Positions 1 to 64,000 of a stretch of DNA of 64,000 bases are shown here, piece by piece (the stretch's first letter is position 1; each line of letters begins with the position of its first letter). The notes under the pieces are model-generated. The model did not search any database. It worked only from the letters and a program-made list of their open reading frames with translations, and had not been told where the DNA came from. Made by a program: the position numbers and the translations under genes. The stretch is taken from NCBI RefSeq assembly GCF_012939955.1, contig NZ_SPMY01000019.1, positions 127,782 to 191,781 of the forward strand, given 5' to 3'. The stretch is from Candidatus Accumulibacter phosphatis (lineage in GTDB: Bacteria; Pseudomonadota; Gammaproteobacteria; Burkholderiales; Rhodocyclaceae).

Positions 1-1849
1 CCGAGATTCCCGACGCACGCTCCCTGCCGAACTCTTTGTGGATATGCCCGCGGCGCAGGTCGGCATCGACGATCACCACGCGCTTGCCGACCTGCGCCAG
101 CACGACACCAAGGTTCTTGGAAATGAAGCTCTTGCCGAGGCCGGGGCTCGAACCGGTGATCAACAGCGAGTTGCGTTTTGCGTCGAGCAGGGCAAAGTGC
201 AGCGTCGTGCGCAGGCCGCGCAGGCTCTCGACCGCGTCGTCTTCCGGAAACCCGACGGCCAGCAGCTCGCCGACACCGGATTTTGCCTTGCGGTGCAAAT
301 CGACTTCGGTCTTGCTGTGCGGGACCGTTGCATAGACCGGCAGGCCGAGTTGCGACTCGATGATCTCGGGATCTTCGACAACCACACGCAGCGCCCGCAG
401 CAGCCAAATGATGACCATGCTCAGCAATACGCCGAGAAGCAGGGCAATACCCAGAATCGCGGCCGGCCCGGTGCCGACGGGTTGGCGAGCGACTGCCGCC
501 GAATCGATGATGCGCACGTCGCCAACCGTCCCGGCCTTTGACACCCGCAATTGCTGGGCGGTATTAAGCAACTCGGTATAGAGCCTGTTCGAGACTTCGA
601 CATCGCGCGCCAGACGTAGAACCGTCTGCTGCGTATCAGGCAAGGCCGCAACATCGGCGTCAAAAGCCTTGCGACGCTCAGCGAGACGCTGCAACTTGTT
701 ATCCATCGCCTGAATCCTGGGATGCTCGGGAGTGAAGCGCTGGCGCAATTCATCACGCTCCTGCTTGAGCAACACGGCGGCGTTCTCGACCTCGACCAGG
801 GACTTCAGCACGCCCTGTGTCTCCAGGCTCAAGTCGAGCGAACCACGGCTTTGACGATAGTTGTTGTACGCCGCCTCGGCGCTATCGACCTGTGTTTTGA
901 GAGCGGGAAGCTGGGTTTCGAGAAAGGCCAAGGTCTTCTCGGCTTCGGCCGAACGCCGTTCGACGTTCTGCCGAACATAGGTGTTCATGATGTCGTCGAG
1001 AACAATACCAATCTGCCCGGGATCTCCTCCCAAGAGGTTAAGCTCCACGAGGCTGGATTTCTTGCCGCGCTCCTTGACGGAATAGTTCTTGCGCAAACTG
1101 GCCACGGCTGTTTCGGCGGAAAGTCTCATCAGCCGAAACTGTGTTCCTGGCCGCGCCTGGAGCTGCGCGACAAAAATCGAGTAATCCTGGTTACTGGCAC
1201 GCGTCCCCGCTTCACCCTTGAGGACCGGCTGATCCTCCCAATCCAGCACTTCGAAAGCGCCGTCGTCACCCGCGACCAGGGTGAGCCTCTGATCCAGAGC
1301 TGGTCGCGGAACGTCGAGCGAATCGACCTGAATGCGGTCACCACCCCATGCAAAACTCGACAGGCCCAGCCATGGCGAATTCGGTTCATCACCTTGGTAG
1401 CGCCGGCTGACCGCACCGCCAATCAAGGGCAGGGTTCTGGGAACGGCCACAATGTCCAGCTTCAGCTTGCTGACCACCCGTTCCAGGACCATCCGCGAGC
1501 TGAGGATTTCGAGTTCGGCTGAGACCGTTGTGTCGTCACCCAACAGCGGCTGCAGGGCCTTGAGGGAACCCATTCCGGAGCTTTTCTCCTCGACTTGCAA
1601 GAGACCATCGGCCCGGTAGACCGGCTTCGCCACCACCACCCAAGCCAGGCCAAGAACGAGTGCCAACAGGCTCACCGCGGCAATCAACCAGCGGTAGTCA
1701 ATGAGCACGGCAATGATCTCGCCAAGCGCCAGGCCCTCGTCCTCATCTTCCGAGGACATCTGCTGCATCGGCTGCGCTTGCGCCTGAGCGTCTGACCGGC
1801 CGGCGACACCGGGCGCGTTGAAAGAGGTCTGTGACTGGTCGTTGTTCAT
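1..1849 (-). CDS. Wzc-like polysaccharide chain-length determinant / bacterial tyrosine autokinase (3' end outside window)
   Basis: An open frame runs from an ATG at 1849 to the left edge, giving about 616 residues with no stop; the C-terminus is missing. Near residue 52 a membrane segment follows an acidic N-terminus, as in Wzz/Wzc proteins. A long periplasmic part contains the GNVR-type segment with FTPEHPRIQAMD. A second membrane segment follows, then a cytoplasmic BY-kinase domain with a Walker A motif (TGSSPGLGKSF) and a Walker A' motif (VVIVDADLRRG). The Tyr cluster expected at the end is not in view. The family polymerises and exports exopolysaccharide with Wza, and is dephosphorylated by Wzb-like phosphatases. 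Both partners lie immediately upstream on the same strand, so an exopolysaccharide operon is likely. The start has only a weak ribosome-binding site. Confidence 0.9.
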   Translation of the reverse strand, partial: MNNDQSQTSFNAPGVAGRSDAQAQAQPMQQMSSEDEDEGLALGEIIAVLIDYRWLIAAVSLLALVLGLAWVVVAKPVYRADGLLQVEEKSSGMGSLKALQPLLGDDTTVSAELEILSSRMVLERVVSKLKLDIVAVPRTLPLIGGAVSRRYQGDEPNSPWLGLSSFAWGGDRIQVDSLDVPRPALDQRLTLVAGDDGAFEVLDWEDQPVLKGEAGTRASNQDYSIFVAQLQARPGTQFRLMRLSAETAVASLRKNYSVKERGKKSSLVELNLLGGDPGQIGIVLDDIMNTYVRQNVERRSAEAEKTLAFLETQLPALKTQVDSAEAAYNNYRQSRGSLDLSLETQGVLKSLVEVENAAVLLKQERDELRQRFTPEHPRIQAMDNKLQRLAERRKAFDADVAALPDTQQTVLRLARDVEVSNRLYTELLNTAQQLRVSKAGTVGDVRIIDSAAVARQPVGTGPAAILGIALLLGVLLSMVIIWLLRALRVVVEDPEIIESQLGLPVYATVPHSKTEVDLHRKAKSGVGELLAVGFPEDDAVESLRGLRTTLHFALLDAKRNSLLITGSSPGLGKSFISKNLGVVLAQVGKRVVIVDADLRRGHIHKEFGRERASGIS

Positions 1850-1983
1850 GGATCGTCCGTGATTGCCGCCGCCAGAGTCATGGCTGGGCGGCTCAGCGTG
1901 TTAGGCAGGCGTTTGCGGGGGAGCTTAGCCGGCGGCTTGGTCAGCCCCCGACAGGCCTGCGGCGGAAAAAAAACTCGTCGAGA

Positions 1984-3183
1984 TCAGTACGGCGGTTGTC
2001 TCGCGCCGAAAAGCGGATACTGCGTCTGGCTGGTAAGATTAAGCATCGTCGCCGTCGGCAGGATATTGGAGATCACGCGCTGCCAGCGAACGACTGCCGC
2101 CGCATCGACATAGACAACATCGCGCGGCCGCAGCGGAAAGCGATCGGCGAGCAACATGGCGTCGGGAAGACGGGAATCCAGATGGAAGAGCTCCGGAGTC
2201 TCGGTATCGCCGCGCATGACATAGATCCAGCGTGGGTCGGCAGTCGTCTGACTGATATAGCCAGCGTCGCTGAGCGCTTCGGCGAGCGTCGAGCGCTTCT
2301 TGTTCATTACTTGCGAACCCGGCCGAACGACTTCGCCGAGCACGAAGATCTTGTTGTAGCTGCGGTCCGCGACATTGATGATGTCGCCGTGCTCCAGCAA
2401 GGCATTCTGTGCCGTCGCACCGTAGTCGTACATTGCCTGGATATCGACCAGGTAGGTGCTGCCACGACGAGTCAGCAGCACTCGGCTGTAGTCGGCCTCC
2501 GGCGTGAAACCACCGGCGCGGTTGACCGCCTCGATTACCGTCATCGGAATATCGGTCACGGGCTGGATACCCGGTTTGCTCACCTCGCCAACGACATAGA
2601 CCTGCTGGCTGCGAAAAGCCACCATGCGCACGTCGAGCTGCACCTGCTCGATGAATTTTGCCAACTTTACCGACAAAATCCTGCGCACTTCGCCGGTCGT
2701 CTTGCCCTGGACATTGACCACTCCGGCGTACGGAAAGTAGATCGTTCCATCATCGGCGATAACGGTGCCCGCCTGCTCAGCGGTACGGAAGCTGCCGGCC
2801 GGGATGGTCAGCTCGGGGTGATCCCAGACGATGATTGAAATGATGTCGCCCGGCCCAAGCTTGTACTCGGGCGTCGGTCCGGAACCCTTGCCGCCGGAAC
2901 GCGGCGCGCTCTCCGTCGCCTTCCTGGCAACGCTGGTGCCGTCACCGATGGGCGGTCGGGCTGCCTTGAACATGTCGACGATCAGTTCGGCAGTAATCGG
3001 CTTGATCTTGATGTGTTCCGGTACCAGAGCGTCTCCCTGCTGGACCGGCAACATCACCGCAGACTCGTCGCGGTCGCTGTAGCTCTGGTTACCGGGCACA
3101 AGGCTGCAGCCTGCCAGAGCGCTGACGGCAAGAGCGATCAAGAGGTGCCGGATTCGACCAGGCACCACAGGCGACATTTCCAT
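1984..3183 (-). CDS. Wza-like outer-membrane polysaccharide export lipoprotein
   Basis: The 399-residue product begins with a lipoprotein signal ending in LSALAGC-type lipobox (residues about 18-25, Cys near 26). It then has a Poly_export domain (about 95-185, containing YKLGPGDIISI and later YFPYAGVV) and SLBB-type domains (VYVVGEVSKPGIQPV and KIFVLGEVVRPGSQV). This architecture matches the periplasmic and outer-membrane channel that works with Wzc. It is followed 134 bp downstream by the Wzc-like kinase and preceded by a phosphatase gene across a 284-bp gap, which may hold a separate promoter. The start ATG is chosen because it precedes the signal peptide directly. Confidence 0.92.
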   Translation of the reverse strand: MEMSPVVPGRIRHLLIALAVSALAGCSLVPGNQSYSDRDESAVMLPVQQGDALVPEHIKIKPITAELIVDMFKAARPPIGDGTSVARKATESAPRSGGKGSGPTPEYKLGPGDIISIIVWDHPELTIPAGSFRTAEQAGTVIADDGTIYFPYAGVVNVQGKTTGEVRRILSVKLAKFIEQVQLDVRMVAFRSQQVYVVGEVSKPGIQPVTDIPMTVIEAVNRAGGFTPEADYSRVLLTRRGSTYLVDIQAMYDYGATAQNALLEHGDIINVADRSYNKIFVLGEVVRPGSQVMNKKRSTLAEALSDAGYISQTTADPRWIYVMRGDTETPELFHLDSRLPDAMLLADRFPLRPRDVVYVDAAAVVRWQRVISNILPTATMLNLTSQTQYPLFGARQPPY

Positions 3184-3467
3184 ACTTAGCTCCTCGTTTC
3201 CATTCGTTCGTGCTCTCGTCAGCGTCCCTGGGGAACAAAACGCCAGGAAGTTTACATTCCGAACACAGGCACCGCAAATGCAGCCACCCGCTCGGCACCG
3301 TGCATAGCTATTGGAGACGCCACGGCCCTTTACACAACACGGCGCCGGAAGTGTTCTTGGTGCTGTGGGAGTCGCGAATCACACCCGCACGATAACGCCG
3401 CTCGGGGCGATTGCACGTGCGCTATTTCACGCCCCCGCGCAATAGCGAACGCGGCTTCTCGGCTAGT

Positions 3468-3908
3468 TCAGCCGAGCTTTTCGACCCAGGGCTTGACTGC
3501 GGCTTCGATCAGGCGCAACGCTTCCGCGTGCGCTTCGTCGCCGCGCCGATAGGGGTCAGGGATTTCGGTATTCGTCCAGTGCCCGAGCAGGAAGGTCTTG
3601 CCGCGGGCAGCGGGGTCCAGCGCCAGCACCGCGTCGCGATGATGCTGTTCCATCACCAGAACCAGCTCGGCCCAGCGCAGGCGCTCACGGACCAACTGGC
3701 GGCCTCGGTGCGCACTGAGGTCGACGCCGCGCGATTGCATCATCGCGCAGGTCGTCTCATCGGCGGGGTGGTTGACCAGCGCACCGATACCCGCTGACTG
3801 GGTCTCAACCGGTCGACCGAGGGCTTCAATCCGTTGCCGAAGAAAAAACTCGGCCGCGGGGCTGCGACAAATGTTTCCCGTGCACACGGTGAGAATTCTG
3901 TTGAACAT
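3468..3908 (-). CDS. Low-molecular-weight protein-tyrosine phosphatase (Wzb/Etp type)
   Basis: The 146-residue protein has the P-loop CTGNICRS at residues 9-16 (the CX5RS signature) and the late general-acid motif DPYRRG near 118-123. Length and motifs are standard for LMW-PTPases. In exopolysaccharide loci these enzymes dephosphorylate the Wzc-type BY-kinase. Its position between a WecA-like transferase (12-bp gap upstream) and the wza/wzc-like genes supports that role. An inverted repeat (3458-3476) spans its stop codon. Confidence 0.93.
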   Translation of the reverse strand: MFNRILTVCTGNICRSPAAEFFLRQRIEALGRPVETQSAGIGALVNHPADETTCAMMQSRGVDLSAHRGRQLVRERLRWAELVLVMEQHHRDAVLALDPAARGKTFLLGHWTNTEIPDPYRRGDEAHAEALRLIEAAVKPWVEKLG

Positions 3909-3920
3909 CTCAGCGCTCCC

Positions 3921-5462
3921 TCACGTCGGAGGCACGCTGACTTCGAAGCCCACTGCGCCGCCGTTCATCATCCCGCCGCCGCGCTCCATGGAGTAGATCA
4001 GTGTGCTGCGCACGCTACGCCGCTCGTCGTGCCGACGTTGGCTGCCGATCGTCCCGCCTTCGAGCAGCGCATTGGAACGTAAGTCGTTCTCGTCCTGACG
4101 GCGTATGAAAAGGCGAACATCGACACCGTGCCACCGAAGGAAGTGTTTCTTCATTGCCGACACATCCCGCTGAACTTTGCCGATCAGGTGCTCATCGCCG
4201 TTCGCCGGAACATGCACCACACAATAGACGTTGCGGCCATCGGTCGCCGAGCAGTCAGTCTGGTACACGCTCAGCTGGTAGTCATAGCGGCTGCCACCCA
4301 AGCGCTCGCCTATCAAGCCAAGCAGATCAGGAAACTTCTCCCGACGCACGTAGCCAACAAAAATTCCGTGTACATGAACCGAGGGAAGGCCAAGCGCACG
4401 ATTGATCCGGCGCAGTTCGGGCACCAACCGCCATGGGCGCAGAATCACCAGCAAATAAGCCCCAAAAACGATCAGGAAGAGCCAGAACATCAGATATTCG
4501 GGAACCCCCAGCAGCAGGCCAGCGACACCGATCAGACCCAGGGAAAGCTGCGCGAGCGCGGCAAACGCGACGATGTCACAGACCCGATATCCGGCACGAA
4601 CGAAAAGGTGGTGCAAGTGGTGACGGTCGGCTCGGAAAGGCGACTTGCGCAGCCAGATGCGCCGCAGCATGACGCCAACCGTATCCATCAGCGGCAGCGC
4701 AAACAGCCACAAAGCGGTCACCGGGGTCATCGCCGGCGAGTCCCCCTGCGACAGGGCGATGAACAACCAGGCGAACACGAAGCCCAGCACCATGCTGCCG
4801 TTATCACCGAGAAACACCCGCGCCCGACATTTTCCCGCATAGCGCAGGTTGTAGTACAGGAAGCCTGCCAAGCCGGCGCCCAGCGCAACGACGAGAACGA
4901 CATACGCACCCTGGCCCGCGAAAACAGCCACCAGGCCGGTAAGTGCCAGGCTCACCAAGCTTAGCGAGCCCGCCAACCCGTCGATCCCGTCGATCATATT
5001 CACCGCATTGATCAGTCCGACAGTGGCGAGAATCGTCAACGGAATGGACAGCCAACCGAGATCGAACCGCAAGCCAGGAAGAAGTTCTCCGAAAGACAGC
5101 AACTCGACGCCGCCGACAAAAACCATTGACAGGGCGACCATCGCCTGAACAGCGAAACGCAGCTTGAAGCTGAGGTGCACAATGTCATCGGCAAGACCGG
5201 TAACAAAAAGGATCAGAGCACCAATCAAAATGCCTTGCAGCGCGACAAGACCAAGACTGCCAAACAAGGGATCGAACGAAAGGAACAAGCTGAACAGAAC
5301 GGCGAGGATTCCCACCCCACCGACGAATGGCGTACTGGCTTCGTGTTGCTTATGCCCACCGGGGCGGTCCACGACTCCCAAGTAGTTGGCCAGGCTCGCA
5401 GCGAGCCGGATGGCTACGCCAGAAATCAGTACACAGAGAGCAAACAACACGGCCAGTTCCAT
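3921..5462 (-). CDS. WecA/MraY-family undecaprenyl-phosphate sugar-1-phosphate transferase with C-terminal extension
   Basis: The product is an integral membrane protein of about 513 residues. The N-terminal 350 residues are polytopic and carry family motifs: DRPGGHKQHEASTPFVGG, the metal-binding loop NAVNMIDGIDGLAGS, FLGDNGSMVLGF and the histidine loop RHHLHHLF. These enzymes load a sugar-1-phosphate onto undecaprenyl phosphate to start polysaccharide synthesis. The C-terminal 160 residues are soluble and beyond the core family length. They are probably cytoplasmic and of unknown role. The start at 5462 (MELAVLF) is preferred over an ATG 15 bases upstream because it puts the first helix at the N-terminus. 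It is probably first in the operon with the phosphatase, Wza and Wzc genes. Confidence 0.9.
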   Translation of the reverse strand: MELAVLFALCVLISGVAIRLAASLANYLGVVDRPGGHKQHEASTPFVGGVGILAVLFSLFLSFDPLFGSLGLVALQGILIGALILFVTGLADDIVHLSFKLRFAVQAMVALSMVFVGGVELLSFGELLPGLRFDLGWLSIPLTILATVGLINAVNMIDGIDGLAGSLSLVSLALTGLVAVFAGQGAYVVLVVALGAGLAGFLYYNLRYAGKCRARVFLGDNGSMVLGFVFAWLFIALSQGDSPAMTPVTALWLFALPLMDTVGVMLRRIWLRKSPFRADRHHLHHLFVRAGYRVCDIVAFAALAQLSLGLIGVAGLLLGVPEYLMFWLFLIVFGAYLLVILRPWRLVPELRRINRALGLPSVHVHGIFVGYVRREKFPDLLGLIGERLGGSRYDYQLSVYQTDCSATDGRNVYCVVHVPANGDEHLIGKVQRDVSAMKKHFLRWHGVDVRLFIRRQDENDLRSNALLEGGTIGSQRRHDERRSVRSTLIYSMERGGGMMNGGAVGFEVSVPPT

Positions 5463-5600
5463 GGCCACCTCCAGCACTTGCTAGTATCAGCCGGTGTCTC
5501 GGCCTGCATCAACATCAGGATGCTCGTGCGGCAACGCCACAAACCTACCCGACCTCAGAAAAGAAGAGCCCTGTCGCGCGGCGCCCTCGCACTCATTTCA

Positions 5601-5637
5601 CGAGCGTCTCTCGCCCTCTCCCGACGAGAGGCGCTCG
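5601..5637 (-). terminator. Hairpin downstream of the PEP-CTERM gene, possible terminator
   Basis: A 12-bp stem (GAGCGCCTCTCG pairing with CGAGAGACGCTC, one G-T wobble) with an 11-base loop lies 12 bases beyond the PEP-CTERM stop codon. There is no long T-run, so it may be a weak or Rho-assisted terminator, or an mRNA-end stabiliser. Confidence 0.4.
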
Positions 5638-5648
5638 ACTTCCTTCTT

Positions 5649-6467
5649 TCAGGCGCGGCGACGGCCCAGGCACAGACCGAGCAGGCCGATCCCGAACAAG
5701 GCCAGACTTGCCGGTTCGGGGATCACAAGAGCGAAATTGCCACTGTAGGAGCCATCTCTGCTTGCAACATGCGATGGGGTAGCCCAGAACCCGTAAGCGT
5801 AGCCAGTCCTACCACCAAACTCGTACTTGACCACCTCGCTAACTTGCAGCCCCTCTTTCAAATCGACGCCAAACACGACCTCAAGAAATGGGGTGGCATT
5901 CAGGAACCCAGCCAAGCCGAGGTGCACCTTGGTCGGCAAGATATCGACGTAGGAGATGTTCGGGTCGCTAACCAGCTGCCAGGGGGCCATGCCACCGAGA
6001 TTGGCATTCGGGGCAAAAAACACCGCAAGGGCATTGTCCATATCAACAGGAGTCAATGTACCCAGCTCAGCCCGATTCGCTGCGCCTTGGATATACTCCT
6101 TTGCAAGCGCCTGGTCGCCGCCCGGCTGCCCACCCCAATCGGTCAGCTGCATGCTCATCAGCTTGATGCCGTGGCCAAGCCCGTCGTCACCGGACAGGGT
6201 GGTGACAGGCCCAAAACCCGGCACGACATCGCCGCCGAACTTGTTCAGTTCGACGTTACCGTTGGGAGCGGCCGCATTGCCGCCGAGCGCCGCAATGGCG
6301 TTCGCCTGCGTGGGGGCTTGCGCCGTCAGAAGCGGAGCGCCGTTCCAAACCAGGAAGCCACCCGGCCCGACCACAACATTCTGAATGGATACAGCCGAAG
6401 CGCCGGTCGAAACCGCCAAGGCCGCAACAGCCAGGGCGATCTTTGTCTTGTTGCAAAATGCATTCAT
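5649..6467 (-). CDS. PEP-CTERM sorted secreted protein
   Basis: The 272-residue product starts at the ATG at 6467, placed by the ribosome-binding site AAAGGAGTTTCCT directly before it. It has a signal peptide (MNAFCNKTKIALAVAALAVS, cleavage after ...GASA), a secreted domain of unknown function with little Cys, and a C-terminal tripartite PEP-CTERM signal: VIPEPAS, a hydrophobic helix (LALFGIGLLGLCLG) and RRRA. PEP-CTERM proteins are processed by exosortase and are linked to exopolysaccharide loci, matching the neighbouring wza/wzc-like genes. No exosortase is in the window. A sigma-54-like promoter lies upstream (6613-6627). Confidence 0.88.
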   Translation of the reverse strand: MNAFCNKTKIALAVAALAVSTGASAVSIQNVVVGPGGFLVWNGAPLLTAQAPTQANAIAALGGNAAAPNGNVELNKFGGDVVPGFGPVTTLSGDDGLGHGIKLMSMQLTDWGGQPGGDQALAKEYIQGAANRAELGTLTPVDMDNALAVFFAPNANLGGMAPWQLVSDPNISYVDILPTKVHLGLAGFLNATPFLEVVFGVDLKEGLQVSEVVKYEFGGRTGYAYGFWATPSHVASRDGSYSGNFALVIPEPASLALFGIGLLGLCLGRRRA

Positions 6468-6917
6468 AGGAAACTCCTTTGACATCGAGTACCAGCCCTT
6501 GTCGGAAACCGGTTGATGAGAATTGAAATGGGCTTCACAAGTCTTGGTTTTTGGGATGCCACACGGGCCCATGCCCGCTTCCCTCAGCAAAACCTGACTC
6601 GACAACTTATAAGCAAAAACCATGCCAGAAATCGTAAACCCTTGTATATCATGAGCCAAATCAATCACCCTCGGGAAACCGAGGCGGGAGGTGTAAAAAA
6701 AACTCGACACTTTCCGAGTCGCAATGGCAGGGCAGAGGAGCCGAGTATAGCAGCCGACAGCGAAAGGCTTAAGCGAAAACCAGTTCGCCGGGCCCAGGCC
6801 CGCAAGTCACTGGCAGCCGTCACACCAATGCTCGAGCGCCGCAAATACAGCGGCAACCAGGGGCCAGTAAACACCGCCGGGTCACTGCACCACCTCCCGC
6901 GCCGGTCCGCTGCGCAC
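6468..6917. other. Intergenic region between the divergent PEP-CTERM and gcv transcription units
   Basis: About 450 bp without a credible gene. It contains the sigma-54-like site for the PEP-CTERM gene (6613-6627), a small inverted repeat ACTCG...CGAGT near 6704-6721, and the approach to the gcv promoter at its right end. Short open frames here lack ribosome-binding sites and family features. Confidence 0.6.
6612..6627 (-). promoter_or_regulatory. Sigma-54 (RpoN) type promoter for the PEP-CTERM gene
   Basis: The minus strand reads TGGCATGGTTTTTGCT. It matches the RpoN consensus TGGCACG-N4-TTGCW with one mismatch in the -24 element and the exact -24/-12 spacing. It lies about 146-160 bases upstream of the PEP-CTERM start codon, giving a 5' leader of roughly 135 bases. 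PEP-CTERM genes in several betaproteobacteria are known to be driven by RpoN with the PrsK/PrsR regulators; that link here is inference. Confidence 0.65.
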
Positions 6918-6947
6918 TTGCGAGCACTGCTGCCAGCGCGCTATAGT
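6918..6947 (+). promoter_or_regulatory. Sigma-70 type promoter of the gcv operon
   Basis: TTGCGA (6918-6923) and TATAGT (6942-6947) are separated by 18 bp. The predicted start near 6954 coincides with the first bases of the glycine riboswitch, which supports the assignment. Confidence 0.65.
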
Positions 6948-6954
6948 TGCGGCG

Positions 6955-7141
6955 CGAATGGGAGAGGGCGGCAAAACCGCCGCCGAAGGCGCAATCCACC
7001 CGGAAACGCTCAGGCAAAAGGACCGTTCGTGCAATGAACTCTGGAGAGCGGCGCGCGCTTGTTTTTAAGTGCAGCGCCCACCGATGGGGCCTGCGGCTGC
7101 GATTCACTTTTCGCCTGCAAAATCTCTCAGGTACATGGACA
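6955..7141 (+). ncRNA. Tandem glycine riboswitch
   Basis: Two glycine aptamers lie directly upstream of gcvT. The first has the conserved GCCGAAGGCGCAA (about 6982-6994) and CGCTCAGGCAAAAGGAC (7007-7023) elements. The second has CACCGATGGGGCCTG (about 7079-7093) and CTCTCAGGTACATGGAC (7124-7140). The arrangement matches the known gcvT-class riboswitch that senses glycine and turns on the glycine cleavage operon. It is followed without a gap by an intrinsic terminator, the likely expression platform. Confidence 0.93.
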
Positions 7142-7144
7142 GGG

Positions 7145-7176
7145 GGGGTGAACTCGATGCGAGTTCGCCCCTTTTT
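7145..7176 (+). terminator. Riboswitch-controlled intrinsic terminator
   Basis: A 12-bp stem (GGGGTGAACTCG pairing with CGAGTTCGCCCC) with a three-base ATG loop is followed by TTTTT. It sits immediately after the second aptamer and before gcvT, so it probably ends transcription when glycine is scarce. Confidence 0.88.
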
Positions 7177-7222
7177 CGTTTCTGGAATCCACTTCAACAA
7201 TCTCTCACAAAGGTCTGATACG

Positions 7223-8312
7223 ATGCAGAAAACTGTCCTCAACGAAGACCATCGCCGGAGCGGCGCCCGGATGGTCGATTTCGGCGGCTGGGAGATGCCT
7301 CTTCACTACGGCTCGCAGATCGAGGAGCACCACGCGGTACGCCGCGACGCCGGCATGTTCGACGTTTCGCACATGTGCGTGGTGGATATCGCGGGAGTTG
7401 ATAGCGCCGCCTTCCTGCGCCGCCTGATCGCCAACAACATCGACAAGTTGCAGGTCGCGGGCAAGGCGCTGTACAGCGCGATGCTCAACGAAGCCGGCGG
7501 CGTGATCGACGACCTGATTGTCTATTACCTCGACGAAAGCAGATACCGGGTGGTCATCAACGCCGGCACTGCGGCCAAGGATCTGCGTTGGATGGCTGAC
7601 CGCCTCGCCGACTGGCAGCTTGCGGCGACGATCACGCAACGCCGCGAGGGAACTGGCGCCCTGGCGATGATCGCCGTGCAGGGCCCGAACGCCCGCCAGA
7701 AAGTCTGGCAGGTATTGCCCGACTGCCGTTCGGCATGCGAATCCCTGCAGCCATTTTTCGCCGCGCGCTGCGAGGATTTTTTTTGTTGCTCGCACCGGCT
7801 ACACCGGTGAAGACGGTTACGAAATCACTTTACCCGCCGAGCAGGCGAGCAAACTATGGACAGCGCTCGCCGACACCGGCGTCCAGCCCTGCGGTCTCGG
7901 TGCCCGCGACACCCTGCGCCTGGAAGCGGGCATGAATCTCTATGGCCAGGACATGGACGAGGATATCTCGCCGCTCGACGCCGGCCTGGCGTGGACCGTC
8001 GACCTCGTCGCCCCGCGTGACTTCGTTGGCAAGGCGACGCTGCTCACCAGACCACAGCAGCACCAGTTTCTCGGTCTGCTGCTCAAGGACCGCGGCGTAC
8101 TGCGTGCTCACCAGAAAGTCGTCACCGGCCAGGGGGCCGGGGAGATTACCAGCGGCAGTTTTTCGCCGACGATGCAGCAATCAATCGCCCTGGCCCGACT
8201 ACCGCTCGCCGCCGCGATCGGTGACACGGTCGAAGTGTCGATTCGCGACAAGCTCCTCGCTGCCCGGGTGGTCAAGCCTTGCTTTGTGCGCAACGGAAGC
8301 ATTCTGGTCTGA
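7223..8312 (+). CDS. gcvT: Aminomethyltransferase, glycine cleavage T protein (frame broken once)
   Basis: The reading frame starts at 7223 ([12 protein letters not shown]) and shows T-protein features: [23 protein letters not shown] and a C-terminal part with [23 protein letters not shown] and a GCV_T C-terminal beta barrel. It is interrupted at an eight-T run (7777-7784). Removing one T joins both halves into 362 residues, the usual family length, with the conserved [12 protein letters not shown] restored. T protein transfers the aminomethyl carbon to tetrahydrofolate and releases ammonia from lipoylated H protein. It is first in the riboswitch-controlled gcvTHP operon. The break is more likely a sequencing error than inactivation. 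Confidence 0.9.
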
Positions 8313-8320
8313 TTCTTTAT

Positions 8321-8345
8321 TGTCAATTTGTCAATTTGTCAATTG
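8321..8345 (+). repeat. Short tandem repeat between gcvT and gcvH
   Basis: TGTCAATT(T) occurs three times in a row, with a fourth partial copy a few bases later (AATTTGTCAGGAG, which carries the gcvH ribosome-binding site). No function is evident. Confidence 0.8.
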
Positions 8346-8376
8346 GCCGCTTTCATCTAATTTGTCAGGAGTAAAA

Positions 8377-8760
8377 ATGAACATCCCCAGCGACCTCAAG
8401 TACACCCGGAATCACGAATGGGTCCGCGCCGAAGCCGACGGCACAATTACCGTCGGGATCACCGATCACGCTCAGGAGCTGCTTGGCGACCTCGTTTTCG
8501 TCGAACTTCCGGATGTCGGCGTCGAGTTTTCTGCCGATCAGGAGGTGGCAGTCGTCGAATCGGTGAAAGCAGCCTCCGATGTTTACGCACCGCTCACCGG
8601 CAGCATCGTCGAAGTCAATCCGATCGCCGTGGATAGCCCGGAAGTGGTCAATCAGGACGCCTACGCTGCCTGGTTGTTCAAGATGCAACCGGTCGCTGCA
8701 GCTGACGTGGACGCGTTGCTCGATGCCACCGCCTACCAGCAACTCGTAGACGCCGCCTAG
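8377..8760 (+). CDS. gcvH: Glycine cleavage system H protein
   Basis: The 127-residue protein starts at an ATG preceded by CAGGAG. It has the lipoyl-domain motif ESVKAASD with the lipoate-accepting Lys at about residue 64, and [12 protein letters not shown] ahead of it. H protein shuttles the aminomethyl group between P, T and L proteins. It lies between gcvT and gcvP, 64 bp after gcvT and 37 bp before gcvP, in one operon. Confidence 0.97.
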
Positions 8761-8797
8761 GCAAATCGCATCGCCACCATCGCCACCGGAAAACGCC

Positions 8798-11722
<2,925 letters not shown>

Positions 11723-11902
11723 AGTGGTGCCAAGCGCTCTGAACCAGGCATGGCCGCGAAGGGTCCGCTGCCGGCAATGGCATTCTGCAGCGCTGCATGA
11801 AGGCATCGCCTTATCGGCATCCGCCAGCGCTGCGGTTACGCACGCGCGGCGATTTCTGGCTACACTTTCCCCTCCCCTCTACCCCTCCCGAGGAGACAGA
11901 CC

Positions 11903-12385
11903 ATGAGTGCCCCCATCTATGAATTGTCCGCCGAGCGCCTGGAAGGCGGCGTCCAGTCACTTGGCGACTACGCAGGCAAGGTTCTGCTGATCGTCAACAC
12001 CGCCAGCAATTGCGGCTTCACGCCTCAATACGAAGGCCTTGAAGATCTCTATATGCGCTATCGCCAACGCGACTTCGAGGTGCTCGGTTTTCCGTGCAAC
12101 CAGTTCGGTGCCCAGGAACCGGGCGAAGCCGACGAAATCGCCAGCTTCTGTCAGAAGAACTACGGCGTCGCCTTCCCGATGTTTGCCAAGATCGAGGTCA
12201 ACGGCGCGCACGCGCACCCGCTCTACCAACATCTGAAAAAGGCCGCTCCCGGCCTCCTCGGCAGCGAGGGCATCAAGTGGAACTTCACCAAATTCCTGGT
12301 CAACCGCCAGGGCGAGGTGATTGAACGCTACGCCTCGGCGACGGCCCCGGAAAGCATCGCCAAGGACATTGAAGCCCTCCTGTGA
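11903..12385 (+). CDS. Glutathione peroxidase family (thiol peroxidase type)
   Basis: The 160-residue protein has the catalytic NTASNCGFTPQY (Cys near residue 37), FPCNQFGAQEPG and the Trp-containing KWNFTKFLV. A Cys replaces selenocysteine, as in bacterial BtuE-type enzymes that reduce hydroperoxides, commonly with thioredoxin. The ATG follows GAGGAGACAGACC. Its last codons overlap the next gene by 4 bp, suggesting co-transcription with it. Confidence 0.94.
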   Translation: MSAPIYELSAERLEGGVQSLGDYAGKVLLIVNTASNCGFTPQYEGLEDLYMRYRQRDFEVLGFPCNQFGAQEPGEADEIASFCQKNYGVAFPMFAKIEVNGAHAHPLYQHLKKAAPGLLGSEGIKWNFTKFLVNRQGEVIERYASATAPESIAKDIEALL

Positions 12386-12981
12386 CGCCCGACTTCAGCG
12401 CCATGTTGCGCTGGCCGAACGTGCCGGCCTGCTATGGTTGGCTATCGCTCGACCAGCGCGGTCGCTGGCGAATGCGCGGTGAAGCGGTCAGCCATCGCGG
12501 CCTCCAGGATTTCCTCAATCGCCAGTACGCGCACGACGAGGACGGCAATTACTTCGTGCAGAACGGCCCGCAACGGGTCTTCGTCGACCTCGACTACACG
12601 CCGTGGGTCTTGCACCTGGCGACGCCGGATTGCTTCGCAACGCAAGTCGGCGAAATGGTCAGCGAACTGCGCGGCGCGGCCATCGACGAGGAAGGCAATC
12701 TGCTGCTCGAAATCCCCGCCGGGATCGCCCTGCTCTGCGACCGCGACCTGCCCACTCTGCTGCCCTGCCTGTATCTGGCGAACGGCGAAGTCGCCGACGA
12801 CGACGCCCTGCTCGCGGCCATCGCCCAGGCAGCTGACTGCGTGAACGCGGACATCAGCCCGCTGACCCTCGTTTGGCACGCGCAGCACCTTCCGGTACGC
12901 ACACTGCGGCGATCGGATATCCCGAAACGCTACGGCTTTATTGCCTCACCGCAAGAAGCGCCGCCGGGAGTTCTTCCTTGA
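12382..12981 (+). CDS. Conserved betaproteobacterial protein of unknown function
   Basis: The 199-residue soluble protein opens with WPNVPACYGWLSLD and contains NGPQRVFVDLDYTPWVL and RRSDIPKRYGF. I recall similar proteins beside DUF455 ferritin-like genes in Rhodocyclales, sometimes labelled DUF2946, but could not verify the label. It starts within the end of the peroxidase gene (GTGACG overlap) and ends inside the TTG start of the DUF455 gene, so translational coupling of the three is likely. No catalytic motif is apparent. Confidence 0.75.
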   Translation: MTPDFSAMLRWPNVPACYGWLSLDQRGRWRMRGEAVSHRGLQDFLNRQYAHDEDGNYFVQNGPQRVFVDLDYTPWVLHLATPDCFATQVGEMVSELRGAAIDEEGNLLLEIPAGIALLCDRDLPTLLPCLYLANGEVADDDALLAAIAQAADCVNADISPLTLVWHAQHLPVRTLRRSDIPKRYGFIASPQEAPPGVLP

Positions 12982-13787
12982 CGCTACGGCAACTCGCTCT
13001 CGACGCCTTGCTGCTGAAAACCGCCGACGAAAAGTGCCTTGCGGTCGAACGTATCGCGCTGACCGCAGCCGCCGCGCTGGTCAGCGATGCCCAGATCGTC
13101 AGCGCGCCCGATAGCTGCCGCCTGGCCACGGAAACGCTCCCCGGCCGTAGTGCCCGGCCAGCGCTGGTACCACCAGCACAGCTCGCCAAGCGGCCGGTCA
13201 CCAGCGTCGAGGGGCGCGCCGCGCTGATCCATTCGCTGGCTCATATCGAGCTCAACGCCGTCAATCTGGCGCTCGACATCGTCTGGCGCTTCGCCGCCAT
13301 GCCAGCCGATTTCTATCGTGACTGGATCGGCGTCGCCGGCGAAGAAGCGCGCCACTTCGGCTTGCTGCGCGAACATCTCGAAACGATGGGCTACGCTTAC
13401 GGCGACTTTCCCGCCCACGACGGCCTCTGGGCAATGGCCGAAAGAACCAGCGACGACCTCCTGGCACGCCTGGCGCTGGTGCCGCGGACGCTCGAAGCGC
13501 GTGGCCTCGACGCGGCGCCGCCGATTCGTGACAAGCTGCAAGGCGTTGGCGACCAGCGCGGAGCAGCGATCCTGGCGACCATCCTCGCCGACGAGATCGG
13601 CCACGTCGCCATCGGCAACCGCTGGTACCGCTGGCTCTGTGCGCAGCGCGGCCTGGATCCAGTGAGCAGCTACGCAGAGCTTGCGCATCGCTATCGCGCG
13701 CCCCGCCTGCGCGGTCCTTTCAACCTTGAAGCGCGCCGCGCAGCGGGCTTTGACGAAAGGGAGCTGGCAGCCTTGCAGGCGCCATGA
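12978..13787 (+). CDS. DUF455 ferritin-like protein
   Basis: About 269 residues from a TTG start that overlaps the previous stop (TTGA). Ferritin-like four-helix metal ligands are visible: IHSLAHIELNAVNLALD, GEEARHFGLLREHL and ADEIGHVAIGNRW (Glu and His pairs of a di-iron site). DUF455 proteins resemble MiaE-type di-iron oxygenases, but their substrate is unknown. Upstream in-frame ATG codons would extend it into the preceding gene, so the TTG is preferred. Confidence 0.85.
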   Translation: MTLRQLALDALLLKTADEKCLAVERIALTAAAALVSDAQIVSAPDSCRLATETLPGRSARPALVPPAQLAKRPVTSVEGRAALIHSLAHIELNAVNLALDIVWRFAAMPADFYRDWIGVAGEEARHFGLLREHLETMGYAYGDFPAHDGLWAMAERTSDDLLARLALVPRTLEARGLDAAPPIRDKLQGVGDQRGAAILATILADEIGHVAIGNRWYRWLCAQRGLDPVSSYAELAHRYRAPRLRGPFNLEARRAAGFDERELAALQAP

Positions 13788-13809
13788 AGCGGCACCAGAA
13801 GTGGGGACG

Positions 13810-15006
13810 GTGACGACCCTACCGCCCTCTTTCGGCCTGGCCGTGCTGCTGACGATGCTGGTCGCCCTGGGCCCCTTGTCCACCGACCTTTACCTGCCGG
13901 CACTGCCCACCCTGGCGCGGGCGTTCGGCAGCGATGCGGCCGGCGTGCAACTGACGCTGTCCGTCTTCCTGGTCGGTTTTGCCTTTGGTCAGCTTTTCTA
14001 CGGGCCGCTTTCCGATCGCTTTGGCCGCCGGCCGCTGCTCCTCGGCGGACTGGCCGTCTATGGCCTGGCAACAATCGCCTGCATCGTGGCGCAGAGCATC
14101 GAGATGCTGATTGCCGCACGCTTCGTGCAGGCCCTCGGCGCCTGTGCCGGCCCGGTCCTCGGCCGTGCCGTCGTTCGTGACGTCTGGGGCGCGACCGAGT
14201 CGGCGCGCATCATTGCCTACATGGGCGGCGCGATGGCCATTGCACCACTGCTCGGACCAACGCTGGGCGGCTTTCTCACCGTACTTTTCGGTTGGCAATC
14301 GAATTTCGTCATCCTGCTGCTTATTTGCCTTGCCCAGATCATCGCCGTCGCCTGCCTGCTCAGAGAAAGCAATGTCCACCGACACCCGGGAGCAACGCAG
14401 CCACACCAGCTCATCGCCAACTTCCGCCTGTTGCTCGCCAACCGCAGCTATCTCGGCTACGTGCTGACTTTTTCCTTTTCCTACAGCGCGCTTTTCGCCT
14501 TCATCTCGGCTTCATCCTTCGTGCTCAGCGAAAGGCACGGGCTGACGCCCGAGGTATTCGGCATGAGCTTCGGTCTGGTCGTCGCTGGCTATGTCCTCGG
14601 CTCGCTTGCTTCCGGGAAACTTGTCCGGCGTTTCGGTGGCGACACCCTGCTCGCTTTCGGCGCCTGGCTCGGCGCTGTCGCCGGCTTGTGCATGGCGGCG
14701 CTGGAGTTCTCGGGAGCAAGCAGCATTGCCGCCATTCTCGGGCCGATGTTCTTCTGTACCGTGGCCACCGGCCTGGTCATGCCGAACGCCATTGCCAAGG
14801 CACTGGCGCCGTATCCGACAATGGTCGGGTCGGCTTCGGCACTGATGGGTTTCGTGCAGATGAGCCTCGCCGCAGTGGTCGGCGTCGCCGTCGGGCACGC
14901 ACTGCCGGGTGGCGGCGGCGGCGCGCTCGCAGTGGGCGTGGCAATCTGCACGGCACTCGCGCCGCTGTCCTACATGACGCTGATCCGGCCCGGCCGCGAC
15001 GCTTGA
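13810..15006 (+). CDS. Bcr/CflA-family MFS drug exporter
   Basis: About 398 residues with twelve predicted helices. Family signatures include TDLYLPALPTLARAF after helix 1, the loop motif PLSDRFGRRPLLL and the antiporter-type GPTLGGFLTVLFGW. Bcr/CflA proteins export chloramphenicol, bicyclomycin or sulfonamide-like compounds by proton exchange. The GTG at 13810 preceded by GGGGAC is chosen; a GTG at 13801 is also possible. It follows the DUF455 gene by 22 bp. Confidence 0.88.
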   Translation: MTTLPPSFGLAVLLTMLVALGPLSTDLYLPALPTLARAFGSDAAGVQLTLSVFLVGFAFGQLFYGPLSDRFGRRPLLLGGLAVYGLATIACIVAQSIEMLIAARFVQALGACAGPVLGRAVVRDVWGATESARIIAYMGGAMAIAPLLGPTLGGFLTVLFGWQSNFVILLLICLAQIIAVACLLRESNVHRHPGATQPHQLIANFRLLLANRSYLGYVLTFSFSYSALFAFISASSFVLSERHGLTPEVFGMSFGLVVAGYVLGSLASGKLVRRFGGDTLLAFGAWLGAVAGLCMAALEFSGASSIAAILGPMFFCTVATGLVMPNAIAKALAPYPTMVGSASALMGFVQMSLAAVVGVAVGHALPGGGGGALAVGVAICTALAPLSYMTLIRPGRDA

Positions 15007-15097
15007 ACAGGGCTGTAGCGCTGCCCGAACGCCAGGGCTGATTTCGGAATAAGATAGTTGCCTTCCGCAACCCTTCGTCGACTTTGGGGCCACCCGC

Positions 15098-16099
15098 TTG
15101 CTAGCCAGAGAAACCACGCCCAGCGCGATTGTCAAATACCTCGATCAATACGTCATCGGCCAGGAAGACGCCAAGAAGGTCCTCGCCGTGGCCGTTTACT
15201 CGCACTATCGGAAGATTGCCACTTTCGCACAGGACAAGGGCGCGATCGCCAAAAGCAATGTGCTGCTCATCGGACCTTCGGGAACCGGCAAGACCTTGCT
15301 CTGCGATACCCTGTCAAGGATGTTGAAGGTTCCCTTCGTCACCGCCGACGCAACTTCTCTGGCCCAGACCAAATACGTCAATGAAGAAATCGAGGCGATC
15401 CTGCAGCGCCTGCTCGACAAGGCCGACGGCAGTATCCAGAACGCCCAGCACGGCATCATCTTCATCGACGAAATCGACAAGCTGAAGGCGACCAACACGC
15501 AGTCGGGAGCGATCTCCGGCGAGAGCGTGCAACACGCGCTGCTGAAAATAATGGAAGGTTCTCCGGTCAAGCTCAAGGACAACCAGTACGTCGACACCAG
15601 CAACGTCCTGTTCATCTGTGGTGGCGCCTTTGTCGGCATCGAGAACATCATGGCCAAGACGCATGGTTTCGGATTCATCGCCACGTCGACCGACGACAAC
15701 CAGAATATCCTCGATCGGCTGAACAAGCGGGTGAAGCCTACCGACCTCTTCGAATTCGGTCTGATCCCGGAGTTCACCGGCCGTCTGCCGGTGATCGCCA
15801 ACCTGCATGAGCTGAGCAAGGCGATGCTGGTACGCATCATGAGCGTACCGAAGAACTCGATCTACCGGCAGTACATCGAGATCTTTCGCGGCGAAGGCGT
15901 CGACCTGCGCATCGGCCCGAAAGTCTTCGAACAGATCGCCGAAATCGCCATCGAGTACAAGACCGGCGCGCGCAGCCTGCGCGGAATTTTCGAGGAGCTG
16001 ATCACGCCGATTCTCTACCTCGTCCCCGACCACCCGGAAATCGCCAGGGTTGAAATCGCCTCCCTGTTCGAGGACCCTCGCCTTGTCGGCAGGAAGTGA
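15098..16099 (+). CDS. ClpX-like AAA+ ATPase lacking the zinc-binding domain
   Basis: The 333-residue protein (TTG start) aligns with ClpX from its AAA+ domain onward: QYVIGQEDAKK, Walker A GPSGTGKTLL, Walker B IIFIDEIDKL, ICGGAFVGIE, sensor/arginine region FGLIPEFTGRLPV and C-terminal TGARSLRGI. Relative to ClpX it lacks the N-terminal zinc-binding domain. The pore loop GYVG reads KYVN, the RKH loop between GSPVKL and VDTSN is shortened, and the ClpP-docking IGF loop is altered (THGFGF). It is therefore a paralogue that may unfold other substrates or work without ClpP. No clpP is adjacent. Confidence is high in the fold, low in the partner. Confidence 0.85.
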   Translation: MLARETTPSAIVKYLDQYVIGQEDAKKVLAVAVYSHYRKIATFAQDKGAIAKSNVLLIGPSGTGKTLLCDTLSRMLKVPFVTADATSLAQTKYVNEEIEAILQRLLDKADGSIQNAQHGIIFIDEIDKLKATNTQSGAISGESVQHALLKIMEGSPVKLKDNQYVDTSNVLFICGGAFVGIENIMAKTHGFGFIATSTDDNQNILDRLNKRVKPTDLFEFGLIPEFTGRLPVIANLHELSKAMLVRIMSVPKNSIYRQYIEIFRGEGVDLRIGPKVFEQIAEIAIEYKTGARSLRGIFEELITPILYLVPDHPEIARVEIASLFEDPRLVGRK

Positions 16100-16106
16100 G
16101 CGCGCA

Positions 16107-16994
16107 ATGGTGGTCTCGTCGCTGCCGCCTGCCGAACGCAGCACCAGCCGGGGGCAAGGCCGCGGCGGCGCCCGCGCCGCTTTGCGGATGGCTTTCCTTG
16201 CGCTTGCCGCCTTTTTGATTTTCCTGGCAGGAATCAGCATGTTCCAGGACCAGCTCCTGTACTTCCCCGAGCGGGCCAGCGTTGCCGAAATGGAGGGGGC
16301 GTCCGCTGGCCTGTCGCCCTGGCCGACGGCGTCCGACTTCCGCGGCCTGCTCGCCGAGCCCGATGGCGCAGTGCGCGCCACGGCGATCATTTTCCACGGC
16401 AACGCCGGCCATGCCGGCCACCGTCAGTTCTACGTCGGCGTGCTGACGCGGCTCGGCCTGCGGGTCATTCTCGCCGAGTATCCGGCGTACGGCCCGCGCC
16501 CCGGCGAACTCGGCGAGAAGAGCCTGGTCGCCGACGCCGAACAGACGATTGCGCTGGCGCGGCGCCACTACGACGGACCGCTGCTGATCATCGGAGAATC
16601 GCTGGGCGCCGGCGTGGCAGCGGCCGCCAGCGATGCGCAGCGCGAACTGATTGCCGGCCTGCTGCTGATCACCCCGTGGGACCGCCTCGAACAGGTCGCC
16701 GCCCACCACTACCCGCTACTGCCCGTGCAGTGGCTGCTGCGCGACCGCTATGACAGCGTCGCCCACCTGGCGACTTTCGGGCGCCCGGTCATGGTCGCCA
16801 TCGCCGCCCGCGACAGCATCGTCCCTCCCCAGTTCGGGCAGGCACTCTATGCTGCCCTCAGCGAACCGAAGAGACTGGCAGTCATCGAGGGCGCCGAGCA
16901 CAACGACTGGTTCACTCGCCTCGACGACCCCTGGTGGCAAGAGGCAGTGGACTTCCTGTTGTCCAGAGACGCCCAGCCGACAAGCACTCGCTAA
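16107..16994 (+). CDS. Membrane-anchored alpha/beta hydrolase (BEM46-like)
   Basis: About 295 residues from the ATG at 16107. One N-terminal membrane helix (MAFLALAAFLIFLAGISMF) is followed by an alpha/beta hydrolase with the oxyanion region FHGNAGH, the nucleophile elbow IGESLGAG (Ser), an acid in AARDSIVP and His in EGAEHNDWF. It resembles BEM46/ABHD13-like hydrolases of unknown substrate. The gene lies 7 bp after the ClpX-like gene, suggesting co-transcription. An alternative start at 16188 would begin at the helix. Confidence 0.82.
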   Translation: MVVSSLPPAERSTSRGQGRGGARAALRMAFLALAAFLIFLAGISMFQDQLLYFPERASVAEMEGASAGLSPWPTASDFRGLLAEPDGAVRATAIIFHGNAGHAGHRQFYVGVLTRLGLRVILAEYPAYGPRPGELGEKSLVADAEQTIALARRHYDGPLLIIGESLGAGVAAAASDAQRELIAGLLLITPWDRLEQVAAHHYPLLPVQWLLRDRYDSVAHLATFGRPVMVAIAARDSIVPPQFGQALYAALSEPKRLAVIEGAEHNDWFTRLDDPWWQEAVDFLLSRDAQPTSTR

Positions 16995-17041
16995 GACCCC
17001 TGCCCAGAAACAGTCGCCGCGCGAGTCAAGCAACTCAACCC

Positions 17042-17068
17042 AATCTGCGTAATCTGCGTAATCTGCGG
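17042..17068 (+). repeat. Nine-base tandem repeat AATCTGCGT x3
   Basis: Three consecutive copies of AATCTGCG(T/G) lie between the hydrolase and the slipin gene. The motif resembles short intergenic tandem repeats common in proteobacteria; nothing suggests a gene. Confidence 0.8.
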
Positions 17069-17070
17069 AC

Positions 17071-17880
17071 TCAACAAGACGGGCCCTCCCTGACCGCTTG
17101 CGCCGCGCCACCCGCCACTGGCCCCGTCTTCGCTGTCAAGGCATTGATCAGATCGAGCGGCAAGGGCAGCACGACGGTGGTCGCGCGGTCGCCGGCGACC
17201 TGGGTCATCGTCTGCAGATAGCGCAATTGCATCGCCTCCGGGCGCTGCGCGAGCGTCGTCGCCGCCTCGAGCAGCGCTGCCGCCGCCTGTTTTTCCCCTT
17301 CGGCGTGAATCACCTTGGCGCGCCTTTCGCGCTCGGCCTCGGCCTGACGGGCGATGGCCCGGATCATCGATTCGTTGAGGTCAATATGCTTGATCTCGAC
17401 GTTGGTGACCTTGACGCCCCAGGCGTCGGTCTGCGCGTCGAGGATTTTCTGCACGTCGATATTCAGCCGCTCGCGCTCCGCCAGCATCTCGTCGAGTTCG
17501 TGTTTGCCGAGAACGACGCGCAAGGTCGTCTGCGCGAGTTGCGAAGTCGCCATCAGGAACTGCTCGACCTGGATGATCGCCTTTTGCGGGTCGACGACGC
17601 GGAAGAAAACGACGGCGTTGACCTTGACCGAAACGTTGTCACGCGAGATCACATCCTGCGGCTCGACGTCCATGGTCACTACCCGCAGATCGACGCGCAC
17701 CATCTGCTGAATGCCGGGAATGACGATCACCAGTCCCGGCCCCTTGACTTTCCAGAAACGGCCGAGCTGAAAAACCACGCCGCGCTCGTACTCGCGCAGG
17801 ATGCGTAGCGAGGCGAACAGCAAAATCAGCAGCATCGGTACCAGGACGCTACCCAGGCCCAGATTGAGATCGAAGATCAT
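17071..17880 (-). CDS. Slipin / stomatin-like SPFH protein
   Basis: The 269-residue protein has one N-terminal membrane helix (about 9-25) and an SPFH/PHB domain ([44 protein letters not shown]). A charged helix ([21 protein letters not shown]) comes before a short C-terminus. Slipins form membrane-bound oligomers and pair with NfeD proteins. The start ATG overlaps the nfeD stop (ATGA at 17877-17880), typical of a coupled nfeD-slipin operon. Confidence 0.95.
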
Positions 17881-19403
17881 GGCGTTGCTCCTTTCGATGA
17901 GGAAGAATCGTCGCTGGCCTGCACCTCGAGGATCAGACCGTCCATGCCACTGACCCGCACGCGCTGGCCTGCTGCCAGCGGGCCGCTGGCGCGCACGCGC
18001 CAACGTTCGCCGTGGACCTGTACCCAGACCTCGTCGCCGTCCACCAACTCGATTTCGCCATTGCTACCGATCATCGCCTCGCGGCCACTGACCACCAGCG
18101 CGCGGCGCGCGCGCAGCGCCATGCCGCCACCAAGCAAGACCAGTGCCGCGGAACTGGCGGCCAGGCCAAAGAGCAGCGGCAGCGGCACGCCCATGCCCGG
18201 CACATCGGCATCGAAGAGCAGCAGACCACCGGCGATGAAGGCTGCGATGCCGCCGACCCCGAGCACGCCAAAGGTCGGCGTCAACAATTCGGCGGCCATC
18301 AAGCCGATACCCAGCACGATCAGTGCCAGGCCGGCGTAGTTGACCGGCAGCATCTGCAGCGCAAACATCGCCAGCAGCAGGCAGATCGCACCGACCGTAC
18401 CGGGGACGCCGAAACCGGGCGACGAGAACTCGAAAATCAGGCCGTAGATGCCGATCATCATCAGGATCAGCGCGAAACTCGGGTTGGCGATCACCGACAG
18501 CAGGCGGTGGCGGGCATCCGGCAGCAGTTCCAGCGTCGCCATATCGCGCGTGGTCAGCGTCAGCTTGCCGCTCTGCATCTGCACGCTACGCCCGTCGATC
18601 TGTTTCAGCAGGTCGGGCACGTCGGCGGCAACGACATCGATAACCTTCTCGCGCAAAGCTTCGGAAGCCGTCAGCGTTACCGCCTCGCGCACCGCACGCT
18701 CGGCCCACGCGGCGTTGCGACCGTGCTGCTGCGCCAGCCCGCGGATGAACGCCGCGGCGTCGTTGATTTGCTTGGTTTTCATCGTATCAGCCGATAACGG
18801 CGCCGACGCTGGAGCCGGCTCGGAAGCTGTGGCGGGTTTAGCGGCGGGCTCGGCAGCCGGATCGGACGCCGCGCCCGCCGGCGACGGCGGGGGCGACTCC
18901 GGACGGCTCGGCGCCGCACCCGGCAGCCCGATCGATACCGGCGTCGCAGCGCCCAGCGTCGTCGCCGGCGACATCGCCGCCAGGTGACTGGCATAGAGGA
19001 TGTAGGTGCCGGCACTCGCCGCGCGTGCGCCCTGTGGGCTGACGTAGGAAACCACCGGCACCGGCGAGGCGAGAATGGCCTGGACGATCTGGCGCATCGC
19101 GCTATCCAGTCCGCCCGGCGTATCGATCCGCAAAACGACCAGCGGCGCCCGCTCGTCTTGCGCACGCCGCAGGCTGCGCACAACATAGTCGGCGCTGGCC
19201 GGACCGATTGCGTCCTGCACGGTGAGCACGATTACAGGCGCACTCGCTGGCACACTCGTCGCGGCGCGAAGCGCACCCGGCACGCCCCACATTGCCAAGA
19301 GCAGCGCCAGCAAAGCGAGCAAGCAGCGAGCCAAACGCGGCGGCTGCCCGTACTTGCCAGCAATGGACCGCCACCTTTCTGGACCACTGAACAGCGCGTT
19401 CAT
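17877..19403 (-). CDS. NfeD-family membrane serine protease (long form)
   Basis: About 508 residues from the ATG at 19403, which follows GGGGGAACAG. After a signal/anchor, a ClpP-class protease domain shows [13 protein letters not shown] and the nucleophile region [14 protein letters not shown] linker rich in Pro and Ala (about 165-210) follows, then four to five membrane helices and a C-terminal OB-fold NfeD domain ([13 protein letters not shown]). Long NfeD proteins cleave stomatin partners and are thought to control membrane quality. It is encoded directly upstream of its slipin partner. Confidence 0.93.
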
Positions 19404-19598
19404 CTGTTCCCCCTTCAATTGGAAATAGCGGAGTCGAACACACCTCAAAATAGCCCAGGCAGGTCATCTGCGCTTTCTTTTTTCCACCGACGCGAACATC
19501 GCCAAACTTGCGCTACCATCGCAAAAGCCAAGCGACCTGGCGCTGCCCGGCCTCGCGTGGCGGCGACGATTCTCTTAGTGATAGAGGAGGATGCGGCA

Positions 19599-20639
19599 AT
19601 GATTCTCGAACAAATCGCCACTGGCGGCTGCCAGTCCTATCTGATCGGCTGCGAGGACACCAGCACGGCAGCGCTGATCGATCCGGAAATCAGCCAGATC
19701 GACCATTACCTTGCGCTCGCCGCGCGTGATGGCTTGCGCATCCGTTACCTGATCGACACCCATACCCACGCCGACCATTTCTCGGCAACCCGGCAGCTGG
19801 CACGGAAGTTGGCCGTGCCGGTCGTGATGTACCGAACGAGCGCCGCGCCCTTCGTGGACATGCGCATCGGCGATGGTGAGATGCTGATGCTCGGGCGGCT
19901 GCGCTTGCAGGTGATGCACACGCCCGGCCACACCAGCGACTCGATGTGTCTGCAGATCGAGGGCAGCGTGTTCACCGGCGACACCCTGCTGATCGGTGGA
20001 ACCGGCCGCACCGACCTGCCGAGTGGCAATCCGGAGGCTCTCTACGACAGCCTCTTTCAGCGCCTTCTGAAACTCGACCCCAGCCTTAGAGTCTTCCCGG
20101 CGCACGACTACAAGGGCCGGCAAAGCTCGACCATCGGCGAGGAGATCGCCAGCAACCCGCGCCTGCAGAAGCGCGACCGCGCCGCTTTCGTCGACATGAT
20201 GCGCGAGCTCAACCTGTCGATGCCGACGCATGTCACCGAGGCACTGCGTACCAATATGAGCGGTGGGAAGTCGGTCGCGCAGTTGCTCGCCGAGGCCGCA
20301 GCCAGAGTACCGTTCATCTCGCTCGCCGAGCTCAAGGCGCGCGTCGAAGCCGGTGACCAGGACTTGATCGTCCTCGATGTGCGTGAGCGCGACGCTTACG
20401 AAAGCGGCCATGTTCCCGGCGCGCGCCTGCTGCCACGCGGTCAGATCGAGTTGCGCGTCAACCAGGAGCTGCCAGACCCGACGCGGCGCATTCTCACCTG
20501 CTGCGAGCTGGGGCAGGTATCGACCCTGGCCGCAGCCACCCTGCGCGAGATGGGCTTTCCGCACGTGGTAGCCCTCGACGGCGGTATGAAGGCCTGGCGA
20601 GCGGCGGCGTATCCGTTGAACTCGGGACAAGAACCCTAG
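19599..20639 (+). CDS. Persulfide dioxygenase-like MBL protein fused to a rhodanese domain
   Basis: About 346 residues; the ATG at 19599 follows GAGGAGG. The N-terminal metallo-beta-lactamase domain has THTHADH (residues 54-60), TPGHTSDSM and FPAHDYKG, as in ETHE1-type glutathione-persulfide dioxygenases. The C-terminal rhodanese domain (about 240-340) has VLDVRERDAYESGHVPGA and an active loop ILTCCELGQVS. That loop contains a Cys pair instead of the usual CRSG-type loop. It probably oxidises sulfane sulfur. A 1-Cys peroxiredoxin follows. Confidence 0.87.
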   Translation: MILEQIATGGCQSYLIGCEDTSTAALIDPEISQIDHYLALAARDGLRIRYLIDTHTHADHFSATRQLARKLAVPVVMYRTSAAPFVDMRIGDGEMLMLGRLRLQVMHTPGHTSDSMCLQIEGSVFTGDTLLIGGTGRTDLPSGNPEALYDSLFQRLLKLDPSLRVFPAHDYKGRQSSTIGEEIASNPRLQKRDRAAFVDMMRELNLSMPTHVTEALRTNMSGGKSVAQLLAEAAARVPFISLAELKARVEAGDQDLIVLDVRERDAYESGHVPGARLLPRGQIELRVNQELPDPTRRILTCCELGQVSTLAAATLREMGFPHVVALDGGMKAWRAAAYPLNSGQEP

Positions 20640-20729
20640 GTCAACTGGCGTACGTAATTCAGCAATGCGTCCAGTGACGGCTTCTGCCGTTTTCCCCTTT
20701 CCCCACGCACCATATATAAGGAGCAAACG

Positions 20730-21389
20730 ATGGGACTGCACATCGGCGACGAAGCGCCGGACTTCACTGCCCAGACCACCGAAGGCACGATTCATTTTCA
20801 CGAATGGATCGGCGATAGCTGGGCCATCCTCTTTTCCCACCCCAAGGACTTCACGCCGGTCTGTACCACCGAGCTGGGCTACCTCGCCCGCCTCAAGCCG
20901 GATTTCGACAACCGTAACACCAAGGTCATCGGGCTGTCGATCGACAGCGTGGACGACCACCTGCGCTGGGCCGGCGACATCGAAGAAACGCAGGGCACGG
21001 CACTGAACTATCCGCTGATCGGCGATACCGATCTGGTCGTCGCCAAGCTCTACGACATGATCCACCCTAACGCCAGCGGCAAGGCGGCCGAGCGCACAGC
21101 GGTCGATAACGCAACCGTACGCTCGGTGTTCCTGATCGGCCCGGACAAGAAAATAAAACTGACGATGACCTATCCGATGAGCGCCGGACGCAATTTTTCC
21201 GAGGTCCTGCGCGCGCTCGATGCGATCCAGCTCAACGCCAGGCACGCGGTGGCCACGCCGGTGAACTGGCGACCGGGTGATGACGTGATCATCCCGACCT
21301 CGGTTTCGGACGAAGCCGCCAAGGCCAAGTATCCAAACGGCTGGAAAACGCTCAAACCCTACCTGCGCGTCATCACCCAGCCCGAGTAG
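20730..21389 (+). CDS. 1-Cys peroxiredoxin (Prx6 type)
   Basis: The 219-residue protein has the peroxidatic motif HPKDFTPVCTTELG (Cys 45) and the long C-terminal Prx6 extension (VVATPVNWRPGDDVIIPTSV-like segment), with no resolving Cys in the usual place. It reduces peroxides with thiol donors. The ATG follows AAGGAGCAAACG. It may respond to the same sulfur or oxidative stress as the preceding dioxygenase gene. Confidence 0.94.
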   Translation: MGLHIGDEAPDFTAQTTEGTIHFHEWIGDSWAILFSHPKDFTPVCTTELGYLARLKPDFDNRNTKVIGLSIDSVDDHLRWAGDIEETQGTALNYPLIGDTDLVVAKLYDMIHPNASGKAAERTAVDNATVRSVFLIGPDKKIKLTMTYPMSAGRNFSEVLRALDAIQLNARHAVATPVNWRPGDDVIIPTSVSDEAAKAKYPNGWKTLKPYLRVITQPE

Positions 21390-21462
21390 TCAGTCGCTTG
21401 CACGGCGGCGGCCGGGAAGGCATCAAGCACGCCCGCGCCGCCAGCCAGCACCAGCAAAGCCT

Positions 21463-22146
21463 TCAGCCGCCTGGCGCAGCCAGCCAGCGGCGCAGCCACG
21501 CGCTGCCCGCGTCGACAGCAACCGAAAGCAGGAGCATGGCGGCGATCACCGTACTCGCCTGCGCGTAATGAAATAGCGACAGCTCGACATAGAGTAGCTG
21601 CCCAAGGCCACCGGCGCCGACGAAGCCGAGAATCGCCGCCATGCGGATGTTCATTTCCCAGCGGTAGAGCGAATAGGCGATGAGCTGCGACGAGACTTCC
21701 GGCAAGGTGCCGTAGAGAAAAGCGGCAGCGGCCGGCGCCCCGGCTTCGAGCAGCGCGTCGCGAGGCCGCGGCGGCGCGTTCTGCAAAGCCTCGGCGAAAA
21801 GGCGCCCGAGCACACCACTGGTATGCAGCGCCAGTGCCAGAATGCCGGCAAACGGCCCAAGGCCGGCAGCCAGGGCCATCAAGGTCGCCCACACCAATTC
21901 CGGCACCGAGCGCAGCGCGTTGAGTAGAAAGCGCGTCAGCTGCGCGCATGCCTGCCCGTAGCGCCCCGACGCCGGCAAGGCCAGCAGCAGGCCAGCCAGC
22001 GCGGCGAGCAGCGTCCCGAGAGCGGAAATGGCCACCGTCTCCAGTGACCCCCAGGCCACCTTCACCAACCAGACAGGCGAAAGATCGAGCGGGAAGAAAG
22101 CACCGAAGTAGTCGGCCATCGACGCCAGCGCCGCGCCCGTCAGCAA
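21463..22146 (-). CDS. phnE: Phosphonate-type ABC transporter permease, second subunit
   Basis: A 227-residue permease with about six helices and the family loop [16 protein letters not shown] near the C-terminus, plus YRWEMNIRMAAILGF. It overlaps the first permease gene by 7 bp and is last in the transporter operon phnD-phnC-phnE-phnE. The two permeases are diverged copies that would pair in the membrane. Confidence 0.85.
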   Translation of the reverse strand: MLTGAALASMADYFGAFFPLDLSPVWLVKVAWGSLETVAISALGTLLAALAGLLLALPASGRYGQACAQLTRFLLNALRSVPELVWATLMALAAGLGPFAGILALALHTSGVLGRLFAEALQNAPPRPRDALLEAGAPAAAAFLYGTLPEVSSQLIAYSLYRWEMNIRMAAILGFVGAGGLGQLLYVELSLFHYAQASTVIAAMLLLSVAVDAGSAWLRRWLAAPGG

Positions 22147-23078
22147 GGCGGCAAAGCCAGATCAAGCCAGACGTAGCTGGCCGCCAGCGCACTGCCGAGG
22201 AGCAGCAACCACAGCAGCGTCCGTGCGCCGAAGGCCGCAGCGACGGCGCGCCCAGTGGCCTCGCCGAGCTGCCGACGCAACAGACCCGAGAGCGCGTCGG
22301 CAGCCAGCACCAGGAGCAGGAAAGTGAGCAGGATGGTCGCCGCTTCGCCGCCATTGAGCATGCGCATCGACTGGTCCATCAGCTGGCCGAGGCCACCGGC
22401 GCCGACAAAGCCCATCACCACCGAAGCGCGCACCGCGCATTCCCAGCGATAGACGGTGTAGGAAGTCAGCTCCTGCGCGGCACCGGGAAGCAGACCGTAG
22501 CACAGGGCCTGCAAGCGGCTGCTACCGGCTTCGAGCAATGCCCGTGCCGGCCGGCTGTCGCCTGATTCGAGAATTTCGGCATAGACTTTGGCCAGCATGC
22601 CGCCGTAGGTCAGGCCAAGCGCCAGGACGCCGGCCGCCGGGCCAAGGCCAAAGACACGCACGAAAAGCAAAGCCCAGACCAGCTCGGGTAGGCCACGCAA
22701 CACCACCAGAAGCATCCGCAAGAGCGCCCGCGACCACTCGGCACGGCGGCGCCCCGATCCCGGACCGATGCGTGAAACCGACAAGGCCTGCGTCGTGGCC
22801 ATGGCCAGCGGCACGGCGAGGACGAAAGCCAGCGCCATGCCGGCGGTGGCAATCGCCAGCGTCTCGAGCGTCGCACGGCCGAGATAGGCGAGAAACTCGC
22901 CACTGCTTGCGGGCGGCAGAAAAGCTGCCAGAAAGCCACCCATCACACGCAGGTGATGGGCTTCGAAAAGCGCCCACGGACGAAATTCGCCGATGACCCC
23001 CAGCGGCCAGAGAACGACGATCGCCAGCAGCAGAGCGGCGGCCCGCCCGGGCGCTGCCGGGTCGCGCGGGTGTTTCAC
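22140..23078 (-). CDS. phnE: Phosphonate-type ABC transporter permease, first subunit
   Basis: A 312-residue permease with the loop [17 protein letters not shown] and [15 protein letters not shown], paralogous to the following permease. It overlaps the ATPase gene by 4 bp. Together with the ATPase and binding protein it forms a complete importer. Confidence 0.86.
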
Positions 23079-23887
23079 CGCCAGCAGGTGCCGCGCCGTG
23101 GCGCGCCGGCTGGCAAGGGCGGCTCGCTGGCGAGCAGCGGCAAGCCGCCACCTTCGGTCGCGTAGAGCTCGCTCAACAGCGCTTCGTCGACCGCGCCGAC
23201 CGGCAGATCAAAAGCAATCCGCCCCGCGCGCATGCCGACGATGCGCGGAAAACACGCCAGCGCCAGGTCGACGGCGTGCAGACTGGCGACCAGCGTCGCT
23301 CCGCGCGCCGCGGCATCACTGCTCAGCACCTGGATGGTCTGCAGTGCCAAGGCCGGGTCGAGCGCGGAAACCGGCTCGTCGGCGAGGACCAGCTGCGCTT
23401 GCTGATAGAGCACACGGGCAATGCCGACCCGCTGCAGCTGACCGCCGGAGAGCCGGTCGCAGCGATCGAAAACCCGCTCGCCGAGCTCGAGCCGCGCCAG
23501 CGCCGCGCGCGCTCCGGCGATATCGACCGGATAGGCCAGCGAAGCGATTCCCTTCCACCACGGCCACTGCCCCAGGCGACCGGCGAGAACAGCGGTCACC
23601 AGCCGCTGGCGCGGCGGCAGCGGCGGCGCCTGATGCGCCACACCGATGCGCGCGCGCAAGCAGCGCAGCGCGGCCGCCGACAGCGCCCAGGGATCGCCAC
23701 CGAGCACATCGATGCGCCCCTTGCTCGGGCGCAAGGCGGCGCTGATCAGACGCAGAAGCGTCGTCTTGCCGGCTCCCGAAGGACCGACGATGGCCAGCTG
23801 TTCGCCGGCCTGCACCGCCAGGGAAATGTCGCGCAGCGCGACAAAGCCGTTGCCGTGCGTCAGCTCGACGTCATGCAGACGAAACAA
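23075..23887 (-). CDS. phnC: Phosphonate-type ABC transporter ATP-binding protein
   Basis: The 270-residue ATPase has Walker [14 protein letters not shown], signature [15 protein letters not shown] and Walker [13 protein letters not shown]. It overlaps the first permease gene and starts 5 bp after the binding-protein gene, so all four genes form one unit. Confidence 0.88.
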
Positions 23888-23892
23888 GCGGC

Positions 23893-24768
23893 CTACTTCA
23901 GCAGGCCAGCCGCCTTCGCCGCCTGCTCGATCCCGGCGTAGTTCTCTTTCTTCGTCGGGATGAATTTCGTGGCCCTTTGCAGAGACAGGATCTCGGCGTG
24001 CTCCGGATTGCCGGCGTCGAGCTTCAGGAAAGCGGCCTCGATCTTCTTGATCAGCAGCGGATCGAGATCGCCGCGCACGGTCCAGTTGTAGTCGAAATAA
24101 GGCGGCGTCGTGGCAATCACGCGGACTTTCTCATCGACTTTCTTCTGCTCGACCAGCTTGGCCCAGACCGAGGCATTGAGCACCCCGGCGTCGGCCTTGC
24201 CCGAAGCGACGAAAGCCACCGTGGCATCGTGAGCGCCGGAAAAGGCGACGTTCTTGAAGTCGCTGTCGGCGTTGATACCCTCCTCCATCAGGAAGTAGCG
24301 CGGCATCAGGTGACCCGAGGTCGACGACGGCGAGCCAAAGGCGAAGACCTTGCCCCTGGTGTCAGCCAGGCTCTTGATGTTCGGGTCGGCAGTAATGAAC
24401 TTGGAGGTGAAGCGGGCATCTTCCTCGCGCTGAACCAGCGGGATGGCAGTGCCCTGGGTGCGAATGTTGGCCTGCACATAGGTAAAGCCACCGAGCCACG
24501 CCAGATCGAGCTTGTCGCTGGCCAGCGCTTCGACAACCGCTGCATAGTCGGAGACCGGAACGAAGGACACTTTCATCCCCACTTCTTTCTCGAGATACTT
24601 GCCGAGCGGCGCGAACTTGCGCTGCAGTTCGGTCGGCGCCTCGTCAGGAATGGCCGAAACGCGCAGCACAGTGTCAGCGTCAGCAGCCACCGCGGGAGGG
24701 AAGAAAGTGCTGGCGAGCGCACAGACAAGCGCGCCCTTGAGCGCCAGACGGCGCGAGAAGTGGACCAT
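23893..24768 (-). CDS. phnD: PhnD-family periplasmic binding protein (phosphonate or selenate type)
   Basis: About 291 residues from the ATG at 24768, which follows GGGAG. A Tat/Sec-like signal ([15 protein letters not shown]) precedes a PhnD fold with [54 protein letters not shown] and [21 protein letters not shown] recall this sequence class annotated as a putative selenate importer, while others call it phosphonate or phosphite. No C-P lyase or phosphonatase gene is near, so the ligand is open. Confidence 0.85.
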
Positions 24769-24910
24769 GAGAACTCCCTGTAAAGACCGGCCACGGCACG
24801 GAGTGGGCCGCAGCCTAAACGCGGCCAGGCGTCGAAACGCGGCGGCCGCTAGCAAGAATCGAAGCGGTACCCAGACCGCGGGCGGACTATAGCCGGGCCC
24901 AGCCGATCAA

Positions 24911-26431
24911 TCAAGCAAGCGGGGGCATTTTGCCGCTGTCGTGACGAGGTATCGCGGCGGACTCGGAAGCAAGTGCCACGCAGCGGGCGGCCAGGATTTC
25001 GGTGGGGTCGAGCAGAGCAACTGCTTGACCGACGGCGACGTCGATGGCGATCAGCGGCAGCTCGGTACAGCCAAGAATGATCACTTCGGCGCCCTGCTCG
25101 GCGAGGTGGCGAATAGCGGTCGCCAGATGCTCGCTGCACAAGCCGGAAGTGAATCCGGCCTTGACTCCCCGCTCGCCGTAGATCGCCTGCATGATCAGCT
25201 CCTGCACGGCTGCGTCGGGAACGAGCAGTTGCAAGCCTGCCGCTTCGGCGACTTCGCGATAAACGCCGCTGGCCACTGTCCCCGAGGTGGCCAGCAGCCC
25301 GACTCGGCTGACGGCGGGCATCTGCGCGCGGATATGCTGCACCACTTCGGACAACATATTTACGATGGGAATGCTGAGATAGGGCTGGATGCGGTCGACG
25401 AAGGCGTGCGCCGTGTTGCAGGGAATGGCCACCGCGTGCGCGCCCCCCGCTTCGAGCTGCTTGCAAGTAGCGAGCAGGGCGATGGTCGGATCGGCGCCGC
25501 TACCGATCAAGTTGGCGGTTCGATCGGGAATCTGCGGATTCTGCTCGACCATCATCTTGATGTGATCCTGATCGCGCGCAGCGCCGGTGAGGCGCACGAC
25601 TTTGTGCATGAAATCGACCGTCGCTGCCGGCCCGACGCCACCGACAACGCCGAGCTTGAACTCGCGCAGCGGCGGCGCCGCTTCGCAGCCCAGCGCATAC
25701 TCGGCATAGACGAGATTGGAATCAACGACCGGAACGGCCACCAGCGAGCGCAGGGAGTCGATCAGCACCGGCACTTCGGACAGACCGGGAACGATAAGCT
25801 GCGCGCCCCTGGTGACCAGGCAGTGGCAGGCCTCAGCCAGCAGTTCGACACACTCGCCACCGTGGTGCCCGGCCCTGATGCCGCTGGGACCATAGATAGC
25901 GCGCATCAGCTTGTCGGACTGAACGGCCGCATCCGGATAAACGATCGCGTACCGGGCGCCCAACTCGCGCTCGAAGATCCCTGACTTCTGCACATAGGTC
26001 GAGGTCAATACGCCGATCGTGCGCAGCGCCGGATGCTCGCGCGCCAGCCAGTCGCGCAAGGCATCGAAGAGGCTGATCACGCGTATGTCGAGTTCCGGCG
26101 TGATCTCGCGCAGGAAGGTATGCGACACGAAGCAGGGCACCAGGGCGGTATCGATGCCGCGCGCCTCCATCTCCTTGAGGGTGTCATAGACGTAGAACTT
26201 GCGTCGGCTCGGATTGTAGCTCTCGTCGGCAATGCTCGGCCCACTGTCGAAGTGACGCTGTTCAAAAGCAATGCCAACGTCACGCATTTCCGGCCGCCGC
26301 TGCGCCGCGCCGATCATTTTCAGCAGCAGGTCGGCGCCGGCAATGACGCCGAGGCCGCCGACTACCCCGTATCTGTGCTTGCCCGGGGCCTTGCCGGCAT
26401 GGGTCGCCGCGAATGGCTTCTTGCTCATCAT
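24911..26431 (-). CDS. Tandem aspartate/glutamate racemase-family protein
   Basis: The 506-residue protein contains two racemase-like halves (about 20-250 and 258-495), each opening with GVVGG(L/V)G. The C-terminal half keeps both catalytic Cys residues, in IPCNTAHAF and LGCTELPLI. The N-terminal half has the first (VPCFVSHTF) but has Gly-Leu-Ser in place of the second (IVPGLSEVP), so it is probably inactive or altered. Family members interconvert L- and D-aspartate or glutamate. A duplicated single-chain form could mimic the usual dimer. It stands alone on its strand. Confidence 0.85.
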   Translation of the reverse strand: MMSKKPFAATHAGKAPGKHRYGVVGGLGVIAGADLLLKMIGAAQRRPEMRDVGIAFEQRHFDSGPSIADESYNPSRRKFYVYDTLKEMEARGIDTALVPCFVSHTFLREITPELDIRVISLFDALRDWLAREHPALRTIGVLTSTYVQKSGIFERELGARYAIVYPDAAVQSDKLMRAIYGPSGIRAGHHGGECVELLAEACHCLVTRGAQLIVPGLSEVPVLIDSLRSLVAVPVVDSNLVYAEYALGCEAAPPLREFKLGVVGGVGPAATVDFMHKVVRLTGAARDQDHIKMMVEQNPQIPDRTANLIGSGADPTIALLATCKQLEAGGAHAVAIPCNTAHAFVDRIQPYLSIPIVNMLSEVVQHIRAQMPAVSRVGLLATSGTVASGVYREVAEAAGLQLLVPDAAVQELIMQAIYGERGVKAGFTSGLCSEHLATAIRHLAEQGAEVIILGCTELPLIAIDVAVGQAVALLDPTEILAARCVALASESAAIPRHDSGKMPPLA

Positions 26432-26501
26432 GGCCTGACTTCTGGAACGAGCTTCAATTCATGTTGCGCCACTTGTGGCAGAAATGGCGTCGCTTCGCCT
26501 T

Positions 26502-28853
26502 TCACCCATGCTTCATGGCCGGCCAGGTAATAGGGCGAAAGCGGGTGCCCGCTTTGCCCCCCCCGGCATATGAAAAAATCGCGCGCTCTTCATGGCCGGG
26601 AGAAACAACCATACGTTCCGAGGAGCCAAACGAAGGCCCGGCGACTCGCGGCATGTTCACATCGCCATCGATGGCTTCAATCGGCGCGTCGAGGAATCTC
26701 CCGAGCGGTGGAATGAACTGACTCAGCGGGTGCTGAATCGCCGCCCTATTGCGCGCTCCCCAGGTGGCCTGCGCCAGCCGTTCCTGGCTGTCGATGCCCA
26801 GGGAATGCAAGCTCGTTTTCAAGACCTCGCGCTCGAACTCGCGCCACGAAGCAAACGGTGCCGGCAAGAGGTGAGCGGGCTTTTTCTGGATCACTTCCCA
26901 CAGCACGCCCTCCCACTGGTTCGACAGCGATCCGATCTGGAGATCGGGTTGCACTTCATAGGCCGCCGCCAGCCAGGCCATGAACAGCGTGTCACGCAAC
27001 AAGTAGCGATAAGCCCTGACGACGCGGTAGGCCACTGAATCACGGTGCGCCCGCAACTCCTTTTCGGAGCGCAATTGAACGAGCAAAGCCTTCGCCACGT
27101 CGTCCTGCGTATCGCCTTCGTCGGCCAGCAACTGTTCCAGATGAGCTTTCCAGCGCTCCAGCAACAAACCGCGATCATCGAGAGCGATGGCCAGAAAATC
27201 GCCTTCAGCGAAGGAATCACGGGCGAACAAGGCATCACGGATTTGTTTGGCGCGCGCGCCGAGGTCATAGCCAGCGTTGCCGATGCGCCTGAGCATCTCG
27301 CCCGAGGCAACGCGGTTGTTTGCGGTCCATAAGCGGCCGTCGGCCGGATTCATCAGCAGCGGGTATTCATCCGCGGCCAGATAGCCTTGCCACGAACACG
27401 AACCGTCCGCGAAGCTGACCGGTTCGTCACCATCACACCCGACGCGCTTGGGAATGGCGCCAATGATCGTCCATGCCAGATTGCCGCCGCTGTCGACCAG
27501 CAGGATGTTTTGCGACGGCAGGCGTGCCTTCTTGGCAACGCCGATCGCCTCGACGACATTCTCCGTTCTCTCCAGGCCAAGAATGCCCAAATTGACGGCT
27601 TGCGTGACGTCATGGGCCAACCATTTGAGCACGAACTTTCGACCATCCGCGCCGCGCTGGGCAACCGGCCCCCAGATCGTCTTTTCAATAGCCACCCGCT
27701 GCGCGGGCTCGCCTTTGACGTCGATGGTTTCGTAAACCGTTTCCAGGGGCACTTCGCCGTGCGCAGTCAGGTAGCTTCCAGGACTCTCCTGCTCAAGGAC
27801 AATCACGTCGCTGAAGTCGCCGTAGCTATTGGTGTAGCCCCAGGCGATCTTTCCGTTGCTGCCGGCGACGACAAGCGGCACCCCTGGCAAGGAAACACCG
27901 GTCACCCGATGCGCGTAGCGCTTCCGCAACTGCTCATCTTCCCCATAGCGAATCTGAATACGAAACCAGATGTTCGGCACCCGCAACTTCAAGTGCATGT
28001 CATTCTGCAGAATCGCCGCACCGTTATCGCTCAAGTCACCCGACACAGCCCAGCTATTGCTCCCCGGCAGCGGTGGATCCGGACGCTCGCGAATTTTCAG
28101 CGGCAGTTCCAGCTTTGCGGACCAGTTCCCCAGGCTGGACGCCTCCGGAATGGCAGGCGGCAGCAGCGGCTCACCCCATAGTGGCGCGTCCCACTCGCTG
28201 CCTTTGCCGCGCACGAAAGCATAAAGCGACCCGGGAACCCGTTCCTTCACGTTCAGCCGGGTCAGCTTCTTCTCGGCTGTGGACGGCTGCAGGACCAGGT
28301 ACATCGAGTACGCCGTCAGTATCGTGTCCTCGGCCGTCCAGTCGACGGGCTCTGCGCGCAGCACCCAGTATTCGAACGGCTTGGAAGCGAGGCGATGCAG
28401 GCCCTCGTTCACACCCGCCACATAGGCCAACAGAATCTCCGACTCGTCGCTGGCAAGCCCGGCAACGATGGCGCGTGCCCGCGTACGCAGTTGATGAATA
28501 CGAACGCCCTTGTCGGCCGCCAGCGCCATGCCGCCAAACAACGCCGACAACTCGCCGGCCGCCTGACGGCGCATCAAATCCATCTGGAAAAATCGCTCCT
28601 GCGCGTGCACGAAGCCCATCGCCCTGGCCACGGCGGGACGGCTGTTCGCGGAAAGGGTCACCATGCCCACTTCGTCGCGCGTGACGCTGACCTCCTCATC
28701 CAGTTCGGCTAGCGCCACTACGCCATCGAGAGTCGGCAAGCTGGCACGCAGTTGCCGATAGGCCCACGAGGCGCATAACGCAGCCAGCAGCAGCCCCGCC
28801 AGGAGGAGCATGCACAAAACCCCGCGAGTGGAGAACTTCGATTGTTTCTGCAT
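26502..28853 (-). CDS. Penicillin acylase family Ntn-hydrolase
   Basis: About 783 residues starting MQKQSKF. An N-terminal membrane or signal segment (VLCMLLLAGLLLAALCASW) is followed by the alpha-chain region (HAQERFFQMDLMRR) and the autoprocessing site GSNSWAVSG. There the Ser after Asn becomes the N-terminal nucleophile of the beta chain. A later NNRVASGE supplies oxyanion residues. Such enzymes cleave amides such as acyl-homoserine lactones or penicillins; the substrate here is unknown. An in-frame ATG 66 bases upstream would lengthen the N-terminus but has no clear ribosome-binding site. Confidence 0.88.
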   Translation of the reverse strand: MQKQSKFSTRGVLCMLLLAGLLLAALCASWAYRQLRASLPTLDGVVALAELDEEVSVTRDEVGMVTLSANSRPAVARAMGFVHAQERFFQMDLMRRQAAGELSALFGGMALAADKGVRIHQLRTRARAIVAGLASDESEILLAYVAGVNEGLHRLASKPFEYWVLRAEPVDWTAEDTILTAYSMYLVLQPSTAEKKLTRLNVKERVPGSLYAFVRGKGSEWDAPLWGEPLLPPAIPEASSLGNWSAKLELPLKIRERPDPPLPGSNSWAVSGDLSDNGAAILQNDMHLKLRVPNIWFRIQIRYGEDEQLRKRYAHRVTGVSLPGVPLVVAGSNGKIAWGYTNSYGDFSDVIVLEQESPGSYLTAHGEVPLETVYETIDVKGEPAQRVAIEKTIWGPVAQRGADGRKFVLKWLAHDVTQAVNLGILGLERTENVVEAIGVAKKARLPSQNILLVDSGGNLAWTIIGAIPKRVGCDGDEPVSFADGSCSWQGYLAADEYPLLMNPADGRLWTANNRVASGEMLRRIGNAGYDLGARAKQIRDALFARDSFAEGDFLAIALDDRGLLLERWKAHLEQLLADEGDTQDDVAKALLVQLRSEKELRAHRDSVAYRVVRAYRYLLRDTLFMAWLAAAYEVQPDLQIGSLSNQWEGVLWEVIQKKPAHLLPAPFASWREFEREVLKTSLHSLGIDSQERLAQATWGARNRAAIQHPLSQFIPPLGRFLDAPIEAIDGDVNMPRVAGPSFGSSERMVVSPGHEERAIFSYAGGGKAGTRFRPITWPAMKHG

Positions 28854-29280
28854 GGAACGAAGTCTTTGAGTTCGACCGACAAACCAGTCTAGCAAAACAC
28901 CGCGAGAACAGTGCCGCATTGACGCGCATGCTCGGGTAGTCGGCGAGCGCGCATCTCATCCTCGCCGCCAATCTCTGACGAATTCAGACGACTGCAGACG
29001 ACTGCAGACGACTGCCGACGGCTGCTGCCGTTTGGCATGCTGCTGCGCTACGAAGAGCGCGTGGGCGATCACCCGTGTGGACGAAAAACCTAGCTTCCGA
29101 TAGGCTGCTTCGCGGTGCGTGTTTTCATCGCCTTGCAGGCCTGCCGGGGGTATGAAATAGTCGTATCGGCACGCGGCCACCAAGCAAGCGCCGAATAGCC
29201 GCCTTGGAGAAAGTACTGAGTGTGCCCATAGGGGAACATCCGGCTCCTGAAGTTTTCATCAAATTGCGAGAAAATCACTC
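28854..29280. other. Intergenic region before the patatin lipoprotein
   Basis: About 430 bp with no credible gene. It contains three copies of a 10-bp direct repeat (28985-29014) and presumably the divergent promoters for the acylase and the lipoprotein gene, but no strong -35/-10 pair stands out. Confidence 0.5.
28985..29014 (+). repeat. Ten-base tandem repeat CAGACGACTG x3
   Basis: Three perfect direct copies of CAGACGACTG are followed by a decayed CCGACGGCTG copy. Ten bases is one helical turn, so a protein-binding array is conceivable but unproven. Confidence 0.85.
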
Positions 29281-30597
29281 ATGAAAGCCCTCATCCTCGG
29301 CCTCACAGTGGCCATATTGCTTCTTGTCCAGGGCTGTTCGACGCCGCAGCGCCTGGCGGCAGTGCCCTACGAACTGACGGCAAAGGCCGAAATTCCAGGC
29401 ATGCCAAATGTTCGTTTTGCTTTGGGAGGCGACATCACAGAGCTCTCCCGGACGGCGCAGGCATCCCTGCAACTGGAAAAGGATTACCTCGCAAAACAGG
29501 GGCATAAAGGTCCCTTTCCCCCGGCGTTCTTTTTGGCAATATCAGGTGGCGGCGATAACGGCGCGTTCACCGCCGGGCTGATCAATGCGTGGACGGCAAC
29601 CGGGACGCGTCCGGAATTCAAAGTGGTTACCGGCATCAGTACCGGCGCCCTGATTGCGCCTTTCGCATTTGTCGGCTCAAAGTATGACGCCACGCTGAAG
29701 GAGGTCTATACCACGATCTCGCCGAAAGACGTCCTTACGCCGCGTGGTTTTCTGGCTGGCGTGATGAGCGACGGAATGGCCGATAACGCGCCACTGATGA
29801 GTCTGACGCGAAAATCCGTGACCGATGATTTTCTCAGGGAAGTCGCCGCGGAGTATGCAAAAGGTCGTTTCCTCCTGATCGCTACCGCCGACCTCGATGC
29901 GCGTCGTCCGATCATCTGGGACATGGGGAAAATCGCCACTTTCGGGGGCCCGAAGGCATTGGACCTGTTCGTGCGCGTCATGATCGCATCGGCCTCGATT
30001 CCGGGTGGCTTTCCTCCGATGATGCTTGATGTGGAAGTCGACGGCAAAACCTATCAGGAAATGCACGTCGATGGTGGCATCATGGCTCAGGTCTTCGCTT
30101 ACCCGGCCGCGCTGCGCATCAACGAGTCGGCCGCCGCCGTCGGCATTACCCGTGCGCGCATACTTTACGTGATCCGCAATGCGCGACTCGATCCGGACTG
30201 GGCACAGGTTGAGCGCAGTACGATGAGTATTGCCGGTCGCTCAGTCGCCTCACTGATCCACAGCCAGGGCATCGGTGACCTTTACCGCATCTATGCCACC
30301 ACCCAGCGCGACGGAGTGGACTTCAACCTTGGCTTCATTCCATCGAGTTTCAAGGCAGAGCACAAGGAAGAGTTCGACACCGAATATATGCGAGCACTGT
30401 ACAAAACTGGTTACGAGATGATGCTAAATGGCTTCCCGTGGCTCAAGGTTCCCCCCCGGATTCAGTCCACCGAGCGCGCCAGTAGCTGGAAAATAGCAAG
30501 TAGCAAGCCAGACACAATGGGCCAAGAAACCCAGGAAAATCCCATTTCACGTCCGCCGGTGGCGACCAGTTTCAGCTTGGCCTCGACAGCCAGATGA
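29281..30597 (+). CDS. Patatin-like phospholipase lipoprotein
   Basis: The 438-residue lipoprotein has a lipobox LVQGC (Cys near 19) and a patatin core: SGGGDNGAF (oxyanion loop), VTGISTGAL (GxSxG nucleophile) and VDGGIMAQ (catalytic Asp). It should be a lipid acyl hydrolase anchored in the envelope. The last 40 residues after KVPPR look random and follow a seven-C run (30451-30457). With one C fewer the protein would end near 30495 as PPGFSPP..., a more natural C-terminus. Confidence 0.86.
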   Translation: MKALILGLTVAILLLVQGCSTPQRLAAVPYELTAKAEIPGMPNVRFALGGDITELSRTAQASLQLEKDYLAKQGHKGPFPPAFFLAISGGGDNGAFTAGLINAWTATGTRPEFKVVTGISTGALIAPFAFVGSKYDATLKEVYTTISPKDVLTPRGFLAGVMSDGMADNAPLMSLTRKSVTDDFLREVAAEYAKGRFLLIATADLDARRPIIWDMGKIATFGGPKALDLFVRVMIASASIPGGFPPMMLDVEVDGKTYQEMHVDGGIMAQVFAYPAALRINESAAAVGITRARILYVIRNARLDPDWAQVERSTMSIAGRSVASLIHSQGIGDLYRIYATTQRDGVDFNLGFIPSSFKAEHKEEFDTEYMRALYKTGYEMMLNGFPWLKVPPRIQSTERASSWKIASSKPDTMGQETQENPISRPPVATSFSLASTAR

Positions 30598-30669
30598 CAG
30601 GCAGCTAGTATTCAGTCCCTTTCGAAGATGACGGCGAGGCGCCCTGAAGGGATCGGGGCGCCTATCGCG

Positions 30670-31296
30670 TTACTTGTTGTCCTGGATAGTAGCAAAGCTG
30701 TTCATCAAATTGCGATAGTCCGGAATATGATTGGCGAACAAGGTGCCCAGACCCTCGACATCGTTGCGCCAGTCGCGATGCAGTTCGCAGGCGGCGCCAA
30801 ACCAGGTCATCAGCTGTGCGCCGGCTACCGACATTCGATCCCACGCTGACTGACGGGTGACCTCGTTGAATGTGCCCGAAGCGTCGGTAATGACGAAGAC
30901 CTCGTAGCCTTCCTGCAGGGCGGACAGTGCCGGGAAGGCGACGCAGACCTCGGTGACGATGCCGGCGATGATCAGTTGTTTTCTGCCTGTCGCCTTGACG
31001 GCCTTGACGAAGTCCTCGTTATCCCAGGCATTGATTTGGCCTGGGCGGGCGATGTAGGGCGCCTCCGGGAAGGCTTCCTTGAGTTCGGTCATCAGCGGGC
31101 CGTTAGGCCCGTTCTCGAAGCTGGTTGTCAGGATGGTCGGCAGCTTGAAATACTTGGCCAGGTCAGCCAGCGCCAGCACGTTGTTGCGGAACTTTTCCGG
31201 CTCGATATCGCGGACCAGAGATGAAAGCCCGGCCTGATGGTCGACCAGCAGGACGGCGGCGTTATTCTTGTCGAGGCGGATGTAGGGATTGCTCAT
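30670..31296 (-). CDS. Isochorismatase-family hydrolase (YcaC-like)
   Basis: The 208-residue protein starts at an ATG preceded by AAAGGAGATCCACT. It has the catalytic Asp in LLVDHQAG, a Lys in KAVKATGRKQLI and the Cys in GIVTEVCVAFPAL. YcaC-like cysteine hydrolases have unknown physiological substrates. A copy of the dispersed repeat separates it from the pirin gene upstream on the same strand. Confidence 0.9.
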   Translation of the reverse strand: MSNPYIRLDKNNAAVLLVDHQAGLSSLVRDIEPEKFRNNVLALADLAKYFKLPTILTTSFENGPNGPLMTELKEAFPEAPYIARPGQINAWDNEDFVKAVKATGRKQLIIAGIVTEVCVAFPALSALQEGYEVFVITDASGTFNEVTRQSAWDRMSVAGAQLMTWFGAACELHRDWRNDVEGLGTLFANHIPDYRNLMNSFATIQDNK

Positions 31297-31338
31297 AGTG
31301 GATCTCCTTTGCTTGAACAGGCTGTTGGGGCTAACGGT

Positions 31339-31536
31339 CATGACATGTCGAGACACCCCTGATGATGAAAGCCATGACCGTCCCCCTCTCACTTGCAGTG
31401 CGCATTCCGGCTTGCACGCCGGAATCGTTCGCCGGGCAGGGAGCATGCCCCCTGAATTCCCCGCCTCACCCCTGACCCTTCTCCTGCGAGGGGAGAAGGG
31501 AGTTTCGTGAGTCGCTTGCGCGACTTTCACATTAAT
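31339..31536 (+). repeat. Dispersed intergenic repeat, copy A
   Basis: Shares its left part (GGTCATGACATGTCGAGACA and the following CATGAAAG-like bases) with copy C, and its right part (CTTCTCC-loop-GGAGAAG hairpin, then TTCGTGAGTCGC-TTGC-GCGACTTTCACATTA) with copies B and C. This copy carries about 90 extra bases in the middle. It sits between the isochorismatase and pirin genes. Confidence 0.8.
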
Positions 31537-32398
31537 GGCCGATCTGTCCGAAGTGGCCACTGTTGAAGTCATTCATTGCCTGGGCGATTTCCTCCTCCGA
31601 ATTCATCACGAAGGGGCCGTAGCCGACGACCGGCTCAGCGAGCGGTTCGCCGTTGAGCAAGAGCAGAGTCGTGTCGTCGGCAACCTCGAATTCGAGATGG
31701 CAGCCTTCACGCTCCATGACGGCCAGTTCTGCGGCCCGCACCATGTGCCTCTCGCTGAGGCGAATGGCGCCGCGCAGCACGAAGAGCGCCGTGGTATGTC
31801 CGGCCGGCAGCTCGAACGCGACACGATGGCCGGCCTGCAGGCGCAGATCCCAGACGTTCATCGGAGTGAAGCTGCGGGCCGGACCGCTTGCGTCGCCATA
31901 CTGGCCGGCGATGATGCGTGCAGTACCAGACTGGTCGGGAAGCGCCACTTCCGGAATCTGCCCGGCGTTAATGCCCTGATATCCCGGCGCCGACATTTTG
32001 TCCCGAGCCGGCAGGTTGACCCAGAGCTGGACCATCTCGAAGGCGCCGCCTTTTTCGGCGAATTCCGGGCTATGAAATTCCTCGTGGAGAATGCCGGAAG
32101 CTGCCGTCATCCACTGCACATCGCCCGGGCCGATGGTGCCGCCGCCACCCGAGGAGTCGCGGTGTGACACGCCGCCCGCGTAGACGATGGTCACCGTCTC
32201 GAAGCCGCGATGCGGGTGCTGGCCGACGCCAAGCTTGCGCGTGGTCGGCGGAAAATCGGCCGGCCCGGCGTAGTCCAGCAACAGGAAGGGCGACATTTCC
32301 TCGGCGATGTCGCTGTAGGAAAAAATGCTTTTGACCGGGAAGCCATCGCCGACCCAGTGTTTGCCGTTACTGCGCTTGATGAATGCCAGTTTTTTCAT
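31532..32398 (-). CDS. Pirin-family protein
   Basis: The 288-residue bicupin has the metal-binding motifs GQHPHRGFETVT (two His) and ILHEEFHS (His and Glu). Bacterial pirins act as quercetin dioxygenases or as redox-sensitive partners of metabolic enzymes. A LysR regulator is transcribed divergently 95 bp away, so it probably controls pirin and perhaps the isochorismatase. Confidence 0.93.
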   Translation of the reverse strand: MKKLAFIKRSNGKHWVGDGFPVKSIFSYSDIAEEMSPFLLLDYAGPADFPPTTRKLGVGQHPHRGFETVTIVYAGGVSHRDSSGGGGTIGPGDVQWMTAASGILHEEFHSPEFAEKGGAFEMVQLWVNLPARDKMSAPGYQGINAGQIPEVALPDQSGTARIIAGQYGDASGPARSFTPMNVWDLRLQAGHRVAFELPAGHTTALFVLRGAIRLSERHMVRAAELAVMEREGCHLEFEVADDTTLLLLNGEPLAEPVVGYGPFVMNSEEEIAQAMNDFNSGHFGQIGH

Positions 32399-32493
32399 GA
32401 CTGCTCTCCGTATGTGATTAGCTTCACTTTAGAAGGCAAACGATTCGCGCACTAGATGGTTAAATACGGAAACTTTTTTCAATGAGTTGAACA

Positions 32494-33387
32494 ATGGATC
32501 TCAACGAAGCCGCCGTCTTCGTCAAGGTGGTGGACGCCGGAAGCTTTAGCGCTGCTGCCCGCCTGCTGGGCTTGCCGACCTCGACCGTCAGCACCCGAGT
32601 GGCGCGTCTTGAGAAGCGGCTCGGTGTAACGCTGCTGCAGCGAACGACGCGCCGCCTGCACCTGACCGATGCGGGCGAGTTGTATTACCGGCATGCGTCG
32701 ACCGGAGTGAGCCATATGCTCGATGCCGAAGCGGCGGTCACGGAAGCTGATGGCGAGCCAAAGGGACTGTTACGGGTGACGGCGCCGGCGGATATCGGCG
32801 ATCGCCTCCTGGCGGAGATCATCAATCAGTTGCGCCGGAATTGCCCCAAGGTCAGGTTGGAATTGATGCTGACCGATCGCTATGTCGACCTGGTGGCGGA
32901 AGGCGTTGATGTCGCAATCCGCACTGGCCATCTCAAGGATTCGACGTTGATTGCCAAACACGCCGGTATCGCCTGCTGGGCGCCCTTTGCCAGCCCCGAC
33001 TACCTAAAATCGGCACCGCCGCTGGATTCTCCGCAGGCGCTGCTCAATCATTGTTGTCTGCAATTCACGCCCGTCGGCAAGGATGCCTGGACGCTGAACG
33101 ACAGCAATGGCAGCGTGACCATTCCGATGTCCGGCCAGGTGATGGTCAACGATGTGCGGGTGATCCGTTCAATGGCGCTGGCTGGCGATGGCGTTGCCCT
33201 GCTGCCAGTCTATATGTGCCGTCCGGAATGCGAACATGGCAGACTAATGCGAGTCCTGCCGCAATGGCAGGCGAAAGCCGATCCGCTCCACATCGTCTAT
33301 CCTCGCCAGCGCTTCATGCCACCCAAGTTGAGGGCGTTTGTCGATCTGGCGTCCCAGGCGTTGCGAAAGTGGCTGGAGGAGTGGTGA
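32494..33387 (+). CDS. LysR-family transcriptional regulator
   Basis: The 297-residue protein has an N-terminal winged helix-turn-helix (AAVFVKVVDAGSFSAAARL, LPTSTVSTRVARLE) and a substrate-binding domain. It most resembles the group that controls neighbouring oxidoreductase genes. It is divergent from the pirin gene and shares an AT-rich 95-bp spacer, the expected site of LysR binding. Confidence 0.92.
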   Translation: MDLNEAAVFVKVVDAGSFSAAARLLGLPTSTVSTRVARLEKRLGVTLLQRTTRRLHLTDAGELYYRHASTGVSHMLDAEAAVTEADGEPKGLLRVTAPADIGDRLLAEIINQLRRNCPKVRLELMLTDRYVDLVAEGVDVAIRTGHLKDSTLIAKHAGIACWAPFASPDYLKSAPPLDSPQALLNHCCLQFTPVGKDAWTLNDSNGSVTIPMSGQVMVNDVRVIRSMALAGDGVALLPVYMCRPECEHGRLMRVLPQWQAKADPLHIVYPRQRFMPPKLRAFVDLASQALRKWLEEW

Positions 33388-33410
33388 TAATCGAGCGCTG
33401 CATACGTCTA

Positions 33411-35672
33411 TCAACCGCGCAGCGCGAAGGCCTCGAAATCGTCTACCGGCAGCGCTTGGCTGAAGAAGTAGCCCTGATAGGCGTCGCAGCCGGCACTCGC
33501 CAGAAAGTCCCGCTGCGCTTCGCTGTCCACGCCCTCGGCGATCACCTCCAGCTCCAGGCTGTGAGCCAGCGCCACGATGCCCCTGGCGATAGCCGCGTCG
33601 GTGCTGTCGTCAAGGACATCACGCACGAACGACTGGTCGATCTTCACCTGGTCGAGCGGCAAGCGCTTCAGATAGGACAGCGACGAATAGCCGGTACCGA
33701 AATCGTCGAGCGCGAAGCCCACACCGCGGGCTTTCAGCCGCGATACCTTCTCGATCAGATCATCGACATCATGCACCAACAAGCTCTCCGTCAGCTCCAG
33801 CGTCAAGCGTTTCGGATTGGCGCCCGTCGCACCAAGGATCGCCAGAAGCTTGTCCGCGAAGTCCGCTTCGCGGAACTGCCGTGCACTGACGTTCACCGCC
33901 ACCGCGAGCCGGTCCAGCGGCGGTCGCTCGGCCCATTTTGCCAGCTGGCTACAAACGTTTTCGAGAACCCAATCCCCCAGCGCCAGAATGAGCCCGGTCT
34001 GTTCGGCAAGCGGAATGAACTTCCGCGGGGGCGACGGTTCCGTGCACGGGGTGGCGCCAGCGCAACAGGGCTTCGCTTCCGATCAGCTTGCCGTCGCCCG
34101 CGAACTGCGGCTGATAGTGCAGCTCGAGCTGGCTCTCGCGGAGAGCGCCACGCAGGCTCGCCTCGAGTTCGGCACGCCTGAGCACCAGGATCTGCATCGC
34201 CGGGTCGAAGAAATGCAGTCTGGTGCGACCCGCTTCCTTGGCCTTGTACATTGCCATGTCGGCCTGTTTCAAGATGTTGTCGATCGACGTCTCATGCCCG
34301 CGGAACAAGGTCGCGCCAACACTCGCCGTGCCGCGATGATCGACGGCGCCAAGCAGGTAGGGGCGAGCCAGGGCGGCGAGAACCTTCTCGCCGACGACTT
34401 CGGTCTGCGTCGCCGCCTCGTCGATGTTGGCGCTGAGGTTCTCCAGGAGGATCACGAACTCGTCGCCACCCAGTCGCGCCACGGTATCGCCCTCACGTAT
34501 GCCCGCGACGAGGCGTTGCGCGACGGCTTTGAGCAGCAGGTCGCCCGGGTCATGTCCCAGCGTATCGTTGAGCGTCTTGAAGTGGTCGAGGTCGATGAAC
34601 AGCACGGCGCCGAAGGTCTTGTTGCGCTCGCTGACGGTCATCGCCTGTTTCATGTGATCGAGCAGAAGCGCGCGGTTCGGCACCCCGGTGACGATGTCGA
34701 AGAAAGCCATCTCGGCGATCTTCCGGTCCGCTTTCTTTCGTTCGGTAATGTCGAAATGCGTGGCCACGTAATGGGTCACGGTGCCGGCGCCGTCGCGCAC
34801 CGGAGAAATCGTCAGCCAGGTCGGATAGACCTCGCCGCTCTTGCGCCGGTCAAAAATTTCTCCCTGCCAGATGCCGGTACTGTGAATGGTCTTCCACATC
34901 GTGCGGAAGAAGTGCGCGTCGTGCAGGCCGGATGACAGCATGCCGGGAGTCTTGCCGATGACTTCTTCGGCAGCGTAGCCGGTCACCTCCGTGAACGCCC
35001 GGTTGACCCGCAGGATCAGGTGGTGGGCATTGGTGACCATCATGCTGTGTTGTGATTCGAAAGCGACTGCGGCAATGCGCAGATCGGCGTCGGCCCGCTT
35101 GCGCTCGGTGATGTCGCTAATCACGATGCGCAGCACGGTCGCGCCATCGGCGTCCTGCGCCGTCGCGGTCTCCAGATGCGCCCAGAATGGCTGCCCGTCA
35201 AACTTCAGCATGCGCAGGTCGCAGCCTGGCGCCTGGCCTGTTGACAAGGCCTGTTTGTGGTGCAGGTAGACGACATCCTGGTCGGCCTTGCGAATGAAGC
35301 GGCTGAAGCGCAGCTTGAACAGGGCGCCGCGGTGAGGTTGGCTTCCAGGATCAGCCCGGCCTGACTCACGCTGCAGTAAGCGACCGGGGCCAGGTCATAG
35401 ATGTCGAAATAGCGCGTCCGCGCGGCTTCCAGCTCAAGCTGTGTCCGACGCAGCTCTTCGTTCTGCATCTCCAGTTCGATCTGATGCACGCGCAGTTCGA
35501 GCAGCGCGTCGCGGATCGCTTCGCGTGACAGGCTTGCGTCTTCTTCCAGTGCGCGATCGGTTTGCTGGCGGAGCGCCTCCTCGGCACGCTGGCGAATGGC
35601 TTGCTCGGCGCTCGGCGCGTCGTTGGCCATGGGTGGCATCGAGGGGTGATGGCGCTGACTTTTGCGCTCCAT
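33411..35672 (-). CDS. PAS-PAS-GGDEF-EAL cyclic-di-GMP signalling protein (frame broken twice)
   Basis: The reconstructed protein starts MERKSQ with a coiled-coil (ELEMQNEELRRTQLELE) and a first PAS (LAPVAYCSVSQAG...). A second PAS follows (VAFESQHSMMVTN...), then a GGDEF domain with intact RLGGDEFVIL and an EAL domain (SEALLRWRHP, ELTESLLVHD, DDFGTGYSSLSYLKRLP). Two breaks occur. One near 35320 appears to delete about 25 bases from the first PAS. The other is an extra G in the run 34027-34031 inside the EAL domain. Cyclase and phosphodiesterase motifs are both conserved. It starts 4 bp after the CheR-PAS gene stop, so the two are one unit. Confidence 0.8.
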
Positions 35673-35676
35673 GGCA

Positions 35677-38203
35677 TCATCCCGCGGAGCCGTCGACCGC
35701 CACTTTGTTGGCCCGCTCGCTGGTCGCCACCGCGTACATTCGCCCGGTCTCGTCGACCAGCGCAGTGGCAGTCATCCATACGTCCAGCAGCGCACCGTCC
35801 CTGGTCAAGCGTTGCGTCCTGTGCGGTTCGAGCACTTCGGCACGGCTCAAGCGACGGATCCGCGTCAAGGCCTCCTCGCGCAGTTCCGGAGGGATGCGGT
35901 CGCGAACGTTCATCTGCAGCGCCTCGGCCTCACTCCAGCCATACATCTTCACCGCCGCCGGGTTCCAGGACAGGATGTGGCCTTCCAGGTCCTGGACGGT
36001 GATCGCGTCGGACGCGTCGTGGACAACGACGGCCAGGCGGCGAAGCTGCGCATTGGCCTGGGTGAGCGAGTCCTCCAGCCGTTTCATTTCGGTGATGTCG
36101 ACAAAGGTGATCACTGCGCCGCCAATCACGTTGTCCAGGGTGCGATACGGTCGGATGCGCATCAGGTACCACAGGCCATCGACGGTCTGTACCTTGGCGT
36201 CCTGGAGTGTCAGGGTGTCGATGACCGTCTGCACGTCGCTCACCAAACGGTCGTAGCCGACCAGTTTGGCGGCGAAGTGCGCCACCGGGCGGCCAATATC
36301 GTTCGGGATGAGGTTGATGATCGACGAGGCGGCCGGAGTGAAGCGCAGGATGCGCAGTTGCGCGTCCACGAAGATTGTCCCGATGCCGGTGCCGGCAAGC
36401 AGGTTGTTCATGTCGTTGTTGGCCTGCGACAAATCGCCGACCTTGGCTTGCAGCTCGCTGTTGACCGTCGCCAGTTCCTCGTTGAGCGATTGCAATTCTT
36501 CCTTGGAGGTCTCCAGTTCTTCGTTGGTCGATTGCAGCTCTTCGTTGACCGACTGCATTTCCTCGTTCGACGAGCGGAGCTCCTCGTTGGCGGTCTCGAG
36601 TTCCTCCTGCATGCTCTGGAGGTATTCGTCCTTGGCCCGGAGTTCCTCTTCGATGGCCGCGATGCGGGCGTCGCTGTCCGCTTCGCTGTGCTCGCCTGCC
36701 GCTTCGGCGCGCCCGGCGCCGGCGCCGATCGGCAGGGCCGCCTGCGGCGGCACTTCGGGATCGGCCGCGGCGGCGTCCACGAAGAGGAGCAGGTACAGGG
36801 GCGCCTGCGCTGTCGCGGCCGGGCCGGTGGTCAGCGGGTGAATGCTCAGGTTGACACGCGTAAAATCGCCGTTGCTCTTGACCTGCAGCCCGGTGGCGCG
36901 GACGGCGGCCTTGCTGCAAATCGCCTGATGCAGGCCCTTGCTCAGTTCGTGTTGCAGCCCCTGGCGGGCCATCTTGATGACGTTGTTGACGCCAGATTCA
37001 CCGGGCTGCGGCTCGAGGTAAGCGCCGCAGCGGCCGTGCAGGTAGAGAAGGTCGCCCTGCGCGTTGACCAATGCACAGGCCGGCGCGACGTGCTGCAGGA
37101 TGGCTTGTTCGGTGACCTCGCGCAGCGGCACCTTCATCGGAAAGGCCGCCCGTGCAGCGCTACGGTAGCGTGCCGGCCGGGACGGCAGAAACCAGCCCAG
37201 GCCCGGGCGTGCCGCGCCAGTAAACCCCTCCTTGCGCTGGTAAAGCTTCGCCTTGCTGTCCACCACGGCAAACAGATCGGTGAAATTGCCGATGCTTTCC
37301 GACGTGCCGAGGAACAGGACGCCGTCGGGATTCAGCGCGTAATGGAACAGGGGAATGACTTTCTGCTGCAACTCCTGGCCGAAATAGATCAGCAGATTGC
37401 GACAGCTGATCAGGTCCAGCCGCGAGAACGGTGGATCCTGGCAGACGTCCTGCTCGGAAAAGATCAACAGGTCACGCACGCTCTTGTTGATCACGTAAGC
37501 ACTGCCATCCGGTTCCCGGGTAAAGAAACGCGCCAGGCGCTCCGGCGACACGTCGCTGGCGATGCTCGCCGGATAACGGCCAGCGCGCGCGGTCGCCATC
37601 GCCCGGGCGTCGATGTCGGTGGCAAAAAGCTGCACGGCGTACCGGCGCTCGTTCGCTTCCATCTGTTCGAGCAGCAGGATGGCGATCGAATAGGCTTCCT
37701 CGCCGGTGGAGCATCCCGGTGCCCAGACGCGGACCACCTCGCCATCGGGCTTGTTGGCGAACAACGGCGGGATGATCCGTCCGGCAAGGACCTTGAAGGC
37801 CTCCGGATCGCGGAAGAAGCTGGTCACGCCGATCAGCAGGTCGGCAAACAGCGCCTCGATTTCTTGCGCTGTCTTCTGCAGGTACTGGACGTAGCCGTCG
37901 AGCGCCTCGATCTGGTGCAGGCTCATGCGGCGCAGAATGCGGCGGTGGATACTGCTCATCTTGTATTGCGAAAAATCGTGGCCGGTCTGCGCGCGCACCA
38001 GGACGAAGATTTTTTTTAAGCGCGTCCCGGATCTTGGGTGCCGGTTCGGCAAGCAGCGGAGCCAGCCGGCCAAAGGCGTGCGTCGCGTAACTGATGATCT
38101 GGGCAGGCATCTCGGCCGGCGGCAGCTGCCAATCCACCAGGCCGGTGGCGATGGCGCTGCGCGGCATGCCGTCAAAAGTGCTGGAGCCAGGCTCCTGGGC
38201 CAT
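35677..38203 (-). CDS. CheR-type methyltransferase with PAS sensors; CheB part truncated
   Basis: The reconstructed chain is about 841 residues. It begins with only the last 45 residues of a CheB methylesterase (GMPRSAIATGLVDWQLPP). It continues with CheR (MSSIHRRILRRM, SAM site APGCSTGEEAYS, SCRNLLIYF), a long coiled-coil of repeated EELQS/NEEL units and two PAS domains. Family members are CheB-CheR-PAS hybrids. An extra base in the eight-T run 38010-38017 breaks the frame between CheB and CheR. The missing CheB sequence is replaced by repeat copy B. It may signal with the GGDEF-EAL protein encoded next to it. Confidence 0.82.
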
Positions 38204-38286
38204 GACCCTCCCCCCCTTCCCCCCGGCCCTTCTCCCGCAGGGGGAGAAGAGAGGTTCGTGAGTCGCATACGCGACTTTCACATTAG
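38201..38286 (+). repeat. Dispersed intergenic repeat, copy B
   Basis: CATGACC...CCCGGCCCTTCTCCCGCAGGGG... followed by TTCGTGAGTCGCATACGCGACTTTCACATTA. It has the same two hairpins as copies A and C, in the same orientation. It marks the point where the CheB domain is cut. Confidence 0.85.
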
Positions 38287-39151
38287 GCGATTGCCGGAAA
38301 AGAACGTACCAGATTGCGCAGGATTTTCGGTCGGCTTCAAGGCGCGACAGCAGGCGCATAGTCGAACTATGTAACTGTTGTCGCAACACAGAAGACGGGC
38401 GAAAAGACAAGCAAGATGGTAGGTTCTTTGACAGAAATCGCCTTAAGCCCTGGTTCTTCTGCAAATCGCGCGGCATGAGGGCGATCCCGAACAGGCAGCA
38501 CACAGTGCACGACAAAGCAGATTTGGTCGAATGCTGTCCGCTGCGACGCCATTGCCCGATGCTCGGGGCAGCGCGAGCAAACACCAGCCTGGGCGGATTG
38601 CGGGCCGGGATTGCAGTGGCGACGGCGACAAAACCGTGCAATGGTGATGACAGCGCACCAGGAACAGAGCCGCTCATAAAAATTCTTGATCAACCCGGGG
38701 TTGACGTGTTCAGAGATGCTGATCATCCTGCCCCTGACGCTCAGGATTACGGTGATTTGTCGGCAAGATGCGGCGGATAGACTGATTGGCCCAAAAGGCG
38801 GCAATGAGGAGTAGACAGAAGCAGATCGCCTCGAAGCGATCTGTCGATCCATTACCGGCGTTACCCATCGATGCGACTTCAACAGCCTGTTCAGGCTTGC
38901 CCCGCGTGGCCATTTTCTTCGCGATGATCTCGTGCAAGCACGTGCAGCCTGTGAAATCACAAGCCAGCAGCGTCGAGCGAGCCAACAGAGAGGTGCTGGA
39001 AGCGTCAGGGCCCTCCCCTGACCATAATGAAGACTCGTAGACGGTTCATGGTGCCCCTGGATTTGATGCTTTTCCGGGGCTGCTGCCGTAGGCCGGTTGT
39101 TCGGCTCGTTTTGACAGGATTTTCGCTCGCCATCCGCGTGGAGGAAAGACG
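38287..39151. other. Non-coding stretch upstream of the patatin/TIR-like pair
   Basis: About 865 bp. Several short open frames on the minus strand have no family features, skewed composition and no ribosome-binding sites. A helix-rich 91-residue frame near 38710-38985 is the best of them but unconvincing. The stretch may be remnant mobile DNA joined to repeat copy B. Confidence 0.45.
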
Positions 39152-41755
39152 ATGAATTTCAAGGACAAGACCCCTGTCCAGTTCGCGAAGGAAGTGCTCG
39201 GTGGCCGCGAGATCTCGGTCGCCGAGTCGCGCAATCTGGTGAAGCAACTCAAGGACGAGCACGCCTTTGGGTACGCGCGCAAGGTCCTGGCGCGCGCGCG
39301 CAAGAGCCGGGTCGACGATGCGCAGCTGGCGATCTGGCTGCGCCAGCAACACGCCCTCTGCACCTACAAGGACCCCGACCTGCCGGCGTCGACGCGCTTC
39401 GACCTCGCACTCGAGATTCTCGCAACGGGCGAAGACCTCGGCGCGACGAAGGACCAGGAGACGCTGGGGCTTGCCGGTGCGATCCACAAGCGGATGTGGG
39501 AGGTCGACGGCCAGCGCGACCACCTCGAATGGTCACTCAGCTTCTACCGCCGCGGCTACGAGCTTGGCGTCGAGCCGGATGCAGGCTACACGGCGATCAA
39601 CGCCGCCTACGTCGCCGACCTGCTCGGCGTGGAGTCGGCGGCGGACGCTAAAGGCGGGCTGACCTCGCAGGCCGCCGCGGCGTATCGCAAGTTGGCGCGC
39701 ACCATTCGCGAGGACATCATCCAGACCCTCGTGCCGCTCGCGGAGGAGCCCGCAAACAAACTCATCACTGGGCAGTGGTGGTTCGTCTGCACCATAGCGG
39801 AGGCCTACTTCGGCCTTGCTCGCTACGACCAGGCGAGCGAATGGCTGCGCGAGGCGGCAGCGATCGAGAATGTCTCGGAGTGGGAGTTCCAATCGACGGC
39901 CCAGCAGCTCACGAAGCTGGCGCGGCTCCAATCCGCGGGCGAAGTGGACAGCGGCGAAACGTTCCGGAGTTCCCCGGCCGGCAGGACCTTGCTCGCCTTC
40001 CTCGGCAACGACGCGCTCGGCCTGCAATCGGCATACCTCGGCAAGTTCGGTCTCGCCCTCTCGGGCGGTGGCTTCCGCGCTTCCCTCTACCACATCGGAG
40101 TCCTCGCGCGGCTCGCGGAGCTCGATGTCTTGCGCAACGTCGAGGTCATCTCCTGCGTCTCGGGGGGTTCGATTCTCGGCGCCCACTACTACCTCGAGGT
40201 CCAGAAGCTGCTCGAGTCCAAGAACGACCTCGACATCACGCGCCAGGACTACATCGATATCGTCCGACGCGTGGCGCGGGATTTTCTGGCGGGTGTTCAA
40301 CGGAACATCCGTTGGCTTGTCGCCGCGTCCTTTCTCACCAACCTGAAGATGATCTTCCGCCCGAGCTACTCGCGCTCCGACCGGCTGGGGGAACTCTACG
40401 AGGAGTGCCTCTACGCACGCATTCAGGACGGCAAGGGGGGGAGCGAACGCTTCATGAAGGACCTGTTCGTGAAGCCGAAGGGCTGCGCGACGGACTTCAA
40501 CCCAAAACGCGACAACTGGCGTCGCAAAAACAAGGTGCCGACGCTGATCCTCAACGCGACGACGCTGAACACGGGTCACAACTGGCAGTTCACGGCGTCG
40601 TGGATGGGAGAATCGCCCTGGTCCGTCGACCCCGCGGTCGACGGGAACTACCGGCTGCGTCGGGTGTACTACGACGACGCGCAGGGCATCGAGATGAAGG
40701 ATGGCGAGCGACGCGGCGTCCGACTCGGAACTGCGGTGGCGGCTTCGGCCTGCGTTCCCGGCCTGTTCGAGCCGATCGTGCTGCGCGGCGTCTACGCGAA
40801 CAAGACGGTGCGACTCGTCGATGGCGGCGTGCACGACAACCAGGGTGTCGTCGGCCTGTTGGAGCAGGATTGCAATGTGCTGCTGGTGAGTGACGCGAGC
40901 GGGCAGATGGAGTCGCAGGATGAGCCGAGCAACAGCGTCATCGGCGTCCCCCTGCGCTCGAACAGCATCCTGATGTCGCGCGTGCGCGAAGCGGAGTACG
41001 ACGATCTGGTTGCGCGCCGAAGCACGTCGCTGCTGCGCGGCTTCATGTTCGTCCATCTCAAGAAGGACCTCGACGTGGAGGCGGTGAACTGGGCTGGCTG
41101 CGACGAGCCGATCGAGGCTTCGGACGACGCCCGCCCGGCCGAGCTCCGCGGCCCACGCACGCGCTACGGTATTCGCAAGAGCGTGCAGCGGCGGCTGGCG
41201 GCCATCCGAACCGACCTCGATTCGTTTTCGGATAGCGAAGCCTACGCGCTCATGGTCAGCGGCTACCGGATGACCGAATTCGAGTTTCCGCGCACCGTGT
41301 CGGGCTGCGAAGCACCTGCGGAGGAAGCCGTGCAGTGGCCGTTTCTCGCGGTCGAGCCGGCGATGGACCGCGCCGACGACTCCGGCAAGCTGATGGAGTT
41401 GCTCTCGGTGGCTGACCAGGGAGCATTCAAGGTCTGGAAGCTGTACCCGCCACTGAGGATTCTCGCTTGGATCCTTGTTGCTGTCCTCGCTGCCTGCGCC
41501 GCGTGGTGGCTGTGGGAGAAGCGCGACGAGGCGGTGATCACCTACCAGACAATCGGCGTTTCGCTGCTGGTCCTGATTGCGAGCACGGTTCTCGGCAAGA
41601 GCGTCATGCGCATCGTGCGCTTCCGCGAGACGGTGACGAAGATTCTCTTCGGCATCGGGATGGCGCTCATCGGCTTCTTCGTGGCGAAGATACACCTGGC
41701 TTTCTTCGACAAACGCTTCCTGAAGCTTGGGCGCATCAAGCGCTTGCTGCCGTAG
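39152..41755 (+). CDS. TPR/TRAFs-binding-like patatin phospholipase with C-terminal membrane helices
   Basis: The 867-residue protein has three parts. Residues about 40-260 form helical repeats resembling the TRAFs-binding/TPR-S region of bacterial conflict proteins (FYRRGYELGVEPDAGYTAINAA, then WWFVCTIAEAYFGLARYDQA...). Residues about 298-620 are a patatin domain: SGGGFRASLYHIG (oxyanion), SCVSGGSIL (nucleophile Ser near 337) and VDGGVHDNQG (Asp near 556). Residues about 768-850 contain three predicted membrane helices. The start follows GGAGGAAAGACG. A MPFG-type protein gene follows by 53 bp. Patatins serve as membrane-damaging effectors in CBASS and related immunity, so an effector role here is plausible inference. 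Confidence 0.88.
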   Translation: MNFKDKTPVQFAKEVLGGREISVAESRNLVKQLKDEHAFGYARKVLARARKSRVDDAQLAIWLRQQHALCTYKDPDLPASTRFDLALEILATGEDLGATKDQETLGLAGAIHKRMWEVDGQRDHLEWSLSFYRRGYELGVEPDAGYTAINAAYVADLLGVESAADAKGGLTSQAAAAYRKLARTIREDIIQTLVPLAEEPANKLITGQWWFVCTIAEAYFGLARYDQASEWLREAAAIENVSEWEFQSTAQQLTKLARLQSAGEVDSGETFRSSPAGRTLLAFLGNDALGLQSAYLGKFGLALSGGGFRASLYHIGVLARLAELDVLRNVEVISCVSGGSILGAHYYLEVQKLLESKNDLDITRQDYIDIVRRVARDFLAGVQRNIRWLVAASFLTNLKMIFRPSYSRSDRLGELYEECLYARIQDGKGGSERFMKDLFVKPKGCATDFNPKRDNWRRKNKVPTLILNATTLNTGHNWQFTASWMGESPWSVDPAVDGNYRLRRVYYDDAQGIEMKDGERRGVRLGTAVAASACVPGLFEPIVLRGVYANKTVRLVDGGVHDNQGVVGLLEQDCNVLLVSDASGQMESQDEPSNSVIGVPLRSNSILMSRVREAEYDDLVARRSTSLLRGFMFVHLKKDLDVEAVNWAGCDEPIEASDDARPAELRGPRTRYGIRKSVQRRLAAIRTDLDSFSDSEAYALMVSGYRMTEFEFPRTVSGCEAPAEEAVQWPFLAVEPAMDRADDSGKLMELLSVADQGAFKVWKLYPPLRILAWILVAVLAACAAWWLWEKRDEAVITYQTIGVSLLVLIASTVLGKSVMRIVRFRETVTKILFGIGMALIGFFVAKIHLAFFDKRFLKLGRIKRLLP

Positions 41756-41807
41756 CCCGGATTCCTCACCAAGGAGTCGATCAAGCCTTTGCCAAGGAGA
41801 GGTCACG

Positions 41808-43325
41808 ATGAGCCACGACAAGATCAACAAGTCCGACCCAAGCACAGGCCACGAAGCTTCACGGATCGAGGACCTCGAACGCACCTGCTTCGTCATCATG
41901 CCTTTTGGACTCAAGGAGGTCGCCGGACGAGAGGTCGATTTCACGGCGATCTACGAAAAGCTCTTCGAACCCGCAATCAACGCCGCAAGAACACCCGAAG
42001 GCGAGGCCTTGATTCCGAAGCGAACGGACATGGAGTCTTTTTCGGGCTCGATCAATCAGGACATGTTCGAGTACATCATGTACAGCCGCGTCGCCTTCGC
42101 GGACATCAGTGGCTTCAATCCCAACGTCTTCTACGAAATCGGCGCGCGGCACGCGACCCAGGAAGCGGGCACGGTCATCTTTCGACAGCAAGGACACTCG
42201 ATTCCCTTCGACATCGCCACGATCAAGGTCTTCGAGTACTGCGACCCGACCATCCCCGGTGCCGACGAGTCCCGCGACTTGATCACCAGGGTGCTCACCA
42301 ATACGCTCAAGCGAAATCGCCTCGACAGCCCGGTTCGCCTCGCTCTGCGCTGGCAATGGGGCGGCCAGCCGCAGCCACCCCGCGACAGCGGTGCACTGGC
42401 CTCTCCACCCGCTCAGTCTCACGATCCGCTGCGCCAGCAAGCTGCGACAAGCCAGGTTGCGCTGCAGGCGCTTCAGTCCGAGTGGCGAAAGCAGGAGGTC
42501 GAACACTTGCTGCGCGACGCAGAGGAAGCCGTTCGGGTCAACGAGTTGGAGACTGCCCGCATCCACTACTGGGCGGCGCTGCGCTTCGATCCCACGAATC
42601 TGTTGGCGCGCATGCGGCTGGGATTGGTTCTCAAGCAGCAGGGGCGCAACTATGACGCACTCGAAGAGTTCACGACCCTCAGCAAGCTGGCGCCGGACTA
42701 CGCGGAAGCGTGGAAGGAGAAGGGGATCGCCGAGGGGCTGATCGCGCGGATGATTCCTGCGGAGGCGCGGAAGAAGGCGAGCTGGATGCCCGACGGCTCC
42801 GCGTCACTGCAGCGCGCGACGCGGCTGAACCCCAACGACTTCGACGCCTGGGCCTCACTGGGGGGCGTCGAGAGCAAGGTTCGAAAAGACCCCGACGCCG
42901 CGTATCGCATGTACATGAAGGCAGCGGAGGTGTCCGACGGACACCCCTACCCGCTGCTCAACGCGATCAAGCTCGAAGCAGGACGGACGGGCAAGATCGA
43001 CTTGGGCCCCCTCGGCGACAGGCTCAAGCGCGCGGAATCGATGCGCAAGGCGCAGGCGCAAGCCACGCCTCCCGCAGATACGCCGTGGTGCTTCTACGAC
43101 CTTGCCGAGATCCATTTGTACCGCTGCGATCGTGACGGCTTCATCCGGCAGGTAGTGGCAGGGATCGAGTACTCGACGGCGACCTGGCAGCTGGAGACCT
43201 TTCGGAACACGCTGCAAGGCACTCTGGTCGACAATCACATCAACCTGCCCGGGCTGTCGGACGGGATTCGGCTTCTGGAAAAAGGGATCGAGAACCGGAA
43301 AGAACGCGAGCGTGAACGTTCATGA
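41808..43325 (+). CDS. MPFG-type TIR-like / nucleoside-deoxyribosyltransferase-like protein with TPR region
   Basis: The 505-residue protein starts at an ATG after AAGGAGAGGTCACG. Residues 26-160 form the domain CFVIMPFG ... IYEKLFEPAI ... DMFEYIMYSRVAFADIS ... NPNVFYEIGARHA. It is typical of TIR-like or nucleoside-2-deoxyribosyltransferase-like folds that precede TRAFs-binding/TPR-S repeats; Glu110 is in the usual catalytic place. Residues about 220-480 are TPR-like (ARIHYWAALRFDPTNLLARMRLGLVL and later ...PWCFYDLAEIHLYRCDRDGF). It is encoded with the patatin protein and shares its repeat type, so it may sense or produce a nucleotide signal for it. Function is inferred, not shown. Confidence 0.85.
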   Translation: MSHDKINKSDPSTGHEASRIEDLERTCFVIMPFGLKEVAGREVDFTAIYEKLFEPAINAARTPEGEALIPKRTDMESFSGSINQDMFEYIMYSRVAFADISGFNPNVFYEIGARHATQEAGTVIFRQQGHSIPFDIATIKVFEYCDPTIPGADESRDLITRVLTNTLKRNRLDSPVRLALRWQWGGQPQPPRDSGALASPPAQSHDPLRQQAATSQVALQALQSEWRKQEVEHLLRDAEEAVRVNELETARIHYWAALRFDPTNLLARMRLGLVLKQQGRNYDALEEFTTLSKLAPDYAEAWKEKGIAEGLIARMIPAEARKKASWMPDGSASLQRATRLNPNDFDAWASLGGVESKVRKDPDAAYRMYMKAAEVSDGHPYPLLNAIKLEAGRTGKIDLGPLGDRLKRAESMRKAQAQATPPADTPWCFYDLAEIHLYRCDRDGFIRQVVAGIEYSTATWQLETFRNTLQGTLVDNHINLPGLSDGIRLLEKGIENRKERERERS

Positions 43326-43423
43326 CCGAATTGACCTTGATGAGGCGGTGGCCGTCAACGACCAACTGATCGGCCAGCCGGGCAAAGAATGGCGAACAAA
43401 CGCCGTGCAGAAACAGAACGTTT

Positions 43424-43550
43424 AGCGATCATGACATGTAGGGATACCCCAGATCATGAAAGTCATGACCGCGCCCTCTTCCCCCCGGCCCTTCTCCCGC
43501 GGGGGGAGAAGGGAGCTTCGTGAGTCGCTGGCGCGACTTTCACATTAACG
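43424..43550 (+). repeat. Dispersed intergenic repeat, copy C
   Basis: GATCATGACATGTAGGGATA...CATGAAAGTCATGACCG, then CCCGGCCCTTCTCCCGCGGGGG... and TTCGTGAGTCGCTGGCGCGACTTTCACATTA. It is complete and about 127 bp long. It lies 100 bp downstream of the TIR-like gene, in direct orientation to copies A and B. Confidence 0.85.
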
Positions 43551-43569
43551 ATTCTCACTGTTGGCCGTT

Positions 43570-46500
43570 TCAATCCTTCCTGAACAAGCGGCCAATTATG
43601 CGCCGCCAGATGTTCAGAAAAATGCTGCGTTCCTGCCTCCAGGCCAGGAGTTCCTCGACAGCTCGCTCCGGAGTGGTGAATCGGCCCGTCTGCCGCGACA
43701 AATAGGCCGGATACATGATCAGTACGCCGGCGACGAGCTCATCGAGCGTTAGCGTGCGCGTGCGCCGAGGCGGCGGCATGAGGTCTACGGTCAGCCCCCA
43801 GCCGGCATAGAACGGCTGCCCGTAGCACACCACCTTCTTGCCACGCAACAGCGCTTCGAAGCCGGTCAGCGAAGTCAAGGAATGCACCTCGTCGACTTCA
43901 TGCAGCAAATCACTCATGGCCACGTCCACCACCACTTCGTCACACCAACGAGCGGCATCTTCCTCGTCCTCCCCCCTGACGGCGCAAGCCAGCCGCGACG
44001 TCTGGATGCGGCTTGTAGATCACATAGGCATCGGGACTGGCCAGGCGTACGGCGCGAAGCAGATCCCGGTTCCGGCGAATACCTGGGGCACCATAAGCGA
44101 GAGAAGCGTCCGATTCCACTTGGCCGGGTACCAGAATCACTCGCGTAAAAGGCGACCCCGCCGAACGCCCAGCGAGGGCAGCTGGGGAGTAGGCGGACGA
44201 CTGCGGCAGTGGCGCATGCTTGCGAGTGTGCGCTGGTCGACACCACCCTCCTCCGCCGACGTTGTACTTGGTCACCCCGGTCGAAACCAGGCGCTTCCGC
44301 AAGAGCTGCGCCCGCGCCAGCAAGTCCGCCTCGAAACTGCCGGTCTGCAACAGCACCTCAAGATCTGAAGGCCGCGTTGCATCGTAATAAATCCCTCGCC
44401 CGTCCATCACCCATGACAAGGGACGCACCAGATCCGCTCCCAGCCCCACCGAGCGCAGAAAGCCATCCTCGATCCTGACAATCCCGGTCTTTCCAGTATC
44501 AAAGGGAGGCGCCTGAACCAGCGCCTTGCGCCCCCCAGATTGCCACCACTGCCTGCTCAGGCAGGGCGTCAGCAGTGCCGGCAAAACGCACCCGGGACCC
44601 CTGAAAGAAATCTCTGACAATCGGCTTCTTCCAACCTGAAAAACCAATCGCCCCTATCTCAGGCGGAAAACGCTCACGCATCCGTCGCCGCAGACCCATC
44701 CAGTCGAGCAGGCGCTCCACTTCGCAGCGCTTGCCTGTTTCGGGATCAATATAGCGCGCATAGTCCACCAGCGTCGCATGCACCAGGCTCTCCAGCGGCA
44801 CCGGCTGGCGCCGCGAAGGCGCCTCGAGATCATCCACCGTGAGGCCCCAGCCGGCATAGAAAGGCATGCCAAAGCTGCGCACCCGCTTTCCCCAAAGCAA
44901 GCCCTCGAAACCCATTTGCGAGGTCACGACATAAACCGCCTCGGCATTCTCCACGAGCATCACCGGATGAACATCCTGCGCCAGAACACACACCCGGGGA
45001 TCCCTGGCCGAGGCGACGAGATCGAAGTGCCCCAGCTTGGTTCCCGCCGCCACCTCGGGATGGACTTTGAGTAGCACCTGGCAATCAGGATTCTCGGCCA
45101 ACGCGGCCGCCAGCATCGCGTGAAAACTGGATGCGTCGGCCAAGCCATAGCGGATCGAAGCGTCACCGACAGTTTGATCGACCGCCAACACGTAGCGCCG
45201 CGCCCCGACAAAGTGCGCGGCACTCACGCCTGATCCGGAGCATGGCGGTGTCGACGGACCGTCCCGGTCTTGAATGGGTGCCTGCAACGGCGGCAACCAT
45301 TCTCGAGCGTGGTTGTATTTCGACACCCTGGCCGCCCGCCAGCGCGCGATCAAAGCTTGCGCCCGGACCTGCCGGCCATCCGTCAGTGCGGTGGCGACCA
45401 GCCCTTCCAGGCGCGATGGATTGCTTGCGTCATAGTAGATGCCCAGATCGTCGACGACAATCGAAAGCGGCGGATCACTATTGCCCAGCCCTAGCGAGCG
45501 CAGGAACCCGTCTTCCAGGCGTACGAGCGGCATGCCAAGGCCTTTGGCGACTTTCTCTGCCTTCGCCGCACTCGGCTTGCGGCCCCAGGCAAGCACCCCG
45601 GAAAGCCCCTGCCTGTGCGTCGTCAGGCCCAGATACGTGACTTCCGCGTCAAGCAAGGCAGGAAGTCCCGGCAGGCGCGCCATGGCGCGCGACGTGGTGC
45701 CGAACACAGCCGTGGTCAAGGCTTCCGCCGAAAGCTCAACATTCAATCCCTGCTGCTGCCAGTTCCGCAGGAGCATGCGTTCTGCTGGCCAGTTGTGGCG
45801 ACTCCCTGCCAGCCGCCGGCTATTGGCATGATGATAGGGCATCAATCCGCTAGCCGTGCTGCCAAAACCTAGGCCACGAACACTTGACCACGATCCCAGA
45901 AAAGACTTCACCCAAGCCAGAAACAACAGCCCCGCGCTGGGCGGCGCCTGCAAGGCTCTCACCAGTTCGGACCAAGTTTGCAGTGGCACGGTCAGCAGCC
46001 GGGTTCCGTCCTGCCAGGACGCTTCAAATCGACGCCAATCCTGAAGTCTGAACGCCATTTCCGGGCCGCTCACCACCACCCATTGCACCCCTTGCGGCAC
46101 CGGCCCCGAAAATCCCGGCGCCGTGACCCACACATCGACGCGAGCACCAATATCGACCGCGCGACTGGAGCCCCCGTTGAACTGGTTGAAGCGCACCACC
46201 ACGCCATGCCCATCGATCTCACTACCCAGGCCCGAGCCGATCAGGCTGCCGCCGTTGCCAAGCACGCAGATGCCATGGGCACTTCTGTCCAACAGCCACT
46301 GAGCGAACTGCTCGCGCCACTCTCCTTGCATGAGTCGTACACGGCTCTTGATTTCACACGCCGGACAATTCGCGATTGGCGCTCCTGGCGGGTATCCCGC
46401 CTCAGTCAGCAGATCAAATGCCATCCGCTGCTGCGACCCAGCCAACTGCTCTGATGCCTGCACCAGGAACGGTCGATGCCGCTGTACCAACGGCCGCCCC

Positions 46501-46724
46501 AGATCACGCCGGAACGTCAGATAGCCCAGCAAGCTCTGCGGACTTCGCCCCCGGGCCCAGATTCTCTGGTACAGGCGCAGCGTGCGCTGGTCGTACCAAC
46601 CGGCAGCGCGGCGGCGCCGTGCGATCCATGCCAGCACTGCCAGCGGCGCCCAACGCGTCCACCGCGGCAAGCTGTTTTGCCCACGCCAGCCAAGCCAGTT
46701 TGCTTTCGGATTCGTGATCGTCAT
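43570..46724 (-). CDS. Sialyltransferase-like (GT29) domain fused to a double KpsC capsule glycosyltransferase (frame broken twice)
   Basis: Corrected length is 1050 residues. Near residues 150-182 a segment reads CVLGNGGSLIGSGLG...IDGHGVVVRFN, the L-sialylmotif pattern of GT29 enzymes. Two KpsC-like modules follow. The first (about 385-680) has VRLEDGFLRSLGLG, DLGIYYDA, KVHPEV and MPFYAGWGLT. The second has VRIEDGFLRSVGLG, GRGIYYDA, YKPHPDV and QPFYAGWGLT. KpsC builds the beta-Kdo linker of group 2 capsules with two transferase modules. Frames break at two six-C runs, 44531-44536 and 43971-43976. Removing one base at each restores both modules and a length divisible by three. The start overlaps the previous stop (TGATG). 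Confidence 0.82.
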
Positions 46725-47809
46725 CACGCCGCGCAGGACTTTCCCTCGACGAACTGCAGGAACGCGTCTGCATTCCGCCAGACGTCAGCCTGCGCCAGCA
46801 CTCGTGCCGAGAGTTCGTGCGTCGTCGCGGCATAACAGGCAGGCACGAGTAAGTTCTGCAGCGCGGCAAGACACTCCTCAGCATCGGACGCAAACAGTGC
46901 CCCGCAGGGGAGAAAGCGCTCGGCATCGGGTAGCGGCGAACACACGGTCGGAGTACCCCAAAAGCCCGCTTCCAGGACTTTCAGCGCCGACTTGCATTGG
47001 GTGAACGGCGTCACTTCCAGCGGCGCGAGATTGACCCATGCCGTTCGCACACGTTCAGCGAAGGCAGCAAAGGGGACTTTTTCGTGGTGCACAACCTGAC
47101 CCTGGCGGGCTCGCAGGTCGAAGCGCAACGGACCAGTGACTTCCAGCCGTGCCCGAGGATTGGCGTGCAGGAAGCTTTCAATTCCAGAAGCATACACATC
47201 GAAATCTCGATCATGGCTGCGTGTGCCCGGAAAATAGGTGACCACAGGCTGATCAAGAGTTGCTCCGCAATCTCTTTTGGCATCTCGCCAGCTCATATGT
47301 ACCGCGTTCGGCAACACCAGAACTGCCACGTCCGGAAAACAACGTCGTACATGCGCCGCCAAGGCGTCCGTCGAAACGCTCACCCGGTCGAAACAGGCGA
47401 GTGCTGCCGCATGCTCGGCAAACTGCCGCGTGACCTTCGCCAGCGCCATTTGCGCATTGACCACACCCGGGCTGTAGCGCGACAGCTGCGGATCGAATAT
47501 CAGATCGTCCACTTCCGCCAACACGGTCGTCCCCTGACGTCGCAACCACCACAACAGCGATCGCCAGATCAGGGAATAGCGCGGACGATGAAAGACCGCC
47601 ACGTCGAAGCGCTGCCCGGGGCGCAGCTTTGACCAATGCAGCCAGGTCACTCGGTGACCGAGCTTCTGCAGCGCCAGGCCCAGGTTTTCGCAGCGATACA
47701 CGAAGGAAGGGTCCCGCCAAAAGAGCTGTGGATTGCGGTTGCACGCCAGAAAGGCGATGTTCAGCAGCGATGCCCGAGAATCGGCAGGCGGCACCTTTAA
47801 GGCAACCAC
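46724..47809 (-). CDS. Glycosyltransferase (GT4-like, capsule cluster)
   Basis: The 361-residue protein (GTG start) has an N-terminal NIAFLACNRNPQLFWRDPS and the acceptor-side LAEVDDLIFD. A C-terminal Rossmann half contains VTYFPGTRSHDRDFDVY, VNLAPLEVTPFTQCKSALKVLEAGFWGTPTV and the sugar-nucleotide Glu region. It probably adds a sugar to the capsule repeat. It overlaps its upstream neighbour by 13 bp and the KpsC-like gene by one base. Confidence 0.82.
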   Translation of the reverse strand: MVALKVPPADSRASLLNIAFLACNRNPQLFWRDPSFVYRCENLGLALQKLGHRVTWLHWSKLRPGQRFDVAVFHRPRYSLIWRSLLWWLRRQGTTVLAEVDDLIFDPQLSRYSPGVVNAQMALAKVTRQFAEHAAALACFDRVSVSTDALAAHVRRCFPDVAVLVLPNAVHMSWRDAKRDCGATLDQPVVTYFPGTRSHDRDFDVYASGIESFLHANPRARLEVTGPLRFDLRARQGQVVHHEKVPFAAFAERVRTAWVNLAPLEVTPFTQCKSALKVLEAGFWGTPTVCSPLPDAERFLPCGALFASDAEECLAALQNLLVPACYAATTHELSARVLAQADVWRNADAFLQFVEGKSCAA

Positions 47810-50085
47810 GGCTTGCTGACTGCTGGCGAATGGCTCAAGGAGAAATCCGGCCGCTCGTAGCTCAGGTTCGGATTGTAGAACGGGTCATGATGGAGAATGC
47901 CCTGCCAACGCTTGCGCATGTATTGCACTTCTCGCCGCGCACGCCTGATTTTTTCCGGGCTGTCCTCCTTGCCCCGGGAAACCGACTCGTGGTGATACAA
48001 CTCGGCATAGGGCGTCCATACCACGCGGCGCTTCGCGTCGCGAACACGCAAGCAATAATCAACATCGTTGAATGCCACGAGCAGGTTGACGGCATCCAGC
48101 CCCCCGAGATCCTGATAGAGCTTTTTCCAGGTCAACAGGCACGCTCCGGTGACCGCTGACAGGTCTTGTGCCTGCACAGCCCGGCCGCAATAGCCCGGCG
48201 CATCGTGCGCCAGGAAGGAATGCAGATGATGGGCCAGGCCACCCGGACCGACGGTGTCGCCCGCGTGCTGCACCCGACCATCGCCGAAATAAAGCTTGGC
48301 ACCAACCACGCCCACGTCCGCCTGGATCAGATGGCCGAGCATTTCCTCGAGCCAGTCCGGAGTGATGACTTCGGTATCGTTGTTAAGCAAGCAGAGCACC
48401 TCACCGAAGGCGTTTGCAGTAGCGAAATTGTTGATCGCCGAAAAGTTGAAAGCCTGTGGATAGCGCAAGACACGGACCTGAGAACGCCCTTCCAGTGCCC
48501 TCAGATACTGCAGGGTCTCCGCATCGCTACTCTGGTTATCGACCACCAGCAACTCGAAATTTCGATAGGTACTCCTGGACAACACGCTCTCGACGCAGGC
48601 ATGCAAATGATGCAACTCGTCGCGCGTCGGAATGATGATAGTGACCATTGGGCCAAGCGCCGGCAACTTGTAACGCACCCGGCAATAGTGGTGTTTGGAC
48701 AACGTGGTGTCCGCGTCGACCCCCAAACGCGACAAGTGCCCAGCCACCGGCTGAATCAGCAGCGCTTCGTCACCCACAAACCCGTCGCCTGCCGGCTTTG
48801 GCAAGTGCAGCAATACGGCCGTTATGTGTTGTATCGCCGCAGAAGGAATTCGCTCTGTCGCGCGCAGGAGATAAGCATGCAAACCTTCCCCCGCCATACC
48901 ATTTGCGAGAGCCATGGCAACACTCTCGAGCGCTACTGACGACACTTCTGCCACCAGATCCGCGCGTAGCGCCACCGCCGAGCGAAGATAATTTGACGAG
49001 CGCAGCAGTTCGAGCGACCAATCCGGTTTGAACTCCGGCTCAACGCGGCAACCGTCAGCGTCCAGATGGTCATGATCCGAGTAAAGCAGCCTGCTCTGCG
49101 GAGATGACAAGGCCGTACTGGCGTACCAATACAAGGCGTGCTCGGCAAGAACCGCCCCGGCTGGGATCGTCATCCACCAGTCGTGTTCGCCGTGCCCTGA
49201 AACAGAACTCTCGTCGGCACGCTGCAGGCCTTGCAGCGAGTGCACACTGAGCCACTCGGGGCCGATCGAGAGTGCTTCCCGCATGTCTGTCAGCTCGTTT
49301 TCCGGTGCCAGCACCAGCACACGCACATGGAGATAGAGCTGGCTCTGGAGTGAGTTTAGAGTGATCTTCAGTTGATCGATCTCTGTCACCCCGGCGAAAA
49401 CCAGCAGCCCGAAAGCTGGCCGTTTCCGCCACTGCTTTGAGTGCCGAAGCATACCTCGGCGGTCATCACCGGTCAGGGCATCAACGCGCTCCAGCCATTG
49501 AGCATAGCTCAGGGTGGGGTAGTAGCCCCGCAGGCGACCTGCAAGCTCATACGATTTCTTCAAACCCAGGAGTGGCGTATGCCAGTGCAGACCGATTTTT
49601 TCACGCTGACTGCGTGGCTTGGTGAGGAAAATGTGCCGTACTCGCTGCACTCGTCGCAGTGCTACCCCGGCGGCATTGACCTTTTGCAGGGAAAAGTTCA
49701 GCAGTTCGAAACTTCCGCCCCCCCCCATGGGCTGAAACTCCAGCCGTACCACACCAGGCTGAAAATAAAGGAGTTCAAGAATGGTGCCCTTGAGCGATAC
49801 CGGAATGTGGTACTCGACCCAGGTTGTGGAGGGACCCGCAACTTCGGCCAGCAGCGCCGTCGTGAAGTCCATACCCCGGCGATGAAGTTCACCTCGTAAC
49901 AACACCCAGCCGCTGAGGTAGTGCCCGCTCTCCGGCAGCAATTCCAATCGCGGCTCCGGCCCCGTCACCAGCCATTTCCCCGTGCCGTCCTCGTGGGCGA
50001 CATCGGCCAAGCCCTGTGCATTCAGAATCACCCTGCGCAAAGGCCTCGGCGACGGCGAGTGGCCGGGAATGAATTTGTGCCACAT
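47797..50085 (-). CDS. GT2 family glycosyltransferase with N-terminal beta-rich and GT-A-like regions
   Basis: The 762-residue protein has an N-terminal domain of unknown role (about 1-140, ending VNAAGVALRRVQRVRHI). A degenerate GT-A-like region follows (about 225-440, with LTDMREALSIGPEWL and the DXD-like LLYSDHDHLDADG). A complete GT2 domain is at about 485-720: VTIIIPTRDELHHLHACVES, VVDNQSSDAET, CLLNNDTEV, VGVVGAKLYFGDG and FNDVDYCLRVRDA. Such tandem rhamnosyl- or galactosyltransferases extend O-antigen or capsule chains. It is in the minus-strand polysaccharide operon. Confidence 0.87.
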   Translation of the reverse strand: MWHKFIPGHSPSPRPLRRVILNAQGLADVAHEDGTGKWLVTGPEPRLELLPESGHYLSGWVLLRGELHRRGMDFTTALLAEVAGPSTTWVEYHIPVSLKGTILELLYFQPGVVRLEFQPMGGGGSFELLNFSLQKVNAAGVALRRVQRVRHIFLTKPRSQREKIGLHWHTPLLGLKKSYELAGRLRGYYPTLSYAQWLERVDALTGDDRRGMLRHSKQWRKRPAFGLLVFAGVTEIDQLKITLNSLQSQLYLHVRVLVLAPENELTDMREALSIGPEWLSVHSLQGLQRADESSVSGHGEHDWWMTIPAGAVLAEHALYWYASTALSSPQSRLLYSDHDHLDADGCRVEPEFKPDWSLELLRSSNYLRSAVALRADLVAEVSSVALESVAMALANGMAGEGLHAYLLRATERIPSAAIQHITAVLLHLPKPAGDGFVGDEALLIQPVAGHLSRLGVDADTTLSKHHYCRVRYKLPALGPMVTIIIPTRDELHHLHACVESVLSRSTYRNFELLVVDNQSSDAETLQYLRALEGRSQVRVLRYPQAFNFSAINNFATANAFGEVLCLLNNDTEVITPDWLEEMLGHLIQADVGVVGAKLYFGDGRVQHAGDTVGPGGLAHHLHSFLAHDAPGYCGRAVQAQDLSAVTGACLLTWKKLYQDLGGLDAVNLLVAFNDVDYCLRVRDAKRRVVWTPYAELYHHESVSRGKEDSPEKIRRARREVQYMRKRWQGILHHDPFYNPNLSYERPDFSLSHSPAVSKPWLP

Positions 50086-50145
50086 TAAGCGACAGCTTCC
50101 GAAGACGAGTGCGGTGCCGCTACGGGTATCCTCATGGCACCGCGC

Positions 50146-51634
50146 TCAGCGTCGACGCCACAGCCTTGCCCCCACTCCTGCCAAAATTTTATGACTCAAA
50201 GACGGCTTGCCGGGCGTGCGTTGCGCGATGCCGAGGCGAGCGGCCGGCACCTCCTCTCCGTTGACGATAAATCCGAACTCCATCCCCGCTGGCAGCTCGT
50301 CTTTTCTCAAGCCAGAGAACTGAAATCCACAATAAGCCAGCGTCTCCGGTACCGTGGGCAGGTGCTTCAGGCGCAGCTTGACGACATCCTCCCGCCGCTT
50401 CTCAAGCTTGAACACCTGCTGCACGCCCTTCAAACGAACGTAGCACCGAACCCCCTCGACATCCAGGTCGCTTGGCAACGCCCAGCCGGAGACGGTGAAT
50501 CCTTCATGCTCGGTAAGAAGTTGACCATTGACCGGCTGGTCCAGATGCCAGCCGGAAAAAAAACTGCGCCAGAGCCGGTGAGCTCACTCTCTTGACCTGA
50601 AAGGCCACGCCCGCCGATTCGCTAGCCGTCAGGTCAAGTAGCGATTCTGCATACCTGCTCGCCTTCTTGGCGGCGTCGCCAGGGCCAGACATACTCTTTT
50701 CCATTTCCCAGTTGAGCACTACCGGTACGTAGCCTCTCTCGTCGAAGGCAGCCTTCACCTCCTGCTGATATTGTTCCGGAATGTAGGAGTCAAGCGCAAA
50801 CTCGCCTCCGCCACCCTGACGGCACCATACTTCAACCAGATCGCCCGCCAAGCCCTGCGCAAACACCTTGTCCGCTACCCGGTCATACTGCGGTGAAAAG
50901 TCCTCACATATGACCGATGCCAAGGCCTCCGACGCGGGGATCTGGCGATCTGAAAGCTTCCGGTAGGTAAGGTCGCCGGACACCACAGGCACTTTCGCTT
51001 TCGCAAAAAGAGTCCGACAGAGCGTCGTCTTGCCCGAGCCCGGTGATTCGAGAAGCAGGAACACAAACGGCCGCTGGCGGCGCACATGGACGACGTAACG
51101 TGACAAGGGATCGCCCGCCTGTTGAACGCTGTAGCCGACGATCTTCCAGGCATACTCCGCAAGGATTTCGGCGAGCTTGCCACGGCTGGGAAACAGGCGC
51201 TCGTCGATGCTCCTCTTGACCGAAACCCATTCACTCTTGCCCGAGGGAGCTATGCCCATCTCCAGCACCAGTGTTCCATTGTCGGACAAGGAATCCATCA
51301 AGCGATGAATCAGAGCTGCCTGATCCTCCGCATAGTGGAGTGCGGAAGCGAGCAGGATGACGTCGAACCTGCCGTCCGGCAACTGTTGCCAAGACTGCGC
51401 AAAGAAGTGGCAGTCCGGAAACCTGACCTGTGCCCGGCTGACGGCAACCCTGGATTTATCAATTCCGATAGCCTCGGATGCGCCATCAAACCGGGCATAG
51501 CCACAAAAGAAGCCTTCATTACAGCCGACATCGAGGAAACGCTTGCCCTGAAACGAAGGCAGGCGCAACGCCTTGAGCTTGGCGACAGACTCTGAAGCCC
51601 CATTTACGCCCGGAAAGCTTTGATACTGCGTCAT
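50146..51634 (-). CDS. SAM methyltransferase fused to a P-loop domain and a beta-sandwich tail (frame broken once)
   Basis: Corrected length is 495 residues. Residues about 30-180 are a class I methyltransferase (RFLDVGCNEGFFCGY, DVILLASALHYAEDQ). Residues about 188-340 are a P-loop kinase-like domain (Walker A ESPGSGKTTLCRTLF). The C-terminal 120 residues are a beta-rich domain. The frame shifts at an eight-A run (plus strand 50556-50563), and one base less restores continuity and divisibility. It probably modifies a capsule precursor. The fusion of methyltransferase and P-loop is unusual. Confidence 0.78.
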
Positions 51635-51781
51635 TCACCTATTTCCTATTGCTTGATTCATCCAGAGCTGCGGACCAGCCGGCGACGCGCACGGGGCCAG
51701 GCGCCCAAAAAGTGGGCTTGCGATGCCGTCTTCAGCCCGCCGGATGGCGCAGAGGCACGACGAAGCTAGCTGCCGAGAAGA

Positions 51782-54700
51782 TCACAAAAACCGCGCCAAG
51801 GCGTCACCGAGCGCCGCTTTCAAAGCGGCTGCGTCATAGTTCCTCGCGGCATGAGCCCTCGCCGCCTCGCCCATGCGTCGCCATAGCTGCGGGTCCTGAA
51901 ACAGCAACTGCACCCGCGCGGCCACCGTCGCCACATCGCCCGGTACCACGAGGAAGCCGGTCCTGCCCTCCACCACCAGTTCCGACAAAGCGCCGCGATT
52001 GTAACAAACTACCGGCCGCCGGGCGGCCATCGCTTCCAGCACTGTGCGGCCAAAGGACTCCTCGACGCTTGAAAGGCTGAGCACGACATGCGCCTCGGCC
52101 AGCGCTGCCTGCGGCGTGGTGGCGTAGCCAGAGAACAGCACATTGTCACTCACCACACCTTCTCTCTGCTGTGCTCTCAAGGCCGCAATCGCTGGCGTCT
52201 CCGGGCCAACCAGCAAGCAGCGTATTCCGGGCGCGAGCGTGGCCAACTGCCGTGCCACTTCGACGAAGTCGGCCACTCCCTTCTTGGCCTCATTGCTACT
52301 GATCATGGCCACCTTGAAGCCGTCATCCTGTGCCGGGAAGGGCAAGTCGAAGTGGGAGCAATGCACAATATTCGGCACGACATGTATCGGCATCTTTGCT
52401 GTGTCGCCACTCTCGCCCTGCAGGTAACGCAACACCCTCCGCGAGTTGGCAATCAAGCCGTCCGCATGCGTCAGTAGTCGCTGGCGGATTTGCTCCGCGC
52501 TGGCCCCAAGAACGCCGCAGAGTGCTGGATCGCTCTCCGGCACTTCGCGGACGTGAACTGCCACCGGCAGCTGCAAGCTTCTTGCAGCCAATAGAGGCTC
52601 ATCGTGCACCAGCGTATTCAGGTAGACGAGGTCCACCTCATGGGCTCGTATCAGGCGTTGAAAATTCATCAAGGTCGCCGCGCACGGTGCCATACCCTGC
52701 TTCCACCAACCATACGGAAGCACCGCGATGGCAGTCGCGCGCTGCCTGATTTGATCGAAATAACCCGAATGGTGCACGCCGGGGAGAGAGACCAACACGT
52801 TCATCCGCAGCTGATTGAGTCCGTCCAGAACATCGAGGAGAGAAATCTCGGCACCAAACAGCTGTGGCCCCGCCAGATGTGCGCACACCAGAACCATGGG
52901 AGCGTTGGCGCGCCGGGTCAGCGCCCCTGCAAAGGTCGGTAGAGGCTCCAAGCCCTTCTCTCCGCTGCGTTCGAGATAGTCGATCAGCGCACTGATTTCT
53001 GGAGCCGTTCCCGCGCCCTTCGTTGCGTTGGCAGCGCACGGGAGATGGCGCACCCGATAGCCACTACTGCTGAAACCCGGTCCCGGATCACGATCTTCAC
53101 GAATGCCGTGGGCGAGAAAATGCCACAGGCCATCGACTCCTTTGTCGGCCAAATCCGGGTAACGCCGCATGTACCAGTCGGAATCGAACAATCCGGAATC
53201 CAGTACCCGCCACCCAAGGGGCGGCTTCGGCAGCCCGCCGACGCTGCGTTGAACCCTGCCAGCGCAACTGATCCAGACTGGCAAGACGGGAGTCTCCCGT
53301 GGCTCGGATTGCTCGCCAAGCAGCCAGGCATGATCGAGCACCTCCACCGACGGCGCATCGTCCAGCGGCAACGCAAGCCCGGAATGCGCCCAAAGAAACA
53401 GTCTCGAACAACGCACCGTCTGGCCTGGCAAGACCGTAAGCACCCCACGCTCTCTTAGCAAAGTCCGCACAGCTTCGCTGACCCGACCCAAGGTCGGTCG
53501 TGTAACGTCCGCAAGATGGAAAACGGCAAGTTGGCCAGCAAGCTCCGACAACTGGCGCAGGCAATCCTCGATCGTCGCGGCCTGCGGCGAATCGCTCGAG
53601 AAATCAGCCACCAGCAATCGCGCGAACTCGTTGGCAGGTGGCTGACGCAACATCGTTTCTGGCGCCGGAAAAGGGCGCTTCAGCGGTTGCGCAGGCAAGG
53701 GAGAAAAGCCTGCCCGCCGTATTTGCCGGTGCCAGGATTCGAACGACTCCTGGTACTCCCGCCGCAATCCGTAATCCAAGCTGCGGGCGTGCGTTTCCGA
53801 TCGCTGGGTCAGTGAATGCGGGTGATGCCGCCCAAACGACAAGGGTACGCCGGGTAGCACTTCCTTGATCGCCCGCCCCCCATAAAGGCTCAGGATGCGA
53901 TAGTAGTATTCGGCGTCAGCACCCACCGTAACGGCATCCCAATAGCCCAGGACGTCCACCGCCTCACGACGAACCATCAGCGAGGAAATATTGCCGTGTA
54001 CCCACTGCGCCTGCGGACGCGGATGCTGTTGCGCGAAGACAAGCGCGGAGCTACAACGCACCCAGTTCGAAACCGACGCCTGACAGGCTGGCGAAGCGAG
54101 CAAGGCCTTTACCTGCAAGGCCAGTTTCTCGGGGTGCGACCAATCGTCTGCGTCGTGCGTGGTAACAAAAGCTCCCGAGGCATGTGCCAGCCCGGTGTTG
54201 CGCGCGGCATAGGCGCCCTGGTTGGCGCCATGTTGCAGCAGGGCCACGCGCTCATCGCGCCGCGCCAGTTTACGCACCAACTCGACGCTGCCATCGGTAC
54301 TGCAGTCGTCCACCACCAGCACTTCGAGGTTGCGCCAGGTCTGCTGCAGGACACTCTCCAATGCAGTGGTCACGGTAGCGACGGCGTTGCAGAGTGGAAC
54401 GATCACACTCACCTTCGGCTGGGACCCAGTCTCGATTGCGGGAACGGGCGCAAGCGCAAGGTTATCGAGCGACAGCGGCTGCCCTGGGTTTCTAAACTTA
54501 ACTGCTGCCAGCCCCCCCAGCAACAAGGCCCGATTGATCCATTCCAGGCGCCGCCCAGCCGGCTCATCGAACCAGGTGTTGGCATAGGCCAAATACAGGT
54601 CAGGCGTGTTCGGTCGCTGCGTCAAGGCAAGCCTCAGCACTCGCCTGGCATCAAGCAGGCATCCCTCGCGGCGCAAGGCATCGCCTTCCAACAAGACCGG

Positions 54701-55075
54701 TCCGGCCGGGCTCAGGCAGTTCGCCGCATGGGACTGCGCAGCAAGGCTTGCCGCCCTGCACCAATTCCCATCCTGAAATGCCAGCCAACCGGCCAGCACC
54801 CAGGCCGCATAGGCGCGCTCCTCGGGGCGCGCGCCATCATCGACCAACAGCCTCTCCAGCGCGTCACGAGCCCACTGCGAAAAACCACCCCACAGCTTCG
54901 CTTCGAGCAAGCAGGCTCGGTTCTCCCTCGGCAATCGCCCCTCGCGACGACCGTACGCGAGGTAGTGCTGCAGCGGATCAATTCCAGCCGCGGCAACATC
55001 GGGATAGGTATGCAAATACCAGTCCGGACTGAAATGATCATCCCGTTGGGGCAAGGCCGGCTTTCTGCTACTCAC
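51782..55075 (-). CDS. Multidomain GT2-GT4 glycosyltransferase with YPD-type repeat modules
   Basis: The 1097-residue protein combines several parts. An N-terminal module (about 14-52) has FSPDWYLHTYPDVAAAGIDPLQHYLAYGRREGR, followed by helical repeats. A GT2 domain (about 220-440) has VSVIVPLCNAVATV and VVDDCSTDGSVEL. A second YPD module (about 630-675) has FDSDWYMRRYPDLADKGVD. A GT4 domain (about 715-1097) has AGPQLFGAEISLLDVL and SVEESFGRTVLEAMA. Such modular proteins build complex surface polysaccharides. No frame break is seen. Confidence 0.88.
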   Translation of the reverse strand: MSSRKPALPQRDDHFSPDWYLHTYPDVAAAGIDPLQHYLAYGRREGRLPRENRACLLEAKLWGGFSQWARDALERLLVDDGARPEERAYAAWVLAGWLAFQDGNWCRAASLAAQSHAANCLSPAGPVLLEGDALRREGCLLDARRVLRLALTQRPNTPDLYLAYANTWFDEPAGRRLEWINRALLLGGLAAVKFRNPGQPLSLDNLALAPVPAIETGSQPKVSVIVPLCNAVATVTTALESVLQQTWRNLEVLVVDDCSTDGSVELVRKLARRDERVALLQHGANQGAYAARNTGLAHASGAFVTTHDADDWSHPEKLALQVKALLASPACQASVSNWVRCSSALVFAQQHPRPQAQWVHGNISSLMVRREAVDVLGYWDAVTVGADAEYYYRILSLYGGRAIKEVLPGVPLSFGRHHPHSLTQRSETHARSLDYGLRREYQESFESWHRQIRRAGFSPLPAQPLKRPFPAPETMLRQPPANEFARLLVADFSSDSPQAATIEDCLRQLSELAGQLAVFHLADVTRPTLGRVSEAVRTLLRERGVLTVLPGQTVRCSRLFLWAHSGLALPLDDAPSVEVLDHAWLLGEQSEPRETPVLPVWISCAGRVQRSVGGLPKPPLGWRVLDSGLFDSDWYMRRYPDLADKGVDGLWHFLAHGIREDRDPGPGFSSSGYRVRHLPCAANATKGAGTAPEISALIDYLERSGEKGLEPLPTFAGALTRRANAPMVLVCAHLAGPQLFGAEISLLDVLDGLNQLRMNVLVSLPGVHHSGYFDQIRQRATAIAVLPYGWWKQGMAPCAATLMNFQRLIRAHEVDLVYLNTLVHDEPLLAARSLQLPVAVHVREVPESDPALCGVLGASAEQIRQRLLTHADGLIANSRRVLRYLQGESGDTAKMPIHVVPNIVHCSHFDLPFPAQDDGFKVAMISSNEAKKGVADFVEVARQLATLAPGIRCLLVGPETPAIAALRAQQREGVVSDNVLFSGYATTPQAALAEAHVVLSLSSVEESFGRTVLEAMAARRPVVCYNRGALSELVVEGRTGFLVVPGDVATVAARVQLLFQDPQLWRRMGEAARAHAARNYDAAALKAALGDALARFL

Positions 55076-55221
55076 GTATCGCCTCCAAGAACATTCCGCC
55101 GGCCCGACTTCTCCACCGCAATGGCAGCCTTTTCGCGCACTCGAGCCGCCCCCGCCACTCCCACGCCGACCCGCACATCACGTAGGTCGAGCGCTTCAAC
55201 TTCGTTGCCTTGAAAGAATTA

Positions 55222-56565
55222 TCACCGCAACGCTGACGCCGCTCTTCGCAAACCCTGTGGCACACTCGCCAAAGCCGCAGCAATAGGCGCAACATTGCGC
55301 TCCCAGCTCAGCATCTCCAGAGCGCCACACTCGGGCAGTGACGTAGCACAAGCGGTGGCGAACAAGACCTCGACCAGCTTTTCCGCCAGCGAATCCACCT
55401 GCCCCTTCTCGAAATAAGTGAAATTTTGGGACAGCTCCGCCAGATCGGCCAGAGGAGCAACATTCGACATCAACACTCGCTTTCCCCGTGCCACGGCCTC
55501 CAGTGGTTTCACCGGGGAAACCATTTCGCACACCGCAAACGGGCGACGCGGAATCACCACCAAGTCCAGCAGCGCGTAGTAATCGGACGCTTCGTCAGGG
55601 CCCACTCGACCGGGAAGAAACACGAATTCAGTAATGCCTAGCCGTTGCGCCAACGCGCGATAGGCCACACTGGCGGAACATTCGCGCACAGCGTCTGCGC
55701 CGACACCCATTGATGCCGACGATCCAACAAGCAGTAGCGAGACATCCACACCGCGTCGCCGGACAACTGCCGTCGCCTCGATCAAATCCTCCAAGCCTTC
55801 GTAGACATTGAAGGAACCAACATACCCCACCACGAAACGCGTTGTAATACCCACATCACCTTTCCCAAGGGGTGCTGGTCGCGACCGTGCAGGAAAATCA
55901 GAAAAACCATTGGGCACGAGATCCACTTGATCGCGCGCGACACCCCGCCGTACCAACTCGTCGCGCATGAAGCGGTTGATCGTAAATACGCGTTCCGCCG
56001 CCTGCGCCACGGCGGTTTCGCGCTCGACCACCTGCCGGTACTCGCTGGTATTCTCCCAATCCGGCTCGCGCGAAACACGCGAAATTTCCCAAAATCCGCG
56101 CACCTCATAAAAGAACGGCAGCCCAAGTGTCCTGGCTGCGAGCGCCACCGGCAACGCGTTTTCCCAATTCGACGCCGCCAATACCGCGCTGGGCTTGAAC
56201 ACACGCAGCAACTCGCTCACTGAATCCACCGCCCGAGCCAGATACATTGCCGGAGGGAGGCCGTGCCGGCTTGGCCTGCGGCTATGAACATAACGGACAC
56301 CCTCAACCCGATGCGAGCTAGCGTAATCAGAACTGCCGAACCCTGGTTGATCCCACGGAACACCAGGCCGCGTCGCCGCGATCACCGAAACCCCTTCGCG
56401 AACCAGGGCCCTGGCTATACCATGTGTGCGTACCGCATAACCGTTGGACGAGAACGGAAACGAATGGTTTACGGCATAAAGCAATCTCCCGGGCATGCGA
56501 TATCCAGAAGAGAGAGCCACTCTTGATGGACAGAGGTCGCTTAAACGATGCAGCAAGTCATCCAT
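55222..56565 (-). CDS. GT4 family glycosyltransferase
   Basis: About 447 residues with GT-B architecture: N-terminal NHSFPFSSNGYAVRTHGIARALVREG and C-terminal VGYVGSFNVYEGLEDLIEAT, PGRVGPDEASDYYALLDLVVIPR and VSPVKPLEAVARGKRVL. The E-X7-E type motif is partly kept. It probably transfers an activated sugar in capsule assembly. Start codons at 56601, 56565 and 56496 are all possible, and none has a strong ribosome-binding site. It heads the minus-strand capsule cluster next to the IS relic. Confidence 0.85.
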   Translation of the reverse strand: MDDLLHRLSDLCPSRVALSSGYRMPGRLLYAVNHSFPFSSNGYAVRTHGIARALVREGVSVIAATRPGVPWDQPGFGSSDYASSHRVEGVRYVHSRRPSRHGLPPAMYLARAVDSVSELLRVFKPSAVLAASNWENALPVALAARTLGLPFFYEVRGFWEISRVSREPDWENTSEYRQVVERETAVAQAAERVFTINRFMRDELVRRGVARDQVDLVPNGFSDFPARSRPAPLGKGDVGITTRFVVGYVGSFNVYEGLEDLIEATAVVRRRGVDVSLLLVGSSASMGVGADAVRECSASVAYRALAQRLGITEFVFLPGRVGPDEASDYYALLDLVVIPRRPFAVCEMVSPVKPLEAVARGKRVLMSNVAPLADLAELSQNFTYFEKGQVDSLAEKLVEVLFATACATSLPECGALEMLSWERNVAPIAAALASVPQGLRRAASALR

Positions 56566-56638
56566 AAGTTCACCGAAAATCGTACCTACAGAGCGGCACA
56601 TTGCTCACGAAAACAGAGATTTCCATACGGAACCGTAG

Positions 56639-57754
56639 GGAAGCGTTGATCAATTAGCTGTCGATGCGTTTCCCAGCCGCGCGGCAGCGGATTTCTTTGC
56701 ATCCCGCTGCAATTTTGGTCAAACTGCTCAAAATTTCGCAGTTTTTGACCATTTTCGGCCACTTCCCGGGCCTTTCGTCCTATTCAGGACGCAACTTGTC
56801 TGTTGAGCGCCAATAGTTTTCGCTTCGTAATCCTCAGATTGGCCAGGGCGAACAGCGTGTGCAGTTGTGCCGCGTTTGTTCCAGCCCCTTGTAGCGCACC
56901 TTCTTGTAGTGGAAGAGGTTCTTCACGATGTGGAAAGGGTGCTCGACTTTGGATCGGATACTGGCTTTCAGCGATTCCAGCTTGCGCAGCAACCGACCAA
57001 ACCCGCTCTCTTCCGAGACGGCTTTGAGCTTGCGCGCTTCATGGCGATCTGCCAGTTGACGTCCCGGTCCTTGAGCTCTTCCCGCTTGTCGGCGCCGATA
57101 TAGCCCGCATGCAGGAAGACGTCCTTCTCTTCCCCGTGCAGCAGATGCTCGGTCTGCGTAACGTTCGGCTCGTTCGCCGCCGTTCCGACGACGGTGTACA
57201 CCAAGCACGATCTAGGCATCGACGCCAATGTGGGCCTTCATGCCGAAGTGCCACCGTTTGCCTTTTTTTTGGTCTGGTGCATGTCCGGGTCACGGGCGTT
57301 GGCTTCGTTCTTGACCGACGACGGTGCGGCGATAACATGCGGCTCCAGCAGGTGGCGGAACTGCAGCACGGTGGTCGCATCCGGTGCGACCTCTCTGCAC
57401 AGGTCGATTCCGACAAACGCCCGTAGTGCCTGACTGTCGGTGATGGCGTCGTCGACGCCTTCATCCGATAGACCATTCCACCGGTGAACGACGTACACCC
57501 GCAGCGTCGGCTCCAGTCCTACCTGCGGTCGGCCTCGCCTGCCCTTCGGGTAGTGCGGCTCGACTACCGCGAATAATTCTGCCCGCGGCATGATTGGCTC
57601 CATCTCGGCAAGAACCTCCTCGCGTCGCGTCCGTCGCTTCTTACGTTGAAACTCGGCCTGTGAAAAACTCATCTGCTTCATCGGAGGGTGGTTCGCGTAA
57701 ACGTGAGAGGCGAATTATATCATAGGTATATGTGGTGATTAAATCAGCGTTTCC
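56639..57754. mobile_element. Decayed IS5-family insertion sequence
   Basis: About 1.1 kb bounded by imperfect inverted ends: GGAAGCGTTGATCAA at 56639-56653 and, as reverse complement, GGAAACGCTGATTTA at 57740-57754 (11 or 12 of 15 match). The interior is a broken IS5-type transposase. No convincing target-site duplication is visible (GTAG versus TTAA). It separates the capsule cluster from the AT-richer RTX region. Confidence 0.8.
56784..57681 (-). pseudogene. IS5-family transposase pseudogene
   Basis: The N-terminus is readable from 57681 (MKQMSFSQAEF, EPHYPKGRRGRPQVGLEP, VVHRWNGLSDEGVDDAI). About 30 residues are then missing around LLEPHVIAAPSS. Frame changes occur at an eight-A run near 57263-57270, an in-frame stop after GMKAHIGVDA and another shift before the end (ALANLRITKRKLL). 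DDE-type fragments such as TVVGTAANE and VEHPFHIVKNLFHYKKVRY remain. Unlike the other genes in the window, it shows deletions and mixed-sign shifts, i.e. genuine decay. Confidence 0.88.
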
Positions 57755-57862
57755 TTAACAAAAAATGACAGCAATAAACTACCAACCGGGCCTCTCTTGA
57801 TCAGATCAACCCTGTCATGCCAAAACTCACGCGAAAAAGAAAAATCAGAAGACTCAAGATCG

Positions 57863-60800
57863 CTAAAAAGTGTTAATGCGGAGAGTCACACTATCGGAAC
57901 CAAATTCAACGGTTGTATCGGTTCCGAATTGATTTATCTGCAGTTGCTCAACAGCTGTCACCCCCTGCACCCCTCAGGTCAATTGCATCCAACCCATCCT
58001 CCCAGTCGACTATAATATCATGGCCAGATCCCGTAAAAAAAAAACGAAAGTGTCATTTCCGGCATTGCCAAAAGCGATATCATCTCCCCCCCCCCGGAAA
58101 TTATCGTGTCATCGCCTTCTCCACCGACTAAAATATCATTTCCACCCTGGCCGTCGACCAGATCGTTTCCTGCAGAACCGTAAAGTGTATTGAAAAAAGT
58201 CGTCGCCAATCACGACATCGTCAGACTTGGTCGCGTACACGCTCTCGACTGAAACTAAAAACGTCTGAGTTCACACTTGACTGTGCGCGGGAAACACGCA
58301 AATCAACAAATATATTGCTTTTTTAACCAGTCGTAGAAAATTATATCAGTACCGTTACCACCATCAACATAGTTTACTCCCGATCCGGCACTGAACGAAT
58401 CATTGCCATTTTCTCCAAACAATACATCATCGCCAGCTCTGCCGAAAAACCTATCATGGCCATCGCCACCGATTAAGGTATCGTTTCCACCGTGACCGTC
58501 GAGTAGGTCGTTGCCTGCCGCAGCATAGAATGCATTGGCATAATCGTCGCCAATCAGAGAATCGTCAAGGCTAGTTGCATACACCTTCTCAACGGAGACT
58601 AATGTATCCGAGATCTCCCCTGACTGTGCGTGGGAAACACGCAAGTCAACGGAAAGCATTTCTTTGGACCAATTGTAGTAAACTATATCAATGCCTGCAC
58701 CACCATCGACATAGTTGACTCCCGACCCTGGATTGAAGGCATCGTCGCCATTTTCCCCGAATAGACGATCATTTCCGCTCCGCCCGTATAGCCTGTCATT
58801 ACCATCGCCACCCACTAAAGTGTCATTACCGCTTTTACCGTCGAGCAGATCGTTGCCTGCAGAACCGTAGAAAGTGTTAAATGAATCATCTCCAATCAGG
58901 ACATCGTCAAACCTAGTTGCATAAACCTCCTCAATAGAAACTAACGTGTCTGAGTTAAAGCCAGATTGAGCAGTTAACGCCCCTAAGTCAACCGACACTC
59001 GTTCCTTCAGCCAATCGTAGAATATTATGTCAGTACCTTCGCCACCATCCACATAGTTTACGCCCGCACCGGCATTAAAGGCATCATTTCCCTCTTCACC
59101 AAGCAAGCGGTCGTGCCCACTGCGACCGAATAGCCTGTCGTCACCGGCACCCCCGTCAATCCAATCGGCACCCCTCCCCCCTTGCCAGCGCTTCGCCGTT
59201 CTCCGTGCCAACAACTGTCAAGTCGTCAACACTGATCAATGGCTTATTAACCATAACTTCCCCAGCGCCACAAATTTCAACAATCCATCGGTTGTCGATA
59301 TCGGCGACGTACACCTTCTTCAGTTGATTTTCCTGAGGGGCATTCAAGAAAAACCCTGATGGTACGCTATTTTGTGCGTAAATTGTCGATAAAAAATGTG
59401 ACATCCTTCGCAGTAGCCGTTATTGTTAGCGCAGGGGCTGCTCTCATAGAGAGAGTTGCTTCAGTTACCCACCCTTGTGGCTTGTCGCCCGACACGCCTG
59501 AAACAATGGACATCGAAGTCTCTGTATCGGATAAAGTCCGAATCGACAAGCCGATTTCTGCAATTGAGGCGAACGCAAAAACGATTTAGCGTTACCGCGG
59601 CATCTGGGTCGAGATGAAAGATAAGATCATAGGTGTGCTGCCGATTAGCGCTAATTGTATCGAATACGATAACAAACTCGTCTTTGAGATGAATCAGCGT
59701 ACGGGCGTGGGTTGCGTCAGGTATATTCTGATGCGATGCGGTAACAAATGACGCATACTCACTATCACCTGAACCAAGCAGCGTTGAGCCTAGGTCAACA
59801 AAGTCTTGATCATCGGCAATTATTACATTGTGGGCGCGCGAGGCTTGAAAATAGTTCTTACTCCAGGCGCTTCCATATGAATATGGTCCACCGGAATCAA
59901 CAATCATATTCTCACCATATGCATGGAATACAAAAATTTAACGCATCAGCGTGCCCATGAGCTTCTCGAGGACCAGAAAAAATCGAAAATAACACGAGCA
60001 TCATTCGCCGGCGCAACACCACCAAAACCGTAATTCGGGCGAAAGATTGCGTACCCGGCCGCAGGGTAGACAAGCAAGTCAGGCGGAAGCTCGCCGGCAG
60101 CGCCATTTGTGATCACAAACTGCGCGTATGGTGTTGTAGTCTTAGGCGTGTAACGAAAGTTCGCAGATTGGAAAAGCATGCCGAATGGCGTGTCGCCTAT
60201 AGCCGGTATAGCCCCATCCCCGAACCGAAAGAGTGCGGCGACTTCCAACCCACTCTCAATACGCTTTTGGTAGGCGTCAATACCGGAATGCCCCGTCTGC
60301 AGCACATAGTTTTGCGCATCATCAAACAATCGCAGCATATAGTAGTGATAACCAAACGATTGCTCGACGCTGAAGCCTTCGGTCTCAAAAATCATGTCAT
60401 CGAACAATTGGTTTAACCGTGCCAAAGCGCCAACGTTCCATGCTTCGGCACCATATTCATCCGCAAATGCTAAGCTGGCATCAAAAACAGCCATCGCATC
60501 CATAAACCCATGGTTATTCGCTTGAAGGGCTGGGTGTTCATATAAGGAAACAAGGTAATCGACATGCTCGACAGCATACCCCCCGCAGTTCTGCATCTTC
60601 AGCGGGCGACAAAAACGTCTTTCAGAAATTTGTTATAAAAGTAGCCAATTTGAGCAAGTCGAAAAGCGGTAGGGTGATCATACCAGACAAACGGATTCGT
60701 ACCTTCAGCTGTCGTCGGATTGGCGCGCAAAAAAATCAAAGAGCAGGATTTTCAGCTCCGACAGTGAGTCGACATTCCCATTCTCTACGCCATCATAGAG

Positions 60801-61020
60801 AAGAGCGTTCATCCACCCAAGCGAGTTATAGTAGATCATCCACGTATTGATACCAAATGGATTCTCACGCCAAGTAGGCGAAGTTGGAAGCGCCCATACC
60901 GGTGCACCTTTGTATAATTCAATTTCCCTAGACGTGATAAAAGTTTTTTGCTGAAGCTTGATTGTAAAATCTGTATTTTTCCGGGGCCCATAAAGTTTCA
61001 GGTTCAATCAAGGCTGACAT
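57863..61020 (-). CDS. Heparinase II/III-like polysaccharide lyase with RTX repeats (frame broken about 15 times)
   Basis: Six-frame reading can be stitched into one chain of about 1046 residues from the ATG at 61020 (MSALIEPETLWAP, ribosome-binding site AGAGAGGAA). The N-terminal half is an alpha/alpha toroid with FGYHYYMLRLF. A heparinase-type core follows (GPREAHGHADALNF, DSGGPYSYG, SRAHNVIIADD). After residue about 700, RTX nonapeptides (GGNDTLVGGDGND-type) occur in 342-bp units, with a C-terminal IDLRG-type secretion region. It is likely a type I secreted, calcium-binding lyase that cuts surface polysaccharide. About 13 single-base homopolymer insertions plus two 10-base runs must be corrected. 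The exact stop is uncertain (57863 or somewhat further left). Confidence 0.75.
58330..59160 (-). repeat. 342-bp tandem repeats encoding RTX units
   Basis: The sequence coding for NYVDGG recurs at 58368, 58710 and 59052, exactly 342 bp (114 codons) apart. Each unit contains several GGxGxD nonapeptides and a VSVEKVYAT-like segment. A fourth, more degenerate copy continues to about 58020. Confidence 0.88.
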
Positions 61021-61102
61021 TTAAATTCCTCTCTTATGGAATAATAGGAAATCGAACGACACCAACGAATGTATATGCATTGTGCGCCCAACGTTGTCCG
61101 GT

Positions 61103-61119
61103 TTAAATCAGCGTTGCCC
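61103..61119. repeat. Solo IS5-like inverted-repeat end
   Basis: TTAAATCAGCGTTGCCC closely matches the right end of the IS relic at 57740-57754 (AAATCAGCGTTTCC), but no transposase adjoins it. It is probably the fossil end of a second element. Confidence 0.55.
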
Positions 61120-61173
61120 TAGTGCGGACCCGCCCACCGTGAGGCGCATACCCATCCTGAGTAGCCTGTCGTC

Positions 61174-63955
61174 TCAAGCGTGTGCGGGCACAAGCTCGAA
61201 GAGAAAGTAAAAGAGCCCAAGATTTGTTGGCAACGGCATCGGGCGCGAAACACAACTCCAGTTCGGAAGTGTTCGCTTGACGAGTTCCTGATAGTCCCAA
61301 GAATACGAATACGGAGTGGTCTCGATATCACGAGACAACGCCCGGTTGTAATTGCGTACCACTTTTCCTTCATCTCCAAGCCACGGCTCAAGCAAATACA
61401 CGGCTATTCGGGAGATGCGCGCCAATTCCTTCAACGCGACTTCAGGATGAGGCAAGTGATCTAACACAGAAACCGTAAATGCAACATCAAAGGCCCCATC
61501 TGCCAGCTCCTTCAGCGAAGACTCGTCGCTAACTTGCACGTTCAGCCCGAACCCCTTGGCCACCGCGACGGCCGCGCGATTAACGTCAACGCCGGCCAAT
61601 AGTGTGTTGGGCATCCTGTCGCGCATCGCGAGCAGGTTCTTTCCAGCGTTGCAACCGAACTCAAAAACGCTCTTCGGTGAATGCCGGGCAAGCTCTTTTG
61701 CCAAGGCCTCCGACCACTCTTGACGCTTGGTGTAGGTCGCATGAGAGGCGGCGTCCAGCGACGACCAATACGCTTTTGCATCATCGGCTTCCGACTCCGG
61801 AAAAGTTGCTGCTGGCCGGATTTCATGAGCGCCCGGCTCGGCTCCAACGCAATGTACCTGAATTGCCTCTTCAGACACCGAGATCACCGGCCTAGGCGGC
61901 ACCGGCGCACGAGCTGTCCTAATATTGCCAAGAGAGTCACGGATGAAGGCTATGACATCCAGCCGGTCGCCTCCGCCCGCATGCGAAAAACACGCGCAGG
62001 GCTCGTTCGAATACCAGCGAGCGTCTACTCGCTGACCGTCAACCAGCAAATAAAAAGCGGATTCCGGGGCGTATCCGCCTTTCGAAGCGCCGAGCTCGCA
62101 CCGCGCCAATACCTGTCCGTCGCGCCACTCTGCTAACGCGGTCAGAAAAGGGGCGCCATCCACATCGAACCAGACAAGCGGCTCCTCCACGCCTTCCTTG
62201 TCGTCCAATAGGACGGCGACTTGACTGGCCGAGTTACCGCCAGCAAGCGCAGCAAGAATTTTCTCCAGCATCGCCTTGGGCGGTACCGCGTGACCCGTAC
62301 CCCATTTCCCGAACCAGCAAGCCATTTCTCCCTGCTTTTGCCGGAACGAATGGGCTGACAACCGTTCCCAGGTTGCAGTTCGCAGGTACGGCCCGGCATG
62401 CTTGAGGAGGTGCCAGTCGCCGCGGTTCTGTAGGTAGAGCAGTTCCCCTATTCCTGCCTTCTCCCGTCCGGTGAGATCATGGTCGATTCCCGATTCAGCG
62501 AGAATTGCCTGAATCGAAAACCGCTGAACCTCGTCCGACGCGTCGCCATTGAGCCCATTTTCATCGGCGGAACGCGGAAAGGCCGCCCTAAGATAGCTTG
62601 CAACTGCGGACGCGCCATATTCGCCAATCGACGTTTGAGGGTTCCACACCAGGCCGGTCGCTCGCAAGCGCAGACGTGGCAGTACCGACAGCACGGCGAA
62701 ACCGCCGCCGCTGCCGCCAATTAGCAAGGGCTTGCAGCTAAACGTTTCGGAGAAGTGATCGACGATCTCGGCAATCAGGTCAGGCAGATTCGGCAAATGG
62801 TCATTGCCCGCATACCACGCCAGCGACACGTCGCCGCTCCGTGCCATGGTTGGGTCGGATACGGCCAGAAGAGGCAGCTTTAGCGCTTCCGACAAGCCAA
62901 GCCCTGAAAAAAAAGGAGCACGCTGATCATTCCGATTAGATACGGCACCGCTGAACGGAACCAGCAGCGGCTGCCCTCCCCGCCCTGCACGGAGTATTTC
63001 GCTGCCTTGAATCATCAGATCAATCGATTCAACCCCGATAAGTATGCGGTAGATGCCATCGCGCGGGAAACCCGTCTCCAGCGCCACATCCAAACTTGGG
63101 TAGGTGAATACGGGCTTGTGCCATCGATCGTAGTCACACAAGCGAACGGTAGGCGAAGATGGCAGTGTTGCGTCTTCACACAATTCTGCTCCATGCGACT
63201 TTTGTAGATTTTTCAGACTGGTCAGCATATCCAGGGCAACAAGATAATAGTCCTCTATGTAGTGAAATGGGCTGATACCCCAGCGGTGATTCACCGCCCC
63301 TCTCATCAATTCTATTGGAAACTGCATGAACTGCTCAGCGCCAAAATCGCGACTCATGCGCCGGTACATCTTGTCTAGCAGGCAATTGGCATTGGCAATC
63401 CGTGACTCGCTGAACATTGCGCCAAATGCCTCGCCAGTAGCGGTCTCCCTACTCCAATAAACCTTGTTGACGCATACTTTTTTTTAACACTCCTGTGCCC
63501 CGAAACTTCTCAACGAGAAAACTCCACCCCGCCTCCCACAAGGCAAAAAACTCACCGCTGCCCGACCGTACTATCGATCCCCGCCCGGCCGAGCAGTCGA
63601 ACTCGGTGCCCAGGAACTCGTTGGAAATCGTGCATCCGGTTCCGTCTTTGGTGACATACAGATCGAAGCGCTCATCAATAAGATCTATCCGTTAAAACGT
63701 CAAAAGACCAATTGTCGATTTCGGCCAAAAATAGTTTCTTGATGTCCTGCGTGACCATCCGGCGCTGAAATGTTGACTTTATTTTTTTTGAGATGCACCT
63801 CTTCATCCAAAGGCTGTAGTGCGAGTGACGCCAACGAGCTACGCGCGTAATAAGCGAAAAAGTTCGAATTCACCATGCACGCCACCATGGTTAAAGATGT
63901 CACGCGAAACACAGCTGCCTAGGATTAGCACCTTGAGTTTGGACGGTATCGCCAC
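61174..63955 (-). CDS. DUF6270 - alpha/beta-hydrolase-like - methyltransferase fusion (frame broken four times)
   Basis: Corrected length is about 925 residues from a GTG at 63955. The N-terminal region (about 1-270) is DUF6270-like: KLKVLILGSCVSRDIFN, ARSSLASLAL, IDLIDERFDLY. The middle (about 290-560) resembles an alpha/beta hydrolase (nucleophile-like GGSGGGFAVL). A short beta-rich part follows. The C-terminal 190 residues are a class I methyltransferase (SVFEFGCNAGKNLLAM, VLDHLPHPEVAL). Breaks lie at 63857-63861, 63782-63789, 63689-63690 and 63478-63485. Deleting one base at each gives a length exactly divisible by three. DUF6270 proteins occur in capsule clusters; activity is unknown. 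Confidence 0.78.
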
Positions 63956-64000
63956 TTGGGTTCAGTGTTTCTGAAAGTAGCGACCAACCGAAAGCATCGG

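What the first reader, a model, noticed from the sequence alone, without database searches (positions are those of the whole stretch)
39152..43325. Candidate two-gene conflict/defence module: TPR-patatin plus MPFG/TIR-like-TPR protein
Seen: a patatin domain with complete GGGxR, nucleophile and DGG motifs. It is preceded by TRAFs-binding-like helical repeats and followed by three membrane helices. It is encoded 53 bp upstream of a protein with a CFVIMPFG...NPNVFYEIG domain and the same type of repeats. Known: patatins (CapV) kill cells in CBASS, and MPFG-type TIR-like/NDT-like domains are often joined to TPR-S/TRAFs-binding regions in predicted nucleotide-signalling immunity. Inferred: protein two makes or senses a nucleotide-derived signal that releases the membrane-tethered phospholipase through paired repeat regions. 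I know of no described system with exactly this pairing.
Basis: partly seen in the sequence, partly recalled or inferred. Interest (0 to 1): 0.78.

Follow-up and report, generated by a model that had tools for sequence, protein, structure and literature searches.

The report
Patatin killer paired with nucleotide-cleaving partner
Two neighbouring bacterial genes look like a suicide-type immune module in which one protein makes or relays a nucleotide alarm and the other, a lipid-cutting enzyme that is probably membrane-anchored, answers it; the pairing recurs in unrelated bacteria, but its action is untested.

Summary
Both genes are real. P0001 (39152-41755): TPR-S (PF20308) + patatin (PF01734) + three hydrophobic C-terminal segments. 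P0002 (41808-43325): an MPFG domain + generic TPRs. The pair is accessory: 3 of 28 genus genomes have it, and in one the 4.3 kb unit has different neighbours. Of 51 P0001 relatives, 13 have an MPFG gene in the locus, about 90 times background, on either side; others have TIR or SIR2/TIR-like genes next door, and two fuse TIR to the patatin protein itself. The MPFG profile matches DNPH1 N-glycosidases, its invariant Glu falling on their YELG motif. Partners elsewhere carry the same TPR-S module, homologous to human ASK1. Against: P0002 lacks detectable TPR-S, so 'same repeats' is not borne out for this copy; 38 of 51 loci show no MPFG gene and 19 of 49 host genomes have no MPFG match. Best reading: Thoeris-like logic with a TPR-S receptor and a phospholipase effector. 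Signal, substrate and phage protection are untested. I recall a 2020 prediction that a TPR scaffold senses NAD+-derived signals (paper not held here). New variant of a known kind.

The parts
39152..41755 (+). P0001: TPR-S + patatin phospholipase + three C-terminal hydrophobic segments, 867 aa; predicted effector
39275..39610 (+). TPR-S domain (PF20308) of P0001, residues 42-153
   Evidence: E 4.2e-16
40052..40840 (+). patatin domain of P0001, residues 301-563; S337 codon at 40160, D557 codon at 40820
   Evidence: catalytic residues invariant in 44 of 44 aligned rows
41459..41698 (+). three hydrophobic segments, residues 770-849, predicted membrane anchor
   Evidence: hydropathy only; helices
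41808..43325 (+). P0002: MPFG (TIR/DrHyd-like) domain + generic TPRs, 505 aa; predicted signal maker or relay
41865..42362 (+). MPFG domain of P0002, residues 20-185; E110 codon at 42135
42540..42725 (+). generic TPR repeats of P0002, residues about 245-306
39009..43323 (+). 4.3 kb stretch shared at 89-91% nucleotide identity with G009 (L127) without similar adjoining flanks

Best explanation
A two-gene, signal-gated cell-suicide module, Thoeris-like in logic. Inferred: P0002 detects a trigger through its TPR part, and its MPFG domain (DrHyd/NDT/TIR class) cleaves the N-glycosidic bond of NAD+ or a related nucleotide with E110. Inferred: the product (an ADP-ribose derivative is the best guess) binds the TPR-S scaffold of P0001 and unlocks its patatin domain. 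Inferred: the phospholipase, anchored by its C-terminal segments, damages the inner membrane and stops the infected cell. Shown here: domain content, invariant catalytic residues, recurrent linkage, TIR fusions in relatives, and presence of the pair as one unit at two different sites.
For: TPR-S and patatin in P0001; catalytic residues invariant in 44 of 44 rows. MPFG profile matches DNPH1/Rcl N-hydrolases at E 3.7e-5, with the invariant Glu on YELG. MPFG gene in 13 of 51 loci; 13 matches in 573,788 bp against 0.14 expected from 63 matches in 254.8 Mb. Position varies (upstream, downstream, convergent) with at least 9 state changes on the tree. Other NAD+-class domains in the partner's place: TIR next door in L048, L065 and plasmid L154; SIR2_2 with a sub-threshold TIR_2 in L072; TIR fused to the patatin protein in L050 and L057. 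L045 adds TIR-NUDIX and MPFG-macro genes. Effector exchange beside MPFG-TPR-S genes: SLATT in L137, a separate CapV-like patatin in L129. Patchy in the genus, 3 of 28, and at two different sites.
Against: 38 of 51 loci show no MPFG gene and a 20-row Bacteroidota clade has none; 19 of 49 genomes have no MPFG match at E <= 1e-5 and 9 of 49 no TIR_2 match at E <= 0.001. P0002 has no detectable TPR-S. The P0002 model has pTM 0.40, and the Foldseek rows shown are TPR and other helical-repeat proteins and ASK1, no NDT or TIR. The scanned window neighbours are capsule, glycosyltransferase, CheR/PAS, GGDEF, methyltransferase, penicillin-amidase and LysR genes, not a defence island. No substrate, ligand or phage data. 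On plasmids MPFG-TPR-S proteins stand beside TIR genes, so MPFG may be a receiver, not a maker.
Confidence: 0.5

Rival explanations
1. Scaffold relay without diffusible signal: the MPFG domain only binds a nucleotide or is inactive, and P0002 switches on P0001 by direct contact through TPRs, as in an ASK1-type complex.
For: The TPR-S region of partner proteins is homologous to human ASK1 (5ulm, E 9.4e-16) and matches MAP3K_TRAF_bd; ASK1 ranks 4th for the P0002 model; MPFG-TPR-S proteins stand beside TIR genes on three plasmids.
Against: D74, N106, E110 and R114 are invariant in both MPFG alignments, which points to catalysis or tight ligand binding; P0002 itself has no detectable TPR-S.
Confidence: 0.2
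2. Two effectors: MPFG is a NADase-type killer and patatin a lipid killer, both triggered by something encoded elsewhere.
For: P0002 matches a PADLOC TIR effector model (PDLC00733, E 1.5e-9); 50 of 63 MPFG matches in 49 genomes lie outside the TPR-S-patatin loci.
Against: At its second site (G009) only the two genes are shared with the window's immediate surroundings, so no third gene travels with them there; TPR-S on the patatin suggests its own input.
Confidence: 0.14
3. Not immunity: an accessory membrane-lipid or stress-response pair.
For: 38 of 51 relatives show no MPFG gene in the locus; the scanned window neighbours are not defence genes.
Against: Patchy occurrence, a plasmid-borne relative, and association with TIR, SIR2 and nSTAND1 genes in some loci.
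Confidence: 0.12
4. Toxin-antitoxin-like pair in which P0002 restrains P0001.
For: Two close genes found together at two sites.
Against: Most relatives show no such partner; the partner is an enzyme-like domain rather than a small antitoxin.
Confidence: 0.04

Closest known systems
Thoeris (ThsB TIR + ThsA; start of the abstract of PMC11204291 seen in the listing, passages of PMC9503650)
   Same: Two genes; a TIR-class Rossmannoid enzyme beside an effector with its own receptor domain; NAD+-derived messenger proposed here by analogy.
   Different: Receptor is TPR-S, not SLOG or macro; effector is a patatin; the enzyme is an MPFG (DrHyd-like) domain with no TIR Pfam match.
CBASS with CapV phospholipase (recalled; CapV entries seen by name)
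   Same: Patatin effector thought to be gated by a nucleotide signal.
   Different: No CD-NTase among the 10 window genes given to Pfam; P0001 has no PADLOC match at E <= 1 and carries TPR-S.
TPR-S sensor systems (Pfam PF20308; Burroughs and Aravind 2020: title seen in a reference list, content recalled)
   Same: TPR-S + effector with a NAD+-class enzyme nearby; this is the kind to which the find belongs.
   Different: Here TPR-S sits on a patatin with membrane segments and the partner has generic TPRs; whether that paper lists this pairing could not be checked.
Human ASK1 (MAP3K5)
   Same: The TPR-S/TRAFs-binding region of partner proteins in other genomes is homologous (E 9.4e-16).
   Different: ASK1 is a kinase; P0002's own repeats do not match significantly.
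DNPH1/Rcl and nucleoside deoxyribosyltransferase
   Same: MPFG profile matches at E 3.7e-5 (DNPH1/Rcl) and 0.034 (NDT); Glu on YELG in the DNPH1/Rcl alignment.
   Different: P0002 is a larger multidomain protein; substrate unknown.

Membership tests
TPR-S-type predicted conflict system | PF20308 TPR-S domain over curated cut-off | tested here: met
   P0001, 59.8 bits against cut-off 27.6
TPR-S-type predicted conflict system | NAD+/nucleotide-processing type domain encoded next door | tested here: met
   MPFG domain with DNPH1 similarity 52 bp downstream; activity and substrate untested
TPR-S-type predicted conflict system | TPR-S binds a nucleotide signal | not testable with these tools
   needs biochemistry
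Thoeris | TIR-domain ThsB | tested here: not met
   P0002 has no TIR or ThsB_TIR Pfam hit at E <= 1; only a PADLOC effector model labelled TIR
Thoeris | ThsA effector with SIR2-SLOG or macro domain | tested here: not met
   neighbouring effector is TPR-S-patatin
CBASS | CD-NTase gene beside the effector | tested here: not met
   none among 10 window genes given to Pfam; not every ORF was scanned
CBASS | CapV-type phospholipase | tested here: not met
   P0001: no PADLOC family at E <= 1; top solved patatin is PlpD
Patatin-like phospholipase | GGGxR, catalytic Ser and Asp-Gly-Gly | tested here: met
   G305-R309, S337, D557; invariant in 44 of 44 rows except F308
TIR-DrHyd-SLOG class | sequence link to a catalysing member with active-site Glu | tested here: met
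   DNPH1/Rcl E 3.7e-5, Glu aligned; that this Glu is catalytic in DNPH1 is recalled
TIR-DrHyd-SLOG class | fold match in the PDB | tested here: inconclusive
   rows shown for full-length P0002 were TPR and other repeat proteins and ASK1; the domain alone was not searched

The most novel reading that the evidence does not exclude
A distinct, unnamed immune system type: an MPFG/DrHyd enzyme makes a NAD+-derived messenger that an ASK1-type TPR-S scaffold reads to release a membrane-tethered phospholipase. The same TPR-S-patatin core accepts interchangeable signal makers (MPFG, TIR, SIR2-type, even fused), and MPFG-TPR-S proteins accept interchangeable effectors (patatin, SLATT).
Probability: 0.42. 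Interest if true: 0.75.

Novelty: new variant of a known kind. Interest (0 to 1): 0.55.

Why it matters
If true, it adds a phospholipase output to NAD+-class signalling immunity, gives a testable ligand-binding role to TPR-S, a domain whose Pfam name calls it a sensor without proof known to me, and bears on how the regulatory region of animal ASK1 relates to bacterial conflict proteins. The minimal two-gene unit and the natural TIR fusions make it easy to test.

Tried and rejected
Rejected: housekeeping patatin (full-length homologs in 3 of 28 genus genomes). Rejected: CapV-CBASS membership. Rejected: a phage gene (no match in 50,697 phage records at E <= 1e-5). Led nowhere: empty-site search; the two flanks of the window turn up on different contigs in G011, and I saw no clean empty site (lists capped). 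Led nowhere: promoter scan (0 found) and terminator scan (3, fewer than shuffles); repeats at the unit ends (short matches only). Led nowhere: TPR-S detection in P0002. Literature: ten searches listed no paper whose title or abstract start describes this pairing; of the listed papers I read only passages of PMC8195603 and PMC9503650, and the library lacks most subscription papers, so this is weak.

Limits. The MPFG, TPRS and PAT profiles were iterated on the same loci that they then annotate. The enrichment uses genome sizes rounded to 0.1 Mb and treats matches as independent, though defence genes cluster and two loci are of the window's genus; the 13 in-locus matches (12 loci) were counted, not mapped by coordinates. 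The tree is a quick one with 19 of 50 inner branches weakly supported. Rows dropped: A1 holds 43 of 51 loci (not L050, L053, L069, L078, L081, L083, L086, L089); L078 was left out by the handle limit and L085 is not held; A3 holds 34 of 47 locus domains plus the window; A4 holds 103 of 202 neighbouring ORFs (102 of the 111 within 900 bases, and L045:3505) plus L091:10825 from outside that list. L045, L091 and L092 MPFG genes were put in by hand, so A4's TPR-S and MAP3K_TRAF_bd counts are not unbiased. Of the six TIR_2 matches five are traced (L048, L062, L065, L072, L091), one is not.
Full report
What is there. The window lies in a 5.04 Mb, 149-contig genome. Two same-genus genomes, G022 and G009, correspond by match and contig length to records of Candidatus Accumulibacter (L042, L043), so the genus is most likely Accumulibacter. 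P0001 (39152-41755, 867 aa) carries TPR-S (PF20308, E 4.2e-16) and Patatin (PF01734, E 2.6e-16) and three hydrophobic segments at its C-terminus. P0002 (ATG 41808-43325, 505 aa) carries an N-terminal MPFG domain, matched only by a PADLOC effector model labelled TIR (PDLC00733, E 1.5e-9), and generic TPRs. The ATGs at 39152 and 41808 each follow a purine-rich ribosome-binding-like stretch, by eye, and 52 bp separate the genes.

Accessory unit. Of 28 genus genomes, own included, 3 have a full-length P0001 (100, 92 and 87% identity), and in all three P0002 follows directly. G022 shares long flanks with the window; G009 shares 39009-43323 at 89-91% nucleotide identity but not the adjoining flanks (one other similar stretch, window 27009-28915, lies about 4 kb from the unit in G009). 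So the pair occurs as one 4.3 kb unit at two different sites. Matches to P0001 occur in 24 plasmid records at E <= 1e-5, but most of those listed cover the patatin part only and 1 covers at least 80% of the query; no phage record matches.

The effector. In 44 aligned sequences (P0001 and 43 of 51 relatives) the Gly and Arg of GGGxR, the nucleophile Ser and DGG are invariant. The AlphaFold2 model has mean pLDDT 85.5 and pTM 0.87; the top solved structure is the patatin PlpD (Foldseek E 1.7e-6, TM 0.70 by target length; sequence profile E 2.6e-6). Of 41 relatives with more than 220 residues after the patatin domain, 40 have at least two hydrophobic segments there; L082, L085, L088 and L091 have shorter tails without any, so membrane anchoring is usual but not universal.

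The partner domain. In 35 aligned MPFG domains F9, D55, N87, E91 and R95 (A3 numbering; E91 is E110 of P0002) are invariant. A profile of these finds DNPH1/Rcl 2'-deoxynucleoside 5'-phosphate N-hydrolases in the PDB at E 3.7e-5, nucleoside 2-deoxyribosyltransferase at 0.034, and weakly Cap12 (0.58) and ASK1 (0.62); in the Rcl alignments shown the invariant Glu falls on YELG, which I recall as the catalytic Glu. PMC9503650 (passages seen) groups TIR, DrHyd and SLOG as one Rossmannoid class acting on N-glycosidic bonds of nucleotides, TIR on NAD+. The P0002 model is only moderate (mean pLDDT 72.9, pTM 0.40), and Foldseek ranked TPR proteins first and ASK1 fourth (E 6.0e-5, TM 0.29 by query length); no TIR or NDT structure was among the 50 rows shown. 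The class assignment therefore rests on sequence.

Co-occurrence. A genome-contig scan gave 51 relatives of P0001; all 51 carry TPR-S-like and patatin regions by profiles built here (in L053 the TPR-S part is cut by the contig end). An MPFG domain lies in 13 of 51 loci: beside P0001's relative with no listed ORF of 100 aa or more between in 10 (L042, L043, L049, L056, L059, L060, L082, L085, L088, L092), with one or more genes between in 3 (L045, L065, L091). A further example, L122, came from the P0002 search. Many loci end at contig edges, so 13 is a floor. In 49 whole genomes (254.8 Mb) the MPFG profile matched 63 times at E <= 1e-5, in 30 of 49 genomes; 13 matches in 573,788 bp of loci against 0.14 expected gives a binomial 3.6e-22, to be read as strong enrichment, not as an exact probability. 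On a quick tree of 53 rows an MPFG gene is present in 15 of 33 rows of one part and 0 of 20 in a Bacteroidota clade, with at least 9 changes. The sides vary, which argues for repeated association.

Other enzymes in the partner's place. Adjacent genes carry TIR_2 in L048 and L065, and SIR2_2 with a sub-threshold TIR_2 in L072; L062 has a divergent TIR neighbour. On an Aliarcobacter plasmid a TIR gene ends 52 bp before the TPR-S-patatin gene and two more TIR genes lie downstream. In L057 and L050 TIR_2 is fused to the C-terminus of the TPR-S-patatin protein (E 4.4e-18 and 1.1e-8); in L048 the protein ends in DUF4062 and begins with an AAA_31/ParA-like domain. L045 has TIR-NUDIX, MPFG-macro and MPFG-TPR-S genes upstream. 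Counting MPFG in the locus, or TIR or SIR2 beside or fused, at least 17 of 51 loci are linked, 18 with the divergent L062. TIR_2 is common in these genomes (40 of 49; 327 matches in all), so TIR neighbours are weaker evidence than MPFG ones; the fusions do not suffer from this.

The partner's repeats. In many other loci the MPFG partner is about 443 aa; L060, L045 and L082 were given to Pfam and match MAP3K_TRAF_bd (PF13281, E 1e-46, 2.4e-50, 3.4e-40) and TPR-S. The TPR-S part of ten such proteins is homologous to that of the patatin protein (hhalign probability 96.2, E 2.4e-9) and to human ASK1 (5ulm, E 9.4e-16). P0002's C-terminal part shows no significant match to either set (E 0.062 and 0.13).

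Exchange of effectors. MPFG-TPR-S proteins also occur beside a SLATT-family protein (L137) and next to a CapV-like patatin whose ORF overlaps the MPFG-TPR-S gene by 4 bases (L129; CapV E 8.5e-13). On three plasmids (two conjugative, one mobilizable) an MPFG-TPR-S protein stands beside or between TIR genes, in one case with a DUF4231 gene near by (domains checked). L134 holds an MPFG-TPR-S gene and a TPR-S-trypsin gene within 20 kb.

Mechanism. I take the best-supported reading to be a signal-gated suicide module: P0002 senses and makes a nucleotide-derived signal; TPR-S of P0001 reads it; the patatin attacks the inner membrane. Shown: domains, invariant catalytic residues, linkage, fusions, two sites. 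Inferred: trigger, substrate, messenger, gating, target, immunity. Against it stand the MPFG-less majority (38 of 51 loci; 19 of 49 genomes without a match), the missing TPR-S in P0002, the moderate P0002 model, and window neighbours of capsule, glycosyltransferase, CheR/PAS and GGDEF type rather than defence genes. The MPFG protein may be a receiver or scaffold instead, as its place beside TIR genes on plasmids allows.

Novelty. Pfam's name for PF20308 already says sensor, and I recall that Burroughs and Aravind (2020) predicted a TPR scaffold recognising NAD+-derived signals and its use in ASK signalling; I saw only the title, in a reference list, as the paper is not held. The find is a new variant of that kind: a patatin with membrane segments as TPR-S effector with an MPFG partner, plus natural TIR fusions. 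Ten literature searches listed no paper on this pairing (see Tried and rejected for their limits).

Noticed in passing
window 38201-38446: Interspersed repeats just upstream of the pair: a 163 bp stretch (about 38283-38446) recurs at a dozen or so places in the own genome, nearly all at 96-98% identity, and an 85 bp stretch (about 38201-38286) in many genus genomes.
   Followed up: no
window 29281-30594: A second patatin gene (PF01734 E 1.6e-17; PADLOC phospholipase effector PDLC00758 E 2.5e-11) about ten kb upstream; Patatin was its only Pfam match.
   Followed up: no
L129 4813-7343; MPFG-TPR-S also in L130, L131, L132: A different two-gene arrangement in the family: CapV-like patatin overlapping an MPFG-TPR-S gene; the patatin was verified in L129 (= L017) only.
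   Followed up: partly
L045 753-8361: NAD/ADP-ribose-type cluster: TIR-NUDIX, MPFG-macro and MPFG-TPR-S genes, then TPR-S-patatin.
   Followed up: partly
L156 4013-7209: Escherichia coli IncP conjugative plasmid with an MPFG-TPR-S protein, two TIR genes and a DUF4231 gene on the other strand: a possible mobile relative without patatin.
   Followed up: partly
L048 1608-6350: AAA_31/ParA-like + TPR-S + patatin + DUF4062 in one 1580 aa reading frame.
   Followed up: no
window 43570-44647: Two short ORFs before the capsule synthesis gene look by eye like pieces of a second such gene; not scanned with Pfam, no PADLOC match.
   Followed up: no
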